A stretch of DNA of 64,000 nt, from NCBI GenBank assembly GCA_027488135.1, contig JAIYCH010000022.1:1-64000 (forward strand). Direction: 5' to 3'. The notes beneath the pieces were generated by a model. It was not told the DNA's origin. It made no database searches and saw only the letters and a list, made by a program, of their open reading frames with translations. The position numbers and the translations under genes were made by a program. Shown one piece after another: positions 1 to 64,000 of the stretch. Every line of letters starts with the position of its first letter. Within the stretch, counting starts at the first letter, position 1. The DNA comes from Saprospiraceae bacterium (GTDB lineage: Bacteria; Bacteroidota; Bacteroidia; Chitinophagales; Saprospiraceae).

Positions 1-456
1 AGTGAAAATATAATTTACACCAAATACTAACCCTGTTACCATTATGGGTGAAGATGTTCCTGAAACAGTAATAATAGCAGCAGTTGTTTTCCGTTTTGCA
101 GGTGCTGATGGTGTTGATGTTGCTGTCACAATATAACCCGTTATAGGACTCCCACCATCGCTTGTGGGTGGAACAAACGAAACACTAGCAGATGTTGGAC
201 CTGTCGGAGTGGCAACAATGGAACTACATGGCCCAGGGACAGAAAGAGAAGGGCAAGGAACCCCAGGACAATTCTCTAAAGCGGCTTTCTTCCAGCGCAC
301 TTTAAGCTCTTCCAGATTATAAAACGCATTACGTTTTATTTCCAATGCCTGCTTTTCACTGGTTGTGTTTTTCCCCATGGGCATTTCAACCTTCGAGTTC
401 GTTTGTGCCAAACCTAATAAAGGGAGCAGTAAGAAAAGTAAAATCTTTAGCTTCAT
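1..456 (-). CDS. Secreted fibronectin type III domain protein, 5' part (cut by window start)
   Basis: I translated this by hand; the frame is open from the ATG at 456 to the window edge (152 codons), so the C-terminus is missing. Residues 1-18 are a signal peptide (MKLKILLFLLLPLLGLAQ). A charged linker with basic and aromatic residues follows, then a short Cys/Pro-rich stretch (CPGVPCPSLSVPGPCSS), then a fibronectin type III fold from about residue 80: TPTGPTSASVSF, PPTSDGGSPITGYIV and the late GLVFGVNY strand are typical. In Bacteroidota such proteins are usually surface-exposed and exported by the type IX system, but the end that would carry a sorting domain is outside the window. The function is unknown; adhesion or polysaccharide binding is a guess. 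Its leader (457-620) contains three hairpins. Confidence 0.8.
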   Translation of the reverse strand, partial: MKLKILLFLLLPLLGLAQTNSKVEMPMGKNTTSEKQALEIKRNAFYNLEELKVRWKKAALENCPGVPCPSLSVPGPCSSIVATPTGPTSASVSFVPPTSDGGSPITGYIVTATSTPSAPAKRKTTAAIITVSGTSSPIMVTGLVFGVNYIFT

Positions 457-526
457 ATTATGTTTTTTTAAATTTTCAACAGGCCAAACTTCATAAAAAA
501 CAAAATATTTGTAAAATATTCAGCCA

Positions 527-565
527 ACAAATTCCTTTGATTTCTGAGAATTCAAAGGAATTTGT
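527..565. repeat. Perfect 14-bp hairpin in the leader of the FnIII gene
   Basis: Arms 527-540 (ACAAATTCCTTTGA) and 552-565 (TCAAAGGAATTTGT) are exact reverse complements around an 11-nt loop. Two more hairpins lie further upstream of the minus-strand gene: 573-580/584-591 (TCAACCAA, AAA loop) and about 591-597/608-614 (AAAAAGG/CCTTTTT). On the minus strand the set lies 70-160 nt before the start codon, so it would fold in the 5' leader or sit at the promoter. Confidence 0.6.
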
Positions 566-730
566 TCCAAAATCAACCAAAAATTGGTTGAAAAAGGGAA
601 ATATTGGCCTTTTTTGAAAATAAAAAATGAAAAGTAGTAGATGAAAAGCAGTGCTTTGTACCTCCGATGATCTATAAATGTTAGAAAAAAAGTGGTTAGG
701 AAAACAAAATTCTTTCCCAAATATTGAATC

Positions 731-933
731 AGATTGTCTGAACGGTGATTTTTTTGATTTTTATGATTACTATGATACCAGATTGGATTTTATCAAATGA
801 AACCTGTCGGGAAGAAAACGATGCGTAACGCATCGGCGAAAAGAAGGGTAAAAAGTAACCCATTTTCGAATAACCCTAAAGTTCAAACCAAAGACGTCCA
901 CTTTAATCCTAAAAATCCTTATTCAAGACAAGA
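731..933. repeat. Imperfect inverted-repeat pair, possible remnant of a small mobile element
   Basis: Plus-strand 731-770 begins AGATTGTCTGAACGGTGATT and runs into GATTTTTATGATT. The reverse complement of 903-933 reads TTGTCTTGAATAAGGATTTT and then AGGATT. The two share TTGTCT, GAA and GATTTTT at matching spacing. The 130 bp between contain a TGAAACCTGTCG copy and a 17-nt palindrome (819-835). This is compatible with a non-autonomous element, but the arms are diverged and no target-site duplication was identified. Confidence 0.4.
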
Positions 934-960
934 TGCCATCAACATCGTTTATTGGTTCAT

Positions 961-1149
961 GTAGGGGCGAATTGAATTCGCCCTTTTTTAACCATTACCT
1001 ATTTTTTTTCATTTACCATGCACCTAACAGATCATCCATCCATTTAATTAACTTGTGAATACACCTGTAACACGAAGAAAGAATCCCATTGTTTCGCAAA
1101 TAGGGAAATGCATCTGTATCATGGAAAGGCGTATCCAATTCGCCCCTAC
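961..1149. repeat. Inverted-repeat pair with GTAGGGGCGAATTG ends
   Basis: 961-983 reads GTAGGGGCGAATTG then AATTCGCCC; the reverse complement of 1128-1149 reads GTAGGGGCGAATTG then ATACGCC. The first 14 bases are identical and the rest agrees at most positions. The left copy is itself a 9-bp-arm palindrome (965-983) followed by six T, so it could also act as a terminator on the plus strand. Outward-facing GTAGGGGCG ends are typical of dispersed palindromic repeats found across bacterial genomes. Confidence 0.55.
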
Positions 1150-1280
1150 GAAAACATTGTAATCCCTTAATCCTTTAAATCCGTGATTCATAAAAAGGGA
1201 TTGATGGAACATTGAAACCTGTCGCAGAGAAGGCGATGCATGATTTGGAAAGATGGAATTGTATTAATAACCAGAATCCT

Positions 1281-3488
1281 TCAACCCAATATTTGCTGAA
1301 ACAAAGGCAAAAATTCCTTTATTTGGGGGTCATCCAGGTTAAAGGGAATATCTGATTTGGGTAACTCTTGTTTTGATTTGGACACTCTTTCCCAGATGTC
1401 TTGTTTCGCACTAGCCGTAAAGAGCGAAAAGGTGCGTCTGAGGAGTGGCAGGACTTCAGGAAAATGGTCTTCTTTGATGTCGGTAATCCACTGATTGATT
1501 AAATCAAACATTTCCTGCTGATACTGTAACAAATAAACGCCTCTTTTGAAAAAGCCTTCCAACCAGGCTCCTACTTGTAAAGGTTCGTTCCCTTTTGAAA
1601 AAATTAAAGTCATTTTTGCCAGAATAAAATCTATGTCTAATCTACCCCTTTCAATTAACAATCTCATTACCAATCCATTAATCCTCATATTTACGCCGTC
1701 TAACTGGGCTGTAGTCAAAAGGGCATTTTCCCAAAGAGAAACAAATTCATTCCCCTCCAATAGATAAATGGCAGCGTGAGCATCGGAAATTTGCTGTTCC
1801 ATTATTTCCGCCGGCTCGTCGGCCAATTGATAAGTTGCCTGGGGAAGCCCTGAACAAATAGCCGGAATGATAGTGTTCAACCATTGGTATAATTTTTCCG
1901 GATATACCGTTCGGTGGCTCGGATACCGCATAATTCTCACCAATATAGGTAGCGACTGCAAAAACTGGGAAATATCAGGAATGTCAATGGCCAGCGATCG
2001 CATTTTCAAAGAAAGAGCATCCACTAAGTTTTCAATGCCTGCAAGCATACATTTTTCCAGATAATGCACCAGCGTCAAGGTATCTAAAGCATTTTGAATA
2101 GCCGCCTCCATCTTTTTCTCAGCTGCCCCGGCTATCGTATTTCCCCACATACCTTTATCAATCAGTTCTATGGTATAGACGGGCTTCCATTTTAATCGCC
2201 AGTTTTCATGAAATCCTCCTTTCACCTGATCAGAAACGGCCTCTAAAGTACCCCAGGGAATATCTAAAATATTGAGTTGATGCAGTAACAAACTAGCCAT
2301 CCGATTGGCATTTACCCTCACATCTAATTGCTTTCGAATGCTCTGTGTACTTTGAAATTCATTTTTTAATCGCGCTGTCTTTATTTGTTTATTTAAATCC
2401 GATTGTAATGGGGTCTGAGGGATATTAGCAGGAACTTGCCCTACTTTATCTCCAATAATCCATTTAGATTGAATTTTCGATATTAAAATATCTTTGGGTA
2501 ATTGTAGGACAGATTCTAAAGCCAATTGGAGTTCGTCCAGACCTGCGTCGGGTTTATCTCGTAAATAGGAAAGATTGGATGACAAGGCTAAAATAGCTTG
2601 CAAATGAGCTGGAGAAACATCAAATCCCTCTTTTCTGAATAATTTTGCAATGTGAATAAGCCAAACAGATGCTGCATCAACTTGATGATTATATAACATT
2701 TCGTACCATGCTGGGGCCAATATGCCAGCTCCATACCCTGATTGTCTGGCTAATCGGTCGTAACTCCATGGAATCCAGGTTCCTGCAATTTTAACTTTTG
2801 ATAACCCGGTGAGCAGTGATTTGTCCTGCTTAGCCGTTATTTTATTCCATTCCAACAATGCTGGAATATGCCAGGCACCACAAACAACCGCTATTTTACT
2901 ATAATTTTTCGCCATTTCGCTTCTAATCAGCTGACGCATCCAGGCCTCCCTCTGTAGCGTTTCCCTTGATTCCGTTCTATTCAGCTGCCTCCTCACTTCT
3001 ATCATTACCTCCTGAAGACCTTTAAAAACATCCTCGTCCTCTCTTATTTGCTCGAAGGTGTGTTCCCACCATCGTTCACTATCCGTATAACCCGATAATT
3101 GAGCCACTTGAGAGAGCGGATCCTTAACATAATCATCGCGGATAATTTCAGTTTCTTGCGAAAGTGGCAACATCAAAGAAGCCGGCAAATCAAAGGGGAT
3201 TAGGGGAATACCTCTGCTATTGGCAAAGGAGATAGCAATCCATTCTGGCGAAAAATGCGCAAATGGAAGAATGAGACTATTTTTCAATTGAAGCGGCTCA
3301 TAAAGCAGGAGCGCAATGGGCGGTATTAGCCCCGGATCATTAACTGACGTAAATAGATCGCTTGTTTCGGCAGGAGCTTCAATTAAAATACAATCTGGCT
3401 GCCATTTTTCAAGAAATCGAAGCATTCTTCTGGCAGAGCCTGGACCATGGTGCCTAATGCCAAGGAACTGAATTTCAGGCACTGACAT
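1281..3488 (-). CDS. DUF5682 family protein (YehM-like partner of a MoxR ATPase)
   Basis: 735 aa, soluble, no signal peptide. The N-terminus (IQFLGIRHHGPGSARRM, then CILIEAPAE) is the hallmark of the DUF5682 family. Members are encoded with a MoxR-type AAA ATPase, a VWA-domain protein and a SWIM zinc-finger protein (E. coli yehL-yehM-yehP-yehQ); the set is presumed to be a chaperone or remodelling complex and its substrate is not known. Here the ATG follows the stop of the MoxR gene directly (TAAATG), which implies translational coupling. The usual VWA gene is not downstream: the next 820 bp are repeats. The N-terminal region with paired His-His and Glu residues resembles an ancient enzyme fold, but I cannot assign an activity. 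Confidence 0.85.
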   Translation of the reverse strand: MSVPEIQFLGIRHHGPGSARRMLRFLEKWQPDCILIEAPAETSDLFTSVNDPGLIPPIALLLYEPLQLKNSLILPFAHFSPEWIAISFANSRGIPLIPFDLPASLMLPLSQETEIIRDDYVKDPLSQVAQLSGYTDSERWWEHTFEQIREDEDVFKGLQEVMIEVRRQLNRTESRETLQREAWMRQLIRSEMAKNYSKIAVVCGAWHIPALLEWNKITAKQDKSLLTGLSKVKIAGTWIPWSYDRLARQSGYGAGILAPAWYEMLYNHQVDAASVWLIHIAKLFRKEGFDVSPAHLQAILALSSNLSYLRDKPDAGLDELQLALESVLQLPKDILISKIQSKWIIGDKVGQVPANIPQTPLQSDLNKQIKTARLKNEFQSTQSIRKQLDVRVNANRMASLLLHQLNILDIPWGTLEAVSDQVKGGFHENWRLKWKPVYTIELIDKGMWGNTIAGAAEKKMEAAIQNALDTLTLVHYLEKCMLAGIENLVDALSLKMRSLAIDIPDISQFLQSLPILVRIMRYPSHRTVYPEKLYQWLNTIIPAICSGLPQATYQLADEPAEIMEQQISDAHAAIYLLEGNEFVSLWENALLTTAQLDGVNMRINGLVMRLLIERGRLDIDFILAKMTLIFSKGNEPLQVGAWLEGFFKRGVYLLQYQQEMFDLINQWITDIKEDHFPEVLPLLRRTFSLFTASAKQDIWERVSKSKQELPKSDIPFNLDDPQIKEFLPLFQQILG

Positions 3489-4568
3489 TTACAATAATTC
3501 TCTGCAGGCCCTGTAGAGATCTTTCCATCCGTCTCTATCTTTGACCACTAATTGCAAATAATCTTTCCAAACGGGTAAATCATTGTGGGTATCTTTGACA
3601 ATGGCGCCGGAAAGAGCGGCAGCAATATCCGTCGCTTTCAACTGCCCATTTCCAAAATGATAGGCAAGCATTTGACCGCTGTAAACAACTTCAATAGCCT
3701 CGGCGGTGCTTAACGTCGAGGAGGGGGATTTCAATTTTTGTTGCCCATCAATGGTTTGACCATTTCTTAATTCTCTGAAAATGGTGACAATCCTCTTTAT
3801 TTCTTCCGTTGGTGTAGGAAAAGATTCCATTCCCAACTTTTTAACCGACTGCTCTACCCTATTTTTTATGATCAATATTTCTTCCTCCATTGTCTCCGGC
3901 AAAGGCATATAAACCATATTAAAACGTCGTCTTAATGCACCGGATAATTCATTTATCCCTCTGTCACGATCGTTCGCCGTAGCTATTAAATTGAAACCAT
4001 TCTTTGCTTGCAGGGTATCATTTAATTCCGGAATAGGCATTATTTTTTCTGAAAGAACCGTGATAAGTGCATCTTGAACCTCTGCAGGCAAGCGGGTTAA
4101 TTCTTCTATGCGGACTAAAAGACCTTGCTCCATAGCATGAAAAACAGGGCTTGGCACTAAAGATTCGCGGTCAGGTCCATGAGATAAGAGCCTGGCATAA
4201 TTCCAGGTATATTTAAGGGCTTCTTCGCCAATTCCCGCCGACCCCTGCACTAAATAACCTGAATGACCACTGATAGCTGCTGCCAGGTGCTCGGCAACCC
4301 AGGTTTTTGCAGTTCCAGGCACGCCAACAAGTAATAGCGCGCGATCTGTGGCTAAGGTAGCTACGGCCACCTCAATCAAGCGTCTCGAACCTATGTACTT
4401 TGGCGAAATAATAGTGCCATCAGACAATGTTGCCCCCATAAGATATTGGACAACAGCATGAGGAGATAATAACCAGGAAGGTGGTTTAGGCTTTGAATCC
4501 TCTCGTTTCAACGCATTAAGTTCCTCGCTGAAAATACTTTCCGCCCGAGGCCGAAGGATTTCACCCAT
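3489..4568 (-). CDS. MoxR-type AAA+ ATPase (YehL-like)
   Basis: 359 aa. Walker A GVPGTAKT at 82-89, a Walker B-like LLVRIEEL around 150-157, sensor 1 IATAND around 195-200 and an arginine-finger region ALRRRF at 211-216 define a MoxR AAA+ ATPase. The EE in place of the usual DE, followed by LTRLP, is the form expected for the YehL branch paired with DUF5682. MoxR ATPases normally work with VWA-domain proteins to remodel or metallate protein complexes. The start lies 10 nt after the DUF3299 gene and the stop abuts the DUF5682 start, so it is probably the fourth gene of a five-gene operon. The missing VWA partner is the oddity. Confidence 0.88.
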   Translation of the reverse strand: MGEILRPRAESIFSEELNALKREDSKPKPPSWLLSPHAVVQYLMGATLSDGTIISPKYIGSRRLIEVAVATLATDRALLLVGVPGTAKTWVAEHLAAAISGHSGYLVQGSAGIGEEALKYTWNYARLLSHGPDRESLVPSPVFHAMEQGLLVRIEELTRLPAEVQDALITVLSEKIMPIPELNDTLQAKNGFNLIATANDRDRGINELSGALRRRFNMVYMPLPETMEEEILIIKNRVEQSVKKLGMESFPTPTEEIKRIVTIFRELRNGQTIDGQQKLKSPSSTLSTAEAIEVVYSGQMLAYHFGNGQLKATDIAAALSGAIVKDTHNDLPVWKDYLQLVVKDRDGWKDLYRACRELL

Positions 4569-4578
4569 TTGAGATGGA

Positions 4579-5046
4579 TTAGTTAGGTTTACTTACTAAT
4601 ACTGCATCTGATAGACTGTAAATCAACCGATTAATATCGGAATCATTCAGACTTAATTTTCCTTTGATGGTAATGGATTCAGCAGTATATTTAATGGGTT
4701 CCTGAGAAAATACCTCCATAACCGTTTCAGGTCCGGCACCCCCACAAAAGAAACACATACTGTAAGGAAAAGCGGAGAATACAAATTCCTTATGATTTTT
4801 GTACCCCTCCACTGGAATGATATATCCTTTTATTTCCACCGTTTTTCCCTCCAGTACTTTGATTTCTTCACTGAATATTGGAACATCAACCTTGAATCCT
4901 AATGATTCGTCCATGACTTTTTTATAAGTAATTTTACCTAAAGTCTGCCATAGATTTTTTGTTCCCTGCGCAGAAAGATGGGTAGATGAAAATACAAAAA
5001 ATAATCCTGTAACCAGAATAGAACATTTTAACGCTTGCCTGATCAT
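4579..5046 (-). CDS. Periplasmic DUF3299-type protein
   Basis: I chose the start at 5046 (MIRQALKCSILVTGLFF), 10 nt after the permease gene, because it gives a proper signal peptide ending near SAQG; the longer frame would overlap the permease. The mature part carries KTVEIKGYIIPVE and the cysteine cluster MCFFCGGAGPETVMEV, which fit DUF3299 proteins. The CxxC in the FFCGGAGP context suggests metal or redox chemistry, but that is inference. DUF3299 genes are known near MacB/FtsX-type ABC transporters, including, as I recall it, the zinc-responsive PA4063-PA4066 operon of Pseudomonas aeruginosa. Here it follows the ABC ATPase and permease in the same direction, so a periplasmic accessory role is likely. 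Confidence 0.75.
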   Translation of the reverse strand: MIRQALKCSILVTGLFFVFSSTHLSAQGTKNLWQTLGKITYKKVMDESLGFKVDVPIFSEEIKVLEGKTVEIKGYIIPVEGYKNHKEFVFSAFPYSMCFFCGGAGPETVMEVFSQEPIKYTAESITIKGKLSLNDSDINRLIYSLSDAVLVSKPN

Positions 5047-5056
5047 AATATGTTTT

Positions 5057-6328
5057 TTAACCTTTATTATCCGCCAAAGTGGCATGAATGTCTGTCTTAC
5101 TTGCTTGAAAAGCGGGTATAATCGCCGCAATAATACCTATTATCAATGAACCTCCAAATAAATAAATCTCCTCATTTAAAAAGATGGCGGCAGAAAAGTC
5201 ATATCGATAGCTTTTTTCCAAAAAATCAGCTAATAATATCATGGAACCATGACTTAATGCAATGCCACAAAGGAAACCTAAAACAGCTATAACAATCCCT
5301 TCAAAAACAATGAGCTGAAAAAGAAAACCCGGACGCGCGCCTAATGTTCTCATAACGGCCAATTCATATTTTCTCTCTCTCAGGGAACTAAATAAAGAAA
5401 TAAAAATACTCAGCCCTGAAACAAAAATAATGAGCATCGCCAAAGCTTTTAATGCTTCTTCGCCTACGCCTAATAAAGTATATAAACGGTTAATTTCTAT
5501 TGCTGGGGTTGCTGCCTGAAAATTAGTATTTTCATTAATATTTCTGGCCATATTTAAGGCTTGAATATTTCTTCCTTTAAATTGAATCAATAAAGACGTA
5601 ATACTTTGATTTTCATAATCAGCCAAAGGCTTTTCCTCCTCCGCATGATCATGGTCTAAATGTGCTGCATGTTCCTCCTCTGTTTCGCCCTCATGATCAT
5701 GGTCTTCATGCACTGCCCATACACTTTGTGTTTTAGTAACGATCAGCTGATCAATAACCGATCCTGTTTTTCCTAATATACCTGACACAATAAATGGTTT
5801 AGCATCTTCATGGACTAAATTTTCATCCTCTATCAGACCATGAGAACTTTGAAATTGATCGCCCGTTTTTATCTTTAGGTTTTCTGCCACTGTTGCACCG
5901 ACAACCACCTCCATGGTCTTTTCAAATAATTTTCCTTCCGACAGTTTTGCTTCATATAAATCGACAAATGAAGCATTTGTTCCTATAATTCTATATCCTC
6001 TGTGACTATCGCCCAGAGAAAGGGGAACTACTTTTTTAAAGATCGGATGTTTAGGATTTAAAAAAGCTTTAGATTCCGAAATTGGCATATTCCCTGTAGG
6101 GGCGTCTAAATGGTACAAACTACTCAGTATCAATTGTAAAGGGCTACCTTTAGCTCCAATAACTAAATCAATACCCGCAAAATTCTTTTCAAACTTGTCT
6201 TCCAGTTGGACATTTACTAATAAAAGTAAAGATATGAGGCCTACGCCTAAAGAGAAAAGCACTAAATTTAAAACCAGCGTTAAAGGCTTATTCAGGATAT
6301 TTTTCCAGCTTAAATGCAAAATATTCAT
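5057..6328 (-). CDS. FtsX/MacB-type ABC transporter permease with His-rich periplasmic loop
   Basis: 423 aa. One N-terminal membrane helix (about 17-40), a large periplasmic domain, then three helices (about 296-320, 340-370, 385-410): the FtsX/LolC/MacB permease layout. The sequence VIGAKGSPLQLILSSLYHLD around 56-75 is typical of the DevC-like group. Residues 207-229 form an acidic, histidine-rich loop (HEDHDHEGE and LDHDH pieces), which suggests binding of Zn, Cu or another divalent metal. It pairs with the ATPase encoded 33 nt upstream and the DUF3299 protein 10 nt downstream. The substrate is not known: metal-linked export or mechanotransmission to an envelope protein are both possible. 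Confidence 0.85.
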   Translation of the reverse strand: MNILHLSWKNILNKPLTLVLNLVLFSLGVGLISLLLLVNVQLEDKFEKNFAGIDLVIGAKGSPLQLILSSLYHLDAPTGNMPISESKAFLNPKHPIFKKVVPLSLGDSHRGYRIIGTNASFVDLYEAKLSEGKLFEKTMEVVVGATVAENLKIKTGDQFQSSHGLIEDENLVHEDAKPFIVSGILGKTGSVIDQLIVTKTQSVWAVHEDHDHEGETEEEHAAHLDHDHAEEEKPLADYENQSITSLLIQFKGRNIQALNMARNINENTNFQAATPAIEINRLYTLLGVGEEALKALAMLIIFVSGLSIFISLFSSLRERKYELAVMRTLGARPGFLFQLIVFEGIVIAVLGFLCGIALSHGSMILLADFLEKSYRYDFSAAIFLNEEIYLFGGSLIIGIIAAIIPAFQASKTDIHATLADNKG

Positions 6329-6361
6329 AGACTAATCTTTCTATTCTTGGAATAAGAATCT

Positions 6362-6991
6362 CTATTTTAACAATAATTGTTTAGGAAAGGTAGCTTTCAG
6401 CCTGTTGTCATGGGTAACTACGAGCAAAATCGCATTTACTGCATCTGCGGACTCTTTTAACAGATTTTGTACCTCTGTACTATTTTTGTCATCCAAAGCA
6501 GAAGTAGGTTCGTCAGCCAAAATCAGTCTTGGCTGATTGATAACAGCCCGGGCAATAGCCACTCTTTGTTGCTCACCGGCACTCAATCTATTAGGTTTCT
6601 GATTTGCTTTGTGCGCAATCTGTAACCTTTCTAAAAGATTCATAATCTTTTTTTTGTCGAGTATTTTACCCCCTAATTGTTGCGCTAATAAGAGGTTTTC
6701 CATTACAGAAAGAGATTGAACTGCATGTGCTTTTTGAAAGACAATACCTATATTTTCTCCTCTAAATTTATCTAATTTTGCTGGCGAAAAAGCGGAATAA
6801 TGAAAATCATCCAGGGTAATATTTCCAGTAGAAGGGGATAATAAGCCACCCAAAAGATGCAATAACGTTGTTTTACCTGAACCAGAGGGGCCGAGAATCA
6901 ACCACTGATCTCCTTGTTCTGCGGTAAAATCAGGAAAAGAGATGGAAGGGGCTCCCGAATATTGAAAAGAGAGATTTATGGATTTAAGCAT
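6362..6991 (-). CDS. ABC transporter ATP-binding protein (LolD/MacB type)
   Basis: 209 aa, short LolD-like ATPase. Walker A GPSGSGKT at 34-41, Q-loop IGIVFQ ending at Q86, signature LSAGE at 136-140, Walker B LILADE at 156-161, and an H-loop VVTHD near the end are all intact. It energises the FtsX-type permease encoded immediately downstream. It is the first gene of the minus-strand run that continues through DUF3299, MoxR and DUF5682. A TAACTTTG -7 box on the minus strand (7017-7024) lies 26 nt before the start. Confidence 0.92.
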   Translation of the reverse strand: MLKSINLSFQYSGAPSISFPDFTAEQGDQWLILGPSGSGKTTLLHLLGGLLSPSTGNITLDDFHYSAFSPAKLDKFRGENIGIVFQKAHAVQSLSVMENLLLAQQLGGKILDKKKIMNLLERLQIAHKANQKPNRLSAGEQQRVAIARAVINQPRLILADEPTSALDDKNSTEVQNLLKESADAVNAILLVVTHDNRLKATFPKQLLLK

Positions 6992-7016
6992 ACGGGTAAA
7001 TATACATTTTGAATGT

Positions 7017-7024
7017 CAAAGTTA
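7017..7024 (-). promoter_or_regulatory. Candidate -7 box (TAACTTTG) for the ABC/MoxR operon
   Basis: On the minus strand this reads TAACTTTG, matching the Bacteroidota sigma -7 consensus TAnnTTTG, 26 nt before the ATP-binding protein start. No clear -33 TTTG was found, so the assignment rests on the -7 box and position only. Confidence 0.5.
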
Positions 7025-7060
7025 CATAAACCTCCATTAAGGATTATATTTCTTTTTTCT

Positions 7061-7068
7061 TATTTTTG
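7061..7068 (+). promoter_or_regulatory. Candidate -7 box (TATTTTTG) for the lipoprotein gene
   Basis: TATTTTTG matches TAnnTTTG and lies 30 nt before the ATG at 7099. It is divergent from the minus-strand box at 7017-7024, so the roughly 110-bp gap seems to hold back-to-back promoters. Confidence 0.5.
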
Positions 7069-7098
7069 CCAATTAATTAAAAATAAAAACACGAACAA

Positions 7099-7533
7099 AT
7101 GTTTACCAGGACCAAATTTAATGGGCATTATGTAATGCTTTCTCTTTTCAGCATTCTTTTAGTGACTTCATGTCAAAATGATGCCTCTAAAGAAAGTGAA
7201 TCATCCTCTGATAAAAAGGTAGTTTCAGAAAAAAAGGCATTAAAAGATGTTCATTTTGACTGTAGCATGGTCATGGGGAACGATAAAATGTTGTATTTAA
7301 AACATAATAATTCAGCGAATGGCCTGGGTCCCGTTTTATCTTGTAATCAGATTGCAGCAAAAGATTTTACAAACCAAAACATACCTGCTGCGGCTCTAGC
7401 TGCTTGTACGGTCGAATCAGCACAAGAAAATGTTGTTTATTATACTATTCAAGAAGGAGATGCTTTAGTTATTTACAAAGGAATGGCAAATAGTAAAACG
7501 TTTAGTCAACACTTGATTATTCCTCTTATTTAA
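7099..7533 (+). CDS. Small lipoprotein of unknown function
   Basis: 144 aa. The N-terminus ends in a lipobox, SILLVTSC, with C25 as the expected lipidated cysteine; M13 (MLSLFSILLVTSC) is an equally plausible start that gives a tighter signal peptide. A Ser/Lys/Glu-rich linker is followed by about 95 residues with three cysteines and an alternating pattern suggesting a small beta-rich domain. I do not recognise the family. It is divergent from the ABC/MoxR operon and convergent with ggt, so it is probably transcribed alone. It most likely sits on the periplasmic face of a membrane. Confidence 0.7.
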   Translation: MFTRTKFNGHYVMLSLFSILLVTSCQNDASKESESSSDKKVVSEKKALKDVHFDCSMVMGNDKMLYLKHNNSANGLGPVLSCNQIAAKDFTNQNIPAAALAACTVESAQENVVYYTIQEGDALVIYKGMANSKTFSQHLIIPLI

Positions 7534-7559
7534 TTCAAGTCATCTTTAAAATAAAAAAT

Positions 7560-7593
7560 GAATGGCTGTTAATCTATTAGTTAACAGCCATTC
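7560..7593 (-). terminator. Rho-independent terminator of ggt
   Basis: A perfect 13-bp stem, 7560-7572 (GAATGGCTGTTAA) with 7581-7593, and an 8-nt loop. On the minus strand it is followed by ATTTTTTAT, which makes it the terminator of the gamma-glutamyltransferase gene; it may also stop the convergent lipoprotein transcript. Confidence 0.85.
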
Positions 7594-7601
7594 GCAATTA
7601 T

Positions 7602-9323
7602 TCAATATCCCGAGGCTCCACTATCGAAACTGCGAGAATCGGCAGCGCCATATCGTAACTTTGTTGTTGGGTCTATATAAATGCCCATAGCCTGCCCTTG
7701 TTTACCTCTAACAGTAAATGGATGTCCCATTGCTTCATACAATTTTCTGGTGTCTGGCGAAATGCCCCAGCCCTCCATGGATGTTTGGTCGGGTAACCAT
7801 TGATGATGAATACGGGGCGTCTCGATTGCCTCACCCATGTTCATGCTATGGTCAATTACATTTAAAATAACCTGTAAAACGGTGTTAATAATGGTACGAC
7901 CTCCTGGAGAACCAATCACCAGAACAGGTTTACCGTCCAATGCAACAATAGTAGGCGTCATACTTGACAACATCCTTTTGTGCGGTGCCACCAGATTAGG
8001 AGCAGTACCAACCTGACCTTTCCTGTTAGTTACGCCTGGAACCGGATTAAAATCGCCCATTTCATTATTCAAAAGGAATCCAGTACCGTCAGCCATTAAT
8101 CTTGAGCCATAGCTATATTCCAGGGTATAGGTTACAGAAACGGCATTTCCCCAGGCATCCACCACTGAAAAATGGGTCGTTTCATCACTTTCTTTGGGTA
8201 AGTAAAGGGACCCAAAAGCAGCACTGTCACTAACAGAAGCCTTGTCCATCTGAATAGAGGCCGCTAATAATTCGGCATAATCCTTACTGATTAATTTTTC
8301 AATCGGCATATCCTTATTAAAGTTAGGATCACCAATATATTGTGCTCTGTCTGCAAATGCTCTGCGCATCACTTCCGTGAGTACATGCAGATATTCTGCA
8401 CTATTTGGACCCATTTTTCTTAAGTCATATTTTTCCAACATATTCAGCATCTCCATAATGGCAACGCCACCTGAGCTAGGCGGAGGCATACCAATAATAT
8501 CGAAACCTCTATAATTTCCAACGATTGGTACCAGCTCTTCTGCTTCATAACTGGCTAAATCTTTGGCTGTTATGATACCTCCATGCTTTTTCATGTAAGC
8601 CTCAAGCAAAGCAGCCGTTTCCCCCTTATAAAAACCATCTCTCCCCTGTAATTGAATTCGTTTCAGGGATGCCGCCAAATCAGGTTGTTTCCAAAGTTCA
8701 CCTGGCGAATAAATATCTGTACCATTTTTAAGAAAAGCTTTTTTTGCAGCGGCAAATACAGGCTGTTTTTGCTTTTGAAAATAAGCGAGAATATCCTGCA
8801 TATCCCAAGTAGAGGGAAAACCCTTTTCGGCCAGTTCAACAGAAGGTTTCACCAAATCAGCCCAAGGTTTAGAGCCTAGTTTTCCATGCGCCTTCCATAA
8901 ACCAGCAACTGTGCCAGGTACACCTACAGAAAGAGGTCCCTCATGGTTACTATTATTTTTAATATTTCCATCAGCATCGAGATACATTCTTTCAGTTGCA
9001 GCGGCAGGCGCCTTTTCACGAAAGTTAAAAGTAGTTGTCTTTCCATCGGCACCATGGTAAACTAAGAAACCTCCCCCACCGATATTTCCAGCGGAAGGTA
9101 GCGTAACAGCGAGGGCAAATGCAGTCGCTACTGCTGCATCTATCGCATTTCCCCCATTTTTCAACACCTCCATACCTGCTTGAGATGCTAAATAGTGACT
9201 ACTCACCACCATTCCATTTTTAGCAGGAGTGGGAGTACGGCCATGTTGTGCCTTTAATATAGTAGAAGGAATGAAGAGAACTAGGCTACATATCCAAATA
9301 CCTACATTTAGTTTGGTCATCAT
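7602..9323 (-). CDS. ggt: Gamma-glutamyltransferase
   Basis: 573 aa, exported (signal peptide about 1-26, ending ILKAQ). It cleaves glutathione and transfers gamma-glutamyl groups, and as a family precursor is self-cleaved into two subunits. The nucleophile is predicted to be T382 in ETTHFSVVD. Also visible are NGGNAIDAAVATAFALAV (about 57-74), the PPPSSGG stretch at 280-286 and GSPGGRTI near the C-terminus, all family hallmarks. The length matches the usual 560-590 aa. It is a single-gene unit between a strong terminator at 7560-7593 and a TAATTTTG box on the minus strand (9353-9360). The likely role is periplasmic glutathione and gamma-glutamyl peptide use. Confidence 0.95.
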   Translation of the reverse strand: MMTKLNVGIWICSLVLFIPSTILKAQHGRTPTPAKNGMVVSSHYLASQAGMEVLKNGGNAIDAAVATAFALAVTLPSAGNIGGGGFLVYHGADGKTTTFNFREKAPAAATERMYLDADGNIKNNSNHEGPLSVGVPGTVAGLWKAHGKLGSKPWADLVKPSVELAEKGFPSTWDMQDILAYFQKQKQPVFAAAKKAFLKNGTDIYSPGELWKQPDLAASLKRIQLQGRDGFYKGETAALLEAYMKKHGGIITAKDLASYEAEELVPIVGNYRGFDIIGMPPPSSGGVAIMEMLNMLEKYDLRKMGPNSAEYLHVLTEVMRRAFADRAQYIGDPNFNKDMPIEKLISKDYAELLAASIQMDKASVSDSAAFGSLYLPKESDETTHFSVVDAWGNAVSVTYTLEYSYGSRLMADGTGFLLNNEMGDFNPVPGVTNRKGQVGTAPNLVAPHKRMLSSMTPTIVALDGKPVLVIGSPGGRTIINTVLQVILNVIDHSMNMGEAIETPRIHHQWLPDQTSMEGWGISPDTRKLYEAMGHPFTVRGKQGQAMGIYIDPTTKLRYGAADSRSFDSGASGY

Positions 9324-9352
9324 ATTTTTAAATTTAACTATCTAATGTATAT

Positions 9353-9360
9353 CAAAATTA
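9353..9360 (-). promoter_or_regulatory. Candidate -7 box (TAATTTTG) for ggt
   Basis: The minus strand reads TAATTTTG, matching TAnnTTTG, 30 nt before the ggt start codon. No convincing -33 element is seen. Confidence 0.45.
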
Positions 9361-9419
9361 CCTAATTAGTGAAATTCTGATGTACTTTTATTTATTTCAA
9401 ATGTTAAACACCTTTTAAA

Positions 9420-10727
9420 TTGAAATATAATCTATTCTTATTCTTGATTACATTTTCTATAAATATACAGGCTATGGTTAAATTTCCTCCGGGATTTTTG
9501 TGGGGTACAGCGGCTTCTGCCTATCAGACAGAGGGTAATAATGTCCATAACGATTGGTATTATTATGAGCAATTAGAGGCTCAAAAACCTGCAAATGAGC
9601 GAAAATTAGCAGGGAAATGTGGAGAAGCTACGCTACAATGGCAAAATTATGAACAAGATTATGATTTAGCGCAAAAAATGGGCGTAAAAATCCATCGGCT
9701 TTCCATCGAATGGTCCCGCATTTTTCCAACCCCCGGCAAACCCGATGAAGAAGCTTTGGCTATTTATAAAAATCAATTGATTGCCCTTCATCAAAGAGGA
9801 ATAAAAGCCATGGTTTGCCTGCACCATTTTACCATCCCCATCTGGGTCCTTCAAAAAGGAGGCTTCCTAAACAGAGAATATTTTCTTAGGCAATTTCAAC
9901 AATATCTGGAAGTTGTCATTCCCTATCTTGCTGACGAGGTGGATTATTGGCTACCTATCAATGAACCCAACATAGTTCCTTCCGCATCTTATCTGATAGG
10001 TATGTTTCCCCCTTATAAAAAAAATATTTTCCAATATCTGAGAGTTTATCGGCTGATGATTGAAATGCACGCAGCTGCCTATCATGTGATTAAAAAACAA
10101 GATAAGCAAGCGCCCGTTGGTGTCGCTTTCGCCTACATGCACTTTCAACCGCACAATGCAAAGAACAAATGGCAACAATTCTTAAGTTATTTGTCTGACA
10201 AATGGGCAAACAAGATATTTTTTGAGGCCGTTGTCAATGGACGATGGTCATTTCCCCTTGGTTGGGGAGCTGCCGCACCAGAAGTTAAAGGCACCCTCGA
10301 TTTCACCGGCTTAAATTACTATACGACGCTCTATTTGAAAAATACAGGTCCGGAGCCTTTCAAAAAAGGAGATTTCATAACAGATATGGGTTGGGTTGTT
10401 TATCCTAAAGGAATCTATGCTATTCTACACCAGCTATTTAAAATGACAAATAAGCCTATTATCGTCACAGAAAATGGCACCGCTACAACAGAGGAATCGT
10501 TCCGGATTGATTATTATAAAAGTCATTTAACTGAAATTCATAAGGCTATGTCGGAAGGAGTGCCTGTAAAGGGATACATGGCCTGGAGCCTTACCGATAA
10601 TTATGAGTGGCAACACGCTTATTCAAAAAAGTTTGGACTGATTTCTATCGATCCTGTTACCTATCATAGAAAAATAAAGGAAAGTGGTTTGTGGTATAAA
10701 GGGGTCATTGAAAACAATGGATTTTAA
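9420..10727 (+). CDS. Glycoside hydrolase family 1 (beta-glucosidase-like), exported
   Basis: 435 aa. After a signal peptide (about 1-18) the protein has the GH1 N-terminal signature FPPGFLWGTAASAYQTEG. The acid/base is E182 in the INEPN motif and the nucleophile is E351 in IVTENGT, so both catalytic glutamates are present and retaining beta-glycosidase activity is expected. WSLTDNYEW near 389-397 is the usual C-terminal aglycone/sugar-binding motif. The sugar specificity cannot be read from sequence. Most bacterial GH1 enzymes are cytoplasmic; a signal peptide without a T9SS sorting domain points to the periplasm. It is divergent from ggt and convergent with the Hsp20 gene. Confidence 0.92.
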   Translation: MKYNLFLFLITFSINIQAMVKFPPGFLWGTAASAYQTEGNNVHNDWYYYEQLEAQKPANERKLAGKCGEATLQWQNYEQDYDLAQKMGVKIHRLSIEWSRIFPTPGKPDEEALAIYKNQLIALHQRGIKAMVCLHHFTIPIWVLQKGGFLNREYFLRQFQQYLEVVIPYLADEVDYWLPINEPNIVPSASYLIGMFPPYKKNIFQYLRVYRLMIEMHAAAYHVIKKQDKQAPVGVAFAYMHFQPHNAKNKWQQFLSYLSDKWANKIFFEAVVNGRWSFPLGWGAAAPEVKGTLDFTGLNYYTTLYLKNTGPEPFKKGDFITDMGWVVYPKGIYAILHQLFKMTNKPIIVTENGTATTEESFRIDYYKSHLTEIHKAMSEGVPVKGYMAWSLTDNYEWQHAYSKKFGLISIDPVTYHRKIKESGLWYKGVIENNGF

Positions 10728-10755
10728 TTTTCTACGCATTTAAAAACATAAAAAA

Positions 10756-10785
10756 AGGCGATGAAAGCCTTGTGCTTCATCGCCT
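10756..10785 (-). terminator. Rho-independent terminator of the Hsp20 gene
   Basis: Perfect 10-bp stem AGGCGATGAA (10756-10765) with 10776-10785, loop of 10. On the minus strand it is followed by TTTTTT, so it terminates the Hsp20 gene; the convergent GH1 transcript probably also ends here. Confidence 0.85.
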
Positions 10786-10807
10786 GTATAGAAGGTATGT
10801 CCCAAAA

Positions 10808-11248
10808 TTAGTTTATCTCTATTAACCTGTGGGTATTTATCTTGGCAGAATCCTTTTTAGGAATATCCAATTGTAAAATACCTTGCTCATATTGAGCTGT
10901 AATTGCCTCCAGTTCAATGGTTTCAGGTAGAGTAAATGAACGCTTGAAGGATGTAAAACCAAATTCCTTTAAGTTATAGGTCGGTTGGTTCTCCATCTGC
11001 TCTTTTTCAATACTTTTTTCAACAGAAATGGACAATAACTTCTCCTTCAATTCAATCTTAAAGTCCTCCTTTTTTAATCCTGGAACAGCTAGTTGTACAA
11101 GGAATTTATCCTTCTCTTCTTTGATATTAGCTGCTGGTAAATGGCTTTTAGATGGTGTGGAGCGAAAAACTGGCTGGAAAATTTCTTCTGCTAAAAATGG
11201 ATTAGCTAAAGAGAAAAATGGATCTAAACGCTTACTTAAAACTGTCAT
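10808..11248 (-). CDS. Small heat shock protein, Hsp20/alpha-crystallin family
   Basis: I took the start at 11248 (MTVLSKRLDPFFSLANPF), giving 146 aa, because upstream residues in the longer frame are not family-like. The alpha-crystallin domain runs from about residue 35 to 140: PAANIKEEKDKFLVQLAVPGLKKEDFKIELKE shape, then FKRSFTLPE and the C-terminal GILQLDIPKK with an IPK-type tail. ATP-independent holdase that keeps unfolding proteins soluble; it fits with ClpB encoded 4 kb away. It lies downstream of the lipoprotein gene at 11334-12413 but is separated by a strong terminator, so it should be expressed separately. No CIRCE element was seen upstream. Confidence 0.93.
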   Translation of the reverse strand: MTVLSKRLDPFFSLANPFLAEEIFQPVFRSTPSKSHLPAANIKEEKDKFLVQLAVPGLKKEDFKIELKEKLLSISVEKSIEKEQMENQPTYNLKEFGFTSFKRSFTLPETIELEAITAQYEQGILQLDIPKKDSAKINTHRLIEIN

Positions 11249-11309
11249 GGTATTATTTTTTTTGTTTAAAAGATAATAACCTCTTTGCACTTTTTATTCC
11301 AAAGCAAAA

Positions 11310-11361
11310 AATAAGACAAAATGACATGAATAATTATTTTAAACTGTCATTTTGTCTTATT
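11310..11361 (-). terminator. Strong terminator overlapping the end of the 11334-12413 lipoprotein gene
   Basis: Perfect 17-bp stem: 11310-11326 with 11345-11361, 18-nt loop. On the minus strand the hairpin is followed by a T-rich stretch (TTTTTGCTTT). One arm lies inside the last codons of the lipoprotein gene, so coding and terminator functions overlap. Confidence 0.75.
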
Positions 11362-12413
11362 ATTGTTTTTGTGACGCTGACTTTTTGACTAAAATGCTTG
11401 AAAAAGGAACCGTTTACGCTATCCATTATTCTTTCATCCAAATGAAAAAACACTATTTCTTTGTTATCATTTACTGCTTTCCATTTTTTGAGCAGATGTG
11501 TTATGCTTAAAATTTCGTCTTTACCTACTTTTTCAATTCTGATTTTATCCTTTTCATACAGATAAAAACCCTGTAAAAAAGTGTTTTTAGATAGTTCAAA
11601 TGTGTTCTTTCCTGTTTTTTTAAAACGTGTAGAATCTGTCAGATCCGATGTATCCAAACCATTTATTAACCCTGTGAAAATTGAATCTCTGAAAATTACC
11701 CCCCATTGATAAAAAGGAAGCCCCAATGTGAGTGGCAAGGGATACCGTTTAGGATTTTGCAAATAAGCAGCGGCATCCTTTTCATTTAAAATACTATTAC
11801 TTGTCTCCCAATTTTCCAAAGCTCCCATGTTATAAGCCATCAACAGTCCGCTCTTTACAGGAGGAACGCCCGTTGATTCAACATTTTTATACTGATCTAA
11901 CCGAATGGTTGCCTTTAATTCAATATGGTTATTTCGTGCTTTTTCATCTAAAATACGACAAAATTTAAAAAAAGGAATCCTTGTTTTGGGACTCCAGTCA
12001 CAATCTATCAACCATTCCTTAACATTATGTGGATGGGACATTTGCAATAATTTACCAACCAATTTATCTACTAAATCAACTAATTCTCTTTCCTCCCTTA
12101 CTTTTAAAAAAGTTTCATTAGTAATAAAGATGACAGGCGTCAGGGAATAGGGTAATTTTTGAGGTAATCCCGTTAATGGTGCCACTGGAACAGGACCTTG
12201 GTCAACATCGACATCGACATCAAAAAATCGGATATATAGTTTATTTACGGGGATTGAATCTAACCAATCGACTGATACATCCTTAACATTAAAGGTTGAT
12301 TTCCAGTAAAAAAATGATATAGCAGGCAGCTCTTCCTCTTTATCAATGGTTGGTTTACAACTTAAAAGAGCCATAGAAATCAACCCAATACATAAGAAAT
12401 GGTTAATATTCAT
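11334..12413 (-). CDS. Lipoprotein of unknown function with possible TIM-barrel fold
   Basis: The start at 12413 (MNINHFLCIGLISMALLSC) gives a clean lipobox LLSC with C19; a longer frame from 12446 is possible but adds nothing signal-like. Mature part: FFYWKSTFNV, LYIRFFDVD, then WLIDCDWSPKTRIPFFKF and LKATIRLDQ, then a GVPPVKSGLLMAYNMG segment and LTLGLPFYQWGVI. The pattern of beta strands ending in acidic residues resembles glycosidase-like TIM barrels (DUF3142/GH18-like), but the catalytic DxxDxDxE is not obvious. The function is therefore unknown. It is divergent from the S9D peptidase gene; its start is 146 bp from that gene's start. Confidence 0.7.
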   Translation of the reverse strand: MNINHFLCIGLISMALLSCKPTIDKEEELPAISFFYWKSTFNVKDVSVDWLDSIPVNKLYIRFFDVDVDVDQGPVPVAPLTGLPQKLPYSLTPVIFITNETFLKVREERELVDLVDKLVGKLLQMSHPHNVKEWLIDCDWSPKTRIPFFKFCRILDEKARNNHIELKATIRLDQYKNVESTGVPPVKSGLLMAYNMGALENWETSNSILNEKDAAAYLQNPKRYPLPLTLGLPFYQWGVIFRDSIFTGLINGLDTSDLTDSTRFKKTGKNTFELSKNTFLQGFYLYEKDKIRIEKVGKDEILSITHLLKKWKAVNDNKEIVFFHLDERIMDSVNGSFFKHFSQKVSVTKTIIRQNDSLK

Positions 12414-12559
12414 TATCAGGTAAAAGGCATTTATTTTATTCCCCACAATATACCTAAATAATTTTTTATTCAGGTTTCGTGTTGTAAATTGTAGTTTAAT
12501 ACTTTCGAGTGTTTTATCGTAGTAATTATCTATTTTATTTGATTTTAAACAAAAAAAAC

Positions 12560-14992
12560 ATGCGTAACTGGCTACTTTTGGGCTTAGTCCTCTTTTTTAT
12601 TTTACCTGCTAATGCACAGGATGCGGGCTATCAAAAACCGCCTAAACAGATTCAAGATCTGGTAGAGGCGCCATTAACTCCGGCAGTTCGATTAAGTCCT
12701 GACGGAAAATATTTACTTCTTTTGGCGCAACAAGGATATCCGTCCATTGCTGAACTGGCACAGCCTGAATTGCGATTAGCCGGACTTCGTATTAATCCTG
12801 CAATACATGGTGGTAGCAGAGTTTCAGGTTACACAGGCATAGAGCTATTGCGCATAAGCAATCAGGAGAAAATTCAGATTTCTGGATTGCCTGCTGAGCT
12901 TAATGCAGGAGATTTAAGTTGGTCTCCAGACGGAAAATATGTGGCATTAACAAATACTGTTGCTACTGGTATTGAACTTTGGGTAGTGAGTTTATCAGAT
13001 TTTAAGGCAACTAAACTAACCGATCCTGTTTTAAATGACGTTGCTGGCGGAACTCCTTTTCAATGGCTTGGAAATACTGGTAAATTAATTTGTAAAATGA
13101 GGGTGGCATCAACCCCCTTAGCTCCAACTAATAACCCTATACCTACTGGGCCTACTATTCAGGCCAATGAGGGTAAAATAGCACCTTCCCGGACGTATCA
13201 AGACCTTTTAAAAAATCCGGGAGACGAAGTTACTTTTTCCTATTTTATGACGGTTCAACTTCATACAATAGACGTTTTAACAGGGGAAAAATCACTTTTT
13301 GGTACTCCCGATTTAATTTCTGAGTTTACCATTTCACCTGACGGAAATTATGTTTTATTAACCACTTTAAGGAAACCTTTCAGTTATCTGATTCCTTATT
13401 CTGGTTTCGGTCAAACGATAGCCCTATTTGATAATGGCGGAAAATTCATAAAAACCGTCGCAGAACTATCTCTTGCTGAAGACGTTCCCGTAGGCTTTGA
13501 CGCCGTTCCGATGGGCCCAAGAGATATCTCCTGGAGACCTGATAAACCAGCCTCACTCTATTGGGTGGAAGCTCAGGATGAGGGAAATCCTAAGAAACCT
13601 TCAGCTATCAGAGACCGATTACACCTGTGGGATGCCCCATTTTCAGGAAACCCGGTACAAGGTCCAGGCTTTACTTACAGATTCCGGGGGGTATTGTGGG
13701 GTAATGATGCGTTAGTTGTTTTCACAGAAAGATGGTGGAAAGACCGGAGGGAAATTACTACCCGTTGGTCGCCAAATAGTGCTTTACAAAAATTGGACAC
13801 CCTGTTTGACAGGCAATATGAGGACCGCTCCACTGATCCTGGTAATTTTCAACTCACCAAAAATACCTACGGAAGAAACGTACTTCTCACTGGGGCAAAT
13901 CAAACCTTGTATTTATCAGGTTTGGGAAATACCGCAGAAGGATATAAACCATTTTTAGACAGCTATTCTCTACAAACAAGAAAAAAAACCAGATTATGGG
14001 AATCTTCTGCCCCTTGGTTTGAGAACGTCATAGATTTGTTGGACCCTGTAAATGGTGTTGTGCTGTTATCTCGTGAAAATGCAGAAACGCCGGCTAATTA
14101 TTATTTAAAAAGTTGGAAAACAGGTAAATTGACCCAATTAACCCAGTTTCCTAATCCCTTTATTGCCCTTCAAGGTATTCAAAAAGAACTTGTGCGTTAC
14201 AAGCGCACTGATGGTCTGGAATTGACCGGTACTTTATATTTGCCCAAAGGGTATCAAAGAGAAAAAGATGGTCCTCTGCCAACTTTCATGTGGGCTTATC
14301 CCCGCGAATTTAAAAGTGCTGACGCGGCCAGCCAGGTAACTGGTTCGCCTTACCAATTTTCAAGACCCAACTGGGGCTCTCCTATCTATTGGGTAACACA
14401 AGGTTATGCTGTTTTGGATAATTTCAGTATGCCAATATTAGCTGAAAATAACAAGGAACCCAATGATGCATTTGTCAACCAATTAACGATGAATGCAGAA
14501 GCATCAATTAATAAATTAGTAGATATGGGCGTCACAGATAGAAAAAGAATTGCCGTTGGCGGTCACTCTTACGGGGCGTTCATGACAGCAAATCTTCTTG
14601 CACATACGGATTTATTTGCCGCAGGCGTAGCCAGAAGTGGAGCTTACAACAGAACGTTAACTCCTTTCGGATTTCAAGCGGAAGAAAGAACCTATTGGGA
14701 AGCTCCTGAGGTTTATTTCAAAATGTCCCCTTTTAATTATGCTGATAAAATCAAAGAACCTATTCTATTGATTCATGGTGAAGCGGACAACAATTCAGGT
14801 ACTTTCCCCATTCAAAGTGAAAGATTTTATGCAGCATTGAAAGGACACGGGGCAACAGCCAAACTTGTTTTCCTACCTCACGAAAGTCATGGTTATCAAG
14901 CCAAAGAATCTATTTTGCACATGCTTTATGAAACAAGTTCCTGGCTCGATAAACAAGTTAAAAACAGACCAGAAAAAATAATAAGACCCTAA
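12560..14992 (+). CDS. S9 family serine peptidase, glutamyl endopeptidase (S9D) type
   Basis: Start at 12560 (MRNWLLLGLVLFFILPANAQ) gives a signal peptide and 810 aa. The N-terminal half is a beta-propeller (SPDGKYLLL and SPDGKYVAL repeats); the C-terminal half is an alpha/beta hydrolase with nucleophile S670 in GGHSYGAF, D743 in HGEADNN and H777 in PHESHGY. The stretch RSGAYNRTLTPFGFQ and PHESHGY closely resemble, from memory, the chloroplast glutamyl endopeptidase group of S9, which cleaves after Glu. It likely trims peptides in the periplasm. A strong terminator lies downstream at 15019-15047, so it is a single-gene unit. Confidence 0.88.
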   Translation: MRNWLLLGLVLFFILPANAQDAGYQKPPKQIQDLVEAPLTPAVRLSPDGKYLLLLAQQGYPSIAELAQPELRLAGLRINPAIHGGSRVSGYTGIELLRISNQEKIQISGLPAELNAGDLSWSPDGKYVALTNTVATGIELWVVSLSDFKATKLTDPVLNDVAGGTPFQWLGNTGKLICKMRVASTPLAPTNNPIPTGPTIQANEGKIAPSRTYQDLLKNPGDEVTFSYFMTVQLHTIDVLTGEKSLFGTPDLISEFTISPDGNYVLLTTLRKPFSYLIPYSGFGQTIALFDNGGKFIKTVAELSLAEDVPVGFDAVPMGPRDISWRPDKPASLYWVEAQDEGNPKKPSAIRDRLHLWDAPFSGNPVQGPGFTYRFRGVLWGNDALVVFTERWWKDRREITTRWSPNSALQKLDTLFDRQYEDRSTDPGNFQLTKNTYGRNVLLTGANQTLYLSGLGNTAEGYKPFLDSYSLQTRKKTRLWESSAPWFENVIDLLDPVNGVVLLSRENAETPANYYLKSWKTGKLTQLTQFPNPFIALQGIQKELVRYKRTDGLELTGTLYLPKGYQREKDGPLPTFMWAYPREFKSADAASQVTGSPYQFSRPNWGSPIYWVTQGYAVLDNFSMPILAENNKEPNDAFVNQLTMNAEASINKLVDMGVTDRKRIAVGGHSYGAFMTANLLAHTDLFAAGVARSGAYNRTLTPFGFQAEERTYWEAPEVYFKMSPFNYADKIKEPILLIHGEADNNSGTFPIQSERFYAALKGHGATAKLVFLPHESHGYQAKESILHMLYETSSWLDKQVKNRPEKIIRP

Positions 14993-15018
14993 AAAGGAAA
15001 AAATGTCTTGATTGTTAG

Positions 15019-15047
15019 GTTGGCGCTGCCAAATAGTCAGCGCCAAC
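15019..15047 (+). terminator. Rho-independent terminator of the S9D peptidase gene
   Basis: Perfect 10-bp stem GTTGGCGCTG (15019-15028) with 15038-15047 and a 9-nt loop, followed by TGACTATTTTT on the plus strand, 27 nt after the stop codon. Confidence 0.85.
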
Positions 15048-15132
15048 TGACTATTTTTCCGAAAATAATCGTTGGGCTCCTTTTTGATAGTCTGTTTCTA
15101 TAATAATTTAGTAATCCATCAAAAATTGAATC

Positions 15133-17787
15133 ATGACTTATGATAATTTCACGGCCAAAGCACAAGAGGCGATTCAAAAGGGACAACAAATTGCTTCCGG
15201 ATTAAGCCATCAACAGGTTGAAACCATACACCTTTTAAAGGGTATCATGGAAACGGATGAAAGCCTCAGTCAGTTCCTTTTGGAAAAATCGGGTGTCAAT
15301 GTGCCTCAACTGAAACGAAAAATAGAAGATACCTTCAAGGATTTTCCAAAAATTACAGGAACAGACCAACAGTATTTAACCAACGATGCCAATAAAGCTT
15401 TAAGCAAAGCCAAAGGTATGTTGACCGCTTTTGGTGATTCTTTTATCTCTTTGGAGTTGATGTTACTCGCTATTGTTCAAGGCGATGACAAAGGGGCCAG
15501 AGTACTGAAAGATCTGGGTATGACGGAAGCAAATCTGAAAGGTGCCATTCAAGAATTACGAAAAGGAAGAAAAGTGTCCGATCAACATACCGAGGATTCT
15601 TATAATGCTTTAGGGAAATATGCTCAAAACTTAAATGAAAGAGCAGAAAATGGAAAATTAGACCCCATTATCGGTAGAGACGAGGAAATCAGAAGGGTTT
15701 TACATATTCTCTCAAGACGAAAGAAAAATAATCCTATCCTTATAGGTGAGGCAGGCGTTGGTAAAACAGCCATTGTGGAGGGTATCGCCTGGCGAATTGT
15801 AAAAGGAGATGTTCCTGAAAATTTAAAAACGAAGAAAATTTTCTCCCTCGATATTTCTTCCCTTATCGCCGGCGCTAAATATAAGGGTGAATTTGAGGAA
15901 AGACTAAAAGGGGTCATTGACGATGTGACCGAGGCAAATGGTGAAATCATTCTTTTTATTGATGAAATTCATACGCTGATTGGTGCCGGTGGCGGTCAAG
16001 GCGCTATGGATGCGGCCAATATTCTAAAACCAGCCCTCGCGAGAGGTGAATTAAGAACTATAGGTGCTACCACTTTAGATGAATATCAAAAATATTTTGA
16101 AAAGGACAAAGCCTTAGTAAGACGTTTTCAAACCGTAGTCATTGACGAGCCTTCCGTCGAAGATAGTATCAGTATTCTTAGGGGTTTACAGGAAAGATAC
16201 GAGGTTTATCATAAAATCCAGATCATGGATGAAGCCATCGTTGCGGCCGTAGAACTTTCCCACCGATACATTAGTGACAGACAATTACCAGATAAAGCCA
16301 TTGATTTGATTGATGAAGCGGCGGCAAAACTTCGACTTGAGCTGGATTCTCTTCCTGAAGAAATAGATGAGTGCGACAGAAAGGTTCGTCAGCTTGAAAT
16401 TGAAAGAGAGGTCATTAAAAGAGAAAAAAATGATAAACTCTTAAATAATATTGAGGAACAGATCGCCCAGGCAAGAGAAAAAAGAGATTCTCTGGTCGCT
16501 GGTTGGAAAAGTGAAAAAGAAATTATCGATACTATCCAGGCAATAAGAAAGAGGCTGGAGGAAATGGAAAATGAAGCGGAAAAGGCAGAAAGAAGCAGTG
16601 ATTACGAAAGGGTAGCAAAAATTCGATACGGTGAAATGCAGGAACAACAGGTTATGTTGCGCGTCGCCGAAGAAAAATTAAGTAAATTACCCGAGGAAAG
16701 TAGATTTACGAATGAAAAAGTTACCGCAAGTGATATCGCCCAGGTAATCTCAAAATGGACAGGCATTCCCGTCGATAAAATGACTCAAAGTGAAAAGGAT
16801 AAACTCCTTCGGCTTGAAGATGAAATTGGTGCAAGATTAATTGGACAACAGGAAGCTGTAGCCGCAGTTGCCGACGCTATCAGGAGAAGTCGAGCTGGCC
16901 TCCAGGACGCAGAAAGACCCATTGGCTCCTTTATTTTCCTTGGCCCAACGGGGGTGGGTAAAACGGAACTGGCCAAAACGCTGGCAGAAGTGCTTTTCAA
17001 TGACGAAAAGGCAATGACCAGAATTGATATGAGCGAATATCAGGAAAAACATACTGTTTCCCGCCTGGTGGGGGCGCCTCCAGGTTATGTTGGCTATGAT
17101 GAAGGCGGACAATTAACCGAAGCCGTTAGAAGAAGACCCTACTCGATTATTTTACTCGACGAAATAGAAAAGGCACATCCCGATACCTTCAATGTCCTTC
17201 TCCAGGTCTTAGACGATGGTAGATTAACAGATAATAAAGGTAGAGTAGCCAATTTTAAGAACACTATTATTATCATGACTTCAAATATTGGGTCTGAAAA
17301 TATTTTAGAGAACTTTGAGGATTTGGCCGAGATGGGTGATAAACACAGGACTGAAGTGCTGGAAACTACCAAGGCGGAAGTAATGAATATGCTAAAAGAA
17401 AATATGAGGCCCGAATTCCTGAATAGAATCGACGACCAGATTATGTTTTTGCCTCTCGATAAAATCGAAATATATAAAGTACTCGATTTATTGCTAAAAG
17501 GCACTCAAAAAATGCTAGCTAAACAAGGGCTTTTATTGAAAATGAGCGAAAAAGCTAAAGGGTTTTTAACCAATCTGGGCTATGATCCTCAATACGGCGC
17601 AAGGCCTTTAAAGAGAGTACTTCAAAAAGAGGTGATTAATGAACTGTCCAGACAAATTCTGATTGGATCGTTTTCCTTCGGTGATACCATCTACATAGAT
17701 GCTAACAATAAAGGCCTTCTTTTTAGTAAAGATCCCTTTGAACCCGTTCAACTGAAGGCAGATGAAATGCTGGAAGATGAAAATTAA
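15133..17787 (+). CDS. clpB: ATP-dependent disaggregase ClpB
   Basis: 884 aa, slightly longer than the common 860. Clp N-domain at about 1-145; NBD1 with Walker A GEAGVGKT at 205-212; coiled-coil middle domain around 410-535 rich in Glu/Lys/Arg; NBD2 with Walker A GPTGVGKT near 603-610, then the RIDMSEY segment and GAPPGYVGYDEGG pore loop. The middle domain distinguishes ClpB from ClpA/ClpC, so this is the disaggregase that works with DnaK to rescue aggregates. The stop codon overlaps the stop of the convergent methyltransferase gene by a few bases. No heat-shock operator was recognised in the 90 bp before the start. Confidence 0.96.
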   Translation: MTYDNFTAKAQEAIQKGQQIASGLSHQQVETIHLLKGIMETDESLSQFLLEKSGVNVPQLKRKIEDTFKDFPKITGTDQQYLTNDANKALSKAKGMLTAFGDSFISLELMLLAIVQGDDKGARVLKDLGMTEANLKGAIQELRKGRKVSDQHTEDSYNALGKYAQNLNERAENGKLDPIIGRDEEIRRVLHILSRRKKNNPILIGEAGVGKTAIVEGIAWRIVKGDVPENLKTKKIFSLDISSLIAGAKYKGEFEERLKGVIDDVTEANGEIILFIDEIHTLIGAGGGQGAMDAANILKPALARGELRTIGATTLDEYQKYFEKDKALVRRFQTVVIDEPSVEDSISILRGLQERYEVYHKIQIMDEAIVAAVELSHRYISDRQLPDKAIDLIDEAAAKLRLELDSLPEEIDECDRKVRQLEIEREVIKREKNDKLLNNIEEQIAQAREKRDSLVAGWKSEKEIIDTIQAIRKRLEEMENEAEKAERSSDYERVAKIRYGEMQEQQVMLRVAEEKLSKLPEESRFTNEKVTASDIAQVISKWTGIPVDKMTQSEKDKLLRLEDEIGARLIGQQEAVAAVADAIRRSRAGLQDAERPIGSFIFLGPTGVGKTELAKTLAEVLFNDEKAMTRIDMSEYQEKHTVSRLVGAPPGYVGYDEGGQLTEAVRRRPYSIILLDEIEKAHPDTFNVLLQVLDDGRLTDNKGRVANFKNTIIIMTSNIGSENILENFEDLAEMGDKHRTEVLETTKAEVMNMLKENMRPEFLNRIDDQIMFLPLDKIEIYKVLDLLLKGTQKMLAKQGLLLKMSEKAKGFLTNLGYDPQYGARPLKRVLQKEVINELSRQILIGSFSFGDTIYIDANNKGLLFSKDPFEPVQLKADEMLEDEN

Positions 17788-18578
17788 TTTTTTGCGTCTT
17801 TTAGCTCAATTAAATAATAAACACACGTGGTTAAAAAATCCCTGACAGGTGGTACGGCTTTAATAAATCCAAATTGCTTCATAGGTTTTAGTCCAAACTT
17901 AAACTTATAAATAGGATTCAATATAAAATGTGTGCTTAATCTAATTACATAACCGGTCTCTCTGACTATTCTTTCAAAACGAGTTGTGGAGATACCGGTT
18001 TCTTTTATTTCCACAAATGCAGGCACATATTCATTGAAATAATTCAATAGCCATTTATAGGCTCCCATAGGCAGCAAATGAAAATAAGGTATTTTTGAAA
18101 GGAAACTTTTACACAATTGTTGATGTCCTCCAAACGGCATTTGCCACGGTGGAAATCCAAAAAATATATTACCTCCGGGTTTAAGGAATTTTTGAAACTC
18201 CAATAGAATTTTTTCCTGATGGGGTATATGCTCAATAACATCTTTTAAGACAATCAAATCAAACTTGTTCCTAAACTCCGTTTCAAAAGAAGGATCGTAA
18301 ATATTCTTATTTATTAATTTGACCGTACCCGCTGCAACCTCCTTATCTAAAAATTCACCCGCCAGTTGAAGCCTTCCCTCCTCTAGTTCAACCCCTACAC
18401 CTGTACAACCTTTATCGAGAAAAGCTTTTAAAACACCTCCTTCAGCACAACCAACTTCAAGAACATGAATGTTTTCCCCAATGCGAAAGTATTCCTCAAT
18501 AAATGGAATAACAAACTCCTTTGCATTTTTATATTGCATTTCAAAATACCAGGGTTTGTTGGTGTGGAATTCGTACAT
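17784..18578 (-). CDS. SAM-dependent class I methyltransferase
   Basis: 264 aa with start at 18578 (MYEFHTNKPWYFEMQ); an in-frame ATG at 18596 would add six residues. Motif I is IHVLEVGCAEGGVL, followed by the acidic GVGVELEEG, a VLKDVIEHIPHQEKIL motif IV-V region and PGGNIFFGFPP. These fit the Methyltransf_11/23 type, of unknown substrate; homologues often act on polysaccharides, lipids or quinones. It is last in the glgA-glgC-ppx run, 41 nt after the ppx stop, so it probably shares that transcript. Its 3' end overlaps that of clpB tail to tail. Confidence 0.82.
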   Translation of the reverse strand: MYEFHTNKPWYFEMQYKNAKEFVIPFIEEYFRIGENIHVLEVGCAEGGVLKAFLDKGCTGVGVELEEGRLQLAGEFLDKEVAAGTVKLINKNIYDPSFETEFRNKFDLIVLKDVIEHIPHQEKILLEFQKFLKPGGNIFFGFPPWQMPFGGHQQLCKSFLSKIPYFHLLPMGAYKWLLNYFNEYVPAFVEIKETGISTTRFERIVRETGYVIRLSTHFILNPIYKFKFGLKPMKQFGFIKAVPPVRDFLTTCVYYLIELKDAKN

Positions 18579-18619
18579 AAAATAATGATTTATCACGCAA
18601 ATCTAATCAAAAAAAGTGT

Positions 18620-19528
18620 TTAACCTTTCATAAATTTCCGCAAAATACCTTCCTTCATAGCGAAGGAGGAATAAGTAAGCGAGCTAAAATTTCCCGCTGT
18701 CAAAACGAACTTTATTAAAACCATAGCGGCGACAATCATTTCAGCTCTTGTTTCAGGAATCTCTTTGTATTCCAACCTTTCAGCTAAACTTTTTTTAATA
18801 ATTTCATCTAAAACAGGGAAGACATAAGCAACAGAGACGGTAGTGGCATACTTGTTTTTGATAGACATATCTGATAAAAAATCCTCCAGCACATCAAAAG
18901 TACCCGATGCGCCTACTAAATGATTGACATTATGAACCCTCAAAATAGCCATTAAATCTACCAGAGATTCATCTAAAAACCGTATCAAATTATCTATTTC
19001 ATCCTCACTTATGGGGTCTTTCTTATGGAAATAATTATATAAGATGGAGATACCTAAAGGAAAACTTTTAGACCAAAAAATAGTCTCCCCTTCGGAAATA
19101 ATAAATTCTACGCTACCCCCACCAATATCCATTATCAGCACCTTTTCCTTAATAAAAGGTATGGCCAGATGAACACCTCCGGCAATAAGCAAAGCTTCCT
19201 CATCACCCGATATAACAGCTACCTCTATACCTGTTTTTTCATACACCTCTTGTATGAAAAAGGAAGCGTTCTCAGCCCTTCTCAAGGTCGCAGTGCCCAT
19301 AGCTTTAATCTCAGAAACCTGGAAATCCTTACATTTTTCTGCGAAATAAACCATTATTTCGATACCCTTTTGGAAGAGCTTATCTCCAATTTTTTCTATC
19401 CCCTCAGAAGCCAGTTTGACAAAAAAAGCTTCTTTATACACTTCTTCAAACTCCTGAGGGGAAGTCACCTTTGCGATTAACAAATGGAAGGTATTACTAC
19501 CTAAATCTATAATTCCGATATTATTCAT
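18620..19528 (-). CDS. ppx: Ppx/GppA family phosphatase (exopolyphosphatase-like)
   Basis: 302 aa, the short single-domain form common in Bacteroidota, lacking the C-terminal HD domain of E. coli Ppx. The ASKHA ATPase-fold motifs are intact: IDLGSNTFHL at 7-16, the catalytic-Glu region ISGDEEALL near 107-114, and MDIGGGSVEF at 133-142; LVGASGTFD follows. It should hydrolyse inorganic polyphosphate and/or the gamma phosphate of pppGpp. It starts 3 nt after the glgC stop, which indicates one transcript and possibly a link between glycogen and phosphate/stringent control. Which of the two substrates is used cannot be told from sequence. Confidence 0.88.
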   Translation of the reverse strand: MNNIGIIDLGSNTFHLLIAKVTSPQEFEEVYKEAFFVKLASEGIEKIGDKLFQKGIEIMVYFAEKCKDFQVSEIKAMGTATLRRAENASFFIQEVYEKTGIEVAVISGDEEALLIAGGVHLAIPFIKEKVLIMDIGGGSVEFIISEGETIFWSKSFPLGISILYNYFHKKDPISEDEIDNLIRFLDESLVDLMAILRVHNVNHLVGASGTFDVLEDFLSDMSIKNKYATTVSVAYVFPVLDEIIKKSLAERLEYKEIPETRAEMIVAAMVLIKFVLTAGNFSSLTYSSFAMKEGILRKFMKG

Positions 19529-19531
19529 TCA

Positions 19532-20806
19532 CTAAACGAGGCCAATTTTCGTTCCTGAGGGAATAAAAGCCCCTTTTCGTAGAACTATAATTCCATCTTT
19601 AATGGAGTACTTGTCTGTCTCTTCATCTTTCAAAAGAGGACTTCCTTTAATAACTACATTATTTCCAATGCGAGCGTTTTTATCGATAATGGCATTCTCA
19701 ATAATACATTCTTTACCAATGCCCATAGCGGCACCTTCCTTTGAATCCACTATTTCAGAAATAGATTCATAGTAATCTGCCCCCATGATAATCGCATTAT
19801 TTATTTCAGACCCCTCTCCTATTCTTGAACGAATACCTATAACTGAACGATCTATTTTTTTGGCATGAAGAATACATCCTTCAGCAATCAAAGCTCTATT
19901 TAAGAAAGTACCATACACTTTGGTAGGCGCTAACTGTCTCGGCCTGGTATAGACTATGCGTTTATTGTCAAAAAGATTAAATTCAGGAATGGTATCCGTT
20001 AAGGCAATATTTGCCTCAAAAAAGGATCTGATAGTACCTATATCGGTCCAGTAACCATCGAAAGCATAGGAAGCAACCTTTAAACCGCCAAGAATAGCGT
20101 CGGGAATAATTTCCTTGCCAAAATCTACCGCCTTTTCATTGTCTGAAAAGAGCTTCATCATGACCTGTTTACTGAACATATAAATGCCCATAGAAGCTAA
20201 ATAGGATTTTCCCTTCGATTTATTATCAACAGAAACCGAAGAGGTCCAATCAGCCAACACTTCTTTTTTAGGTTTTTCAATAAAGGAATCAATAAATCCT
20301 TTGTCGTTCACCTTCATAATACCAAAACCAGGCGCATCTGCTTCATTCACCGGGATAGTAGCAATAGTTAAGTCTGCCTTTTGACTTATATGATACTTTG
20401 CTAATTCCTCAAAATCCATTTGATACAGCTGATCTCCTGAAAGGATTAGGATATAGTCATAGTCATGATTTTTCAGATGATGCATGGATTGTCTTACAGC
20501 ATCGGCCGTACCTTGAAACCACTGATCACTATTTGGGGTTTGCTCTGCGGCTAAAATATCAACGAAGCCATGAGAGAAGACATCAAAATGATAGGTATTT
20601 TTAATATGTTGATTTAATGAAGCAGAATTATATTGTGTGACCACAAACATTCTCTTCACCCCAGAATTCAAACAATTAGAAATGGGAATATCAATTAATC
20701 GGTATTTTCCTGCAATAGGCACGGCAGGTTTTGATCTATGGCTTGTCAGAGGGGCTAATCTGCTGCCAGCACCACCTCCTAATATGAGGCAAATCATCTT
20801 TATCAT
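19532..20806 (-). CDS. glgC: Glucose-1-phosphate adenylyltransferase
   Basis: 424 aa, normal length. The N-terminal nucleotidyltransferase motif ILGGGAGSRLAPLT is followed by RSKPAVPIAGKYRLIDIPISNC, the ADP-glucose pyrophosphorylase signature; a left-handed beta-helix with hexapeptide-like repeats makes up the C-terminal third. It makes ADP-glucose from glucose-1-phosphate and ATP, the committed step of glycogen synthesis. It starts 12 nt after glgA and ends 3 nt before ppx. M4 (MICLILGGG) is an alternative start. Allosteric behaviour cannot be read from sequence alone. Confidence 0.95.
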   Translation of the reverse strand: MIKMICLILGGGAGSRLAPLTSHRSKPAVPIAGKYRLIDIPISNCLNSGVKRMFVVTQYNSASLNQHIKNTYHFDVFSHGFVDILAAEQTPNSDQWFQGTADAVRQSMHHLKNHDYDYILILSGDQLYQMDFEELAKYHISQKADLTIATIPVNEADAPGFGIMKVNDKGFIDSFIEKPKKEVLADWTSSVSVDNKSKGKSYLASMGIYMFSKQVMMKLFSDNEKAVDFGKEIIPDAILGGLKVASYAFDGYWTDIGTIRSFFEANIALTDTIPEFNLFDNKRIVYTRPRQLAPTKVYGTFLNRALIAEGCILHAKKIDRSVIGIRSRIGEGSEINNAIIMGADYYESISEIVDSKEGAAMGIGKECIIENAIIDKNARIGNNVVIKGSPLLKDEETDKYSIKDGIIVLRKGAFIPSGTKIGLV

Positions 20807-20818
20807 TTATTACATTTT

Positions 20819-22267
20819 TTAAGTGAGTTCGTTATATAATGTTACATATTCCGAAGCCGATTTTTGCCATGAAAAATCTATCCCGAAAATAAATTTCCTA
20901 ACTTCTTCGAATTTTTTTCGATCATTAAAAAAGTTAAATGCTTCATCAATGGCCTTCTTTGCAGCATCAACAGAAAAAGTTTCAAAGAGAATACCATTTC
21001 CATTTTCCTCTTTCCATGGCACAATAGAATCTTTTAATCCTCCCACCGCTCTAACTATAGGTATCGTGCCATATCGTAGCGCGTACAATTGATTTAACCC
21101 ACAGGGTTCAACCCTGGAAGGCATTAAAATAAAATCAGATGCTGCATAAAGTTGATGCGCCAGTGTTTCATCATACCCGATATGTACGTGCAGTTTGCCT
21201 GGGTATTTATAACTCATACTACGCAATAACTCATGGAGATAGCGTTCTCCTGAGCCTAAAATAATAAATCCTATACCCATTCCGCTTTCTAACACGGTAT
21301 TTATCAGGTCGGGTAAAATATCAGCACCTTTCTCGCGAACTAACCTGCCAATAAAGGTAATCCAAGGTATATTTTGATTAAGTCCCAGTTGGCTTACCAG
21401 TTGTTTTTTCTGATTTAACTTAAAATCCTCTATATCTTTTAATTCATAAGCTACCTTATCTGGCAAATGAGAGGTCAGGTAAGTATCGGTTTGAGGATTC
21501 CATACATCATGATCTATACCATTTAAAATACCTCTGCATTTTCTTTTCTCATTTCTGAAAAGCCATTCCAAACCGGACGAAAATTGTTGTAATTCCAATA
21601 AATAACCAGGGGAAACAGTCGTAATAGCCCACGCGTTTTTCACAGCAGAAGCCAAAGGATTAATTTGATCAGACCAGTCTAATAAGCCATTTGCCTCAAT
21701 AGGAAACTCAGGCAATAAGTCTTTTTTCAACCAGGGAAATGAGCCAGCGTATTCAGCATTATGGATGGTAAAAACGGTTGCTATTTTCTTTAAAACCTCA
21801 AATGTTTTGCTGTATTTTATTAAAAAAGGGATTAGACCTGCATGGTAATCATGGCAATGAAGAATTTCGGGTTTTACCTCCATATTCTTAACCCAATCTA
21901 AAATAGCTATTTGAAAAGAGATAAACCGTTCTGTATTATCCGTGTACCAACCTTTTTCCGCATCACCGTAAATACCCGGGCGATCAAATAATCCTGGTAA
22001 ATTTACTACATAAAGGGAGAAATCCAGCCCAGTTTGTAAAGGTTCCTCAATAGTATAAGGGTGATATTGATCATTCAGAAAATAGGCACCTACATGAAGT
22101 AGCTTGAAGCGATGCTTTTTGGTCCACGGTAATCCATATTTAGGAATTACTACAGCAGATTCCCAACCGGCAGAAGTCAAATATTTTGGTAAGGCACCCG
22201 CCACATCTCCTAATCCTCCTGATTTTGCTGCAGGATAACATTCTGCACTAATATGTAATACACGCAT
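20819..22267 (-). CDS. glgA: Glycogen synthase
   Basis: 482 aa with start at 22267 (MRVLHISAECYPAAKSGGLGDVAGALP). The KSGGLGDV motif corresponds to the ADP-glucose-binding KTGGLGDV; the C-terminal GT5 E-x7-E region is SRVEPCGLNQLYALRYG. It adds glucose from ADP-glucose to growing alpha-1,4-glucan. It is the first gene of glgA-glgC-ppx-methyltransferase; no branching enzyme or phosphorylase is nearby, so those would be elsewhere in the genome. Upstream is the small THX gene in the same direction, with a hairpin at 22371-22397 in between. Confidence 0.94.
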   Translation of the reverse strand: MRVLHISAECYPAAKSGGLGDVAGALPKYLTSAGWESAVVIPKYGLPWTKKHRFKLLHVGAYFLNDQYHPYTIEEPLQTGLDFSLYVVNLPGLFDRPGIYGDAEKGWYTDNTERFISFQIAILDWVKNMEVKPEILHCHDYHAGLIPFLIKYSKTFEVLKKIATVFTIHNAEYAGSFPWLKKDLLPEFPIEANGLLDWSDQINPLASAVKNAWAITTVSPGYLLELQQFSSGLEWLFRNEKRKCRGILNGIDHDVWNPQTDTYLTSHLPDKVAYELKDIEDFKLNQKKQLVSQLGLNQNIPWITFIGRLVREKGADILPDLINTVLESGMGIGFIILGSGERYLHELLRSMSYKYPGKLHVHIGYDETLAHQLYAASDFILMPSRVEPCGLNQLYALRYGTIPIVRAVGGLKDSIVPWKEENGNGILFETFSVDAAKKAIDEAFNFFNDRKKFEEVRKFIFGIDFSWQKSASEYVTLYNELT

Positions 22268-22370
22268 AAAATACATTAAAAAGAACTTACCGTTCTGGTT
22301 TCTGTGAAATATACGGAAATATTAGGAAAGTAAAAATAAGATAGGAAAGAAATATTTAAAACAATAAATC

Positions 22371-22397
22371 CGGTCAGGTATATATAATGCCTGACCG
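22371..22397 (-). terminator. Hairpin downstream of the THX gene
   Basis: Stem CGGTCAGG (22371-22378) with CCTGACCG (22390-22397). On the minus strand it lies 29 nt after the THX stop and is followed by a weakly T-rich sequence (GATTTATTGTTTT), so it is a probable but imperfect terminator between THX and glgA. Confidence 0.6.
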
Positions 22398-22425
22398 AAT
22401 ATCTATTGAAGGAAAAAAGACTACA

Positions 22426-22536
22426 TTAAGCAGCGGGTACTTCTACCACTTTTTTAGCTCTTTTACCAGGTCTTGAATTACCGAAAGAACCCTGGAAAAT
22501 TTTTCCTTTTTTAGTGCGTTTATCGCCTTTTCCCAT
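22426..22536 (-). CDS. thx: 30S ribosomal protein THX (very small gene)
   Basis: A 36-aa protein read by hand, MGKGDKRTKKGKIFQGSFGN then SRPGKRAKKVVEVPAA. The MGKGDKRTKKGKI start and the RPxKRAKK tail are the THX (bTHX) pattern: a tiny, very basic peptide that sits in the head of the 30S subunit. The initiator is at 22536 and the TAA at 22426-22428. It is too short for most ORF cut-offs and could be missed. It is flanked by GH3 upstream and a hairpin downstream. Confidence is high on coding because composition, length and start motif agree. Confidence 0.88.
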   Translation of the reverse strand: MGKGDKRTKKGKIFQGSFGNSRPGKRAKKVVEVPAA

Positions 22537-22580
22537 TTTAGTTGGTTTTTTTTACATTATAAAAACAAAAGTACACTTTT

Positions 22581-24089
22581 TTATGGTAATGTCACCTTCA
22601 TATCTTCCAATGCTGATACTATTTTTCTATCGTTTGATAATCGTGGTACTTTATTTTGGCCTCCAAGTTTTCCCTGAGCCTTCATGTAAGCCCTAAAACT
22701 ATCTCTTTTCAATACCCGGATGACCAAAGGTTTTAAAACAGAACCTTGAATAAGATCATCGTAATAAATATTTTGCTTAACCATTTCCCGATCTAAAAAC
22801 TGAGCAAACCGATCCAAGTCTGCGGGTATTTCATCAAATTCAACCCACCACTCATGATAAGGCAATCCTCCTTCCGATGGCGTAACCTGGGGAGCTACGG
22901 TAAATTCAACAACTCTGGTATCCAATGCCTTACAGGTTAATTGCATGGCCTCATCTACCTCTTTTCCTATGACATGTTCTCCGAAGGCTGAAATATAGTG
23001 CTTCACCCTACCCGTTACTATAATTCTATAAGGATTTGTAGAAACGAACTCAACCGTGTCGCCAATATTATACCCCCAAAGGCCTGCATTGGTATTTAAA
23101 ATAAGTAAATAGTTGACGCCACACTGCACGTCATGTAACCTTAATCGGGTTGGATGTTCATTTCCTAATTCGTTTACAGGGATAAACTCAAAAAACAATC
23201 CCGATGCTACATTTAAAAACATTCCCCGCTCGCCCGGGATATCCTGAAAAGCCAGAAAACCTTCTGACGCCGGATATATTTCAACGCTATCTACCTGACC
23301 ACCAACAAGCTCCTCTAGTTTAGCCCTATATGGCTCGTAATTTACCCCTCCATAAACGAACATACTAAAATCGGGAAATATTTCTTTGATAGTACTTTTT
23401 CCAGAGGCTTCCAATAATCGTTCATAATACATTTGCACCCAGGGTGGAATACCACTTATCAGCGTCATTTTCTGATGAAGGGTTTCCTCCACAATTTTAT
23501 CTAATTTTTCTTCCCATGCATCGATACAATTTGTCTCATAAGAAGGCATTTGACTTCTTTTTACCCAGTCAGGAACGAGATGATTGGAAATACCTGACAA
23601 CCGTCCGGTGGGCACTCCATTGGTATCATCGAGGGAAGGACTACCTGATAAAAAAATTATCTTGCCATCTAACCATTTCCCTTTTCCTGTTTGACCAAAG
23701 TAATTAAATAATGCGTTTCTTGCCGAACCAAAATGATTGGGTAAGCTATCAGAGGTTATGGGAATATACTTCACCCCAGAGGTAGTGCCCGATGTTTTTG
23801 CAAAATATCGAGGTCTTCCAGGCCATAAAACATTGGATTCTCCAGCAACAACCCGGTCAAAATAGGTCTTTAGACCTTCATAATCCTGTACGGGAACCCT
23901 TTGCTTGAAATCTTCATAAGATTTTATATTAGCAAAATCATGGTCTATCCCAAACTGGGTGTCACAGCCTCGTCGTATAATTTGAGTAAAAATGTTTTCC
24001 TGTTCCTTTAGCGCATTCGTTGACCATTTTACAATTTGTTTAGATACCTGATTTGCCCAAGGGCGAAGAAAGAGAGATTTTAAACCCAT
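22581..24089 (-). CDS. GH3 auxin-responsive-promoter family protein (acyl-adenylate-forming)
   Basis: 502 aa, normal for the bacterial GH3 branch. Motif 1 is AKTSGTTSGVKYIPIT (about 112-127), the ATP/phosphate loop of the ANL-type fold; later motifs include VYGGVNYEPY and EIYPASEGFLAFQD, and the GYNIGDTVEF stretch. Plant members conjugate amino acids to hormones; the bacterial ones are widespread in Bacteroidota but poorly characterised, so no substrate is proposed. It follows a LolA-like gene by 54 nt in the same direction and precedes the THX gene, suggesting co-transcription with the former. Confidence 0.86.
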   Translation of the reverse strand: MGLKSLFLRPWANQVSKQIVKWSTNALKEQENIFTQIIRRGCDTQFGIDHDFANIKSYEDFKQRVPVQDYEGLKTYFDRVVAGESNVLWPGRPRYFAKTSGTTSGVKYIPITSDSLPNHFGSARNALFNYFGQTGKGKWLDGKIIFLSGSPSLDDTNGVPTGRLSGISNHLVPDWVKRSQMPSYETNCIDAWEEKLDKIVEETLHQKMTLISGIPPWVQMYYERLLEASGKSTIKEIFPDFSMFVYGGVNYEPYRAKLEELVGGQVDSVEIYPASEGFLAFQDIPGERGMFLNVASGLFFEFIPVNELGNEHPTRLRLHDVQCGVNYLLILNTNAGLWGYNIGDTVEFVSTNPYRIIVTGRVKHYISAFGEHVIGKEVDEAMQLTCKALDTRVVEFTVAPQVTPSEGGLPYHEWWVEFDEIPADLDRFAQFLDREMVKQNIYYDDLIQGSVLKPLVIRVLKRDSFRAYMKAQGKLGGQNKVPRLSNDRKIVSALEDMKVTLP

Positions 24090-24143
24090 ATTAATTCCAT
24101 TGAATGTAGATAAGGGTACGAAAATACTAAATTTATCAGATTT

Positions 24144-24833
24144 TCAACTTCTTAAATCTTCTACATAAAATGTAGGATAGTCAGACTTTTTATACTGAAA
24201 AAAAACATCTGGAATAGATTGATTAACTTTTGGGGTACCAAAGCGAAATAAAAAACGGGATCCGTCTTTTGCAAAGGCTTTAAAAGATATAATTTCCCCC
24301 GTTTTTTTATCAAGAATCAATTCCAATTTCGAATAATCGGCCATTTTATCTATTGGTTTGAAACCTATTTGTTGAAGTGATTTTCCCTTTTCAACAAACT
24401 CTTTTAGCACAACATAAGTTAAATCTTTTCTTTTATAAATGCTAAACAGTGCTTCTGGAGATAAAACATCGTCATTTTGCAGTGGATCAGGCATATCGTT
24501 TATTTGGACTTCTTTTTCTTTTGGCAAAATAACCCATAAAGATTTACCATCGCAAAGAACGGTTTGTTGCTCCATAACTAACTTATACTTCATTCCTTTA
24601 CGAGTAAACTGCCCTTTTTGGACTTGCTTTGGTTGTTCGGGAAGTTCCATTTCTAACGTAAAAGGAATATCAAGAGAAGTGTATGATTCATAACGCTTCT
24701 TCATTATATCGAGCGTGGCCTTTGCTTTCGGGTCCTTATCTGAACGGGAAGAAACCTTCCCAATTAAGGAATAAGTATTAAAGCTTAGGGCCAAAAGAAA
24801 AAGAACTGCGGAAAATATAGTTTTGAAGGTCAT
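24144..24833 (-). CDS. LolA-like outer-membrane lipoprotein carrier
   Basis: 229 aa with a signal peptide (about 1-22). The mature protein has the beta-rich LolA fold: FTLEMELPEQ, KGQFTRKGMKYKLVMEQQ and CDGKSLWVILPKEKEVQIND are typical of Bacteroidota LolA-type periplasmic carriers. It shuttles lipoproteins between inner and outer membrane, presumably with LolCDE elsewhere. It lies between LacI (60 nt upstream) and GH3 (54 nt downstream) in one direction. Bacteroidota carry several LolA-like paralogues, so its client set is uncertain. Confidence 0.82.
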   Translation of the reverse strand: MTFKTIFSAVLFLLALSFNTYSLIGKVSSRSDKDPKAKATLDIMKKRYESYTSLDIPFTLEMELPEQPKQVQKGQFTRKGMKYKLVMEQQTVLCDGKSLWVILPKEKEVQINDMPDPLQNDDVLSPEALFSIYKRKDLTYVVLKEFVEKGKSLQQIGFKPIDKMADYSKLELILDKKTGEIISFKAFAKDGSRFLFRFGTPKVNQSIPDVFFQYKKSDYPTFYVEDLRS

Positions 24834-24893
24834 TGCGTTTTAATATTTTATTACTAACGAAAAATGAATGGTTTAAATTACTATACCTCCCAT

Positions 24894-25901
24894 TTACTCT
24901 GTATTTTTTAACACTGCGGGGAGTTTAATGAAACCATATTCTATATCTTTATTTTTTTTCGTAATGGTATTTAAAAGCATTTCAGCGGATATTTTTCCCA
25001 TTTCAAATGCGGGTTGTACAATAGCACTCAACTTAGGTCTTAACAAATGGGCAAAAGGGGCGTTTGTAAATCCTACTATTTTCACTTCTGAGGCGCGAGG
25101 TTCCGGAAGCCTTTGAACGGCCTCATAGCAATAAAAAGAAAGGCGGTCACTGGAGGCGAAATAAGCATCCGGTTGATATTTTTCTTCTAAATCTCTTAAA
25201 TTATCCCAAACTTCGCGGGCTAAAAAATTGGAATACCTGATTAAGTTTGGATCTACAGAAATACCTGCATGCAGCAAAGCAGCACTATACCCTGCCAATC
25301 TTTCGATGGAAATAGATATTCCGCTGGGACCCGCCATGTGTGCAATGCGTCTTTTACCTTGTTGTATCAACCAGGAAGTAGCTTCAAAAGCAGCCTGATA
25401 ATTGTCACAAACCACCTTATGACAATAATTATCGGAGGGTACTCTATCGAAATAAACAACAGGTAATTTCGCTCCTATGCTTTTCATCACTTCATTCACT
25501 TCCGTTTGATTCGTAGAGGGCGACAAAAGTAAACCATCTGCTTTCCGGCGGGCTACATCTCTTATAATATTGATTTCCCTCTCTGTGGAGTCGTGTGTCT
25601 GGTAAATAACCACGTGATAACCCTGATTATTTGCCACAAATTCAACCCCATTAACAATTTCAGCAAAAAAGGAATTAGATATTTCAGGAACAATAATAGC
25701 AATGTACCTAGTATTCATTTCCTTCAAACTCTGGGCTATAAGATTGGGTCTGTAATTTACTTTGGAAGCATAAGATTGAACCATTCTTTTTGTTTCTTCT
25801 CCTATTTCGTGGCTATCATTCAATGCTCTCGAAACTGTTGAAACAGATAAATTAAGCGCCTTTGAAATATCGCTCAGTTTGACCGGTCTTTCTTGATCCA
25901 T
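24894..25901 (-). CDS. LacI family transcriptional regulator
   Basis: 335 aa. N-terminal HTH VKLSDISKALNLSVSTVSRALND with the hinge helix YRPNLIAQSL, then a periplasmic-binding-protein-like domain (YIAIIVPEISNSFFAEIVNGVE). It is divergent from the NTF2-like gene and the tagaturonate reductase at 26193-28026. A near-perfect LacI-type operator lies at 25987-26008, 86 nt before its own start, so autoregulation plus control of the divergent genes is likely. The effector cannot be read from sequence; a uronate or altronate-related sugar is the contextual guess. Confidence 0.92.
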   Translation of the reverse strand: MDQERPVKLSDISKALNLSVSTVSRALNDSHEIGEETKRMVQSYASKVNYRPNLIAQSLKEMNTRYIAIIVPEISNSFFAEIVNGVEFVANNQGYHVVIYQTHDSTEREINIIRDVARRKADGLLLSPSTNQTEVNEVMKSIGAKLPVVYFDRVPSDNYCHKVVCDNYQAAFEATSWLIQQGKRRIAHMAGPSGISISIERLAGYSAALLHAGISVDPNLIRYSNFLAREVWDNLRDLEEKYQPDAYFASSDRLSFYCYEAVQRLPEPRASEVKIVGFTNAPFAHLLRPKLSAIVQPAFEMGKISAEMLLNTITKKNKDIEYGFIKLPAVLKNTE

Positions 25902-25986
25902 CCCCGATTTTTTATCAAAGGTAAGTGAATTAAAGTATTACCTCATACATTTCATACAATCCCTTCTTCTTTCGTTTAAGTACCAT

Positions 25987-26008
25987 TTTACGCAATCGTT
26001 TGCGTAAA
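25987..26008. promoter_or_regulatory. LacI-type operator between divergent genes
   Basis: TTTACGCAA (25987-25995), TCGT, TTGCGTAAA (26000-26008): perfect 9-bp arms around a central CG. LacI-family sites share the central CG with flanking GCAA/TTGC, so this is a textbook operator. It lies 86 bp from the LacI start and 185 bp from the NTF2-like start. Confidence 0.85.
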
Positions 26009-26134
26009 TAATTATAATGAAACAAAATAAGATATTGTATTTAATTACGAGATTAGACTTAACATTAATAATCTGACCCGCAAAACACCTTTACATTAAA
26101 AACTTTTTGATTTATTTTAATCAATTTAAACCTT

Positions 26135-26166
26135 GGAAAAACCATCTTCTGAAAGATGGTTTTTCC
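26135..26166. promoter_or_regulatory. Perfect 14-bp hairpin just before the NTF2-like gene
   Basis: GGAAAAACCATCTT (26135-26148), CTGA loop, AAGATGGTTTTTCC (26153-26166), ending 26 nt before the ATG. It may be a terminator, an attenuator or a leader hairpin; there is no gene upstream on the plus strand that would need terminating, so a leader role for the uxaB transcript is favoured. Confidence 0.6.
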
Positions 26167-26192
26167 AGTTTTAGATACCAAAACTTTTTGTT

Positions 26193-26618
26193 ATGCTAAA
26201 AAATCTTTTTACAACCTTAGCCTTTTGCTTTATGTTAACCATACATCTAACGGGTCAATCAATAGAAGCCCAAGTGGAGATTCTTCGTCAAAACATGTTG
26301 AATCCTAATATTTCTGCCCTTAATCTCATCCTGTCTCCAGACCTTGTATATGGACATTCTAATGGTCATCTTGAGGACAAAGGAACATTCATCGATAATT
26401 TAACCAATGGGACTTACGATTTTACAGAAATATCATGTACAGATCAGTCCATCAAAATAAGTAAACACATCGCTGTAGTACGACATACGCTAAAAGCAAA
26501 AACAAACGACAAAGGAATTCCCGCAGAAATAAATTTAAAAATTTTATTGGTTTGGAAGAAAGAAGGGAAAAACTGGCAGCTTTGGGAAAGACAATCTGCT
26601 AAAATTGTTCCTCATTAA
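26193..26618 (+). CDS. NTF2-like / DUF4440-type exported protein
   Basis: 141 aa with a signal peptide (about 1-20, ending LTGQS). The cone-shaped NTF2-like fold is suggested by LNLILSPDLVYGHSNGHLEDKGTFI, later SIKISKHIAVVRHTLKA and ILLVWKKEGKNWQLWERQS. Such proteins may bind small molecules or be inert folds, and the family name does not give a function. It precedes the tagaturonate reductase by 10 nt and is divergent from LacI, so all three form a small regulon. A periplasmic uronate-binding role would be speculative. Confidence 0.8.
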   Translation: MLKNLFTTLAFCFMLTIHLTGQSIEAQVEILRQNMLNPNISALNLILSPDLVYGHSNGHLEDKGTFIDNLTNGTYDFTEISCTDQSIKISKHIAVVRHTLKAKTNDKGIPAEINLKILLVWKKEGKNWQLWERQSAKIVPH

Positions 26619-26628
26619 CACCTGATGT

Positions 26629-28026
26629 ATGCCTCTTCTCTCCCTTAGCCATATAAAACAATTATCGGCACTTCCTTCCTTATCCATTCCTCACGATGCC
26701 CAGTTTCAGTTACCTGATAAAGTGTTACAATTTGGAACAGGGGTTTTATTGAGAGGACTTCCCGATTATTTTATCGAAAAAGCCAACCAAAAAGGTATTT
26801 TTAATGGTCGGATCGTAGTGGTAAAATCTACTGGAAACGGTGATGTATCTTCCTTTCAGGAGCAGGATAACCTATACACCTTAAGTATTCGGGGTATTAA
26901 AAATGGTCAAAATATAAATGAAAATATAATCTGTAGTGCCATAAGTAAAATATTGCATGCAAATACTCAATGGTCTGAGGTGCTACATTCTGCGGCTAAC
27001 CCACGCATTCAGATTATTATTTCGAATACTACGGAAGCGGGATTACAATACCTGGATGAGAAACTCACCCATGAACCTTCCATATCTTTTCCAGGTAAAT
27101 TAACTCAGTGTCTATATCATCGATATATTAAACTGGGTCATGCCCCTGAAAGTAAAATAGTAGTTTTACCCACTGAATTATTAACCGATAATGGATTCAT
27201 TTTAAAGAGTATAATAGAAAAACTGATCCTCTTTAATGACTATCCCAAGTCCTTTGGTGAATGGGTAAATCAAAAGGTGATTTTCTGCAATACGCTTGTT
27301 GATAGAATAGTTCCGGGGAGATTATCAAATGAGGATCAGCAGGTTCTCCTTGAAAAATATGGCTACACAGATTCTAATGCCATTATGTGCGAACCTTATG
27401 CCCTCTGGGCCATTGAAGGCGGACAAGAAGTGCACGATTTATTAACTTTTTCAACCGTTAATGAAGAAATAAAAATCGTTCCTGATATTTCTCAATTTAA
27501 AGAGTTGAAGCTGCGCATTCTAAATGGTTCACATACTCTTTTATGTGCCAAGGCCATAACTGAGGGGTTTGATACAGTTTATCTGGCAATGAGTGATCCA
27601 ATATTCAGGAAATATGCTGAGGAACTCATTTTTGAAGAGATTATACCATCACTACCTGCAGAAATAAAAAAGGAAGATAAATTATCCTTTGCAAAAGACG
27701 TCATAGATAGATTTTCTAACCCAAATATAGAGCATAAATGGACATCCATTGCTGTTCAATATCCTATGAAACTTACTATTCGGTTATTACCTCTGCTAAA
27801 ATCATATATACAGGCGACCGGTGTTTCTCCAACAAAAATGGTGGAGTGTATTAAAGAAGTTTTACACTTTCTCTTAAAGAATGAAAATATCTCTATGGAT
27901 GATATATCAAAAGCTGCTATTAACAAGATTAATTTGTCGTCATCTTCTACAGAAGAGAAAGTAAAAAATTTACTAAAGGATAAAACGATATGGGGAGAAG
28001 ATTTTACCCAATGGATAAAATTTTAA
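26629..28026 (+). CDS. uxaB: Tagaturonate reductase (altronate oxidoreductase)
   Basis: 465 aa, mannitol dehydrogenase superfamily. LQFGTGVLLRGLPDYFIEKAN is the N-terminal nucleotide-binding stretch, NTLVDRIVPGR and KLRILNGSHTLLCAKA (the latter with the catalytic Lys-Asn-His region) match UxaB-type proteins. It interconverts D-tagaturonate and D-altronate in hexuronate breakdown. No uxaA, uxaC or kdg genes are in the window, so the pathway must be completed elsewhere. It sits 10 nt after the NTF2-like gene, divergent from a LacI regulator with an operator between, which fits sugar-acid induction. Confidence 0.88.
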   Translation: MPLLSLSHIKQLSALPSLSIPHDAQFQLPDKVLQFGTGVLLRGLPDYFIEKANQKGIFNGRIVVVKSTGNGDVSSFQEQDNLYTLSIRGIKNGQNINENIICSAISKILHANTQWSEVLHSAANPRIQIIISNTTEAGLQYLDEKLTHEPSISFPGKLTQCLYHRYIKLGHAPESKIVVLPTELLTDNGFILKSIIEKLILFNDYPKSFGEWVNQKVIFCNTLVDRIVPGRLSNEDQQVLLEKYGYTDSNAIMCEPYALWAIEGGQEVHDLLTFSTVNEEIKIVPDISQFKELKLRILNGSHTLLCAKAITEGFDTVYLAMSDPIFRKYAEELIFEEIIPSLPAEIKKEDKLSFAKDVIDRFSNPNIEHKWTSIAVQYPMKLTIRLLPLLKSYIQATGVSPTKMVECIKEVLHFLLKNENISMDDISKAAINKINLSSSSTEEKVKNLLKDKTIWGEDFTQWIKF

Positions 28027-28065
28027 CTAAGGATTTTAATTTTTTTGTGAGCGATGCTGTAGCAT

Positions 28066-29067
28066 TTAACTTAAAAAAGGAGCACCTGTTTTTATATTTC
28101 CGGGTACTGGATTTTGATATTGGTTAGGAACCTTACCAGATTTAACCTCTTTAATTAGTCCGTCAATATCCTCTTTTGTTAAGTTATCTTTTCCTTCGGG
28201 TAATCCTTTTGCTTTTTCCAGGGCGATAATAGCCTCTTTGAAATTTTCGTCACCTAAATGAGCCTGCCCCAAATTGAACCAAACCTTCCTCTGCCAGCCA
28301 AAGTTATTATCTTCCTCTTGAAAAACTCTTTTCGAGACAGGAATTAACTCTAAAATCGCCAATTTATACTCACCCAAAATCAAGTGACATTCGCCTTTAA
28401 TACGCTTAGTTTTCCAAAAAATGGGTTGGTGAGGAATAGAATTTTTCAGTGTAATATCAAAATCTTTGATAGCCGACACATAATCTTTTTCAATAATACG
28501 TACAAAAGCCCTTCCGAAGTGAGCTTCTTCGCTATGAGGATTAACTACAATACTTTTGTTAAAATCATAAAGGGCGTCTTTAAAGTTTTTCAATCTAAAA
28601 TTTACATAGCCCCTTCTTTCATAAGCTTTAGCGTGTCTTTCGCATTTTTGAATGGCCTGATCCAAAGCATCTTTTGCTGCCTTATCTTCACCCTTTCCAA
28701 CTAACCTTTTACCCAGTAAATAAGACTGAATGGCAGATTTGTCACCATTTGGTTCAATTTCCTTATACTCAATAATTTTACCTTTTTCAAGTTTCCAGGC
28801 ACTTAGGCTTCCCGCAATAGCATATTCGCAAACGGTTTCGAGCGCAGATACCGTATTTCTCCAAGTTCTATCGGTAATTTCAGGTTCGACATGTCTTGGA
28901 ATATTCACGCAATTTTGTTCTACATCAAATATATTTTCACTCCGAAGAAATACATCATATTTGAAATGAATTTCAACACGCTGATTATACTGCGCCAGTG
29001 CCATTTCGAAACTGCGTTGGTTATTAAAGATGAACTGACCGGCCAGAATAATACGATAATTTGACAT
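28066..29067 (-). CDS. Tetratricopeptide repeat protein
   Basis: 333 aa, no signal peptide, soluble. TPR motifs run from about residue 125 to 290: KAAKDALDQAIQKCERHAKAYE, NFKDALYDFNKSIVVNPHSEE, DYVSAIKDFDITLKNS, EYKLAILELIPVSKRV and NFKEAIIALEKAKGLPEG. The N-terminal 110 residues (ILAGQFIFNNQRSFEMALAQYN onwards) do not resemble a domain I know. TPR proteins act as scaffolds; nothing in the context shows the partner. It is alone on the minus strand between a convergent uxaB and the UpxY gene, the latter being 179 nt upstream of its start. Confidence 0.75.
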   Translation of the reverse strand: MSNYRIILAGQFIFNNQRSFEMALAQYNQRVEIHFKYDVFLRSENIFDVEQNCVNIPRHVEPEITDRTWRNTVSALETVCEYAIAGSLSAWKLEKGKIIEYKEIEPNGDKSAIQSYLLGKRLVGKGEDKAAKDALDQAIQKCERHAKAYERRGYVNFRLKNFKDALYDFNKSIVVNPHSEEAHFGRAFVRIIEKDYVSAIKDFDITLKNSIPHQPIFWKTKRIKGECHLILGEYKLAILELIPVSKRVFQEEDNNFGWQRKVWFNLGQAHLGDENFKEAIIALEKAKGLPEGKDNLTKEDIDGLIKEVKSGKVPNQYQNPVPGNIKTGAPFLS

Positions 29068-29246
29068 TTCTAAGGAAAATATTAGAACAGACTTGTTTAA
29101 CTAAATTGCACCGAAAGGTACGCTTTTATTTGCAGCTAACAAATATTTAACAATAGATTTACGATAAACAGCCTAAGCTTACCTTAAAAAATGAAAAGCA
29201 AGTTCATCCTAAATACATTTAAAAAAAATTCATAAGCTATTGGATA

Positions 29247-29885
29247 TTAACCAAATTTGTCTAGAAGTCTTTCCACCTTTTTAGCTGGCTTATCCTCTGG
29301 TTTGGATTTATTTATTATTTTAAGAAATTGCGGATCAACATGCATTCGCATAGAAAAACCCATTTGTTCAAGCTCGATCACCACATTTTTATCATTATGA
29401 TGATCTACTAATTTCCCTTTCAAGCCATAAAGGCTACCGAAGCAAATCTCTATATCGTCACCGATTTCAGGTTTCAGCGCAACAGCTTCAATTTCAATTT
29501 TTTGACCAGTAATAGCTTTTAAAATCTTAATTTCTCTTTCTGGAATAGCGAGTAATTCGTGGCTAAACTTTACAAATTTCACGACATCATGGGTAGATGC
29601 TACAGTTAGGTATTCTGATTGGAGAATTTTGACAAAAACGTAACAACTGATGAGAGGTAATTCAATTATTTTAATTTTCCGGGTATAAACTCTTTTGTGT
29701 GTACTTAAGGGTAAATAGGCTTCCACTCCCTTTTCCGTCAACTGTTTTTGCACTATTTTTTCCCTCTTATAGCGAGTGTAAATAGCGAACCATTTTTTCT
29801 CTATATTATCAAGGTGCAGATTATGGTAAGTTGGTTTTTCAAGCACAACCAAATCATCATTAGATGTTATATGAATTTCTTCCAT
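29247..29885 (-). CDS. UpxY family transcription antiterminator (NusG paralogue)
   Basis: 212 aa. The NGN domain starts at KKWFAIYTRYKREKIVQKQLTEKG and includes ELPLISCYVFVKI; a KOW-like region GDDIEICFGSLYGLKGKLVDH follows. UpxY proteins in Bacteroides prevent premature termination across long capsular polysaccharide operons and are usually encoded first in the operon. Here the gene is instead last in the run lhgO-aminotransferase-acetyltransferase-UpxY, starting 12 nt after the acetyltransferase. The odd position suggests either rearrangement or that it acts elsewhere. Confidence 0.85.
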   Translation of the reverse strand: MEEIHITSNDDLVVLEKPTYHNLHLDNIEKKWFAIYTRYKREKIVQKQLTEKGVEAYLPLSTHKRVYTRKIKIIELPLISCYVFVKILQSEYLTVASTHDVVKFVKFSHELLAIPEREIKILKAITGQKIEIEAVALKPEIGDDIEICFGSLYGLKGKLVDHHNDKNVVIELEQMGFSMRMHVDPQFLKIINKSKPEDKPAKKVERLLDKFG

Positions 29886-29897
29886 TATTAATTTTTA

Positions 29898-30473
29898 TCA
29901 TTCCAATAAAGTAACCATACCATTTTCCATAACATACTTCTCCCCTGATTCAGGACAAACAGCCTCTCCTTCTGCTGAAAAAACCAATTTTTGCCCCATT
30001 CGGCTCATAAAATACTTTACTTTGCCAGGGTTTCCTATAACCAGCGCAAAGTCAGGCACATCTTTAGTGACCACAGCCCCTGCGCCAATAAATGCATATC
30101 GGCCAATTTTATTACCACACACCAGCGTCGTATTCGCACCTATACTTGCCCCTTTTCCTATAATAGTCTGTTTATAATCAGCTTTTCTGTTTACTGCACT
30201 CCTAGGATTAATCACATTGGTAAAAACAGCGGAAGGGCCTAAAAACACATCATCTTCACAAATAACGCCCGTATAAAGGGATACATTATTTTGGATTTTA
30301 ACATTATTCCCGAGGATTACCCCGTTGGCTATAAATACATTTTGGCCTAAATTACAATGCTGACCTAAGGTAGCGCCTGACATAACATGAGTAAAGTGCC
30401 AGATTTTTGTACCCGCACCAATGACAGCGCCTTCGTCAACAATAGCAGAGGGGTGAATAAAAATATCTTCCAT
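29898..30473 (-). CDS. WbpD-like N-acetyltransferase, left-handed beta-helix
   Basis: 191 aa. Hexapeptide repeats fill residues 5-150 (FIHPSAIVDEGAVIGAGTKIWHFTHV, then GQNVFIANGVILGNNVKIQNNVS), and the GNPGKVKYFMSRMG tail is typical of WbpD/WlbB enzymes. These acetylate the 3-amino group of UDP-2-acetamido-3-amino-2,3-dideoxy-D-glucuronate on the way to UDP-GlcNAc(3NAc)A in O-antigen or capsule synthesis. The gene starts directly after the aminotransferase stop (TAAATG). The substrate is inferred from the pairing with the WbpE-like enzyme; another acyl acceptor remains possible. Confidence 0.8.
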   Translation of the reverse strand: MEDIFIHPSAIVDEGAVIGAGTKIWHFTHVMSGATLGQHCNLGQNVFIANGVILGNNVKIQNNVSLYTGVICEDDVFLGPSAVFTNVINPRSAVNRKADYKQTIIGKGASIGANTTLVCGNKIGRYAFIGAGAVVTKDVPDFALVIGNPGKVKYFMSRMGQKLVFSAEGEAVCPESGEKYVMENGMVTLLE

Positions 30474-31598
30474 TTATTTAAAAAATTGACTTACCGTATT
30501 TGTAATAAAAGCTATTTGTTCCTCACTCATTTCTGTGTGAATAGGCAAAGATAATACAGACTTACATAATTTATCTGTAACAGGAAGAAATTGAACATTA
30601 GCCTCCTTTTTAAAAGCCTCCTGTTCGTAAAGTGGCAATGGATAATAGATGATAGAAGGAATACCCTTCTCTTTCAGGAAAGATTGCAATTCATCTCGTT
30701 TTCCGTTATTTACTTTTAAGGTGTATTGATGAAAAACATGACTTGAAAAAGCTACTCTGAAAGGAACTTGGATTTGCTCAATGGATTTGAACACTGCGTC
30801 ATACGCATCGGCCACTGCTATTCTTTCTGCTGCAAATTGATCTAAATATTTCAATTTCACATTAAGAATAGCCGCCTGAATAGAATCCAACCTTGAGTTA
30901 ACACCCACCATGTCATGATAGTAACGTTTTGCCTGACCATGGTTGGCAATTTTATGCAGGGTCATTCCAAGATGTTCATCTTGTGTATATAGTGCGCCGC
31001 CATCACCGTAAGCCCCCAGGTTTTTCGACGGATAAAAACTGGTGGAGCCGATATGCCCCACGGTACCTGATTTAACTTTAACACCGCTTTGCATCAAATA
31101 ATCTGCGCCTATAGCCTGGGCATTATCCTCGATCATGAATAAGCCCCTTTCGTCGCACAATTTTCTAATTCCTTCCAGATCAGCACATTGACCGTAAAGG
31201 TTTACGGGAACTACGGCGCGGGTTTTATTTGTTATAGCCTTTTCAATGATTTCGGGCGTAATATTGAACGAATCGATATCTACATCGACCATCACTGGTT
31301 TCAAGTTCAATAGAGCGATTACCTCCGCAGTGGCAACGTAAGTAAACGCGGGTACAATAACCTCATCGCCAGGTTTTAGCCCCAGAGCCATCATGGCTAT
31401 TTGAAGAGCATCGGTACCATTAGCACAGGGAATTACCCTGTTTGCACCCAGATATTTCTCAAGATTATTCTTAAACAAAGTTACCTGAGGTCCGTTGATA
31501 TAAGAAGTTTCGGTTAAAACCTCCATAATTCCCTCATCTACTTGCGATTTAATTCTTAGGTATTGACCTTTAAGATCAACCATTTGTATAGCTTCCAT
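30474..31598 (-). CDS. DegT/DnrJ/EryC1 aminotransferase, WbpE-like
   Basis: 374 aa, PLP fold type I. The internal-aldimine lysine is K192 in FYPSKNLGAYGDGGAL, with the ANGTDALQIAM cofactor-binding region around 59-69 and the DDN-like EDNAQAIGA near 157-165. It is expected to aminate a 3-keto-UDP-sugar, using glutamate as donor, in the WbpB-WbpE-WbpD route to 2,3-diacetamido uronates. The WbpB dehydrogenase and the WbpA/C enzymes are not in the window. It lies between lhgO (13 nt upstream) and the acetyltransferase (no gap). Confidence 0.86.
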   Translation of the reverse strand: MEAIQMVDLKGQYLRIKSQVDEGIMEVLTETSYINGPQVTLFKNNLEKYLGANRVIPCANGTDALQIAMMALGLKPGDEVIVPAFTYVATAEVIALLNLKPVMVDVDIDSFNITPEIIEKAITNKTRAVVPVNLYGQCADLEGIRKLCDERGLFMIEDNAQAIGADYLMQSGVKVKSGTVGHIGSTSFYPSKNLGAYGDGGALYTQDEHLGMTLHKIANHGQAKRYYHDMVGVNSRLDSIQAAILNVKLKYLDQFAAERIAVADAYDAVFKSIEQIQVPFRVAFSSHVFHQYTLKVNNGKRDELQSFLKEKGIPSIIYYPLPLYEQEAFKKEANVQFLPVTDKLCKSVLSLPIHTEMSEEQIAFITNTVSQFFK

Positions 31599-31611
31599 AT
31601 CCCAATTTAAA

Positions 31612-32814
31612 TCATAAAATATCTAATGCTTTTGATGAAATCGTTTTACCAATAGCGAGAGAGGCGGTAGCGGCCGGCGAAGGTGCATTGCATACATTGA
31701 CTATTTGGTTATCGGCAAATATAAGAAAATCATCACTCATATTTCCAAGATTATCGGTTGCCATCGCTCTGACACCAGCACCACCACGAACTAAATCCTC
31801 TTCATTAATCTCGGGAATCAGGTGACGAAGCGCTTTTACAAAAGCGGCGGAGGAGAAGGATCTGTGTAATTCTCCCAAACCGTGTTGCCAGTGTTTGGTA
31901 GCTAAAAGACGGAACCCGGGAAAAAATATAGTTTCTGCCAATTCTTTTGCGTCAACGTCCCAACGGGAATACCCCTCCCTTTTAAAGGCTAGCACTGCAT
32001 TGGGTCCAGCTTCAATACCTCCCCCGATCATTCTGGTAAAGTGAACACCAAGAAAAGGAAAATCAGGATTTGGAACGGGATAAATCAGGTGATTTACCAA
32101 ATACTGTTTTTCAGGTTTCAGGTCATAATATTCGCCTCTAAAAGGGATAATTTGAAGAGGAGGTATTGGCATTCCGGTCATTTGGGCCACCTTATCAGAA
32201 TATAAGCCAGCGCAATTAACTAAAATACTCCCTGAAATTTCTCTGGCATCGGAAGATCTGATTACTATGTCACTTTTAGATCTTATAATTTGGTTTACTT
32301 TAAAGTTCGTAAGGATTTCACCGCCTAAGGCTCTTATTTTTTCCGCGTATTTCAAAGAAACGGTGGTATAATCTACAATGCCCGCCTGAGGAACCAAAAT
32401 AGCCTCTTTAACATGAATATGAGGTTCCCTTTCCAGTGCTTCCTCCTTTGAAATACGGCGAATGCCTGTCAGGCCGTTTTGCAGTCCATTCTGCCATATT
32501 TTTTCCATGCTTGGAATATCCTGTTCTGAAGTGGCAACAATCAATTTACCGCAAATATCGAAAGGAATGTCCTCTTTGGTACAAAATTCAAGCAATTCCT
32601 TATATCCGGTAATACAGTTATTCGCTCTGAGGCTTCCCGGGCGGTAATAGATACCCGAATGAATAACGCCACTATTGTGTCCCGTCTGATGTTTTGCTAA
32701 CCCTGCTTCTTTTTCTACCAACGTAAGGGATAGTTCAGGTTTTTCCAACAAAAGTCTGTACGCGGTAGCAAGTCCAACAATTCCACCCCCTATTATTAAA
32801 ACATCTTTTTTCAT
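31612..32814 (-). CDS. lhgO: L-2-hydroxyglutarate oxidase
   Basis: 400 aa. FAD Rossmann motif VLIIGGGIVGLATAYRLL at 5-22, then HQTGHNSGVIHSGIYYRPGS, which is the characteristic LhgO active-site stretch; near the C-terminus GGAGVRAMA and PSPAATASLAIGK are conserved. It oxidises L-2-hydroxyglutarate to 2-oxoglutarate, with electrons passed to the membrane quinone pool in E. coli. Here it precedes WbpE/WbpD-like genes: WbpB-type dehydrogenases are reported to regenerate NAD+ by reducing 2-oxoglutarate to 2-hydroxyglutarate, so this enzyme could recycle that by-product. Confidence 0.88.
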   Translation of the reverse strand: MKKDVLIIGGGIVGLATAYRLLLEKPELSLTLVEKEAGLAKHQTGHNSGVIHSGIYYRPGSLRANNCITGYKELLEFCTKEDIPFDICGKLIVATSEQDIPSMEKIWQNGLQNGLTGIRRISKEEALEREPHIHVKEAILVPQAGIVDYTTVSLKYAEKIRALGGEILTNFKVNQIIRSKSDIVIRSSDAREISGSILVNCAGLYSDKVAQMTGMPIPPLQIIPFRGEYYDLKPEKQYLVNHLIYPVPNPDFPFLGVHFTRMIGGGIEAGPNAVLAFKREGYSRWDVDAKELAETIFFPGFRLLATKHWQHGLGELHRSFSSAAFVKALRHLIPEINEEDLVRGGAGVRAMATDNLGNMSDDFLIFADNQIVNVCNAPSPAATASLAIGKTISSKALDIL

Positions 32815-33070
32815 AGTATAAAAATTAGGTATATTTAAGTAATTTGATTAACAATTTTTTGTGATTTTTAAATGGTAAAATCAGCCACTGGCATAGGTTT
32901 AGGACATATAACGATTTTTTGCTATGGTATCCTTTTTGCTTAACAGCTATAAAAACAAATACCTGAGTGAAACTTGAACCTACTCCCCAACTACATCGCG
33001 ATCTTAGATTTTGGCTTATTGTAAGCTGCATGTTCTTCACATTAATTTTTTTAGTGGATCAATTTCCACC

Positions 33071-33928
33071 TTAAGAAATTATTTTAAGACTCAGATCTAA
33101 GCTTCCTGCGGAATGCGTCAAGGCACCTAAGGAAATGAAATCGACCCCAGTTTCTGCATATTCCCTCAAATTATCTTCGTTAATACCCCCTGACGCCTCA
33201 ATTTCCATTTTTTTTCCGATGAGTGATATAGCTTGCTTAATTTCAGCAGGAGAAAAATTATCCAACATAATCCTCTGACAACCTCCGACGGATAAAACTT
33301 CTTCAATTTCTTGCTTATTCCTTACTTCAACAGTAATTTCAAGCTGAAGTTCATGATGATGAAGATAGCTATGTACTTGCTTTAGGGCCTGGGTTATACT
33401 TCCTGAAGCATCGATATGATTATCCTTTATCATGATACGATCAAAAAGTCCGAAGCGATAATTTTCACAACCACCTAACAATACGGCCCATTTTTCCAAT
33501 GGACGAAGCAGAGGAGTCGTTTTCCGTGTATCGATTAAACGGACGGGCAGATCGGCCACTTTTTTTGCCAACCTATGACTTAGGGTAGCAATACCACTCA
33601 TCCTCTGCATGGTGTTCAAAGCCAGTCTTTCCCCCTTTAAAATAACCTGTGTATTTGCCTCTAAAACAGCGGCAATTTGCCCTGGAAAAACATATTCACC
33701 CTCATTTTTTAAAGATTTCCAGGAAGAAGAAGGATCAAGGTAATGAAAAATAGCCTCCGCGATAGTTAGGCCGGCTATCACACCTTCCTGTTTCACGATA
33801 AGTCTGGCCGATTTTCGGTCGGCAGAAGGAATACAAGCCAGGGCGGTGTGATCTCCGTCTCCAACATCTTCTGCAATACCTCTGCGAATAAAATCGTTTA
33901 ACCAATTTTCAGTTATTGGGTTATTCAT
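33071..33928 (-). CDS. nadC: Nicotinate-nucleotide diphosphorylase (carboxylating)
   Basis: 285 aa, normal length. Visible are GVIAGLTIAEAIFHYLD, the RMSGIATLSHRL helix, RLIDTRKTTPLLRPLEKWAVLLGG with the PRPP/quinolinate-binding Arg-Lys residues, and the C-terminal VDFISLGALTHS motif. It forms nicotinate mononucleotide from quinolinate and PRPP in de novo NAD synthesis. No other nad genes are near. It is divergent from gldB with a TAACTTTG promoter box between them on the plus side, and is separated from lhgO by 256 bp that hold no convincing gene. Confidence 0.95.
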   Translation of the reverse strand: MNNPITENWLNDFIRRGIAEDVGDGDHTALACIPSADRKSARLIVKQEGVIAGLTIAEAIFHYLDPSSSWKSLKNEGEYVFPGQIAAVLEANTQVILKGERLALNTMQRMSGIATLSHRLAKKVADLPVRLIDTRKTTPLLRPLEKWAVLLGGCENYRFGLFDRIMIKDNHIDASGSITQALKQVHSYLHHHELQLEITVEVRNKQEIEEVLSVGGCQRIMLDNFSPAEIKQAISLIGKKMEIEASGGINEDNLREYAETGVDFISLGALTHSAGSLDLSLKIIS

Positions 33929-33962
33929 TTATGTCAAATAGTGGTGAACAATAATTTAAAAT

Positions 33963-33970
33963 TAACTTTG
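33963..33970 (+). promoter_or_regulatory. Candidate -7 box (TAACTTTG) for gldB operon
   Basis: TAACTTTG fits TAnnTTTG and lies 32 nt before the gldB ATG in the short divergent gap with nadC. Confidence 0.5.
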
Positions 33971-34002
33971 TTTACATTTTTTAGAAAACAATACGACAAC
34001 TA

Positions 34003-35052
34003 ATGGTTCAAAAAAGCGGGTTATTATTTTCGTTAAGCCTATTCCTTATGTATTTTTCAGTGTCTTGTTCGGATGAGGACATTGAAAAAACGCCGGATAT
34101 CAGTAATATATCCATTGATTTTAAGGTCAGGCGATTTGAAAAAGAACTTTTCCAAGCGGATACATTGAATTTCAACAAAGAACTGGCACAAATTAAAGAA
34201 AAGGATACTGAATTTGCTGAAATATATTTCAACCAGATTTTGGGATCCAACGATTTGCAAATTGCTCCCCAGGGTGAGGAAAAATACCTGATAGGTTTTA
34301 CCCATTTTAAGGAAGTGCGAAAATTGTATGATACTATCCAAAATATCTATGCCCTTTTTGAACCGATTGAAGCTGATTTTCAAACTTCATTTAAATACTT
34401 TAAATACTATTTTCCAGATAAACCAACGCCTAAAGTGACTACCTTTATTTCAGAGTTTTCTTTAGGAAATTTCATATACGGTGATAATAATCTGGCGGTT
34501 GGACTTGATTTTTATTTAGGTTCAAATTTTCCTTATCAACAAAAAAATCCACAAAATCCAAATTTTTCTGCCTATTTGACGAGATCTTTTAATTCGGATC
34601 ATTTGGTTTCTAAAACCCTTCAACCGTTGGTAGATGATTTAATTCCGCCACCAGAGACAGACTATTTGTTGGCTTTAATGATTCGGGAAGGAAAAAAACT
34701 ATACATTCAGGATAAATTACTTCCTTCAACGCACGATTCAATTATAATGGAAGTTTCCGCTCAACAATGTGATTGGTTGGTTGACAATGAAAAAGAGATT
34801 TTTTCATTCTTCCTGCAAGAATCTCTATTTTATGATAGTAATTGGCAAAAAATTCGTAAATATGTGGAGTATAGTCCAAATTCACCCGGAATGCCCATAG
34901 AAGCACCTGGTAGAACGGGCGCCTGGTTAGGTTGGCAAATAGTTAAAGCAATGATGAAAAAAAATCCTTCGTTAACGCTTACCGAAATGATTCAGCGAGT
35001 CGATTCGAAACAATTTCTAACAGATTCAGGGTACAAACCACCACGTAAATAA
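34003..35052 (+). CDS. gldB: GldB-like gliding motility lipoprotein
   Basis: 349 aa. The lipobox SVSC gives C22. The mature protein reads IDFKVRRFEKELFQADTLNF, then FLSEF-like FISEFSLGNFIYGDNNLAVGLDFYLGSNFPY and PGRTGAWLGWQIVKAMM, the GldB pattern (a DUF2268-like fold without the metallo-protease HExxH). GldB is essential for gliding in Flavobacterium johnsoniae and is conserved in non-gliding Bacteroidota too, where the role is not defined. It is first of a tight three-gene run with a 2OG-Fe(II) dioxygenase (12 nt) and a DPP IV-type peptidase (4 nt). Confidence 0.82.
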   Translation: MVQKSGLLFSLSLFLMYFSVSCSDEDIEKTPDISNISIDFKVRRFEKELFQADTLNFNKELAQIKEKDTEFAEIYFNQILGSNDLQIAPQGEEKYLIGFTHFKEVRKLYDTIQNIYALFEPIEADFQTSFKYFKYYFPDKPTPKVTTFISEFSLGNFIYGDNNLAVGLDFYLGSNFPYQQKNPQNPNFSAYLTRSFNSDHLVSKTLQPLVDDLIPPPETDYLLALMIREGKKLYIQDKLLPSTHDSIIMEVSAQQCDWLVDNEKEIFSFFLQESLFYDSNWQKIRKYVEYSPNSPGMPIEAPGRTGAWLGWQIVKAMMKKNPSLTLTEMIQRVDSKQFLTDSGYKPPRK

Positions 35053-35064
35053 AACTTTATTTCA

Positions 35065-35976
35065 ATGAGAACCATTCCGTTAATTGATTTATCCCAATTT
35101 GAGAAGGGAAATGCAGTGGAGAAAAATGTATTTATTGAAACCTTGGGGAATGCCTTCCATACGGTTGGTTTTGTTGGGGTGATTAATCATGGGATTCCCT
35201 CTGATTTGATACAATCATTTTATAAAGAAGCCCACACCTTTTTTGGTTTATCGGAAAGTGAAAAGTTGAAATATAAAATACCCAGTGCCAATGGACAAAG
35301 AGGATATACGGCTTTTGGAACAGAGCATGCCAAACAGTCCAAAGTAGCTGATTTAAAAGAGTTTTTTCAAATAGGTAATACGGGTAATGTGTCGGTGTTG
35401 GAAACCCCAAACTTTTTATCATTGGGTGAAAATCTCTATCAGTCCTTCGAGCGCGCAGGATCAAGTTTACTGCAAGCTATTGCCCTACATTTAAATTTGC
35501 CCGTTGATTATTTTGACCAGCGAATAGAAAATGGTACCAGTATTTTACGAGCCATTCATTATCCGCCAATTACGCAGGAACCAGCGAGTGCCATTCGTGC
35601 TGAACAGCATGAAGACATCAATTTAATAACGCTCCTCGTAGGTGCTTCCGCAGGGGGACTTGAACTACTTTCTAAAGAGGGTAAATGGTTACCCATTGTT
35701 CCTGAGGCAGATGAAATTGTAATCAATGTGGGTGATATGTTGCAAAGATTAACTAATAATTATCTGCGTTCTACCACCCATAGGGTTGTAAATCCTCCAA
35801 AAGAAGAATGGCATTTACCTAGGTTATCTATCCCCTTTTTCTTGCATCCCAGACCTGAAATGGATCTGAGTTGCCTGGAAAATTGTGTTTCCGATGAAAA
35901 CCCACTTCACTTTGAACCTATAACAGCTGGAGAATATTTAGATGAACGCCTAAGAGAAATTGGGCTAAAAAAATAA
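35065..35976 (+). CDS. Isopenicillin N synthase-like 2OG-Fe(II) dioxygenase
   Basis: 303 aa. The HxD...H iron triad is H182-x-D184 (AEQHEDINLITLL) and H239 (STTHRVV), and the 2-oxoglutarate-binding R-x-S is R253-S255 (LPRLSIPFF). N-terminal DIOX_N features appear at PLIDLSQFEKG and GFVGVINHGIP. The fold and all three ligands are intact, so an active oxygenase is expected, but the substrate is unknown: bacterial members hydroxylate or cyclise small molecules or peptides. It is encoded between gldB and a DPP IV-type peptidase with gaps of 12 and 4 nt, a close arrangement that is worth noting. Confidence 0.88.
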   Translation: MRTIPLIDLSQFEKGNAVEKNVFIETLGNAFHTVGFVGVINHGIPSDLIQSFYKEAHTFFGLSESEKLKYKIPSANGQRGYTAFGTEHAKQSKVADLKEFFQIGNTGNVSVLETPNFLSLGENLYQSFERAGSSLLQAIALHLNLPVDYFDQRIENGTSILRAIHYPPITQEPASAIRAEQHEDINLITLLVGASAGGLELLSKEGKWLPIVPEADEIVINVGDMLQRLTNNYLRSTTHRVVNPPKEEWHLPRLSIPFFLHPRPEMDLSCLENCVSDENPLHFEPITAGEYLDERLREIGLKK

Positions 35977-35980
35977 TATC

Positions 35981-38137
35981 ATGAAATCAACCATTACCTT
36001 TCTTTTACTTTCGATACCAATTCTGCTAATAAGTCAAGGCAGAATTGACTGGGCGCCTGATGGAACCGGTCTTCGGGAAATTCAAAAAAATACGATTGTA
36101 AAAATCACCCTTCCCAACCGGCAGGTAGATACCCTTATTAATGCCTCTCTTTTAATTCCAAAAGGTCAGTCAAAACCATTGCAGGTGCGGAGTTTTGAAT
36201 ATTCAGCTGATAATCAAAAAGTATTAATTTACACCAATACCCAGAGAGTCTGGAGACAAGATACTAAAGGAGATTATTGGATATTGGATATGGCTACCAA
36301 AAATTTAAAGCAATTAGGAAGCAAATTTCCAGCATCAACCATGATGTTTGCAAAAATTTCTCCTGACAGCAAAAAAGTAGCTTACGTGCAAGCACATAAT
36401 ATTTATGTCGAAGATATTGCTTCAGGTGTCATCACCCCATTAACCACTGATGGTGACAGCAGGCTTATAAATGGTACTTTTGACTGGGTTTATGAGGAGG
36501 AATTTGGTTGTAGAGATGGGTTTCGCTGGAGTCCAGATGCTAAATCAATTGCATATTGGCAGATAGATGCTCGTCAAATTAGAAATTTTTTGATGATAAA
36601 CAACACGGATTCAACCTATTCGTTCAACGTCCCTGTAGAATATCCAAAAGTGGGTGAGGCACCTTCCCCTTATAAAATTGGCGTGGTTCCCGTTACTGGT
36701 GGAAAAACACTTTGGATGAATATACCCGGCGATCCCCGTCAAACCTATTTGCCCAGAATGGAATGGGCGGGAAATAGTAATGAACTCATTGTCCAACAAT
36801 TAAACAGGAAGCAAAATACAAGTAACCTGTTTTATATTCAGTCAGCTACTGGCATAGCTAAATCATTTTATCAGGAAACAGATGAGGCCTGGATCGATAT
36901 TGATGGGCCGGAAGGTTGGGATTGGCTTGAGGGCGGAAAAAGCTTTTTATGGCAGTCTGAAAAAGATGGCTGGAGACACGTTTATTTAATTAGCAGAGAT
37001 GGGAAAAAGGAAATATGCCTAACATCAGGAAGTTATGACGTCATTTCTATTTCAAGAATTGACGAAGACAACAATCAGCTATATTTCATGGCTTCTCCTG
37101 ATAATGCCACCCAGTCTTACCTTTATAAAACTACTTTAGATGGAAAGGGAACGGCTACCAGAATATCTCCTGCAAATCAAACAGGTTCTCATAGCTATGA
37201 TATAAGTCCAAAAGGAAAATTTGCCAGGCATAATTTTTCAAATGCAAAAACCCGCCCAACAACGGAATGGTTAAATTTACCTACGAATACGCCATTGGAT
37301 CCTGCGAAATCAATTGATTCCCAGTTAGAAAAAGCAGTGACAGATTTAGACATAACCTTTTTGCAAATCACTACGGCTGACGGGGTTAACTTAGACGCTT
37401 GGTTTACGAAACCTAAAGGATTCAATCCAAATCTCAAATATCCTGTAGTTTTTACTGTGTATGGCGAACCGGCCGGAAGTACGGTTAGAGACGCTTATGG
37501 CACAGGAAGGAATAATTTGTACAAAGGAGATATGTCAGCCGATGGATACATTTACGCTTCTCTCGACAATCGCGGCACCCCTTCACCTAAGGGAAGAGCC
37601 TGGAGAAAGGCTATTTACAGAAATATTGGCAGGATTAATATTTTAGATATGGCTCAGGGAGCGCAGGCCCTATTTGCTAAGTATTCCTTTATGGACACCT
37701 CCAGAGTAGCCGTTCATGGTTGGAGTGGTGGCGGATCATCTACTTTAAATTTGCTCTTTCAGTACCCAGCTATTTTTAAAACAGGCATATCGGTTGCCGC
37801 CGTTGGAGATCAGCTGAGCTATGATAATATTTATCAGGAACGCTACATGGGCATTCCACAAGAAAACAGAGAAGATTTTGTATTGGGTTCACCTATAACC
37901 CACGCTAAGAATCTGGTTGGAAATCTGCTGTATATTCATGGAACGGGTGACGACAATGTGCATTACCAAAATGCAGAAAAATTAGTCAATGAATTTATAA
38001 AACATAACCGCCAATTCCAGTTTATGCCTTACCCAAATCGCTCACACAGTATCAGAGAGGGGGAAGGAACAACAGAACATTTACGCACTTTATTTACAGA
38101 ATACCTTAGAAAAAATTGTCCTCCGGGAGGAAAATAA
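35981..38137 (+). CDS. Dipeptidyl peptidase IV (S9B)
   Basis: 718 aa with signal peptide (about 1-19). The propeller carries the Glu-Glu motif DWVYEEEFG (E172-E173) that binds the free N-terminus of substrates. The catalytic domain has S582 in GWSGGGS (GWSYGG in many relatives, so one position differs), D657 in HGTGDDNVH and H689 in NRSHSI. It should remove X-Pro or X-Ala dipeptides in the periplasm. It is the last gene of the gldB-dioxygenase run, 4 nt after the dioxygenase stop, and a strong terminator follows at 38152-38210. Confidence 0.9.
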   Translation: MKSTITFLLLSIPILLISQGRIDWAPDGTGLREIQKNTIVKITLPNRQVDTLINASLLIPKGQSKPLQVRSFEYSADNQKVLIYTNTQRVWRQDTKGDYWILDMATKNLKQLGSKFPASTMMFAKISPDSKKVAYVQAHNIYVEDIASGVITPLTTDGDSRLINGTFDWVYEEEFGCRDGFRWSPDAKSIAYWQIDARQIRNFLMINNTDSTYSFNVPVEYPKVGEAPSPYKIGVVPVTGGKTLWMNIPGDPRQTYLPRMEWAGNSNELIVQQLNRKQNTSNLFYIQSATGIAKSFYQETDEAWIDIDGPEGWDWLEGGKSFLWQSEKDGWRHVYLISRDGKKEICLTSGSYDVISISRIDEDNNQLYFMASPDNATQSYLYKTTLDGKGTATRISPANQTGSHSYDISPKGKFARHNFSNAKTRPTTEWLNLPTNTPLDPAKSIDSQLEKAVTDLDITFLQITTADGVNLDAWFTKPKGFNPNLKYPVVFTVYGEPAGSTVRDAYGTGRNNLYKGDMSADGYIYASLDNRGTPSPKGRAWRKAIYRNIGRINILDMAQGAQALFAKYSFMDTSRVAVHGWSGGGSSTLNLLFQYPAIFKTGISVAAVGDQLSYDNIYQERYMGIPQENREDFVLGSPITHAKNLVGNLLYIHGTGDDNVHYQNAEKLVNEFIKHNRQFQFMPYPNRSHSIREGEGTTEHLRTLFTEYLRKNCPPGGK

Positions 38138-38151
38138 TTAATATATCGAAC

Positions 38152-38210
38152 GGTCATAAAATCTTGCTTTTCCGGCGCTTATCAGAAAAGTAAGATTTTA
38201 TGACCTTTTT
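38152..38210 (+). terminator. Strong terminator of the gldB-DPP IV operon
   Basis: 14-bp perfect outer stem GGTCATAAAATCTT (38152-38165) with 38192-38205, an inner stem CTTTTC/GAAAAG, and TTTTT directly after. It lies 15 nt after the DPP IV stop. Confidence 0.9.
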
Positions 38211-38389
38211 AATATCTAAATAAAGCTTCTTTGTTACCAAGAATCTGGATTCAAACAAGTAGATATTTAAGCTAAACACTAAAAAAAAACGGTTCAAGCC
38301 AGTTATGCCCCCGTTAAATATCATTAGGTAATGATCTGGAAATTTGCTCCGAAACTTTAATATCTAATTTTACTTTTCTTCTTGTTAAT

Positions 38390-38414
38390 TAGGTATTCAT
38401 TGGGACAATACCTA
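38390..38414. promoter_or_regulatory. Inverted repeat before the APC permease
   Basis: TAGGTATT (38390-38397) and AATACCTA (38407-38414), perfect 8-bp arms with a 9-nt spacer, ending 55 nt before the ATG. Operator-like, regulator unknown. Confidence 0.4.
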
Positions 38415-38469
38415 TTTTACGAAGTATTAAAAGTTAAAACCAGGAGATAAATCTTTAACAGTATATATT

Positions 38470-39936
38470 ATGTCTCAATCAACAACGGGAAGCAAGGATA
38501 CTCAACTTGCGAGGACGATAACCCTTTCGATGGCTATCGTTTTGGTTATCAGTTCAATCATAGGTTCAGGAGTTTTCAAAAAAGTAGCTCCTATGACGGC
38601 AGAGTTATTGTCGCCTACCTGGGTTCTTGCCGCTTGGGTAGCCGCAGGTTTGGTCACCTTAGCCGGCGCTTTATCTGTTGCTGAAGTATCGGGGCAAATT
38701 ACAGGATCGGGCGGTGCTTATGTATTTTTAAGAGAAATTTATGGAAAAACGATTGCTTTTTTCTTTGGCTGGAGTAACTATGCTGTTATCAGAACAGCTT
38801 CGGTAGCCTCTATTGCCTACGTTTTCGCAGAATCGGTGAATGCTTTATATCCTCTGGCTGGCTTTTCCCCAGAGATTTCCGCTATATCTATCGGTGGCAT
38901 CATCTTCCCATTTGCCAATATTGGGGTAAAGTTACTAGCTATTTCCCTGGTTATTGGACTTACTTTTTTAAATTATCGTGGAGTTAAAGAAGCGGGTATT
39001 TTAAGTCAGTGGACCACAGCTACAGTAGTGATTAGTTTATTGATTATCGTCCTCCTTGGTCTTAGCTGGGAAGGAGGCAGCTGGTCTAATATTAGTCAAC
39101 CAGCGGCAGGGTATGAACGCCTGAGTGCAGATGGATTCACCCAATTCGCTGCATTTTTTGCGGCAATGCTGGCTGCATTTTGGGCCTACGAAGGTTGGAT
39201 AACGGTAAGTTTTATTGGTGGAGAGATACAAAACCCAAAGAAAAATCTACCTCTGGCGCTATTTTTTGGCATGCTCGCTGTTATTGCTATTTATCTGTTG
39301 GTCAATCTGGCCTATTTATATGCTATGCCGGCAGACGAACTCATTCAAATTCATGAGGGTAAAAACAAAATAGCAGCGGTTGCTGTGATTGAAAAAATAG
39401 TAGGACCTGCGGGAACTATATTTATAGCCATTCTCATTTGCATTTCTACTTTTGGCTGCACTAATACCACCATTTTACTGGGTGCCAGATTATACTATGC
39501 CATGGCAAGAAGAGGAGAATTTTTTGCCTCTGCCGGAAAGGTTCACCCAAAGTACAGAACACCAGGAAATGCCCTATGGTATCAAGCTTTCTGGTCTTCC
39601 GTTCTCATCTTATCAGGTAGTTTCGACCAGTTAACAGACATGTTGATTTTTGCCTCTTTCCTTTTTTATGGACTTTGTACTTACGGCGTATTTATATTAA
39701 GAAAGCGAAACGGAGGTGCCCCTTCATCGTATAAAGTACCTGGTTATCCGGTTGTACCCATGTTATTCGTTGCCTTTTGCCTGGTTCTTACCATTTTTAC
39801 GCTGTATAATAAGCCTGGTGAAGCCATAATAGGTTTATTATTAATGCTTACAGGTATTCCATTTTATTTAAAATGGAAAGATCGTCCAGCCATGCCAGAG
39901 GCAGATGAGGAAAGTCTATCTGAAAATGAGTCCTAA
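38470..39936 (+). CDS. APC family amino acid permease
   Basis: 488 aa with about 12 hydrophobic helices. The first helix carries SSIIGSGVFKK, the broken-helix GSG(V/I)F motif of the amino acid-polyamine-organocation superfamily; LAGALSVAEVSGQITGSGGAYVFLREIYG follows, then EGWITVSFIGGEIQNPKKNLP on the cytoplasmic side. The C-terminal end is acidic (MPEADEESLSENES). It is an electrochemical-gradient-driven importer or exchanger of amino acids, substrate not defined; a LAT-like exchanger is plausible. It is a single-gene unit with a small inverted repeat upstream. Confidence 0.9.
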   Translation: MSQSTTGSKDTQLARTITLSMAIVLVISSIIGSGVFKKVAPMTAELLSPTWVLAAWVAAGLVTLAGALSVAEVSGQITGSGGAYVFLREIYGKTIAFFFGWSNYAVIRTASVASIAYVFAESVNALYPLAGFSPEISAISIGGIIFPFANIGVKLLAISLVIGLTFLNYRGVKEAGILSQWTTATVVISLLIIVLLGLSWEGGSWSNISQPAAGYERLSADGFTQFAAFFAAMLAAFWAYEGWITVSFIGGEIQNPKKNLPLALFFGMLAVIAIYLLVNLAYLYAMPADELIQIHEGKNKIAAVAVIEKIVGPAGTIFIAILICISTFGCTNTTILLGARLYYAMARRGEFFASAGKVHPKYRTPGNALWYQAFWSSVLILSGSFDQLTDMLIFASFLFYGLCTYGVFILRKRNGGAPSSYKVPGYPVVPMLFVAFCLVLTIFTLYNKPGEAIIGLLLMLTGIPFYLKWKDRPAMPEADEESLSENES

Positions 39937-39971
39937 ATCACTTTAATTCTCCATTATTAAGAAGGCTTACT

Positions 39972-39979
39972 TATCTTTG
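39972..39979 (+). promoter_or_regulatory. Candidate -7 box (TATCTTTG) for the exonuclease III gene
   Basis: TATCTTTG matches TAnnTTTG, 35 nt before the ATG at 40015. Confidence 0.5.
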
Positions 39980-40014
39980 CGTTATTTGACGTTTCAAATG
40001 ACATAAAAGGAAAT

Positions 40015-40782
40015 ATGCTCCAATTAGTTTCTTATAATCTTAATGGTATTCGTTCTGCATTGGATAAAGGATTGATCGCATGGTTAAGTGAATCGAATAT
40101 AGACCTGTTTTGTGTTCAAGAGACAAAAGCACAGTTTGATCAAATAGATTTTACGCCCTTTGAAGAACTAGGCTATTTCGTCAGCTGGGCGCAAGCTGAA
40201 AAAAAAGGATATAGTGGCGTGGCTACTTTTTCTAAAATTAAACCTGATCTGGTTGTTGTCGGATGCGGTATTGAAAAATATGATCGCGAAGGAAGAATAA
40301 TCAGGACAGATTTTGGGGACTGGACTTTGTTAAACTGTTACTTTCCATCTGGAACCACAGGAGATGTCAGGCAGGATTTCAAGATGGATTTTTTATCGGA
40401 CTTCTCAACATGGCTGCAATCCCTTTTAATTGAAAGACCGCGTTGTATAGTGGTTGGCGATTTAAATATTGCACATAACCCTATTGATATCCATGATCCT
40501 GTGGGAAATAAAAAAAGTTCAGGATTTTTACCCGAGGAACGGGCATGGATGGATCAATGGATTGCGTTGGGCTTTGTAGATGCTTTCCGTTTACTGCATC
40601 CAAGTAAAGTTCAGTATAGCTGGTGGAGCTTCCGTGCGAACTCCCGGGGAAATAATAAAGGATGGAGAATTGACTATCAAATGGTTAGCCCTGAAATGAA
40701 AGAAACTATCATCGCGGCTGATCAACTAAATGATATTGTTCATTCGGATCACTGTCCTGTCCAGGTAATGTATCAACTCTAA
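40015..40782 (+). CDS. xth: Exodeoxyribonuclease III (AP endonuclease)
   Basis: 255 aa, standard for the ExoIII/APE1 family. Catalytic motifs are VSYNLNGIRSA (Asn), FCVQETKAQ (metal-binding Glu), VVGDLNIAHNPIDIHDP (Asp/Asn), SWWSFRANSRGNNKGWRIDY and the final HSDHCPV (Asp-His). It cleaves DNA at abasic sites and has 3'-5' exonuclease activity in base-excision repair. It is followed by the beta-barrel gene 20 nt downstream in the same direction, which may share its transcript. It has a clear TATCTTTG box. Confidence 0.94.
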   Translation: MLQLVSYNLNGIRSALDKGLIAWLSESNIDLFCVQETKAQFDQIDFTPFEELGYFVSWAQAEKKGYSGVATFSKIKPDLVVVGCGIEKYDREGRIIRTDFGDWTLLNCYFPSGTTGDVRQDFKMDFLSDFSTWLQSLLIERPRCIVVGDLNIAHNPIDIHDPVGNKKSSGFLPEERAWMDQWIALGFVDAFRLLHPSKVQYSWWSFRANSRGNNKGWRIDYQMVSPEMKETIIAADQLNDIVHSDHCPVQVMYQL

Positions 40783-40802
40783 TCATCTTAAATAAATTCA
40801 TA

Positions 40803-41675
40803 ATGCGTAATAATATCTCACTTTTAATTGCACTGCTACTACCCTTTTCAATGATTGCTCAAGGATGGTCAGGTGGCATTCGCGCTGGTTTAAACTATTC
40901 AAGAATTGACGGTCCTTCAGAGATTGATCTTAGTGGGAATAATCTGGAGCGAAATACCTTCTCAAGTGGCTTCCACATAGGTGGAATGATTAGCAGAAAA
41001 TTAAATAGCGCAGTAGGCTTGCGTGGAGAAATATTGTATTCCCAACGGGGGACTGATTATCAATATCAAGGAGATTCCTATTTAAGACTATTCACAGAGG
41101 CGGGCGTTGTAGCCAATACAAGAGGAACCAGATATACTACCCTCAGGATAACCAACACCTATTTAGATTTACCTCTATCTGTTTTTTTACGCCTGGGTAG
41201 AATTGAATTATCTGCCGGTGGGTATGGAAGTTTCATGTTAAGCTCAAGAGGTGTGGGAGAATTGAATTACAACGGAAAAAGTACGGTGGGTCAAACTATT
41301 GACCCCATTCTTGTTCCATTAAAATATGATTATTTTAAAGATCAGTACCAACAGACAGGTGTTCCCAGCGCAAAGATTATCACGGTTGATAATAGAAGAG
41401 TTGTTGTTCCCTCTTCTTTAGGTGCCTACTATGATACCAGAGACACGGGGGTTCCCCTTTTCAACAGAATAGATGCAGGCCTACATGCCGGATTGGGCAT
41501 ATTTATGAGCCAGGGTCTTTATTTAGGCGCAAGGATTCAGAAAGGATTCATGGATTTAACACGCGCCGAACAAGAGCTATCTTTACTAAGTCTGGATAGT
41601 ACGGGAAAAATTATCCCCAGAAGTGACGAAGATTTAAATTTATCCTTGCAGCTCTCTATTGGCTTTAGCTTTTAG
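40803..41675 (+). CDS. Outer-membrane beta-barrel protein (porin family)
   Basis: 290 aa. The signal peptide (about 1-19) ends SMIAQG. GWSGGIRAGLNYSRIDGP starts a barrel of alternating hydrophobic-polar strands, with NLSLQLSIGFSF as the C-terminal strand ending in Phe, as outer membrane proteins do. This is the PorT/OMP_b-brl_2-like type very common in Bacteroidota; the function is unknown. A plausible role is an outer-membrane accessory to a secretion or uptake machine. It follows xth by 20 nt and its stop overlaps the stop of the convergent Omp85-like gene by four bases. Confidence 0.84.
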   Translation: MRNNISLLIALLLPFSMIAQGWSGGIRAGLNYSRIDGPSEIDLSGNNLERNTFSSGFHIGGMISRKLNSAVGLRGEILYSQRGTDYQYQGDSYLRLFTEAGVVANTRGTRYTTLRITNTYLDLPLSVFLRLGRIELSAGGYGSFMLSSRGVGELNYNGKSTVGQTIDPILVPLKYDYFKDQYQQTGVPSAKIITVDNRRVVVPSSLGAYYDTRDTGVPLFNRIDAGLHAGLGIFMSQGLYLGARIQKGFMDLTRAEQELSLLSLDSTGKIIPRSDEDLNLSLQLSIGFSF

Positions 41676-43426
41676 AATATATTTTTAAATCCAAGGTGTA
41701 TTTTGGGCGTGGCGCTACTTAAGAGCTGCGTTTTGTTTGAACCTACGGCAACGCTTATTCCAAATAGGCCTGCGGTAGTTTCAATATTAATCCCTGCGCC
41801 CAGTCCAAATGGTTTATCATTTACGGCTATGCCTTCCTTTATTTCTGTTAAGAACGATTGGTTAAAAAAGGTATAGATATAGGAATTTTTACTTATTAGA
41901 AGGCGGTAAGCTACTGTTGCCAGCATAAATTGTCGCACTAAAAAAGCCTCTTCATCGAATCCGCGTAAATTTTGGTTTCCGCCAAGCCGAAATAATTCGT
42001 TGCTAAGTAATTCACCACTACCTCCGAGGTAACCAACCATTCCGTTGGTCTGAATCGTACTATTTTTTCCTATCGGAATAAAATAACTCCCCTCAGCGTG
42101 AACTCTGTATCGTCCCTGATTTTTAAACTCATTATATTTTTCTGAAAATCCTAAGGCAACAATCCTGGTATTTTGAAGGATTCTCCGATTACCAGCGGTG
42201 ATTCTGGCTTGTAATAACCACCCTGAACGAGGATTTAATGCGTAATCGGTTCTATTGAAAGAGAAAGAAAATCCAATGCCAGAATGTTTCATATCGAGCT
42301 GGTCTGGAAGTTTATTCGATTGCAATAATTTTTTTTCATCAATACCTATCAGGCGGCTATTATTAGATTCAAGATGAATTTGCCAGTAATCGCCACCACG
42401 GAACTGGAAAAGAAGACCTATTGACTGTTCTACATTAAGAAATGAGGTATCTCGTTTATATATATCGGCCCGCCAGTCGAGTCCCAGGGGAGAACCTAAT
42501 AAAAAAGGGTATCGGAGAGCCATTTGTAGCCGCTGTGTTTCTGGCCTTAATTTTTCAAATTGAATATAAAGCCTTTCCCCACGACCGAAAGAATTCAGGA
42601 ATTCACCCTCAAGCGTACCTGTTAACAAGGTACCTCCGGCATTGGTAGAAGCTCCGGGTAATAATCCAATCAAAAAATCGAAGCGACTGGCTGTTTTTTT
42701 CTTCAAAGTAAGTACCCAGCTTACCTTTTCGCCTGAAAGGACAGGTTTTGCATCAATGAGTTCCACATAAGGAAGAGCAGCTATTCTTTTCGTTATTTTT
42801 TCCAGCATTTCTGTGGAAAAAGCCGCCCCCTTTTTTAAATCAAGATAGCGAAAAAGAAAAGAGGTCGCCAGAGGTTTATCACCTTTTAAAAGAATGGAAT
42901 CAAATCGTATAAATGCGCCAAAATCTACCTCTATCTGTACGTCTAATGCGCCATCTTCCGTTTTTAAAATATGGAGCGCCGTACGGGCAAAAGGATAACC
43001 CTGGGTGTTTAGTAATGAATTTATTTCTCCTAACAGCCCATTCCGACGAACCATTGTTGCCGGTTTTCCTATATTTTTTTTAATTATGGCTTCCCATTTT
43101 CCAATCTCAAACAGGATAGATGAATGAGCTATATTCGGAAGAGGCTTTTGTATTGCGCGCCAGTAATAGCGTGGTCCCTGATGAATAAAAAGGTATGTTT
43201 TATCCTCAACAGACTTCATGCTGTCAACGGAAAATTCTAAAAAACCTTCATTGTGCATACTATCGGTAAGTACCTTTATATAAGCAAGAGGTTGAATGTC
43301 AATTGCAATAGATTGGTTTTGAATAAGTTTACCCTCTTTGCTTATCTGTTGTAAAACTATCTGAGCAGACGACGATGAGACGGCCAGACAGAGGAACAAA
43401 AAGGGGAAACAAAAGGGAAATCGCAT
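41672..43426 (-). CDS. BamA/TamA-like Omp85 outer-membrane protein with POTRA domains
   Basis: 584 aa. A signal peptide (about 1-21) is followed by POTRA-like repeats (for example EINSLLNTQGYPFARTALHIL, GAFIRFDSILLKGDKPL) and a 16-strand-type barrel; the L6-loop motif is RLGGNQNLRGFDEE, with the conserved RGF. It is shorter than BamA (about 800 aa), so a TamA-like or single-partner secretion member is more likely than the essential BamA. The substrate is unknown. It is convergent with the beta-barrel gene and has its promoter in the region upstream of 43426. Confidence 0.84.
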   Translation of the reverse strand: MRFPFCFPFLFLCLAVSSSSAQIVLQQISKEGKLIQNQSIAIDIQPLAYIKVLTDSMHNEGFLEFSVDSMKSVEDKTYLFIHQGPRYYWRAIQKPLPNIAHSSILFEIGKWEAIIKKNIGKPATMVRRNGLLGEINSLLNTQGYPFARTALHILKTEDGALDVQIEVDFGAFIRFDSILLKGDKPLATSFLFRYLDLKKGAAFSTEMLEKITKRIAALPYVELIDAKPVLSGEKVSWVLTLKKKTASRFDFLIGLLPGASTNAGGTLLTGTLEGEFLNSFGRGERLYIQFEKLRPETQRLQMALRYPFLLGSPLGLDWRADIYKRDTSFLNVEQSIGLLFQFRGGDYWQIHLESNNSRLIGIDEKKLLQSNKLPDQLDMKHSGIGFSFSFNRTDYALNPRSGWLLQARITAGNRRILQNTRIVALGFSEKYNEFKNQGRYRVHAEGSYFIPIGKNSTIQTNGMVGYLGGSGELLSNELFRLGGNQNLRGFDEEAFLVRQFMLATVAYRLLISKNSYIYTFFNQSFLTEIKEGIAVNDKPFGLGAGINIETTAGLFGISVAVGSNKTQLLSSATPKIHLGFKNIF

Positions 43427-43895
43427 ATCGATATAAAATTATTGCATCTTGTAAAGGTAAGGGATTTTTAATTGTAAGCCCCTCTGCTTTAACACGCCTG
43501 TAGTTTTCTGCATTACCTTATTAAAGTTTGACAGCAAATCATTCAACCTTTTTATTTGGGTATTTCAAAAATTCAGTAAAATATTGACATTGGGGGGTTA
43601 TACTCATCGCTGATATTTTTGAAGGCTTTTATTTAACATAGTCGAAACTAATTAACACCCCTCCATATCGATCATAATATTTACTAACTGAAGCATTAGA
43701 GTAATTAAACATAAGATAATCAGATAAATAAGTGTATAAAAAGAAAACTGGAAAATAGCTCTGAAACTTTAGAACCGCCTAAAGATTCGTTGCACTATAC
43801 ACCTAACTAAAAATATATTAAAACAAAATGTTTTAATATTGATATTATTAAACATTTTGTTTTATATTTACCTGCTTTTAATAGTTATCCTTACT
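43427..43895. other. Intergenic region of 469 bp upstream of dnaE2
   Basis: No gene. It holds the 24-nt motif shared with 38336-38359 (43748-43771) and two tandem palindromes (43816-43838 and 43848-43864) just before the dnaE2 start. Otherwise AT-rich. Confidence 0.65.
43816..43864. promoter_or_regulatory. Two tandem palindromes before dnaE2 (LexA-like operator candidate)
   Basis: Site 1: TATTAAAACA-AAA-TGTTTTAATA (43816-43838), perfect 10-bp arms with a 3-nt spacer. Site 2: TTAAACA-TTT-TGTTTTA (43848-43864), with one mismatch. Both share AAACA-N3-TGTTT, centres 29 bp apart, ending 31 nt before the ATG at 43896. Spaced, A/T-rich, dyad-symmetric pairs right before an error-prone polymerase look like a damage-response operator. 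Confidence 0.6.
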
Positions 43896-46892
43896 ATGTA
43901 TCTAAACTGCCACACTTATTTTAGCCTTCGCTACGGGATCATGTCACCGGAGGAACTGGTGCGTTATGCCATAGAAAATGACATTAAAACGTTGGTATTA
44001 ACTGACATCAACAATACAAGTTGCGCTGGAGAGTTTATAGATGGCTGTCAAAAAGTGGGAATAAAGGGCTTATTGGGTATTGACTTTCGGAATGATGCGG
44101 GAGAATGTTTATACATTGGAATAGCAAGAAATCGGGAGGGGTTTAGTGAATTAAATACATTTTTAACTGACTTTTCGATGAAACGCAAGGCATTACCCCT
44201 TTTGCCTCCTATTTTTTCAAATTGCTGGATTATTTTCCCCCGCTTGGTAAAGCCCATTGAACAATTTCGGGAAAACGAATTTTTGGGCATTCGCCGGGAA
44301 CATATTGCCCGATTATTCAGGCATCCGATCAGAGCATACACTCATAAATTAGTAGCGTTAAGCACTGTTACATTCAGAGATGATGAAGATTATCAGGTTC
44401 ATTTACATTTACGGGCTATAGATAAAAATAAATTACTGACTCATTTACTTCCCAAAGAGTCTGGTTCAAAGGACGATAAAATGCAGGCGGCAGCCTTGGT
44501 GGAAGAACCCTACTTAGTGTACCCCGACATAATAAATAATACCTATAAATTATTAGACGCATCATCTATTAATTTGACGAAAGGATTAACAGTTAACCGA
44601 TTACACTTTACAGGTAGTATGGAAGGTGACTATGCCCTGCTTGAGAAACTGGCTCAATCGGGTTGCCAGCGCAGATATGGTGAATTGACTGCTGCACGCG
44701 ATCGGATGAGACAAGAAATGAAGGTCATTCAAACCCATAGATTCTGTGCCTATTTTCTTATCACCTGGGACATTGTCCGCTATGCCCGGTCTGCCGGCTA
44801 TCATCATGTAGGGCGAGGCAGCGGTGCCAATTCCATTGTTGCCTACTGCCTGGGAATCAGCGACGTTGACCCCCTTGAATTAAATCTGTATTTCGAACGA
44901 TTTATCAATCCGCATAGAACATCTCCCCCCGATTTTGACATTGATTTTTCATGGGATGAACGAGACGACATTACCGATTATATTTTCAAAAGATATGGAC
45001 AACAATATGTTGCCTTATTAGCCACGTACAATACTTTTCAACGAAAAGCAGCCATTCGGGAGTTGGGAAAAGTGTATGGTCTGCCCAAGGGAGAGATAGA
45101 CAAATTAGTTATAAAACAAGAACAAGGAGCGCCGCACCGGCATGAATTGGAACCGACCATTTTGTATTACGCAGAGCGTTTGCTCGACAAGCCAAATCAT
45201 CTGTCCATACATGCCGGGGGCGTACTTATCAGTGAAGAACCCTTGTCATATCACACGGCATGTATGCTCATGCCCAAAGGTTTTCCTGTTACCCATTTTG
45301 ATATGCACCATGCGGAATCCCTCGGGTTTCATAAATTTGATGTCCTGAGTCAGCGCGGATTGGGTCATATCAAGGATGCCGTCTCTCTGATACGTCAAAG
45401 GCATAAACAAGATGTTGATATACATGATATTAAGTTGCTTAAAAATGACCCGCAAAGTATTGCCTTATTACGGTCAGCAAAATGTCTGGGTTGCTTTTAT
45501 ATAGAATCTCCGGCCATGCGTGGCTTACTACGAAAATTACATTGTGATAATTATATTCATTTAGTTGCTGCCAGTTCTATTATCCGTCCTGGTGTTTCCA
45601 GCTCGGGCATGATGAAAGCGTATATCCAAAGGACGCACGACCCTTGCGGTTTTACTTATCCCCATGCAGTTTTTGAAGAACAGCTAAGTGAAACGTATGG
45701 CATCATGGTATATCAGGAAGACGTAATGAAAATTCTGCATCATTTTGCCGGACTTGATTTAGGGGAAAGCGATGTGGTGAGGCGCATTATGACAGGAAAA
45801 AAATTAAAAGACGACACGTTGGAACGTTTGAAGGAAAAATATTTTAAACAATGTAATCAAAGAGGCTATTCGGAAATATTAGCGATTGAAGTTTGGCGAC
45901 AGATTGAGAGCTTTGCTGGATATTCCTTTTGCAAAGCCCATTCGGCCAGTTTTGCTGTAGAAAGTTTTCAAAGTTTATATCTAAAAGCCCACTTCCCATT
46001 GGAGTTTATAACAGCGGTCATCAATAATTTTGGTGGATTTTATCCTACGGAATTTTATGTCCACGAAGCAAAAATACTGGGTGCTCATGTTCAGGCTCCT
46101 TGTGTCAACCATAGCCTGTATATGAGTGCTTTGGTAAATGAAAATGATTTATATCTTGGATTTATCCACTTAAAAGAAATAGAATCACAAACAGCTCAAA
46201 AAATTATAACGCAAAGAGAAAATCACGGAGTCTTCCGCGATTTCGCAGATTTCGTTGAACGGGTACCCTTAGGACCTGCCCAACTTGACATATTAATCAG
46301 AATTGGTGCCTTTCGTTTTTGCGGAAAGAGCAAGTATGAATTATTTTGGGAGAAAAATGCCCTGGTAACTGCCGTAGGGGAACAAGATAACCAATCTCTG
46401 TTTTCTGAAACAGATCATCAATCAATGCGCGTTCAAAACACAGAAGATGAAAGTTTTTCATTTGCCTCCATGCTTTCCGTTATAAAGGAAAACGCCCTAA
46501 ATCAGTCTTTTGACGAATTAGAATTATTAGGCTTTCCGTTATGTAACCCCTTTGATTTAATTCAGGACACCAGCCCTTTGAACGATACTATTCTTGCCAG
46601 GCAAATGGTTAGTTTTAAAAACAGACCTATCAAAATGGCGGGATATTTCGTGTGCTCAAAATCCTTAACAACCATAAAAAAAGAAAGGATGGCCTTTGGA
46701 ACATGGATAGACCATGAGGGGAACTATTTTGACACTACTCATTTTCCAGAACAATTGTTGAGACACCCCTTTCGTGGAAAAGGTGTATATATGATAGAGG
46801 GAAAAGCGACGGAAGAATTTGGTTTTTTCAGCCTGGAGGTCTCTAAAATGAATCGGCTTCCCTTTTTGGCCGATGAAAGATTTGCCGATTAA
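43896..46892 (+). CDS. dnaE2: DNA polymerase III alpha subunit, DnaE2/error-prone type
   Basis: 998 aa with start at 43896 (MYLNCHTYFSLRYG); the upstream hydrophobic stretch in the longer frame is not part of the family. The PHP domain opens with L-N-C-H-T, where the first metal His of the usual HxH is Asn, so proofreading by this domain is probably lost. The palm has GRGSG near 305, PDFDIDF with D346 and D348, and KFD (D482) as the third Asp. An OB fold is near the C-terminus (KERMAFGTW), and the tau-binding tail of replicative DnaE is absent. The expected role is translesion synthesis after damage. No ImuB, DinB or LexA gene is next to it. Confidence 0.87.
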   Translation: MYLNCHTYFSLRYGIMSPEELVRYAIENDIKTLVLTDINNTSCAGEFIDGCQKVGIKGLLGIDFRNDAGECLYIGIARNREGFSELNTFLTDFSMKRKALPLLPPIFSNCWIIFPRLVKPIEQFRENEFLGIRREHIARLFRHPIRAYTHKLVALSTVTFRDDEDYQVHLHLRAIDKNKLLTHLLPKESGSKDDKMQAAALVEEPYLVYPDIINNTYKLLDASSINLTKGLTVNRLHFTGSMEGDYALLEKLAQSGCQRRYGELTAARDRMRQEMKVIQTHRFCAYFLITWDIVRYARSAGYHHVGRGSGANSIVAYCLGISDVDPLELNLYFERFINPHRTSPPDFDIDFSWDERDDITDYIFKRYGQQYVALLATYNTFQRKAAIRELGKVYGLPKGEIDKLVIKQEQGAPHRHELEPTILYYAERLLDKPNHLSIHAGGVLISEEPLSYHTACMLMPKGFPVTHFDMHHAESLGFHKFDVLSQRGLGHIKDAVSLIRQRHKQDVDIHDIKLLKNDPQSIALLRSAKCLGCFYIESPAMRGLLRKLHCDNYIHLVAASSIIRPGVSSSGMMKAYIQRTHDPCGFTYPHAVFEEQLSETYGIMVYQEDVMKILHHFAGLDLGESDVVRRIMTGKKLKDDTLERLKEKYFKQCNQRGYSEILAIEVWRQIESFAGYSFCKAHSASFAVESFQSLYLKAHFPLEFITAVINNFGGFYPTEFYVHEAKILGAHVQAPCVNHSLYMSALVNENDLYLGFIHLKEIESQTAQKIITQRENHGVFRDFADFVERVPLGPAQLDILIRIGAFRFCGKSKYELFWEKNALVTAVGEQDNQSLFSETDHQSMRVQNTEDESFSFASMLSVIKENALNQSFDELELLGFPLCNPFDLIQDTSPLNDTILARQMVSFKNRPIKMAGYFVCSKSLTTIKKERMAFGTWIDHEGNYFDTTHFPEQLLRHPFRGKGVYMIEGKATEEFGFFSLEVSKMNRLPFLADERFAD

Positions 46893-46916
46893 AAAATGTC
46901 TTTAAAAATCAGAAAA

Positions 46917-47363
46917 CTAAAAGCCAAATAAATGAGAAAGTTCGTACACAGCGTAAGTCATTACAAAACCCCAACCTAATGCCATGACGGTCATCCACAA
47001 GAAAATTTTAAACTTTTTTTCCCCGAATGCATTGGCAATTAAAGCCCCACCAATAGGCGAAAGAATGACTGGCGTAAGGAACGAAACTCCCAAAATACCG
47101 TATCTATTCCAGATGCTAACTTTTCTTCTGTTTGCAGGCGTAAATAATTTACGTTTTTTACTAAAACGGGGAAAAACCCTGACTTTTAAAAAATGATAAA
47201 AAAAAGTAACCAATACGATACTCAACATCATTCCAAAAGCGGTGGACAAAGCGGTGTCAGTCATTGGTAAACCTAAGGCCAGTCCTTCAAAAGGACCAAA
47301 AATAAATTTTACCATGCTGGATACAATAACGGTAAGATATTTCAGAGAAGGATTCAAATCCAC
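46917..47363 (-). CDS. Small multi-drug export family membrane protein
   Basis: 148 aa with three to four hydrophobic helices. YLTVIVSSMVKFIFGPFEGLALGLPM near the start, SIWNRYGILGVSFLTPVILSPIGGALIANAFG and the final MTVMALGWGFVMTYAVYEL match the Sm_multidrug_ex type (PF06695, from memory). The name reflects an early proposal; transport has not been shown for most members. It is convergent with dnaE2, with 24 bp between the stops, and divergent from the VPS10/BNR-type gene. No partner gene is visible. Confidence 0.75.
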   Translation of the reverse strand: MDLNPSLKYLTVIVSSMVKFIFGPFEGLALGLPMTDTALSTAFGMMLSIVLVTFFYHFLKVRVFPRFSKKRKLFTPANRRKVSIWNRYGILGVSFLTPVILSPIGGALIANAFGEKKFKIFLWMTVMALGWGFVMTYAVYELSHLFGF

Positions 47364-47441
47364 GGCTTCTATTTAACAACCAATAATAGTATTTATTCCT
47401 AAATTGTTTAGAAAACGGTTAACTTTAACAAAGTTTACGCT

Positions 47442-47473
47442 AAGCAATATAGTTGTTTTGGGCCATATTGCTT
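47442..47473. promoter_or_regulatory. Inverted repeat before the VPS10/BNR-repeat gene
   Basis: AAGCAATAT (47442-47450) and ATATTGCTT (47465-47473), perfect 9-bp arms with a 14-nt spacer, ending 23 nt before the ATG. Operator or leader hairpin; no regulator identified. Confidence 0.35.
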
Positions 47474-47496
47474 TATAAAAACCTAAAATATTTTCT

Positions 47497-50178
47497 ATGC
47501 GTCTCTACTATTACATTCTTGCTCAGCTTATTATTTCCATTACCTTTTCATGTATTCTTTCGGGTCAGGTTTCGCTTCAAAACATGGACTGGCGAGGTAT
47601 TGGCCCTGCAAGTCCAGGGGGAAGAATTGTTGATATTGAAGCGGTAGAAAAAGATTTCAAGCAAGTATTTATAGCTACAGCGAGTGGAGGTGTATGGAAA
47701 TCGAATAATGCGGGAACCACCTGGGAACCCATTTTCGATCGTTATGCGACGGCTTCCATAGGTGATATTGCCTTATTTCAGGCCAATCCAAAGATTATTT
47801 GGGTAGGGACAGGAGAAGCAAATAATCGCAATTCCGTCAGTTGGGGAAATGGCATGTATAAATCAACCGATGGCGGAAAGAATTTCGACCATGTAGGTTT
47901 GGAAAATACCCAGCAAATAGCGCGCGTTCTCACCCATCCTTCTAATCCTCTCATAGCCTACGCTGCAGCTATCGGACCACTGTGGAGTGACACTGCGGGA
48001 GACAGAGGCCTATTCCAAACCAAAGATGGAGGACAAACATGGACAAAATTAACGACTGGACTGCCTGTTCATCCGGGTTCAGGTTGCACAGATATTGTTA
48101 TGGATAGTAAAAATCCATCTATCTTATATGCTGCCTTCTATGAAAGGCTTCGAAAACCTTACATTTTCAATAGTGGAGGTAATCATGGTGGTATTTTCAA
48201 GTCAACCGATGGTGGAAAGCATTGGGTTAAATTAACCCAGGGACTTCCAAGTGGACCTACCGGACGTATTGGATTGGCTACCTACAGGAAAGATCCCCGT
48301 ATTATAATAGCCCTTGTGGAAGCAGAACCATCTAAGGATTTATCCAAACCAGGGTCTGGCTTATACCGTTCCGAAGATGGCGGAAAAACATGGAAATATA
48401 TCAACACCTATAATAACAGGCCGTTTTACTATAGTCAAGTTGCCATAAATCCTCTGGATGACCAAAAGGTTTATGTCATGACTACCCGTTTTATGGTCAG
48501 TTCAGACGGTGGGAAAACATTAAAAGACGGAAGTCAAGATCAGGAGGTACATGGCGATTTCCATGCCATTTGGCTGGACCCCTATCAACAGGATCGATAC
48601 TATTTAGGTGCAGATAAAGGGGTTTCTCTCACCCACGATCACGGTCAGGCGTTTCAATTATTTGATAATTTACCCATTGCGCAATATTACAGAATTGGGG
48701 TTGACATGCAGGAGCCTTACACCATTTACGGTGGATTACAAGATAATGGTTTCTTTGCTACGGCAAGTTTTTCAAGAGATGTAAGGGGCATTTTAAATGA
48801 TGCCTCATGGAAAGTCCACTGGGGTGATGGTATGTATGGTGCGGTTAATCCCTACAACTGGCGGGAAGTTTACACAGGAAGTGAAAATGGAAGTTATAAC
48901 CGGTATGACCCACTCACCCATAAACTTACGGATATTCAACCCAAACCTGCCACCATACTTAATTATGGGAAAATCAATCCCGTACCTACTATTCCCGGCA
49001 CGCCTGTTTTTCGGTATAACTGGTCAGCACCTCTTGTTTTATCTCCATTAGATCCTAAAACCGTATTTTTGGGGTCGAATTATCTCTTTCAAAGTAAAAA
49101 TGGAGGACAAACATGGGAAATTATTTCTCCGGATCTGACAACCAATGATCCAAAGAAAATAGCTGCGGGAAATAATGGGGGAATTACTCCAGATAATACA
49201 GGAGCCGAAGACCATTGCACCATTTTCACCATTTCTCCCTCTCCTATTGACGCTGGTCTTATTTGGCTTGGAACCGATGACGGTAATGTGCAATTGACAT
49301 TAGATGAAGGTAAAAACTGGAGAAATGTACGAAACAATTTTCCAAATGTGCCCGAGTTTACCTGGGTGACCCAGGTGGAGGCTTCTCATTTTGACCCTGC
49401 TGTGGCGTATGTCGCTTTTGACGGACACCGGGACAATGTATTTAAACCTTTTGTATTCAAGACTATGGACTTTGGAAAAACGTGGATTGACATTGCTTCA
49501 AATCTACCCGAAAACGAAGTCATTCGCGTGATTCGCGAAGACCCCAAAAATAAGTCCTTACTTTTTTTAGGCACTGAAACCGGGGTTTGGTATTCCTTGA
49601 ATGCGGGAAAAGAATGGCACAGGCTGAATGAAGGCATGCCTACCGTCTCCGTTTATGATTTGGTGATTCATCCCCGTGAAAACGATTTGATTGCAGCAAC
49701 CCATGGCAGAAGTTTGTTTATATTAGATGACATTTCTCCCTTACAACAATTAACACCAACCATTGCTGCTGGGAAAGCCTGGTTATTCCATCAGAAACCA
49801 GCCACCCTCTGGGCAAATAAGAGCAGAGGTGCCCAAAGAGGGCATTTTTGGTTTGCGGGAAAAAATCCGGCTAATATCAAACCTATTTCCTCTTTACCCC
49901 GTGCTGTTTTTGAAAACGGAGCACTCATTCATTTTTATCTTAAGGATACTTCTGAACCTGCATCCATCCAAATAAAGGATCAAAGTGGAACGCTAACCAC
50001 AACGCTCCCTGTGGAAAACAAACCGGGTATCCATAGAATTAGATGGAACCTGAAATTTGACAAAAAAGAAGCGCTTCCTGGATTTTACCAGATCACCTTG
50101 AAAGTAGGTCAGGAAAGTTACCACAGCTCTTTGGAGGTTAAAGTAGATCCACTGCATTTAACAGGAAAAACAAATTAA
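47497..50178 (+). CDS. Exported VPS10/sialidase-like repeat protein (BNR repeats)
   Basis: 893 aa. The signal peptide (about 1-23) precedes WRGIGPASPGGRIVDIE, a common opening for the Bacteroidota VPS10/sortilin-like glycosyl hydrolase group. Many S/T-x-D-G-G-x-x-W BNR repeats are visible: KSNNAGTTWEP, KSTDGGKNF, KTKDGGQTWTK-like QTKDGGQTWT, KSTDGGKHW, RSEDGGKTW and NGGQTWE, giving tandem propellers. The C-terminal part (after about 740) holds a beta-sandwich-like segment. It ends at HLTGKTN without a T9SS sorting domain. Despite the name, no glycosidase catalytic residues can be confirmed, so function is unknown. Confidence 0.8.
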   Translation: MRLYYYILAQLIISITFSCILSGQVSLQNMDWRGIGPASPGGRIVDIEAVEKDFKQVFIATASGGVWKSNNAGTTWEPIFDRYATASIGDIALFQANPKIIWVGTGEANNRNSVSWGNGMYKSTDGGKNFDHVGLENTQQIARVLTHPSNPLIAYAAAIGPLWSDTAGDRGLFQTKDGGQTWTKLTTGLPVHPGSGCTDIVMDSKNPSILYAAFYERLRKPYIFNSGGNHGGIFKSTDGGKHWVKLTQGLPSGPTGRIGLATYRKDPRIIIALVEAEPSKDLSKPGSGLYRSEDGGKTWKYINTYNNRPFYYSQVAINPLDDQKVYVMTTRFMVSSDGGKTLKDGSQDQEVHGDFHAIWLDPYQQDRYYLGADKGVSLTHDHGQAFQLFDNLPIAQYYRIGVDMQEPYTIYGGLQDNGFFATASFSRDVRGILNDASWKVHWGDGMYGAVNPYNWREVYTGSENGSYNRYDPLTHKLTDIQPKPATILNYGKINPVPTIPGTPVFRYNWSAPLVLSPLDPKTVFLGSNYLFQSKNGGQTWEIISPDLTTNDPKKIAAGNNGGITPDNTGAEDHCTIFTISPSPIDAGLIWLGTDDGNVQLTLDEGKNWRNVRNNFPNVPEFTWVTQVEASHFDPAVAYVAFDGHRDNVFKPFVFKTMDFGKTWIDIASNLPENEVIRVIREDPKNKSLLFLGTETGVWYSLNAGKEWHRLNEGMPTVSVYDLVIHPRENDLIAATHGRSLFILDDISPLQQLTPTIAAGKAWLFHQKPATLWANKSRGAQRGHFWFAGKNPANIKPISSLPRAVFENGALIHFYLKDTSEPASIQIKDQSGTLTTTLPVENKPGIHRIRWNLKFDKKEALPGFYQITLKVGQESYHSSLEVKVDPLHLTGKTN

Positions 50179-50220
50179 CCAAAACCAATGGCGTGATTCA
50201 GACCATTTTCCAGGAACAAA

Positions 50221-51264
50221 CTATGACGGTAAATTACCAGCCATATTCACTTCCCGCTCCAGTTCAATACCAAATTTTTCACGAACAGATTGTTGTATTT
50301 TCTTCGAAAAAGTAAGGATATCCTTTCCCGTTGCCCCACTTGTATTTATAAGGATAAGCGCCTGCTTTTCATAACAACCTACACTTCCTTCGGAGTAACC
50401 TCGTCCGTTTGCTTTTTCCAATAACCAACCAGCGGGGATTTTATATCCATCAGGTAATTTATAATAGGGCATCTCCGGATAATCTGTTTTTAAATATTCA
50501 TATTGTTTGTCCGTAATCGTTGGATTCTTAAAGAAACTCCCTGCATTGGGCACTACATCCGGATTAGGGATTTTGGAATTTCTTATATTCATAACTGCTT
50601 TAGCAACCTCCAATATAGTTGGTTTAAGGACACCCATTTTACCAAGTTCTGACGTAATAGCACCATATTCCATATTTAAAATGGCGTTTTTACTCAACTT
50701 AAACTGAACACTGGTGATAACTGTCTTATTTTTCCAACCTTGTTTAAAAATACTATCTCTGTAACCAAAATGGCATTCATCCAATCCAAGTTGATACCAT
50801 TTGTTATCCTCAAAATGCCAGCAACGCAGAGATTGAAAAACATCCTTTAATTCAACGCCATACGCTCCTATATTTTGAACCGGAGCGGCACCCACGGTCC
50901 CTGGAATCAGTGCTAAATTTTCAATACCCGCCCAGCCATTTTCTATGGCATGTAAAACTACATGATGCCAATCCATTCCAGCTCCAACTTCTATAAAAAT
51001 ATCATCTGCAGATTCATCTGTTATTTTTAATCCATCTATTTCATTTTTCAAAACAACGCCGTTCACATCACCTAAAAGCAATAGATTACTCCCTTTTCCC
51101 AACACTAAAATATCTTTGTAATGATTGGAAATACGATCAAAATCATTCCTTTGAACGATAGAAGTCAATTCCTCCTCATTTTTAAAAGAAAAAAAATGAG
51201 ATGCAAATCCGGGTGTTTTAAATGTAGTGAGATGCTGAAGTGAAAAATGTTTACTATATTCCAT
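50221..51264 (-). CDS. murB: UDP-N-acetylmuramate dehydrogenase
   Basis: 347 aa, type I length (E. coli 342). The FAD-binding domain carries ILVLGKGSNLLLLGD and EVGAGMDWHHVV, then GIENLALIPGTVGAAPVQNIGAYG, the strict MurB signature. The proton-donating Ser is in NAGSFFKNP. A Glu near the C-terminal end (ELEREV) fits the third active-site residue. It reduces UDP-GlcNAc-enolpyruvate to UDP-MurNAc, the second step of peptidoglycan precursor synthesis. It is divergent from murA, which makes its substrate; a 13-bp-arm inverted repeat lies between them. Confidence 0.96.
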   Translation of the reverse strand: MEYSKHFSLQHLTTFKTPGFASHFFSFKNEEELTSIVQRNDFDRISNHYKDILVLGKGSNLLLLGDVNGVVLKNEIDGLKITDESADDIFIEVGAGMDWHHVVLHAIENGWAGIENLALIPGTVGAAPVQNIGAYGVELKDVFQSLRCWHFEDNKWYQLGLDECHFGYRDSIFKQGWKNKTVITSVQFKLSKNAILNMEYGAITSELGKMGVLKPTILEVAKAVMNIRNSKIPNPDVVPNAGSFFKNPTITDKQYEYLKTDYPEMPYYKLPDGYKIPAGWLLEKANGRGYSEGSVGCYEKQALILINTSGATGKDILTFSKKIQQSVREKFGIELEREVNMAGNLPS

Positions 51265-51294
51265 TTGTTAAGGTGCTTATCTTTGAACCCAATA

Positions 51295-51332
51295 TTAACG
51301 GATAATTATCAGAACTGTCAATTATCCGTTAA
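51295..51332. promoter_or_regulatory. Inverted repeat between divergent murB and murA
   Basis: TTAACGGATAATT (51295-51307) and AATTATCCGTTAA (51320-51332), perfect 13-bp arms with a 12-nt spacer. Its centre (about 51313) coincides with the expected -33 region of the murA promoter box at 51339-51346, and it starts 30 bp from the murB ATG. This placement favours an operator acting on both genes over a terminator. Confidence 0.55.
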
Positions 51333-51338
51333 AAAAAT

Positions 51339-51346
51339 TAATTTTG
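51339..51346 (+). promoter_or_regulatory. Candidate -7 box (TAATTTTG) for murA
   Basis: TAATTTTG matches TAnnTTTG, 15 nt before the ATG at 51362, so the leader would be very short. No -33 TTTG; the inverted repeat at 51295-51332 covers that position. Confidence 0.45.
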
Positions 51347-51361
51347 TTAAAAAAAATAATA

Positions 51362-52672
51362 ATGAAGGCATTTGAGGTAATTGGCGGAAAGAAACTGATA
51401 GGTGAAATTACACCTCAAGGTGCTAAAAATGAAGCACTACAAGTTATTTGCGCTGTTTTATTGACAGAAGAACCCGTTAGAATAAGTAATATTCCCAGTA
51501 TTCTGGACGTAAAATTATTAATTGAAATTTTAAAAGAATTAGGTGTAACGGTTCAAAAAGAGTCGGAGGATACTTTTTTGTTTACGGCAAAAAATATACT
51601 TATTGATAGAATTGAGGATCCTGAATTTCACAAAATAGCCAATAAATTGCGTGGCTCGGTCATGATTGCCGGACCTTTACTTGCCAGATTCAATAGGTCA
51701 TTTATACCAAAACCTGGTGGCGACAAAATTGGACGGAGGCGTATGGACACCCATATCATTGGATTTGAGCATCTTAACGTTCATTCTGAATATGATAAAA
51801 TACACGGTTATTTCAAACTTACCTCCAGTGGTCTGAAGGGAGCTGATATTTTGCTTGATGAACCTTCCGTAACAGGGACAGCCAATATTGTATTAGCTGC
51901 CGTTATGGCAAAAGGCCACACAACAATATATAATGCTGCCTGCGAACCTTATCTGCAGCAATTATGTACCATGTTAAACAAGATGGGAGCTAAAATTTCT
52001 GGTATAAAATCTAATTTATTACATATAGAAGGGGTTTCTCAACTCGGTGGAACAGATCATCGCATTTTACCGGATATGATCGAAGTTGGTTCTTTTATTG
52101 GATTAGCGGCTATGACCAATAGTCCCTTGACTATTAAAAATGTAGGACTTCAACATTTGGGAATCATTCCTGACAAATTTAAGCAGTTGGGTATAGCTAT
52201 GTCGTTCAATGGAGATGATATACAAATTCATGAACAAGACCAATATGTTGTTCAGGATGCGCTCGATGGTTCGATGCTCACGATTTATGATCATCCTTGG
52301 CCTGGACTTACACCCGATTTACTGAGTGTTCTTCTCGTTGTGGCAACGCAAGCAAAAGGGAGCGTGTTGATTCACCAGAAAATGTTTGAAAGCAGATTAT
52401 TTTTTGTCGATAAATTAATTGACATGGGTGCCAGAATTATACTTTGCGATCCGCATAGGGCGACTGTCATCGGCTTGGAAAGGGAGCAAGCGCTTCGTGG
52501 AATCACTATGAGTAGTCCCGATATTCGCGCGGGTATGGCTCTTCTTATTGCTGCTTTAAGTGCTGAAGGAACCAGTATCATCAATAATATAGAGCAAATA
52601 GACCGCGGCTACCAGTTTTTAGATGTCCGTTTAAATGCCTTAGGAGCAGGTATCCGACGCATTGAATCATGA
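51362..52672 (+). CDS. murA: UDP-N-acetylglucosamine 1-carboxyvinyltransferase (Asp-type active site)
   Basis: Start at 51362 (MKAFEVIGGKKLIGEITPQGAKNEAL) gives 436 aa. The catalytic K22-N23 pair is present in GAKNEAL. The loop that in E. coli reads PGGC with C115 reads PGGD here (D121 in KPGGDKIGRRR), which removes the cysteine that fosfomycin alkylates; Asp at this site is known in naturally resistant MurA enzymes. It adds enolpyruvate from PEP to UDP-GlcNAc, the first committed step of peptidoglycan synthesis. It is divergent from murB and has a candidate -7 box just upstream. Confidence 0.95.
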   Translation: MKAFEVIGGKKLIGEITPQGAKNEALQVICAVLLTEEPVRISNIPSILDVKLLIEILKELGVTVQKESEDTFLFTAKNILIDRIEDPEFHKIANKLRGSVMIAGPLLARFNRSFIPKPGGDKIGRRRMDTHIIGFEHLNVHSEYDKIHGYFKLTSSGLKGADILLDEPSVTGTANIVLAAVMAKGHTTIYNAACEPYLQQLCTMLNKMGAKISGIKSNLLHIEGVSQLGGTDHRILPDMIEVGSFIGLAAMTNSPLTIKNVGLQHLGIIPDKFKQLGIAMSFNGDDIQIHEQDQYVVQDALDGSMLTIYDHPWPGLTPDLLSVLLVVATQAKGSVLIHQKMFESRLFFVDKLIDMGARIILCDPHRATVIGLEREQALRGITMSSPDIRAGMALLIAALSAEGTSIINNIEQIDRGYQFLDVRLNALGAGIRRIES

Positions 52673-52806
52673 TTAGAGCTTGGTAATTGGTGATTGGTAT
52701 TTGGTATTTGTTAATTAGGGCATGTTGTCGGGAACAAGCACCAAGCATCAAGAACTTGGAAAGATGCCATTGAACGGCCAGCCGCAAGAGTGCGCATACA
52801 TAAATT

Positions 52807-52871
52807 ACCATTTTGGCTCTCGCGGCATCGAATGTTTATTGGAACCATTTTGGCTTTGACGGCACCAAATG
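52807..52871. repeat. Pair of diverged 28-bp direct repeats
   Basis: ACCATTTTGGCTCTCGCGGC at 52807 and ACCATTTTGGCTTTGACGGC at 52844, each continuing to an AATG at 52834 and 52871; 23 of 28 bases agree and the period is 37 bp. They lie in the non-coding gap after murA, which also begins with a low-complexity TTGGTAATTGGTGATTGG stretch. Confidence 0.6.
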
Positions 52872-52941
52872 CTATTAATATTTGCCCCCTCCGGGGTCAA
52901 TTATATGCATACCCACTAATTACAAAGTTCCATTTAAAAAA

Positions 52942-53253
52942 TTATACTTTTTTCTTATGCCCATAGACACAATGTCGGCAACCGTTTTTGCAACAATGTC
53001 CCCTTAATAAATGATAAAATTCCGTGAACACCCATTTGCCAGATGCAATATAATAGTGAACCCCTTCCTTCAGGTCTGATGGTTTTAATGGAAAAAGGGC
53101 ATGTTGTTCATAAGGAATTACGACCATTTGATTTTCTATTAAATAGGTTAGGGTATTTTCACTCAGATAAATGCCATCGAGGGCAAATTTATCCTTTAAT
53201 GGCAGGATTTCTGATTGATTTTCAGGTAACTTATCCTTCATTTTACATATCAT
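52942..53253 (-). CDS. DUF5522 domain protein with C-terminal cysteine cluster
   Basis: 103 aa. The C-terminal motif LLRGHCCKNGCRHCVYG is typical of DUF5522 domains, with four cysteines positioned to bind a metal or Fe-S cluster. The function is not known. The start overlaps the glycerate kinase stop by four bases (ATGA), so translation is coupled. Preceding residues ALDGIYLSENTLTYLIENQMVVIPYEQHALFPL do not match a domain I recognise. An involvement in redox or RNA metabolism cannot be supported from sequence. Confidence 0.78.
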   Translation of the reverse strand: MICKMKDKLPENQSEILPLKDKFALDGIYLSENTLTYLIENQMVVIPYEQHALFPLKPSDLKEGVHYYIASGKWVFTEFYHLLRGHCCKNGCRHCVYGHKKKV

Positions 53254-54371
53254 TTCAATATTTGCGCAATATTAAAAGCAGTGAGCGTCAGATTTTTTTC
53301 TGTATTTAGCAACGCGTCATTTAAAGAACCAGGTCCTTGCGCAATACTAAAGGCCGCTTTTAAACCCAATGTAGCTAATTCTTCTGAAGGTAGATCTAAA
53401 GCGCCACAAATGGCGATGACAGGTTTATCATATTTGTTGGCCATCTGACAAACCCCTTTTATTAATTTACCCTGTAAGGTTTGCCTGTCTAACGCCCCCT
53501 CGCCAGTGATTACCAGATCGGTTTCAGGCATAAACTTTTCAATATTAGAATATTTTAGTATTAAATCTATACCTGATTTTAAGGAAGCACCTAAAAAAAA
53601 GCTGGTTCCGTAGCCCAGGCCACCTGCAGCACCAGCACCGGGTAAATTTTGCTTCACAGAATTATTTATTTGGGAGCAGATACCATAAAAGTGTTTCAAA
53701 CCATTATCTAAATATTTGACAGCTGAAATATCGGCACCCTTTTGAGGTGCAAAAATAAATGCGGCACCATTTGACCCAAAAAGAGGATTATCCACATCGC
53801 AAAGAACCTCAAAAGTAACCTTACTTCCTACAAATTTAGCTGGTGGTAATATCTGAAAAACCTTAATCAATTCATTTCCAATGGGTTCACAATCTTTACC
53901 ATTATCGTCTAAAAATCTCCATCCCAACGCTTTAGCCATACCCATTCCGGCATCATTGGTTGATGAACCACCTAAACCTATAATAATGTCCGTTGCCCCT
54001 AATTTACAAGCATGGTTTATCATTTCACCCACACCGTAGGAAGAAGTATACAATGGATTCCTTTCAGACGGACTTAAATGTTGTAATCCAATAGCTTGAG
54101 CTACCTCAATAACAGCTAATTTTTTTGTTTCCGAGAACAAAAAATGTGCCTCCTTTTTCCGTCTTAAGGCGTCGTCCACTACTACGGAAACAAGATCCAT
54201 TTCTAAGTATAGTTTAAGAATATCAATTAGTCCTTCCCCACCATCTGCGAGGGGGAAGCAAGAAACCTCATCGAGCGGACTTGATTTTATCCAACCTTTT
54301 TTTACCGCCTCGCAAACGGTAAAGGAATCAGCAGCATCTTTAAAACTATCTATGGCAATAAGCACTTTCAT
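53250..54371 (-). CDS. Glycerate kinase (type 2, GarK/GlxK family)
   Basis: 373 aa, normal length. MKVLIAIDSFKDAADSFTVCEAVKKGW is the family start; CFPLADGGEGLIDIL, LGGSSTNDAGMGMAKALGW and the GAGAAGGLGYG stretch are conserved substrate and nucleotide-binding elements. It phosphorylates D-glycerate (to 2- or 3-phosphoglycerate; type 2 enzymes usually form 2-phosphoglycerate). It is preceded by MetS and the NSS transporter on the same strand, separated by a terminator-like hairpin at 54394-54428, and followed by the coupled DUF5522 gene. Confidence 0.93.
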   Translation of the reverse strand: MKVLIAIDSFKDAADSFTVCEAVKKGWIKSSPLDEVSCFPLADGGEGLIDILKLYLEMDLVSVVVDDALRRKKEAHFLFSETKKLAVIEVAQAIGLQHLSPSERNPLYTSSYGVGEMINHACKLGATDIIIGLGGSSTNDAGMGMAKALGWRFLDDNGKDCEPIGNELIKVFQILPPAKFVGSKVTFEVLCDVDNPLFGSNGAAFIFAPQKGADISAVKYLDNGLKHFYGICSQINNSVKQNLPGAGAAGGLGYGTSFFLGASLKSGIDLILKYSNIEKFMPETDLVITGEGALDRQTLQGKLIKGVCQMANKYDKPVIAICGALDLPSEELATLGLKAAFSIAQGPGSLNDALLNTEKNLTLTAFNIAQILK

Positions 54372-54393
54372 TTTCCTATTATTTTTAAAATAA

Positions 54394-54428
54394 AATATCC
54401 TGTCCGTTTAATATACGAACAGGATATT
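54394..54428 (-). terminator. Terminator of the NSS transporter-MetS operon
   Basis: Stem AATATCCTGT (54394-54403) with 54419-54428, plus an inner CGT/ACG pairing. On the minus strand the hairpin is followed by TTTATTTT. It lies 20 nt after the MetS stop and 23 nt before the glycerate kinase start. Confidence 0.78.
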
Positions 54429-54447
54429 CACAACAAACTAAATTCTA

Positions 54448-54549
54448 TTATTTATTGGGCGTCTTAAGTACTTTTATAAAAAAGTATAAAGTAAATCCTG
54501 TAACTATTATTACAGAACCCAACCACATAATTAAAGCTGAAGTATTCAT
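54448..54549 (-). CDS. metS: MetS-type small subunit of an NSS transporter (33 aa)
   Basis: Read by hand: MNTSALIMWLGSVIIVTGFT then LYFFIKVLKTPNK. One hydrophobic helix (about 4-26) with a basic, cytoplasmic tail is what MetS, the small subunit of the Corynebacterium MetPS methionine transporter, looks like. It starts 10 nt after the stop of the 533-aa NSS transporter gene, so both are probably one unit. A gene this short would be missed by usual cut-offs. A terminator follows at 54394-54428. Confidence 0.85.
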   Translation of the reverse strand: MNTSALIMWLGSVIIVTGFTLYFFIKVLKTPNK

Positions 54550-54559
54550 TTTTTATTTT

Positions 54560-56161
54560 TTAGTTGTTAACATTTACATGAACTGTATCATTTTGTTTGC
54601 GCTTACGGTAAGCGACATAGACCAAAGCAGCTATTCCTATCCATAGGGCTAATAAAAGGATCCTAGAAAAATTTTGGAAAAATATGGTTTTCTTTATTTT
54701 CTCAGCTTCTGCACCTGTTGCTGTTAGTAAATCATTGTTTAATTTTACTTGAGTAATTTGCTCCCAGATTCCAGGAAGGCTTGAAAAAAACACCCATCCC
54801 AAAAGTAAGGGAGTAATAACTAAAATGATATATTTAAATATAACTGGAACTTTAATATCGGCACCAGAGATTATCTCAGACCACCCCCTTTTAATACCAA
54901 AAATCCAGGCAAACAATACGGTTTCAAACAAAGCAAAAACCACTAAAGAAACGGTTCCTGCCCAATAATCATATTCATCAAAAACACCATATTGAAAGAA
55001 AACAACGGTTGGTAAACCCAGAACAAAAACAATAACACCAAAAGCTAAAGCAGACGGACCACGTTTCCAGTTAAATTCATCTTGTAAGAATCCCATTACA
55101 GGGGTACCCATTGCTAATGAAGAAGTTATACCGGCAAAAAACAAAAGTCCAAACCAGGCAACACCTGCTAATATCGCTAAAACTGGTCCCCATTGCTGAA
55201 ATAGATAAGGCAAAGTTCTAAATCCTAAACCTAATCCTCCTACTTCGCTAACCAGTGCTTTCATACCGTCAATACCAAAATATCCAACAGTGATAGGTAT
55301 TAAAATGGCACCACCAAGAGCAACCTCAACAAACTCATTCATCCAACCTGCACTCATGGCATTTAGCGCAATATCATCTCTTTCTCTCAAATAGGAAGCA
55401 TAACATTGGATGCTACCCATACCCACAGATAAGGTAAAAAATATCTGACCAGCCGCAGCTAACCAAACTTTAGGAGACCAAATGGTATCGAAATTTGGTG
55501 TCCATAAAAAATTTAATCCTTCCGTGCCATCAAACTCAGCGCCATTAGTGCCTGCCTGCAAGCTTACACCTTTAATGGCGAGGAAAATGCCAAAAACGAT
55601 AAGCAACGGCATTCCCACCATGGCTACTTTTTCTACTCCCCCACTCAATCCTTTTGAAAGTATATAAGTGTTTAAAACTAAACATAGAATCCAAAACATA
55701 TAAGGTTGCGGACCACTTAAACCAGTGTATTCAGCAAAAACATTCGAAACTCCCTCCCTGTCTAAACCGTTAAAAGTTCCACTGATAGAGTTCCACACAT
55801 AACCTAATGCCCAACTTTCCAGATAACAATAATAGGCTGCTACTGCAATATTTGTGAATATGCCAAAGACACCGATATATCTCCATAACGATTGTTTAGG
55901 AGCAAGACTGTCTAAAATAAAAGGCGTTGAATGGTGTCCAAATTTTCCCCCAAATCTACCCATAGACCATTCTATAAATAACAGAGGTATACCCATTAAT
56001 AAGAAACAAACAAGATAGGGAATGATAAAAGAACCTCCGCCATTTTGAATGGCTTGAACTGGAAATCTAAGAAAATTTCCCAATCCAACGGCATTTCCAG
56101 CCATTGCCAATACCAAACCGACTCTTGTACCCCAGCCTTCTTTCGTTGCTGTACTGCTCAT
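54560..56161 (-). CDS. Sodium-dependent NSS family transporter
   Basis: 533 aa with about 12 membrane helices. The Na+-site signature WGTRVGLVLAMAGNAVGLGNFLRFP begins at residue 10, followed by NGGGSFIIPYLVCFLLMGIPLLFIEWSMGRFGGKFG. Neurotransmitter:sodium symporters of this 12-helix kind move amino acids with Na+; together with a MetS-like subunit the likely cargo is methionine or alanine, but this is not certain. It is first in its operon; a minus-strand TAGTTTTG box at 56232-56239 lies about 70 nt upstream. Confidence 0.93.
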   Translation of the reverse strand: MSSTATKEGWGTRVGLVLAMAGNAVGLGNFLRFPVQAIQNGGGSFIIPYLVCFLLMGIPLLFIEWSMGRFGGKFGHHSTPFILDSLAPKQSLWRYIGVFGIFTNIAVAAYYCYLESWALGYVWNSISGTFNGLDREGVSNVFAEYTGLSGPQPYMFWILCLVLNTYILSKGLSGGVEKVAMVGMPLLIVFGIFLAIKGVSLQAGTNGAEFDGTEGLNFLWTPNFDTIWSPKVWLAAAGQIFFTLSVGMGSIQCYASYLRERDDIALNAMSAGWMNEFVEVALGGAILIPITVGYFGIDGMKALVSEVGGLGLGFRTLPYLFQQWGPVLAILAGVAWFGLLFFAGITSSLAMGTPVMGFLQDEFNWKRGPSALAFGVIVFVLGLPTVVFFQYGVFDEYDYWAGTVSLVVFALFETVLFAWIFGIKRGWSEIISGADIKVPVIFKYIILVITPLLLGWVFFSSLPGIWEQITQVKLNNDLLTATGAEAEKIKKTIFFQNFSRILLLALWIGIAALVYVAYRKRKQNDTVHVNVNN

Positions 56162-56231
56162 ATTATGATGATTTTAAAAGAATAAAAAATAGCTTCCTGA
56201 AGAAAACCTTTTAATTACTTCGTGAAAATAA

Positions 56232-56239
56232 CAAAACTA
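56232..56239 (-). promoter_or_regulatory. Candidate -7 box (TAGTTTTG) for the NSS transporter
   Basis: The minus strand reads TAGTTTTG, fitting TAnnTTTG, 70 nt before the transporter start. No -33 element seen. Confidence 0.4.
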
Positions 56240-56345
56240 CGGTTAAATGTTAGTCTTTATTTGTTTCATTCTTAAATAAATTACTTGCCAATATCATATT
56301 CATCCTTACGTTTTACATGTATATTCGATAAAAAATTGGGTTTTT

Positions 56346-57431
56346 ATGCAAATTAATTCGTTTCCCGTTCTACTTCCTCCCGACCCATTTGGTTCAGAAA
56401 TAGATGACTTTTGTGATGCAGCCAGAACCCAACTTTCAAAGGCATTCCTACCTTTTAAAAAGCCCCAACCTCAAAATGAGGGCCTTATTATATTGGAAGT
56501 TATTACCGATAATTTAACATCCGTTGGCATCGTTTGCCTAACTAATATAAATGATTATCAAGAAAACAAACTGCAAATTCACGAAGACATCATTGGTCCT
56601 AAGCTAAAAAAGCAAAAGGAATATCTTATTAAACAAGGCACATTCATAAAACCAATCTTAGCCGCAATTGAGGACCATGTTGCCCTTACCACCTGGCTTC
56701 AAATAGAAAGGCAAAAACCAATGTTCAAAACCTTTCATTCCTTAAAAAGGCAACAAATATTCAATCTTTGGCTTGTAGATGATAAAGACGCCATTTTAGA
56801 GGTAAAAGAAATTTTTAACACTAAAATTACGCGCGCGATTATTGCAGATGGTCATCATCGAAGTGCTGCATGTAAGTCATTGTTCGAAGAAGGTAATACC
56901 CAATTCAGCCATTTACTTACTGCATATTTTCCAGTTAGTCAACTAAAAATCCTTACTTTTCATAGAATCTATTCTCTCTATAAGCAAACCGATGTAAACC
57001 TTGTTTTATCCAATCTTTCTTTACATTTCGAACTTACAAAATTGACAGATCCCCTGCTCCCTACAAGCAAGAATGAAGTATTGATCGGATTAAAAGATGA
57101 ATGGTACCTGGGAATTTTCAAAAATATACCTCCCGGGAAACCGGACGTCATTTATATCGATGAATTATTACCCTCCATAATAGATGTTAAAAATATTGTC
57201 AATATCCAATATCCGGAAGATGCCGTTTCTATCCTATCCTTCGTAAATGAAAGAAAAGATAACAACCCTGTTCTGGCGCTAAGTTTTTTTCCTATTCCCA
57301 AGAATGATTGGGTAAAAGCAGTAAAAGATCAGCTGTTTTTTCCACCAAAATCAACTAGATTTATGCCCATATTGAGAAGTGGATTAACGATGTTTGATTT
57401 TAAAAATAACACACCCCTGCCAAAAGATTAA
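56346..57431 (+). CDS. DUF1015 family protein
   Basis: 361 aa, somewhat shorter than the usual 400-420. The conserved IADGHHRSAA motif (about 176-185) and KTFHSLKRQ, LKILTFHRIYSLY and RSGLTMFDFK near the end place it in DUF1015, whose members are widespread and uncharacterised. DGHHRSAA resembles a ParB-like DGxHR active loop, suggesting phosphoryl transfer, but this is analogy. It is followed 23 nt later by an amidohydrolase gene in the same direction, so both may be co-transcribed. The missing length lies at the N-terminus, where the opening residues differ from common relatives. Confidence 0.8.
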   Translation: MQINSFPVLLPPDPFGSEIDDFCDAARTQLSKAFLPFKKPQPQNEGLIILEVITDNLTSVGIVCLTNINDYQENKLQIHEDIIGPKLKKQKEYLIKQGTFIKPILAAIEDHVALTTWLQIERQKPMFKTFHSLKRQQIFNLWLVDDKDAILEVKEIFNTKITRAIIADGHHRSAACKSLFEEGNTQFSHLLTAYFPVSQLKILTFHRIYSLYKQTDVNLVLSNLSLHFELTKLTDPLLPTSKNEVLIGLKDEWYLGIFKNIPPGKPDVIYIDELLPSIIDVKNIVNIQYPEDAVSILSFVNERKDNNPVLALSFFPIPKNDWVKAVKDQLFFPPKSTRFMPILRSGLTMFDFKNNTPLPKD

Positions 57432-57454
57432 CTGACATTACAATTTATTCTACT

Positions 57455-58642
57455 ATGATTCGCCAAATAAGTGCCGACTATATTTACCCCGTTTCCTCCA
57501 AACCAATTAAAAATGGTTTGCTCACTTACGACGACCAAAGTGGGGAAATCATCTACCTGGAGGGTCCGAACGCTGAAACATCCAAGACAGTAGAACATTA
57601 TTCCGGTATATTAGTACCAGGTTTCATCAATGCTCATTGTCATTTGGAGCTATCCCATTTAAAAGGCCAAATTCCAACAGGAACGGGCCTTCTTCCATTT
57701 TTAAAAGCCGTAGTTACCCTTCGGGAATTCCCTCAGGAAGTTATACAGCAAGCCATTGAGGAACAAGACCAAGTTATGTGGGAGGCAGGAATTATGGCTG
57801 TTGGAGATATCTCAAATAAGATAGATACCGCTAATTGTAAGCGGAAAAGCCCCATTCGTTATGCCACATTTATCGAATTTTTCGATTTTATGCAACCTCA
57901 TCTGACCTCAAAATTTGTTGCACAATACTTAGAGGTTTACCAAAACTTCCATCCCAAAATAGAAGATAAATTAAGTGCTGTTCCCCATGCGCCCTACACC
58001 GTTACGCCAGATTTATTCAATGAAATAAATAAAATAAATTCTCCCAATGATATTATCAGCATTCATAATCAAGAGACCGTTCATGAGGATGATTTATTTT
58101 TGACGGGGTCAGGAGGATTTCCCTCTTTCTTTAAAGATTTTGGGTTTGATTTCTCTATTTTCTCCCCCACCGGCAAACCTTCAATTTATTATGCTATGGA
58201 AAATATGAATCCACTTAATAAAACCTTGTTTATCCACAACACAAAAACCTTAGCCTCGGAAATTCAAGCAGCGGAAAATTGGTCTAAGAACAACATCTTT
58301 TGGGTAAGTTGTCCAAACGCTAATTTATTTATAGAAAATAAATTACCCGACTACAGTTTATTTTTAGAGCAAAATGCCAAAGTTTGCCTGGGAACAGATA
58401 GTCTTTCCTCAAACTGGCAACTCTCAATTCTTGAAGAAATCAAAACGCTTTCAAAATATTGCTCCTACCTTGATTTTGATACACTGATTTCCTGGGCAAC
58501 GCTCAACGGAGCAGAAGCATTAGGCATGTCTGATACTCTAGGATCTTTTGAACCTGGTAAAACGCCAGGCATCTTACTTCTTGAAAATTTATCAGAAGAC
58601 AAAAAAATCAAAGCAGAAACAACGGTTTCAAGAATATATTAA
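57455..58642 (+). CDS. Amidohydrolase superfamily metal-dependent deaminase/hydrolase (TRZ/ATZ-like)
   Basis: 395 aa. The metal-binding HxH is in FINAHCHLELSHLKG, with HAPYTVTP, SIHNQET and LGTDSLSSNWQLSILEEI supplying the later His and the catalytic Asp; this fits deaminases of the TRZ/ATZ branch (S-adenosylhomocysteine, cytosine or aminofutalosine deaminases). The substrate cannot be read off. The final ALGMSDTLGSFEPGKTPGILLLEN is the usual C-terminal closure. It follows DUF1015 by 23 nt and is convergent with the secreted hydrolase gene, with only 5 bp between stops. Confidence 0.82.
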   Translation: MIRQISADYIYPVSSKPIKNGLLTYDDQSGEIIYLEGPNAETSKTVEHYSGILVPGFINAHCHLELSHLKGQIPTGTGLLPFLKAVVTLREFPQEVIQQAIEEQDQVMWEAGIMAVGDISNKIDTANCKRKSPIRYATFIEFFDFMQPHLTSKFVAQYLEVYQNFHPKIEDKLSAVPHAPYTVTPDLFNEINKINSPNDIISIHNQETVHEDDLFLTGSGGFPSFFKDFGFDFSIFSPTGKPSIYYAMENMNPLNKTLFIHNTKTLASEIQAAENWSKNNIFWVSCPNANLFIENKLPDYSLFLEQNAKVCLGTDSLSSNWQLSILEEIKTLSKYCSYLDFDTLISWATLNGAEALGMSDTLGSFEPGKTPGILLLENLSEDKKIKAETTVSRIY

Positions 58643-58647
58643 GGAAT

Positions 58648-60090
58648 CTATTTTTTAATGGTGACCTTCCCTGTAAAAATCTCATTTCCTGAAATGGCCC
58701 TAAATAAGTAAATACCATCAGATAAATCGCCTATGAAAAGTTCATTTCCAGCATCAAGGGTTACATTACCCATTTTTTGACCTTGTAAATTAAACCATTC
58801 CACTTTACTTGCATTGGGAAGATTTTCAAAGTATAAATAGGAAGAGGCTGGATTTGGATAAACCTTCAGGTCTGTGGCTTTTGAATTCACGGCAAAAAGA
58901 GAGGTAGATACTGATAATGATTTGAAAAATAAAACACTGTTAAGCAAAGCAGGTTCCACACACTGGCCATGGTTGAAGGATGAATTCAGATCCTTTATAA
59001 AAATATTCTGAGCGCCTCGTACCCTCATTACAGAATCGGCAAGCAAGGCATTGGTATAACCAACTTGCTCATCTGCCTTGCAATATAAAATCCTGGTTGG
59101 TACTTTAGGAACCCAATCGTAGGTGTCATTGTCTTTTAGAGCCAATCTAACCGGATGGTTTGGATTATTTTTTATGTTATTTACTACACTATCCTGAAAA
59201 ATATAGGACGGAATAGCTTTTCCATAATCCTTTTTTAAAGCGGCAGTAAGCAAGGTGTTCATTTGCCCTAATCCAATTTCTTCTTTTTGTCTGCGCAAGA
59301 CAATATCCAGATAAGCAGGCTTTATCACCTGATTTAAATTAGTATAGAGCTTATAAATGGGATTATATCCCAGAAGCGTATGTGGAACATAACCTGAATT
59401 GCCATATTCCTGATTACTTAATAAAATATCAAGCATAGACGTTGAAATACTATAAGGTCCTGACAGATGGGCGGCACCAGCGACTTTAAATCCTGGTAAT
59501 GGATTTTTCTCCAAATCCCTATGGAGAGCCATACTGGCGTGACCACCTTGAGAATAGCCTGTGATGAATAATTTTTCATTCAATGTAACGCCTGCATTAG
59601 CAGCAAAAGTAACGGCAGCTTTCAACATATCTGATGCGGCCCATGATTGTGATGCTGCGTGAACATAAGGATGGTACCCTCTGGAAGTTCCAAGTCCCAA
59701 ATAATCAGGCAGAATGGTAAAATAACCCAATCCGGCAAAAACAGCACCTGCTTCCCAACCTCCTTTTACATTAGAAGGCACATCATTTCTGTCATCTACC
59801 GTTCCATGCTGATAAATGACAGGAAAAAAGGATTTCTTACCATTTGATGGTAAAATAATCAAACCCGAAGCAGTATCTGGCTTTCCAAATACATCAACGG
59901 TAGTATAGGTAATTTTATATAGTTCAATGCCATTTTCCAACAAGGCACCATTTGCCCCAAAAAGAAAAGACAGAAAATCTCTTGAAATAATCCCCGCTGG
60001 CGTAGTACTGATTAATTTTTGCCCAACTAAAGGATAAAAGGAAAAAACAACCAATAAGGAAATAATTAATCGCAGATATATGTTCTTCAT
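58648..60090 (-). CDS. Secreted alpha/beta hydrolase with T9SS sorting domain
   Basis: 480 aa. A signal peptide (about 1-23) precedes an alpha/beta hydrolase with nucleophile S180 in TGYSQGGHAS, preceded by GLIILPSNG and YQHGTVDD. The last 75 residues form a type IX C-terminal domain (LKVYPNPASSYLYFENL, then NLQGQKM and LSDGIYLFRA), so the enzyme is exported across the outer membrane and attached or released. The fold resembles secretory lipases that cleave acylglycerols or esters; the substrate is unknown. It follows GSCFA by 60 nt in the same direction. Confidence 0.86.
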   Translation of the reverse strand: MKNIYLRLIISLLVVFSFYPLVGQKLISTTPAGIISRDFLSFLFGANGALLENGIELYKITYTTVDVFGKPDTASGLIILPSNGKKSFFPVIYQHGTVDDRNDVPSNVKGGWEAGAVFAGLGYFTILPDYLGLGTSRGYHPYVHAASQSWAASDMLKAAVTFAANAGVTLNEKLFITGYSQGGHASMALHRDLEKNPLPGFKVAGAAHLSGPYSISTSMLDILLSNQEYGNSGYVPHTLLGYNPIYKLYTNLNQVIKPAYLDIVLRRQKEEIGLGQMNTLLTAALKKDYGKAIPSYIFQDSVVNNIKNNPNHPVRLALKDNDTYDWVPKVPTRILYCKADEQVGYTNALLADSVMRVRGAQNIFIKDLNSSFNHGQCVEPALLNSVLFFKSLSVSTSLFAVNSKATDLKVYPNPASSYLYFENLPNASKVEWFNLQGQKMGNVTLDAGNELFIGDLSDGIYLFRAISGNEIFTGKVTIKK

Positions 60091-60150
60091 TATTTAAAAT
60101 TTTATTTAAATCCAAATTTACAGGCAATCAGTGGAAAATTCTAAAGTATT

Positions 60151-61128
60151 TTAGGACAATTCACAAAATTGTTCTTCTTTACGCCAATCGAGCATAGGAA
60201 ATTCATCTTTATATTGTTTTAATTGGACTTTATACTTTTGTTTATATTTTATCCATTGCTCATCGTCATTGTCAAAAGGCTTATGATTCAAAGACTTACT
60301 GAATTTTTCCCAAATTTTTACTCTTTCTTGTGTCTTTTCTGAAAAGAATACCGATTTAAATCCATCGAAAATATATTCTATGGCGAGTTCAGAAGGATGA
60401 ATCATGTCGTGAGCATAAAAGCGGTAATCTCTTAAATCATCCATCATAATTTCGTAGGCGGGGAAATAATAAATTTCCGGCATTTTATTTACCAATGAAG
60501 AAACGGCCACCTTCAAAACAGATTTAGATAGCTGATTTTCAACCATTCCCATTTTTAAATGTCTCACTGGACTTACGCTCATAATAACATGTAAATCAGG
60601 AAAAAGACGTTTTAGGTTAAATAAAGAGTCTTGAAGCGCGTTAAAAATCTCCTCGGGAGATAAAAGATGTCTATAAAAAAAATGACCGGGAAGTTTATGA
60701 CAATTTCCCACTATTTCGTTTTTTTCTTTAGTTTTCCAAACGTGTGCAGTGCCATAAGTCAGCATCAAAACACTCGAAGTCTTCAAATAATTTATTAAAT
60801 GTTGTTTTGAAAGTTGAATTTTTTCCTGTAGCAGATCCTTATCTTTATGTTTAAACGATCCATGATACTTGACAGCATGCCAATAGCCCTGATAAAAAAT
60901 TAATTCTTCCTCTTTACTTTCAAGATTTGCGGCATCAAAAATGGCGTGAATGGATATCGGATCAAATAGCGTTCCAAATGGATTAATATAAACTGGGAAT
61001 TTGGCTACGGCCATTCTTTCTCCAATATTTTGAGAAAAACAGGAACCTAAGGCTAAAATAGATTGAGGGTGGTCTATATTGAAGGTAGCTTTTGGAAAAT
61101 CAATGGGGGTACGAAACATATTATTCAT
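60151..61128 (-). CDS. GSCFA domain protein
   Basis: 325 aa, no signal peptide. The ILALGSCFSQNIGERMA motif contains the GSCFA signature (here GSCFS), and PFGTLFDPISIHAIFDAA and MLTYGTAHVWK fit this GDSL-like SGNH hydrolase family. Its catalytic role has not been established to my knowledge; GDSL relatives are esterases, and the SVSPVRH segment could hold the final Asp/His. An alternative start is M4 (MFRTPIDFP). It is transcribed with, and upstream of, the secreted alpha/beta hydrolase, and is divergent from meaB. Confidence 0.85.
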   Translation of the reverse strand: MNNMFRTPIDFPKATFNIDHPQSILALGSCFSQNIGERMAVAKFPVYINPFGTLFDPISIHAIFDAANLESKEEELIFYQGYWHAVKYHGSFKHKDKDLLQEKIQLSKQHLINYLKTSSVLMLTYGTAHVWKTKEKNEIVGNCHKLPGHFFYRHLLSPEEIFNALQDSLFNLKRLFPDLHVIMSVSPVRHLKMGMVENQLSKSVLKVAVSSLVNKMPEIYYFPAYEIMMDDLRDYRFYAHDMIHPSELAIEYIFDGFKSVFFSEKTQERVKIWEKFSKSLNHKPFDNDDEQWIKYKQKYKVQLKQYKDEFPMLDWRKEEQFCELS

Positions 61129-61207
61129 ACAGGTTAAACGTTATGAAAAAATAAAATTACTCAATTAAAAATACTATTTTCAACTTGTCAAAAGTCTAAA
61201 ATCATGT

Positions 61208-62206
61208 ATGATCAATAAACAAACTTATACCCTACCGTCGAGTATAGAGGATTGGGTATCTGAGATAAAAAATGGCAATATACCTTTACTCAGCAAAGGC
61301 ATTACCCTGTTAGAAAGTAAATTGAAGCAAGATAAAGAAAGAGCGGATCAGATTCTTTCCTATTGTTCCCCTTACGGGAGCCCTTCTTCGTTGAGAATCA
61401 GTGTAACAGGCGCACCGGGCGTAGGTAAAAGTACTTTTATTGAGTGTTTAGGCAAAAAATGGACAGAAGAAGGTTTGAAAGTAGCTGTTTTGGCCATTGA
61501 TCCGAGCAGTAAAAACAGCAGAGGAAGTATTTTAGGAGATAAAACAAGGATGGAAAATCTATCTAAAAATCCACTGGCATTTATCAGACCTTCGCCTACA
61601 GGCAATGTACTTGGTGGGGTTAATAAAAATACAAGAGAAACTATTTTATTATGTGAACTAGCTGGTTTTGAACGTATTATTGTAGAAACAGTCGGTGTTG
61701 GGCAATCAGAAACAACTGTTAGTGAAATGGTTGATTTTTTTTTACTTTTATTATTGCCCGGTGCGGGTGATGAATTACAGGGTATCAAACGAGGGATTGT
61801 TGAGATGGCCGATATGCTAGTTATAAATAAGGCTGATGGCAGCAATTTAATAAAAGTAACCGAAGCGTTGACGGCCTATACCCTCGCTTTACACTTATTT
61901 CCAATCAGAAAAGATCAATGGGAACCACCCGTTTTACAATGTTCCTCTTTAGAAGAAACCGGATTTGAAAAAATTATGCAACAATTAATTTTATTTAGTT
62001 CAACTAATTATCGCAAAAATGAGTTATTGGATAAAAGAAAACATCAAATTGGCTATTGGTTTGACCAGCTAATTGAGGACAAATTACGAGAAGACTTTTT
62101 TTCTTTAGAAATGACAAAAGAAAAATATTTACATTTGAAGAATAAAGTTCTTTCGGGCGAAATGGTTCCTGGAAAAGCTTTGTTTCAACTTTTTAATTTA
62201 AAATAG
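61208..62206 (+). CDS. meaB: Methylmalonyl-CoA mutase-associated GTPase MeaB
   Basis: 332 aa, normal length. G-domain: Walker A VTGAPGVGKSTF (GAPGVGKS at 68-75), VLAIDPSSKNSRGSILGDKTRM, ERIIVETVGVGQSET as G3, and LVINKADGSN as the NKxD motif. It protects and reactivates methylmalonyl-CoA mutase (adenosylcobalamin). The mutase subunits are not in the window. It is first in a plus-strand run with lemA (7 nt later) and two TPM-domain genes; sharing a promoter with lemA is likely by proximity alone. The alternative ATG four bases upstream hits a stop at once. Confidence 0.95.
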   Translation: MINKQTYTLPSSIEDWVSEIKNGNIPLLSKGITLLESKLKQDKERADQILSYCSPYGSPSSLRISVTGAPGVGKSTFIECLGKKWTEEGLKVAVLAIDPSSKNSRGSILGDKTRMENLSKNPLAFIRPSPTGNVLGGVNKNTRETILLCELAGFERIIVETVGVGQSETTVSEMVDFFLLLLLPGAGDELQGIKRGIVEMADMLVINKADGSNLIKVTEALTAYTLALHLFPIRKDQWEPPVLQCSSLEETGFEKIMQQLILFSSTNYRKNELLDKRKHQIGYWFDQLIEDKLREDFFSLEMTKEKYLHLKNKVLSGEMVPGKALFQLFNLK

Positions 62207-62213
62207 TTTAATC

Positions 62214-62801
62214 ATGAAAAATTTAACCTGGTCCGTTGGACTTATTGTTGCGGGATTAATTCTCCTTTTTGGTGGTTGTAACACCTATAATTCATTAGTT
62301 AACCTGGACGAAGATGTTGAAAATGAGTGGGGAAAAGTACAATCAGCTTATCAAAGAAGAGCCGATTTAATCCCTAATCTTGTCAATACAGTTAAGGGTG
62401 TAGCAAATTTTGAGCAAACTACGCTAACACAAGTGGTTGAAGCCAGAGCGAAAGCGACGAGTACAACGATTGACCCATCCAATATTACGCCTGAAAGCCT
62501 GAAAGAATTTCAACAAGCACAACAAGGCCTTTCTTCATCTATTGGAAGGTTGTTAATGGTCAGTGAAAACTATCCTGAATTGAAAGCTAGTAATAACTTT
62601 CTAGAACTACAAGCCCAATTAGAAGGAACTGAAAACCGCATCAAGGTGGCAAGAGACAACTTCAATGATGTAGTTACGACCTATAACAAAAGAGTTAGAA
62701 GATTCCCGGCTTCCCTATTTGCAGGCATTATGGGCTTTTCCAAGCGCGCGCAGTTTGAAGCTGCAGACAACGCACAAGATGCACCTACGGTCACTTTTTA
62801 G
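62214..62801 (+). CDS. lemA: LemA family membrane protein
   Basis: 195 aa. An N-terminal helix (about 6-24) ends in a lipobox-like FGGCN (C22), so it may be a lipoprotein or have a signal anchor; the NEWGKVQSAYQRRADLIPNLVNTVKG segment is the LemA hallmark. The rest is helical. LemA is conserved and its role is unknown; in Listeria it was named for antigen presentation. It is encoded directly upstream of two TPM-domain proteins, the most common LemA neighbourhood. Confidence 0.92.
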   Translation: MKNLTWSVGLIVAGLILLFGGCNTYNSLVNLDEDVENEWGKVQSAYQRRADLIPNLVNTVKGVANFEQTTLTQVVEARAKATSTTIDPSNITPESLKEFQQAQQGLSSSIGRLLMVSENYPELKASNNFLELQAQLEGTENRIKVARDNFNDVVTTYNKRVRRFPASLFAGIMGFSKRAQFEAADNAQDAPTVTF

Positions 62802-62814
62802 TTTTATATAAGTT

Positions 62815-63249
62815 ATGGCAGATTTTAAATTAAGTAAAGAAGAAGAGAAGAAGATCATCCATGCCATTCGATCTGCCGAAGGACAAACCTCAGGTGAAAT
62901 CCGCGTTCACATTCAGAAAACCTTAACCCTTCCTGTTTATGAGGAGGCGGGTAAGGTTTTCTTGAAATTAGGGATGAATAAGACAGATCTTAGAAATGGC
63001 GTACTCCTGTTTATAGTTCCCACTAAAAAACAGTTTGCTATTTTAGGTGATTCTGGAATAAATCAATTGGTACCTGAGAATTTTTGGGTAGACTGCAAAG
63101 ATTCAATTCATAACCATTTTTCAAAAGGTCAGTTTAGTGAAGGTATTTGCGATACCATCACTAAAATAGGTGAAAAGTTAGTTCATTTTTTTCCTGTTTC
63201 AAAGGACGATATTAATGAACTCAGCGACGAAATTACTTACAGCGAATAG
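62815..63249 (+). CDS. TPM domain protein, small (YgcG-like)
   Basis: 144 aa, no signal peptide, so cytoplasmic or membrane-associated. The TPM fold appears as KIIHAIRSAEGQTSGEIRVHIQK, then LRNGVLLFIVPTKKQFAILGDSGIN and FSEGICDTITKIGEKLV. TPM domains occur in photosystem II repair (TLP18.3/Psb32) and phosphatase-like proteins of unknown activity. It lies 13 nt after lemA and 33 nt before the next TPM gene, forming the usual LemA-TPM-TPM set. Confidence 0.88.
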   Translation: MADFKLSKEEEKKIIHAIRSAEGQTSGEIRVHIQKTLTLPVYEEAGKVFLKLGMNKTDLRNGVLLFIVPTKKQFAILGDSGINQLVPENFWVDCKDSIHNHFSKGQFSEGICDTITKIGEKLVHFFPVSKDDINELSDEITYSE

Positions 63250-63282
63250 AGTGTAAGTTTCCATAACTTGAATTAAACTGCC

Positions 63283-64000
63283 ATGTTCCAATTTTCTTTT
63301 ATACGCATTCTTTTGTTGCATTTATTCATCATTATTGGTGTTTATTATGGAAATGCAAAGGAAATACCTGCTAAAAGTACTTTGCAGGTCTATGACTATG
63401 CTGGTATCCTCCAACCAAATGAAGTTGAATTTTTACAAAAAACATTAAAGGACTGGCAAGATTCTACCTCCATTGAAATGGCTGTAGTCATCGATAAATC
63501 ACTGGAGGATGAAGATATTTTTGAATATTCTTTAAAAATAGCTCAGTCTTGGGGCATTGGAGATAAATCGACCAATAATGGTATTTTACTCTATATTTCC
63601 GCAGGGGACAAAAAAATATTCATGCATATTGGTCCCGGTTTACAAGGGGTTATTCCAGATGCTTTGGGTAAACGAATCATTGAAAATATAATAAAACCTG
63701 CTTTTAGGGAACAAAAATATGGCGAGGGTATTGCAGCCGCTATCCTAACGCTACAAGAACTTGCCGCCGGAACTTATCAAGGTGGTAAAAATGAAGGCGT
63801 AGATAGTGCTTATGGATTCTTTTTTCTTCTCTTTATTCTAATTTTTGTTATCGCTGTTTTTCTTCTTTATCGTTCTGCCAGTCGTTCTCACACCTATTCA
63901 AGATCAGGTGATTACCATTCACCCGGTGGTATGTGGATTTTTCCTGGTGGTGGCTTTGGCTCGGGTTCAGGAAGTGGCTATGATAATGATTCTGGTGGTT
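63283..64000 (+). CDS. TPM domain protein with glycine-rich tail, 5' part (cut by window end)
   Basis: Translated by hand: the frame is open from the ATG at 63283 to the end (239 codons). A signal peptide (about 1-25, ending YYGNAKE) precedes the TPM domain: LQVYDYAGILQPNEVEFLQK, IGDKSTNNGILLYISAGDKKIF and GEGIAAAILTLQELAAG. A membrane helix (FFFLLFILIFVIAVFLLY) follows, then a Gly/Ser/Tyr-rich tail (GGGFGSGSGSGYDNDSGG) as in YgcG proteins. The end is missing. It closes the LemA-TPM-TPM set, which points to envelope upkeep, though the function is unproven. Confidence 0.9.
   Translation, partial: MFQFSFIRILLLHLFIIIGVYYGNAKEIPAKSTLQVYDYAGILQPNEVEFLQKTLKDWQDSTSIEMAVVIDKSLEDEDIFEYSLKIAQSWGIGDKSTNNGILLYISAGDKKIFMHIGPGLQGVIPDALGKRIIENIIKPAFREQKYGEGIAAAILTLQELAAGTYQGGKNEGVDSAYGFFFLLFILIFVIAVFLLYRSASRSHTYSRSGDYHSPGGMWIFPGGGFGSGSGSGYDNDSGG

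Follow-up and report, generated by a model that had tools for sequence, protein, structure and literature searches.

Here we propose that two tandem palindromes directly upstream of a dnaE2-type error-prone polymerase gene in a Saprospiraceae bacterium are operators of P0002, an SOS-like S24 repressor that would keep the dnaE2 promoter shut until DNA is damaged; from sequence comparison, we give this reading a probability of roughly three in four. The window, meaning the whole stretch of 64,000 nucleotides that was analysed, holds the following features at this locus:

43815..43839, no strand: proposed distal operator dyad ATATTAAAACA-AAA-TGTTTTAATAT, a perfect dyad with 11-bp arms
43819-43835: core of the distal dyad, TAAAACA-N3-TGTTTTA
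43848..43864, no strand: proposed proximal operator dyad TTAAACA-TTT-TGTTTTA, with one mismatched pair
43863..43870, + strand: TATATTTA, a putative promoter element, -7-like, with one mismatch to TAnnTTTG
43896..46892, + strand: P0001, a dnaE2-type error-prone DNA polymerase of 998 aa, the gene under the proposed control

The sequence agrees with the original prediction that the two dyads share the core AAACA-N3-TGTTT (AAAC-N5-GTTT in 4-N5-4 form), that their centres (43827 and 43856) lie 29 bp apart, and that the proximal one ends 31 nt before the dnaE2 ATG at 43896. Two further features had gone unremarked: the 15-nt core of the distal dyad is the reverse complement of that of the proximal dyad, and TATATTTA overlaps the end of the proximal dyad. 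The product, P0001, carries the Pfam domains PHP, DNA_pol3_alpha and finger. Across the genome (4,207,763 bases in 156 contigs), exact TWAAACANNNTGTTTWA occurs at three places, compared to one for the reversed control, namely at both dnaE2 dyads and once before a DinB polymerase on contig C27; furthermore, the full 14/14 site arose in 0/2000 first-order Markov sequences modelled on the same 150-bp upstream region. When two to three mismatches are allowed, the genome search finds the motif at a frequency not above chance or the reversed control, so that only near-exact matches are informative; one-mismatch sites and profile matches elsewhere in the genome are mostly within genes.

The AT-rich composition of this intergenic region and the chance frequency of the relaxed motif could suggest chance palindromes or a dispersed repeat family, but conservation refutes that reading and leaves it next to no probability. 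Both dnaE2 dyads are kept in 7/7 congeneric genomes, each at 13-14 of the 14 consensus positions, with a spacing of 29 bp across the genus (30 in one genome) and an invariant TGTTTTA as the right half of the proximal dyad, whereas the sequence further upstream has diverged and aligns poorly. Exact sites are few in these seven genomes, and 18 of the 20 precede dnaE2 or dinB (the reversed control yields 8 in total); the remaining two are one conserved spot within an unrelated ORF. The alignment upstream of dnaE2 orthologues and the motif scan, both suggested with the original prediction, returned conserved dyads at a conserved spacing and a small set of sites concentrated at two genes.

Conservation could also reflect protein constraint if the dyad region were coding, as an in-frame 5' extension of dnaE2 from the TTG at 43839; the frame is open upstream of the ATG both here and in related genomes. 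However, in other genera the orthologues share the MYLN start residue and have open frames of only about 995-1001 aa, and the dyads recur before dinB without any such peptide, which together largely refute the extension and make it barely credible. It is similarly very improbable that the dyads act as RNA, in the form of 5'-leader hairpins that attenuate or terminate transcription or control dnaE2 translation. Such a role would be compatible with the perfect inverted repeats, which have 3-nt loops, are mutually reverse-complementary and are found 31-80 nt ahead of the start codon, but the arms are almost all A/U, interspecies changes break the pairing uncompensated (TTCAACA or TTAAACT opposite the invariant TGTTTTA), and it is the sequence itself, rather than structure alone, that is found again, in imperfect dyads, upstream of dinB and in S24 promoters.

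The exact site on contig C27 lies upstream of P0003 (dinB), ending 56 bp from its start codon; P0003 is a Y-family polymerase that runs for 339 aa to the contig end, with Pfam IMS domains and DNA polymerase IV as its best NCBIfam model. This gene also has tandem dyads, with centres 18 bp apart. The proximal one ends one base short of TATCTTTG, a full match to TAnnTTTG, and 20 bp upstream of TATCTTTG the distal dinB repeat contains a TTTG; Bacteroidota promoters have a -33 TTTG element at its own spacing. TAnnTTTG is the flavobacterial / Bacteroidota -7 element (PMC9723704). The geometry of dyads and -7 elements at dinB and dnaE2 is most naturally read as repression through occlusion of the promoter. 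A second, canonical-looking DinB (G000:C22:5418-6428), 30% identical to P0003, is without an exact operator.

By comparison of coordinates, several related genera have dinB immediately ahead of dnaE2 (e.g., G007, G021, G049, G011, G010, G016, G020 and G038); the intact cassette of G007 has a tandem pair (TAAAACTATTTGTTTTA, AAAAACAAAAGGTTTTA) before dinB. In the window's genus the cassette is split, each half having its own tandem operator. The polymerase had been called an orphan, and it does stand alone here, but it does so because the cassette has split, and it is really one half of it. The tandem operator on each half shows regulation being kept as an operon breaks up.

Recurrence of the tandem pair before the DinB polymerase bears out the expectation that the site belongs to a regulon, which in the window's genus looks very small: dnaE2, dinB and probably the repressor's own gene. 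Of the wider recurrence upstream of repair genes that had been anticipated, the genome scan found dinB and no other repair-gene match; upstream of recA there is no clear operator, only a degenerate conserved TACAAACAATTTATTTACTTTTG. This recA-upstream sequence ends in a TAnnTTTG box and is nearly identical in all seven genomes (L152-L158).

As had been supposed, the likely regulator lies outside the window. A Pfam S24 search of the genome returned a single S24/LexA-like repressor gene, that of P0002 (251 aa; PF00717, 47.3 bits), on contig C100 and unlinked to dnaE2. The Ala-Gly scissile bond is present in 20 of the 21 aligned orthologues and the Ser/Lys dyad is also kept, with AFAG, GNSM and WVKY conserved in the alignment. 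In an AlphaFold model of moderate quality (pLDDT 70), residues 3-85 form five helices, and the C-terminus, rich in beta structure, has LexA (Z 12.9) and RecA-bound lambda CI (Z 12.1) as its best fold matches; fold matches of the N-terminus in this moderate-quality model are weak (2kpj, Z 6.4). Pfam gives only PF00717, with no match to an HTH domain in the N-terminus (PF01381 is expected for a CI-like HTH) and none to the canonical LexA winged HTH, PF01726; NCBIfam gives nothing, and no solved structure is related to P0002 by sequence. A search of 37 family genomes found orthologues in about 25. Among 148 genomes sampled across the phylum, full-length matches are confined to the family, with S24-domain similarity elsewhere.

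Motif discovery on 19 promoters of P0002 homologues outside the genus, with the window unused, gave TAAAATTATTTGTTTTA with a TTGC box at its right (objective 141.6 vs 49-52 for shuffles); TTGTTT half-sites are exactly 17 bp apart in 8/19 of these promoters, and TTTGTTTTA half-sites, often 17 bp apart, are found in promoters of P0002 orthologues. A 27-column profile built from the orthologue promoters gives the window site the top rank in the 64-kb window, but genome-wide it is not specific, that site sharing a rank of about 8-12. A palindromic EM motif run settled in GC-rich flanks and was set aside. Within its own genus, the P0002 promoter has a single asymmetric site, ATAAATTATTTGTTTTA, matching 10-11 of 14 positions (AAATTATTTGTTTTA, some 36 bp upstream of the start codon), so that any autoregulation through this code would be weaker than in relatives. 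In a second family-level S24 group, made up of paralogues and missing from the window's genus, 7/8 members (L162, L164, L165, L167, L168, L169 and L171) have their own gene preceded by a perfect AAAC-N5-GTTT, at -48 to -52.

We additionally compared the distribution of sites and repressor, scoring the 150 bp before dinB or dnaE2 and counting as a site any match of at least 12/14. Sites were found in 12/18 genomes with a P0002 orthologue, the other 6/18 having no clear site before either gene, and in 0/20 genomes without one (Fisher p = 7e-6). With the window's genus counted once the figures are 6/12 vs 0/20 (p = 0.001), and within the family, again with the genus counted once, 6/12 vs 0/9 (hypergeometric p about 0.02, hand-worked), an association that is partly confounded with phylogeny. 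The genomes compared are draft assemblies, and those with a name are Saprospiraceae/Haliscomenobacteraceae metagenome bins. In relatives without a P0002 orthologue, GAC-N9-GTC palindromes precede dinB/dnaE2 (L105, L109, L112, L022), paired in 2/3 genomes; perhaps these are another undescribed operator.

These observations bear on whether the dyads might instead be operators of another regulator (e.g., of MarR, TetR or stand-alone XRE type) that responds to some stress different from RecA-sensed damage, the likeness to S24 promoters then being coincidence or a matter of AT-rich promoter elements. That P0002 binds the dyads is a prediction; the S24 promoter in the window's genus carries an asymmetric site; and TTTG and TAnnTTTG/TAnnTTGY are common to many Bacteroidota promoters, all of which would suit a different protein. 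Against this stand the exact 17-bp distance in eight P0002-orthologue promoters, the perfect sites of the second paralogue group, the co-occurrence of sites with the S24 orthologue, and the nature of both targets as translesion polymerases, the usual core of S24-repressor regulons (PMC8565304). Taken together, another regulator seems unlikely, at something like one chance in six.

If P0002 is the repressor, as we favour, a dimer on each AAAC-N5-GTTT dyad would shut the dnaE2 promoter, with the dimer on the proximal dyad covering the -7 element. DNA damage would then give rise to RecA filaments, these would lead to cleavage of P0002 at its Ala-Gly bond, and the departure of the repressor would allow dnaE2 and the separately located dinB to be expressed together; the P0002 gene would be governed from its own promoter through the related, less symmetric site. 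We infer the binding, repression, cleavage and damage induction in this scheme. The original prediction of an SOS-type operator at dnaE2 is upheld as regards a conserved operator pair that recurs in tandem before dinB, whereas its induction by damage is still a prediction.

Outside the genus, the 12 related genomes with a P0002 orthologue hold 14 exact sites, compared to 4 for controls. Of the 14, six are upstream of genes for membrane-anchored glucosaminidases (PF01832), and dnaE2 and a topoisomerase subunit A gene account for one each. The glucosaminidase sites are spread over five genomes, with two genes in one of them (L215, L216, L218, L222, L223, L227). In G032 (L221, 1501-1517), an exact operator with a TATATTTG box lies 141 bp before the gyrase/topoisomerase IV subunit A gene. 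The glucosaminidase homologue in the window's genus differs, and no operator site precedes it. It is possible that the membrane-anchored glucosaminidase is a damage-controlled cell-wall hydrolase. A broader proposal, which we hold tentatively and at slightly less than even odds, is that the family has recruited for SOS a third, distinct clade of phage-like S24 repressors with AAAC-N5-GTTT as its code, controlling dinB/dnaE2 and, in relatives, the peptidoglycan glucosaminidase, and so linking DNA damage to cell-wall cutting. Were this true, a third repressor clade with its own operator and the same polymerases under its control would represent another independent phage-type take-over of mutagenesis genes.

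The original prediction held that a LexA-like operator of this form is not well described in Bacteroidota; this has to be corrected, as SOS operators and repressors of the phylum are known. In Sanchez-Osuna 2021, NAR (PMC8565304), Bacteroidetes S24 repressors with a CI-like HTH control SOS genes through the motifs CTAA-N5-TTAG and GGA-N5-TCC, plus a diverged TTAC-N5-GTAA, and topoisomerase IV is also a target in these systems. In the text considered here, the known systems do not include the window's family, and, its Table S10 of diverged palindromes aside, only the present motif and its repressor clade appear undescribed; a literature search found no paper joining LexA, the SOS response and Saprospiraceae. 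Several traits are nevertheless shared with the non-canonical LexA proteins of that account (PMC8565304): an S24 peptidase with an Ala-Gly bond and Ser/Lys dyad, a 4-N5-4 palindrome that is often paired within a promoter, and a core of targets made up of error-prone polymerases. A helical, HTH-type N-terminus (for P0002, from model helices with no Pfam HTH) and sites before the repressor's own gene (tandem half-sites in relatives, one asymmetric site in the window's genus) may be shared as well. Unlike in those systems, the operator here is AAAC-N5-GTTT, not CTAA-N5-TTAG or GGA-N5-TCC, and the regulon in the window's genus is very small; no CTAA or GGA dyads occur in the upstream sequence shown for dnaE2/dinB.

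In a tree, a separate clade (support 100/99) unites P0002 with two paralogue groups, apart from proteins that have CTAA-N5-TTAG or GGA-N5-TCC sites at their own genes; such proteins represent the described clusters here. As a positive control, the phylum sample recovers the CTAA and GGA site types at their own genes. SOS operators change letters during evolution. From the 4-N5-4 form of the site and the separate clade, our best reading is that P0002 probably works like a non-canonical LexA and is a member of neither described cluster.

Closest in layout is the diverged operator of Elizabethkingia anophelis, TTAC-AAATT-GTAA, which is also of 4-N5-4 form and beside an error-prone polymerase, and which has been shown to be bound by its S24 repressor (PMC8565304); its dyad letters differ, and it goes with a CTAA-group paralogue from the Weeksellaceae. 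HdiR (Streptococcaceae) and UmuDAb (Moraxellaceae) are likewise described there as non-LexA S24 repressors with minimal regulons, mainly error-prone polymerases (PMC8565304), and are set apart, on that description, by unrelated lineages and operators. Finally, P0002 resembles phage lambda CI in its S24 C-terminal fold and in several neighbouring operators that would be read by dimers; unlike CI, it would be no prophage repressor but a regulator of host polymerase genes, with a different operator sequence.
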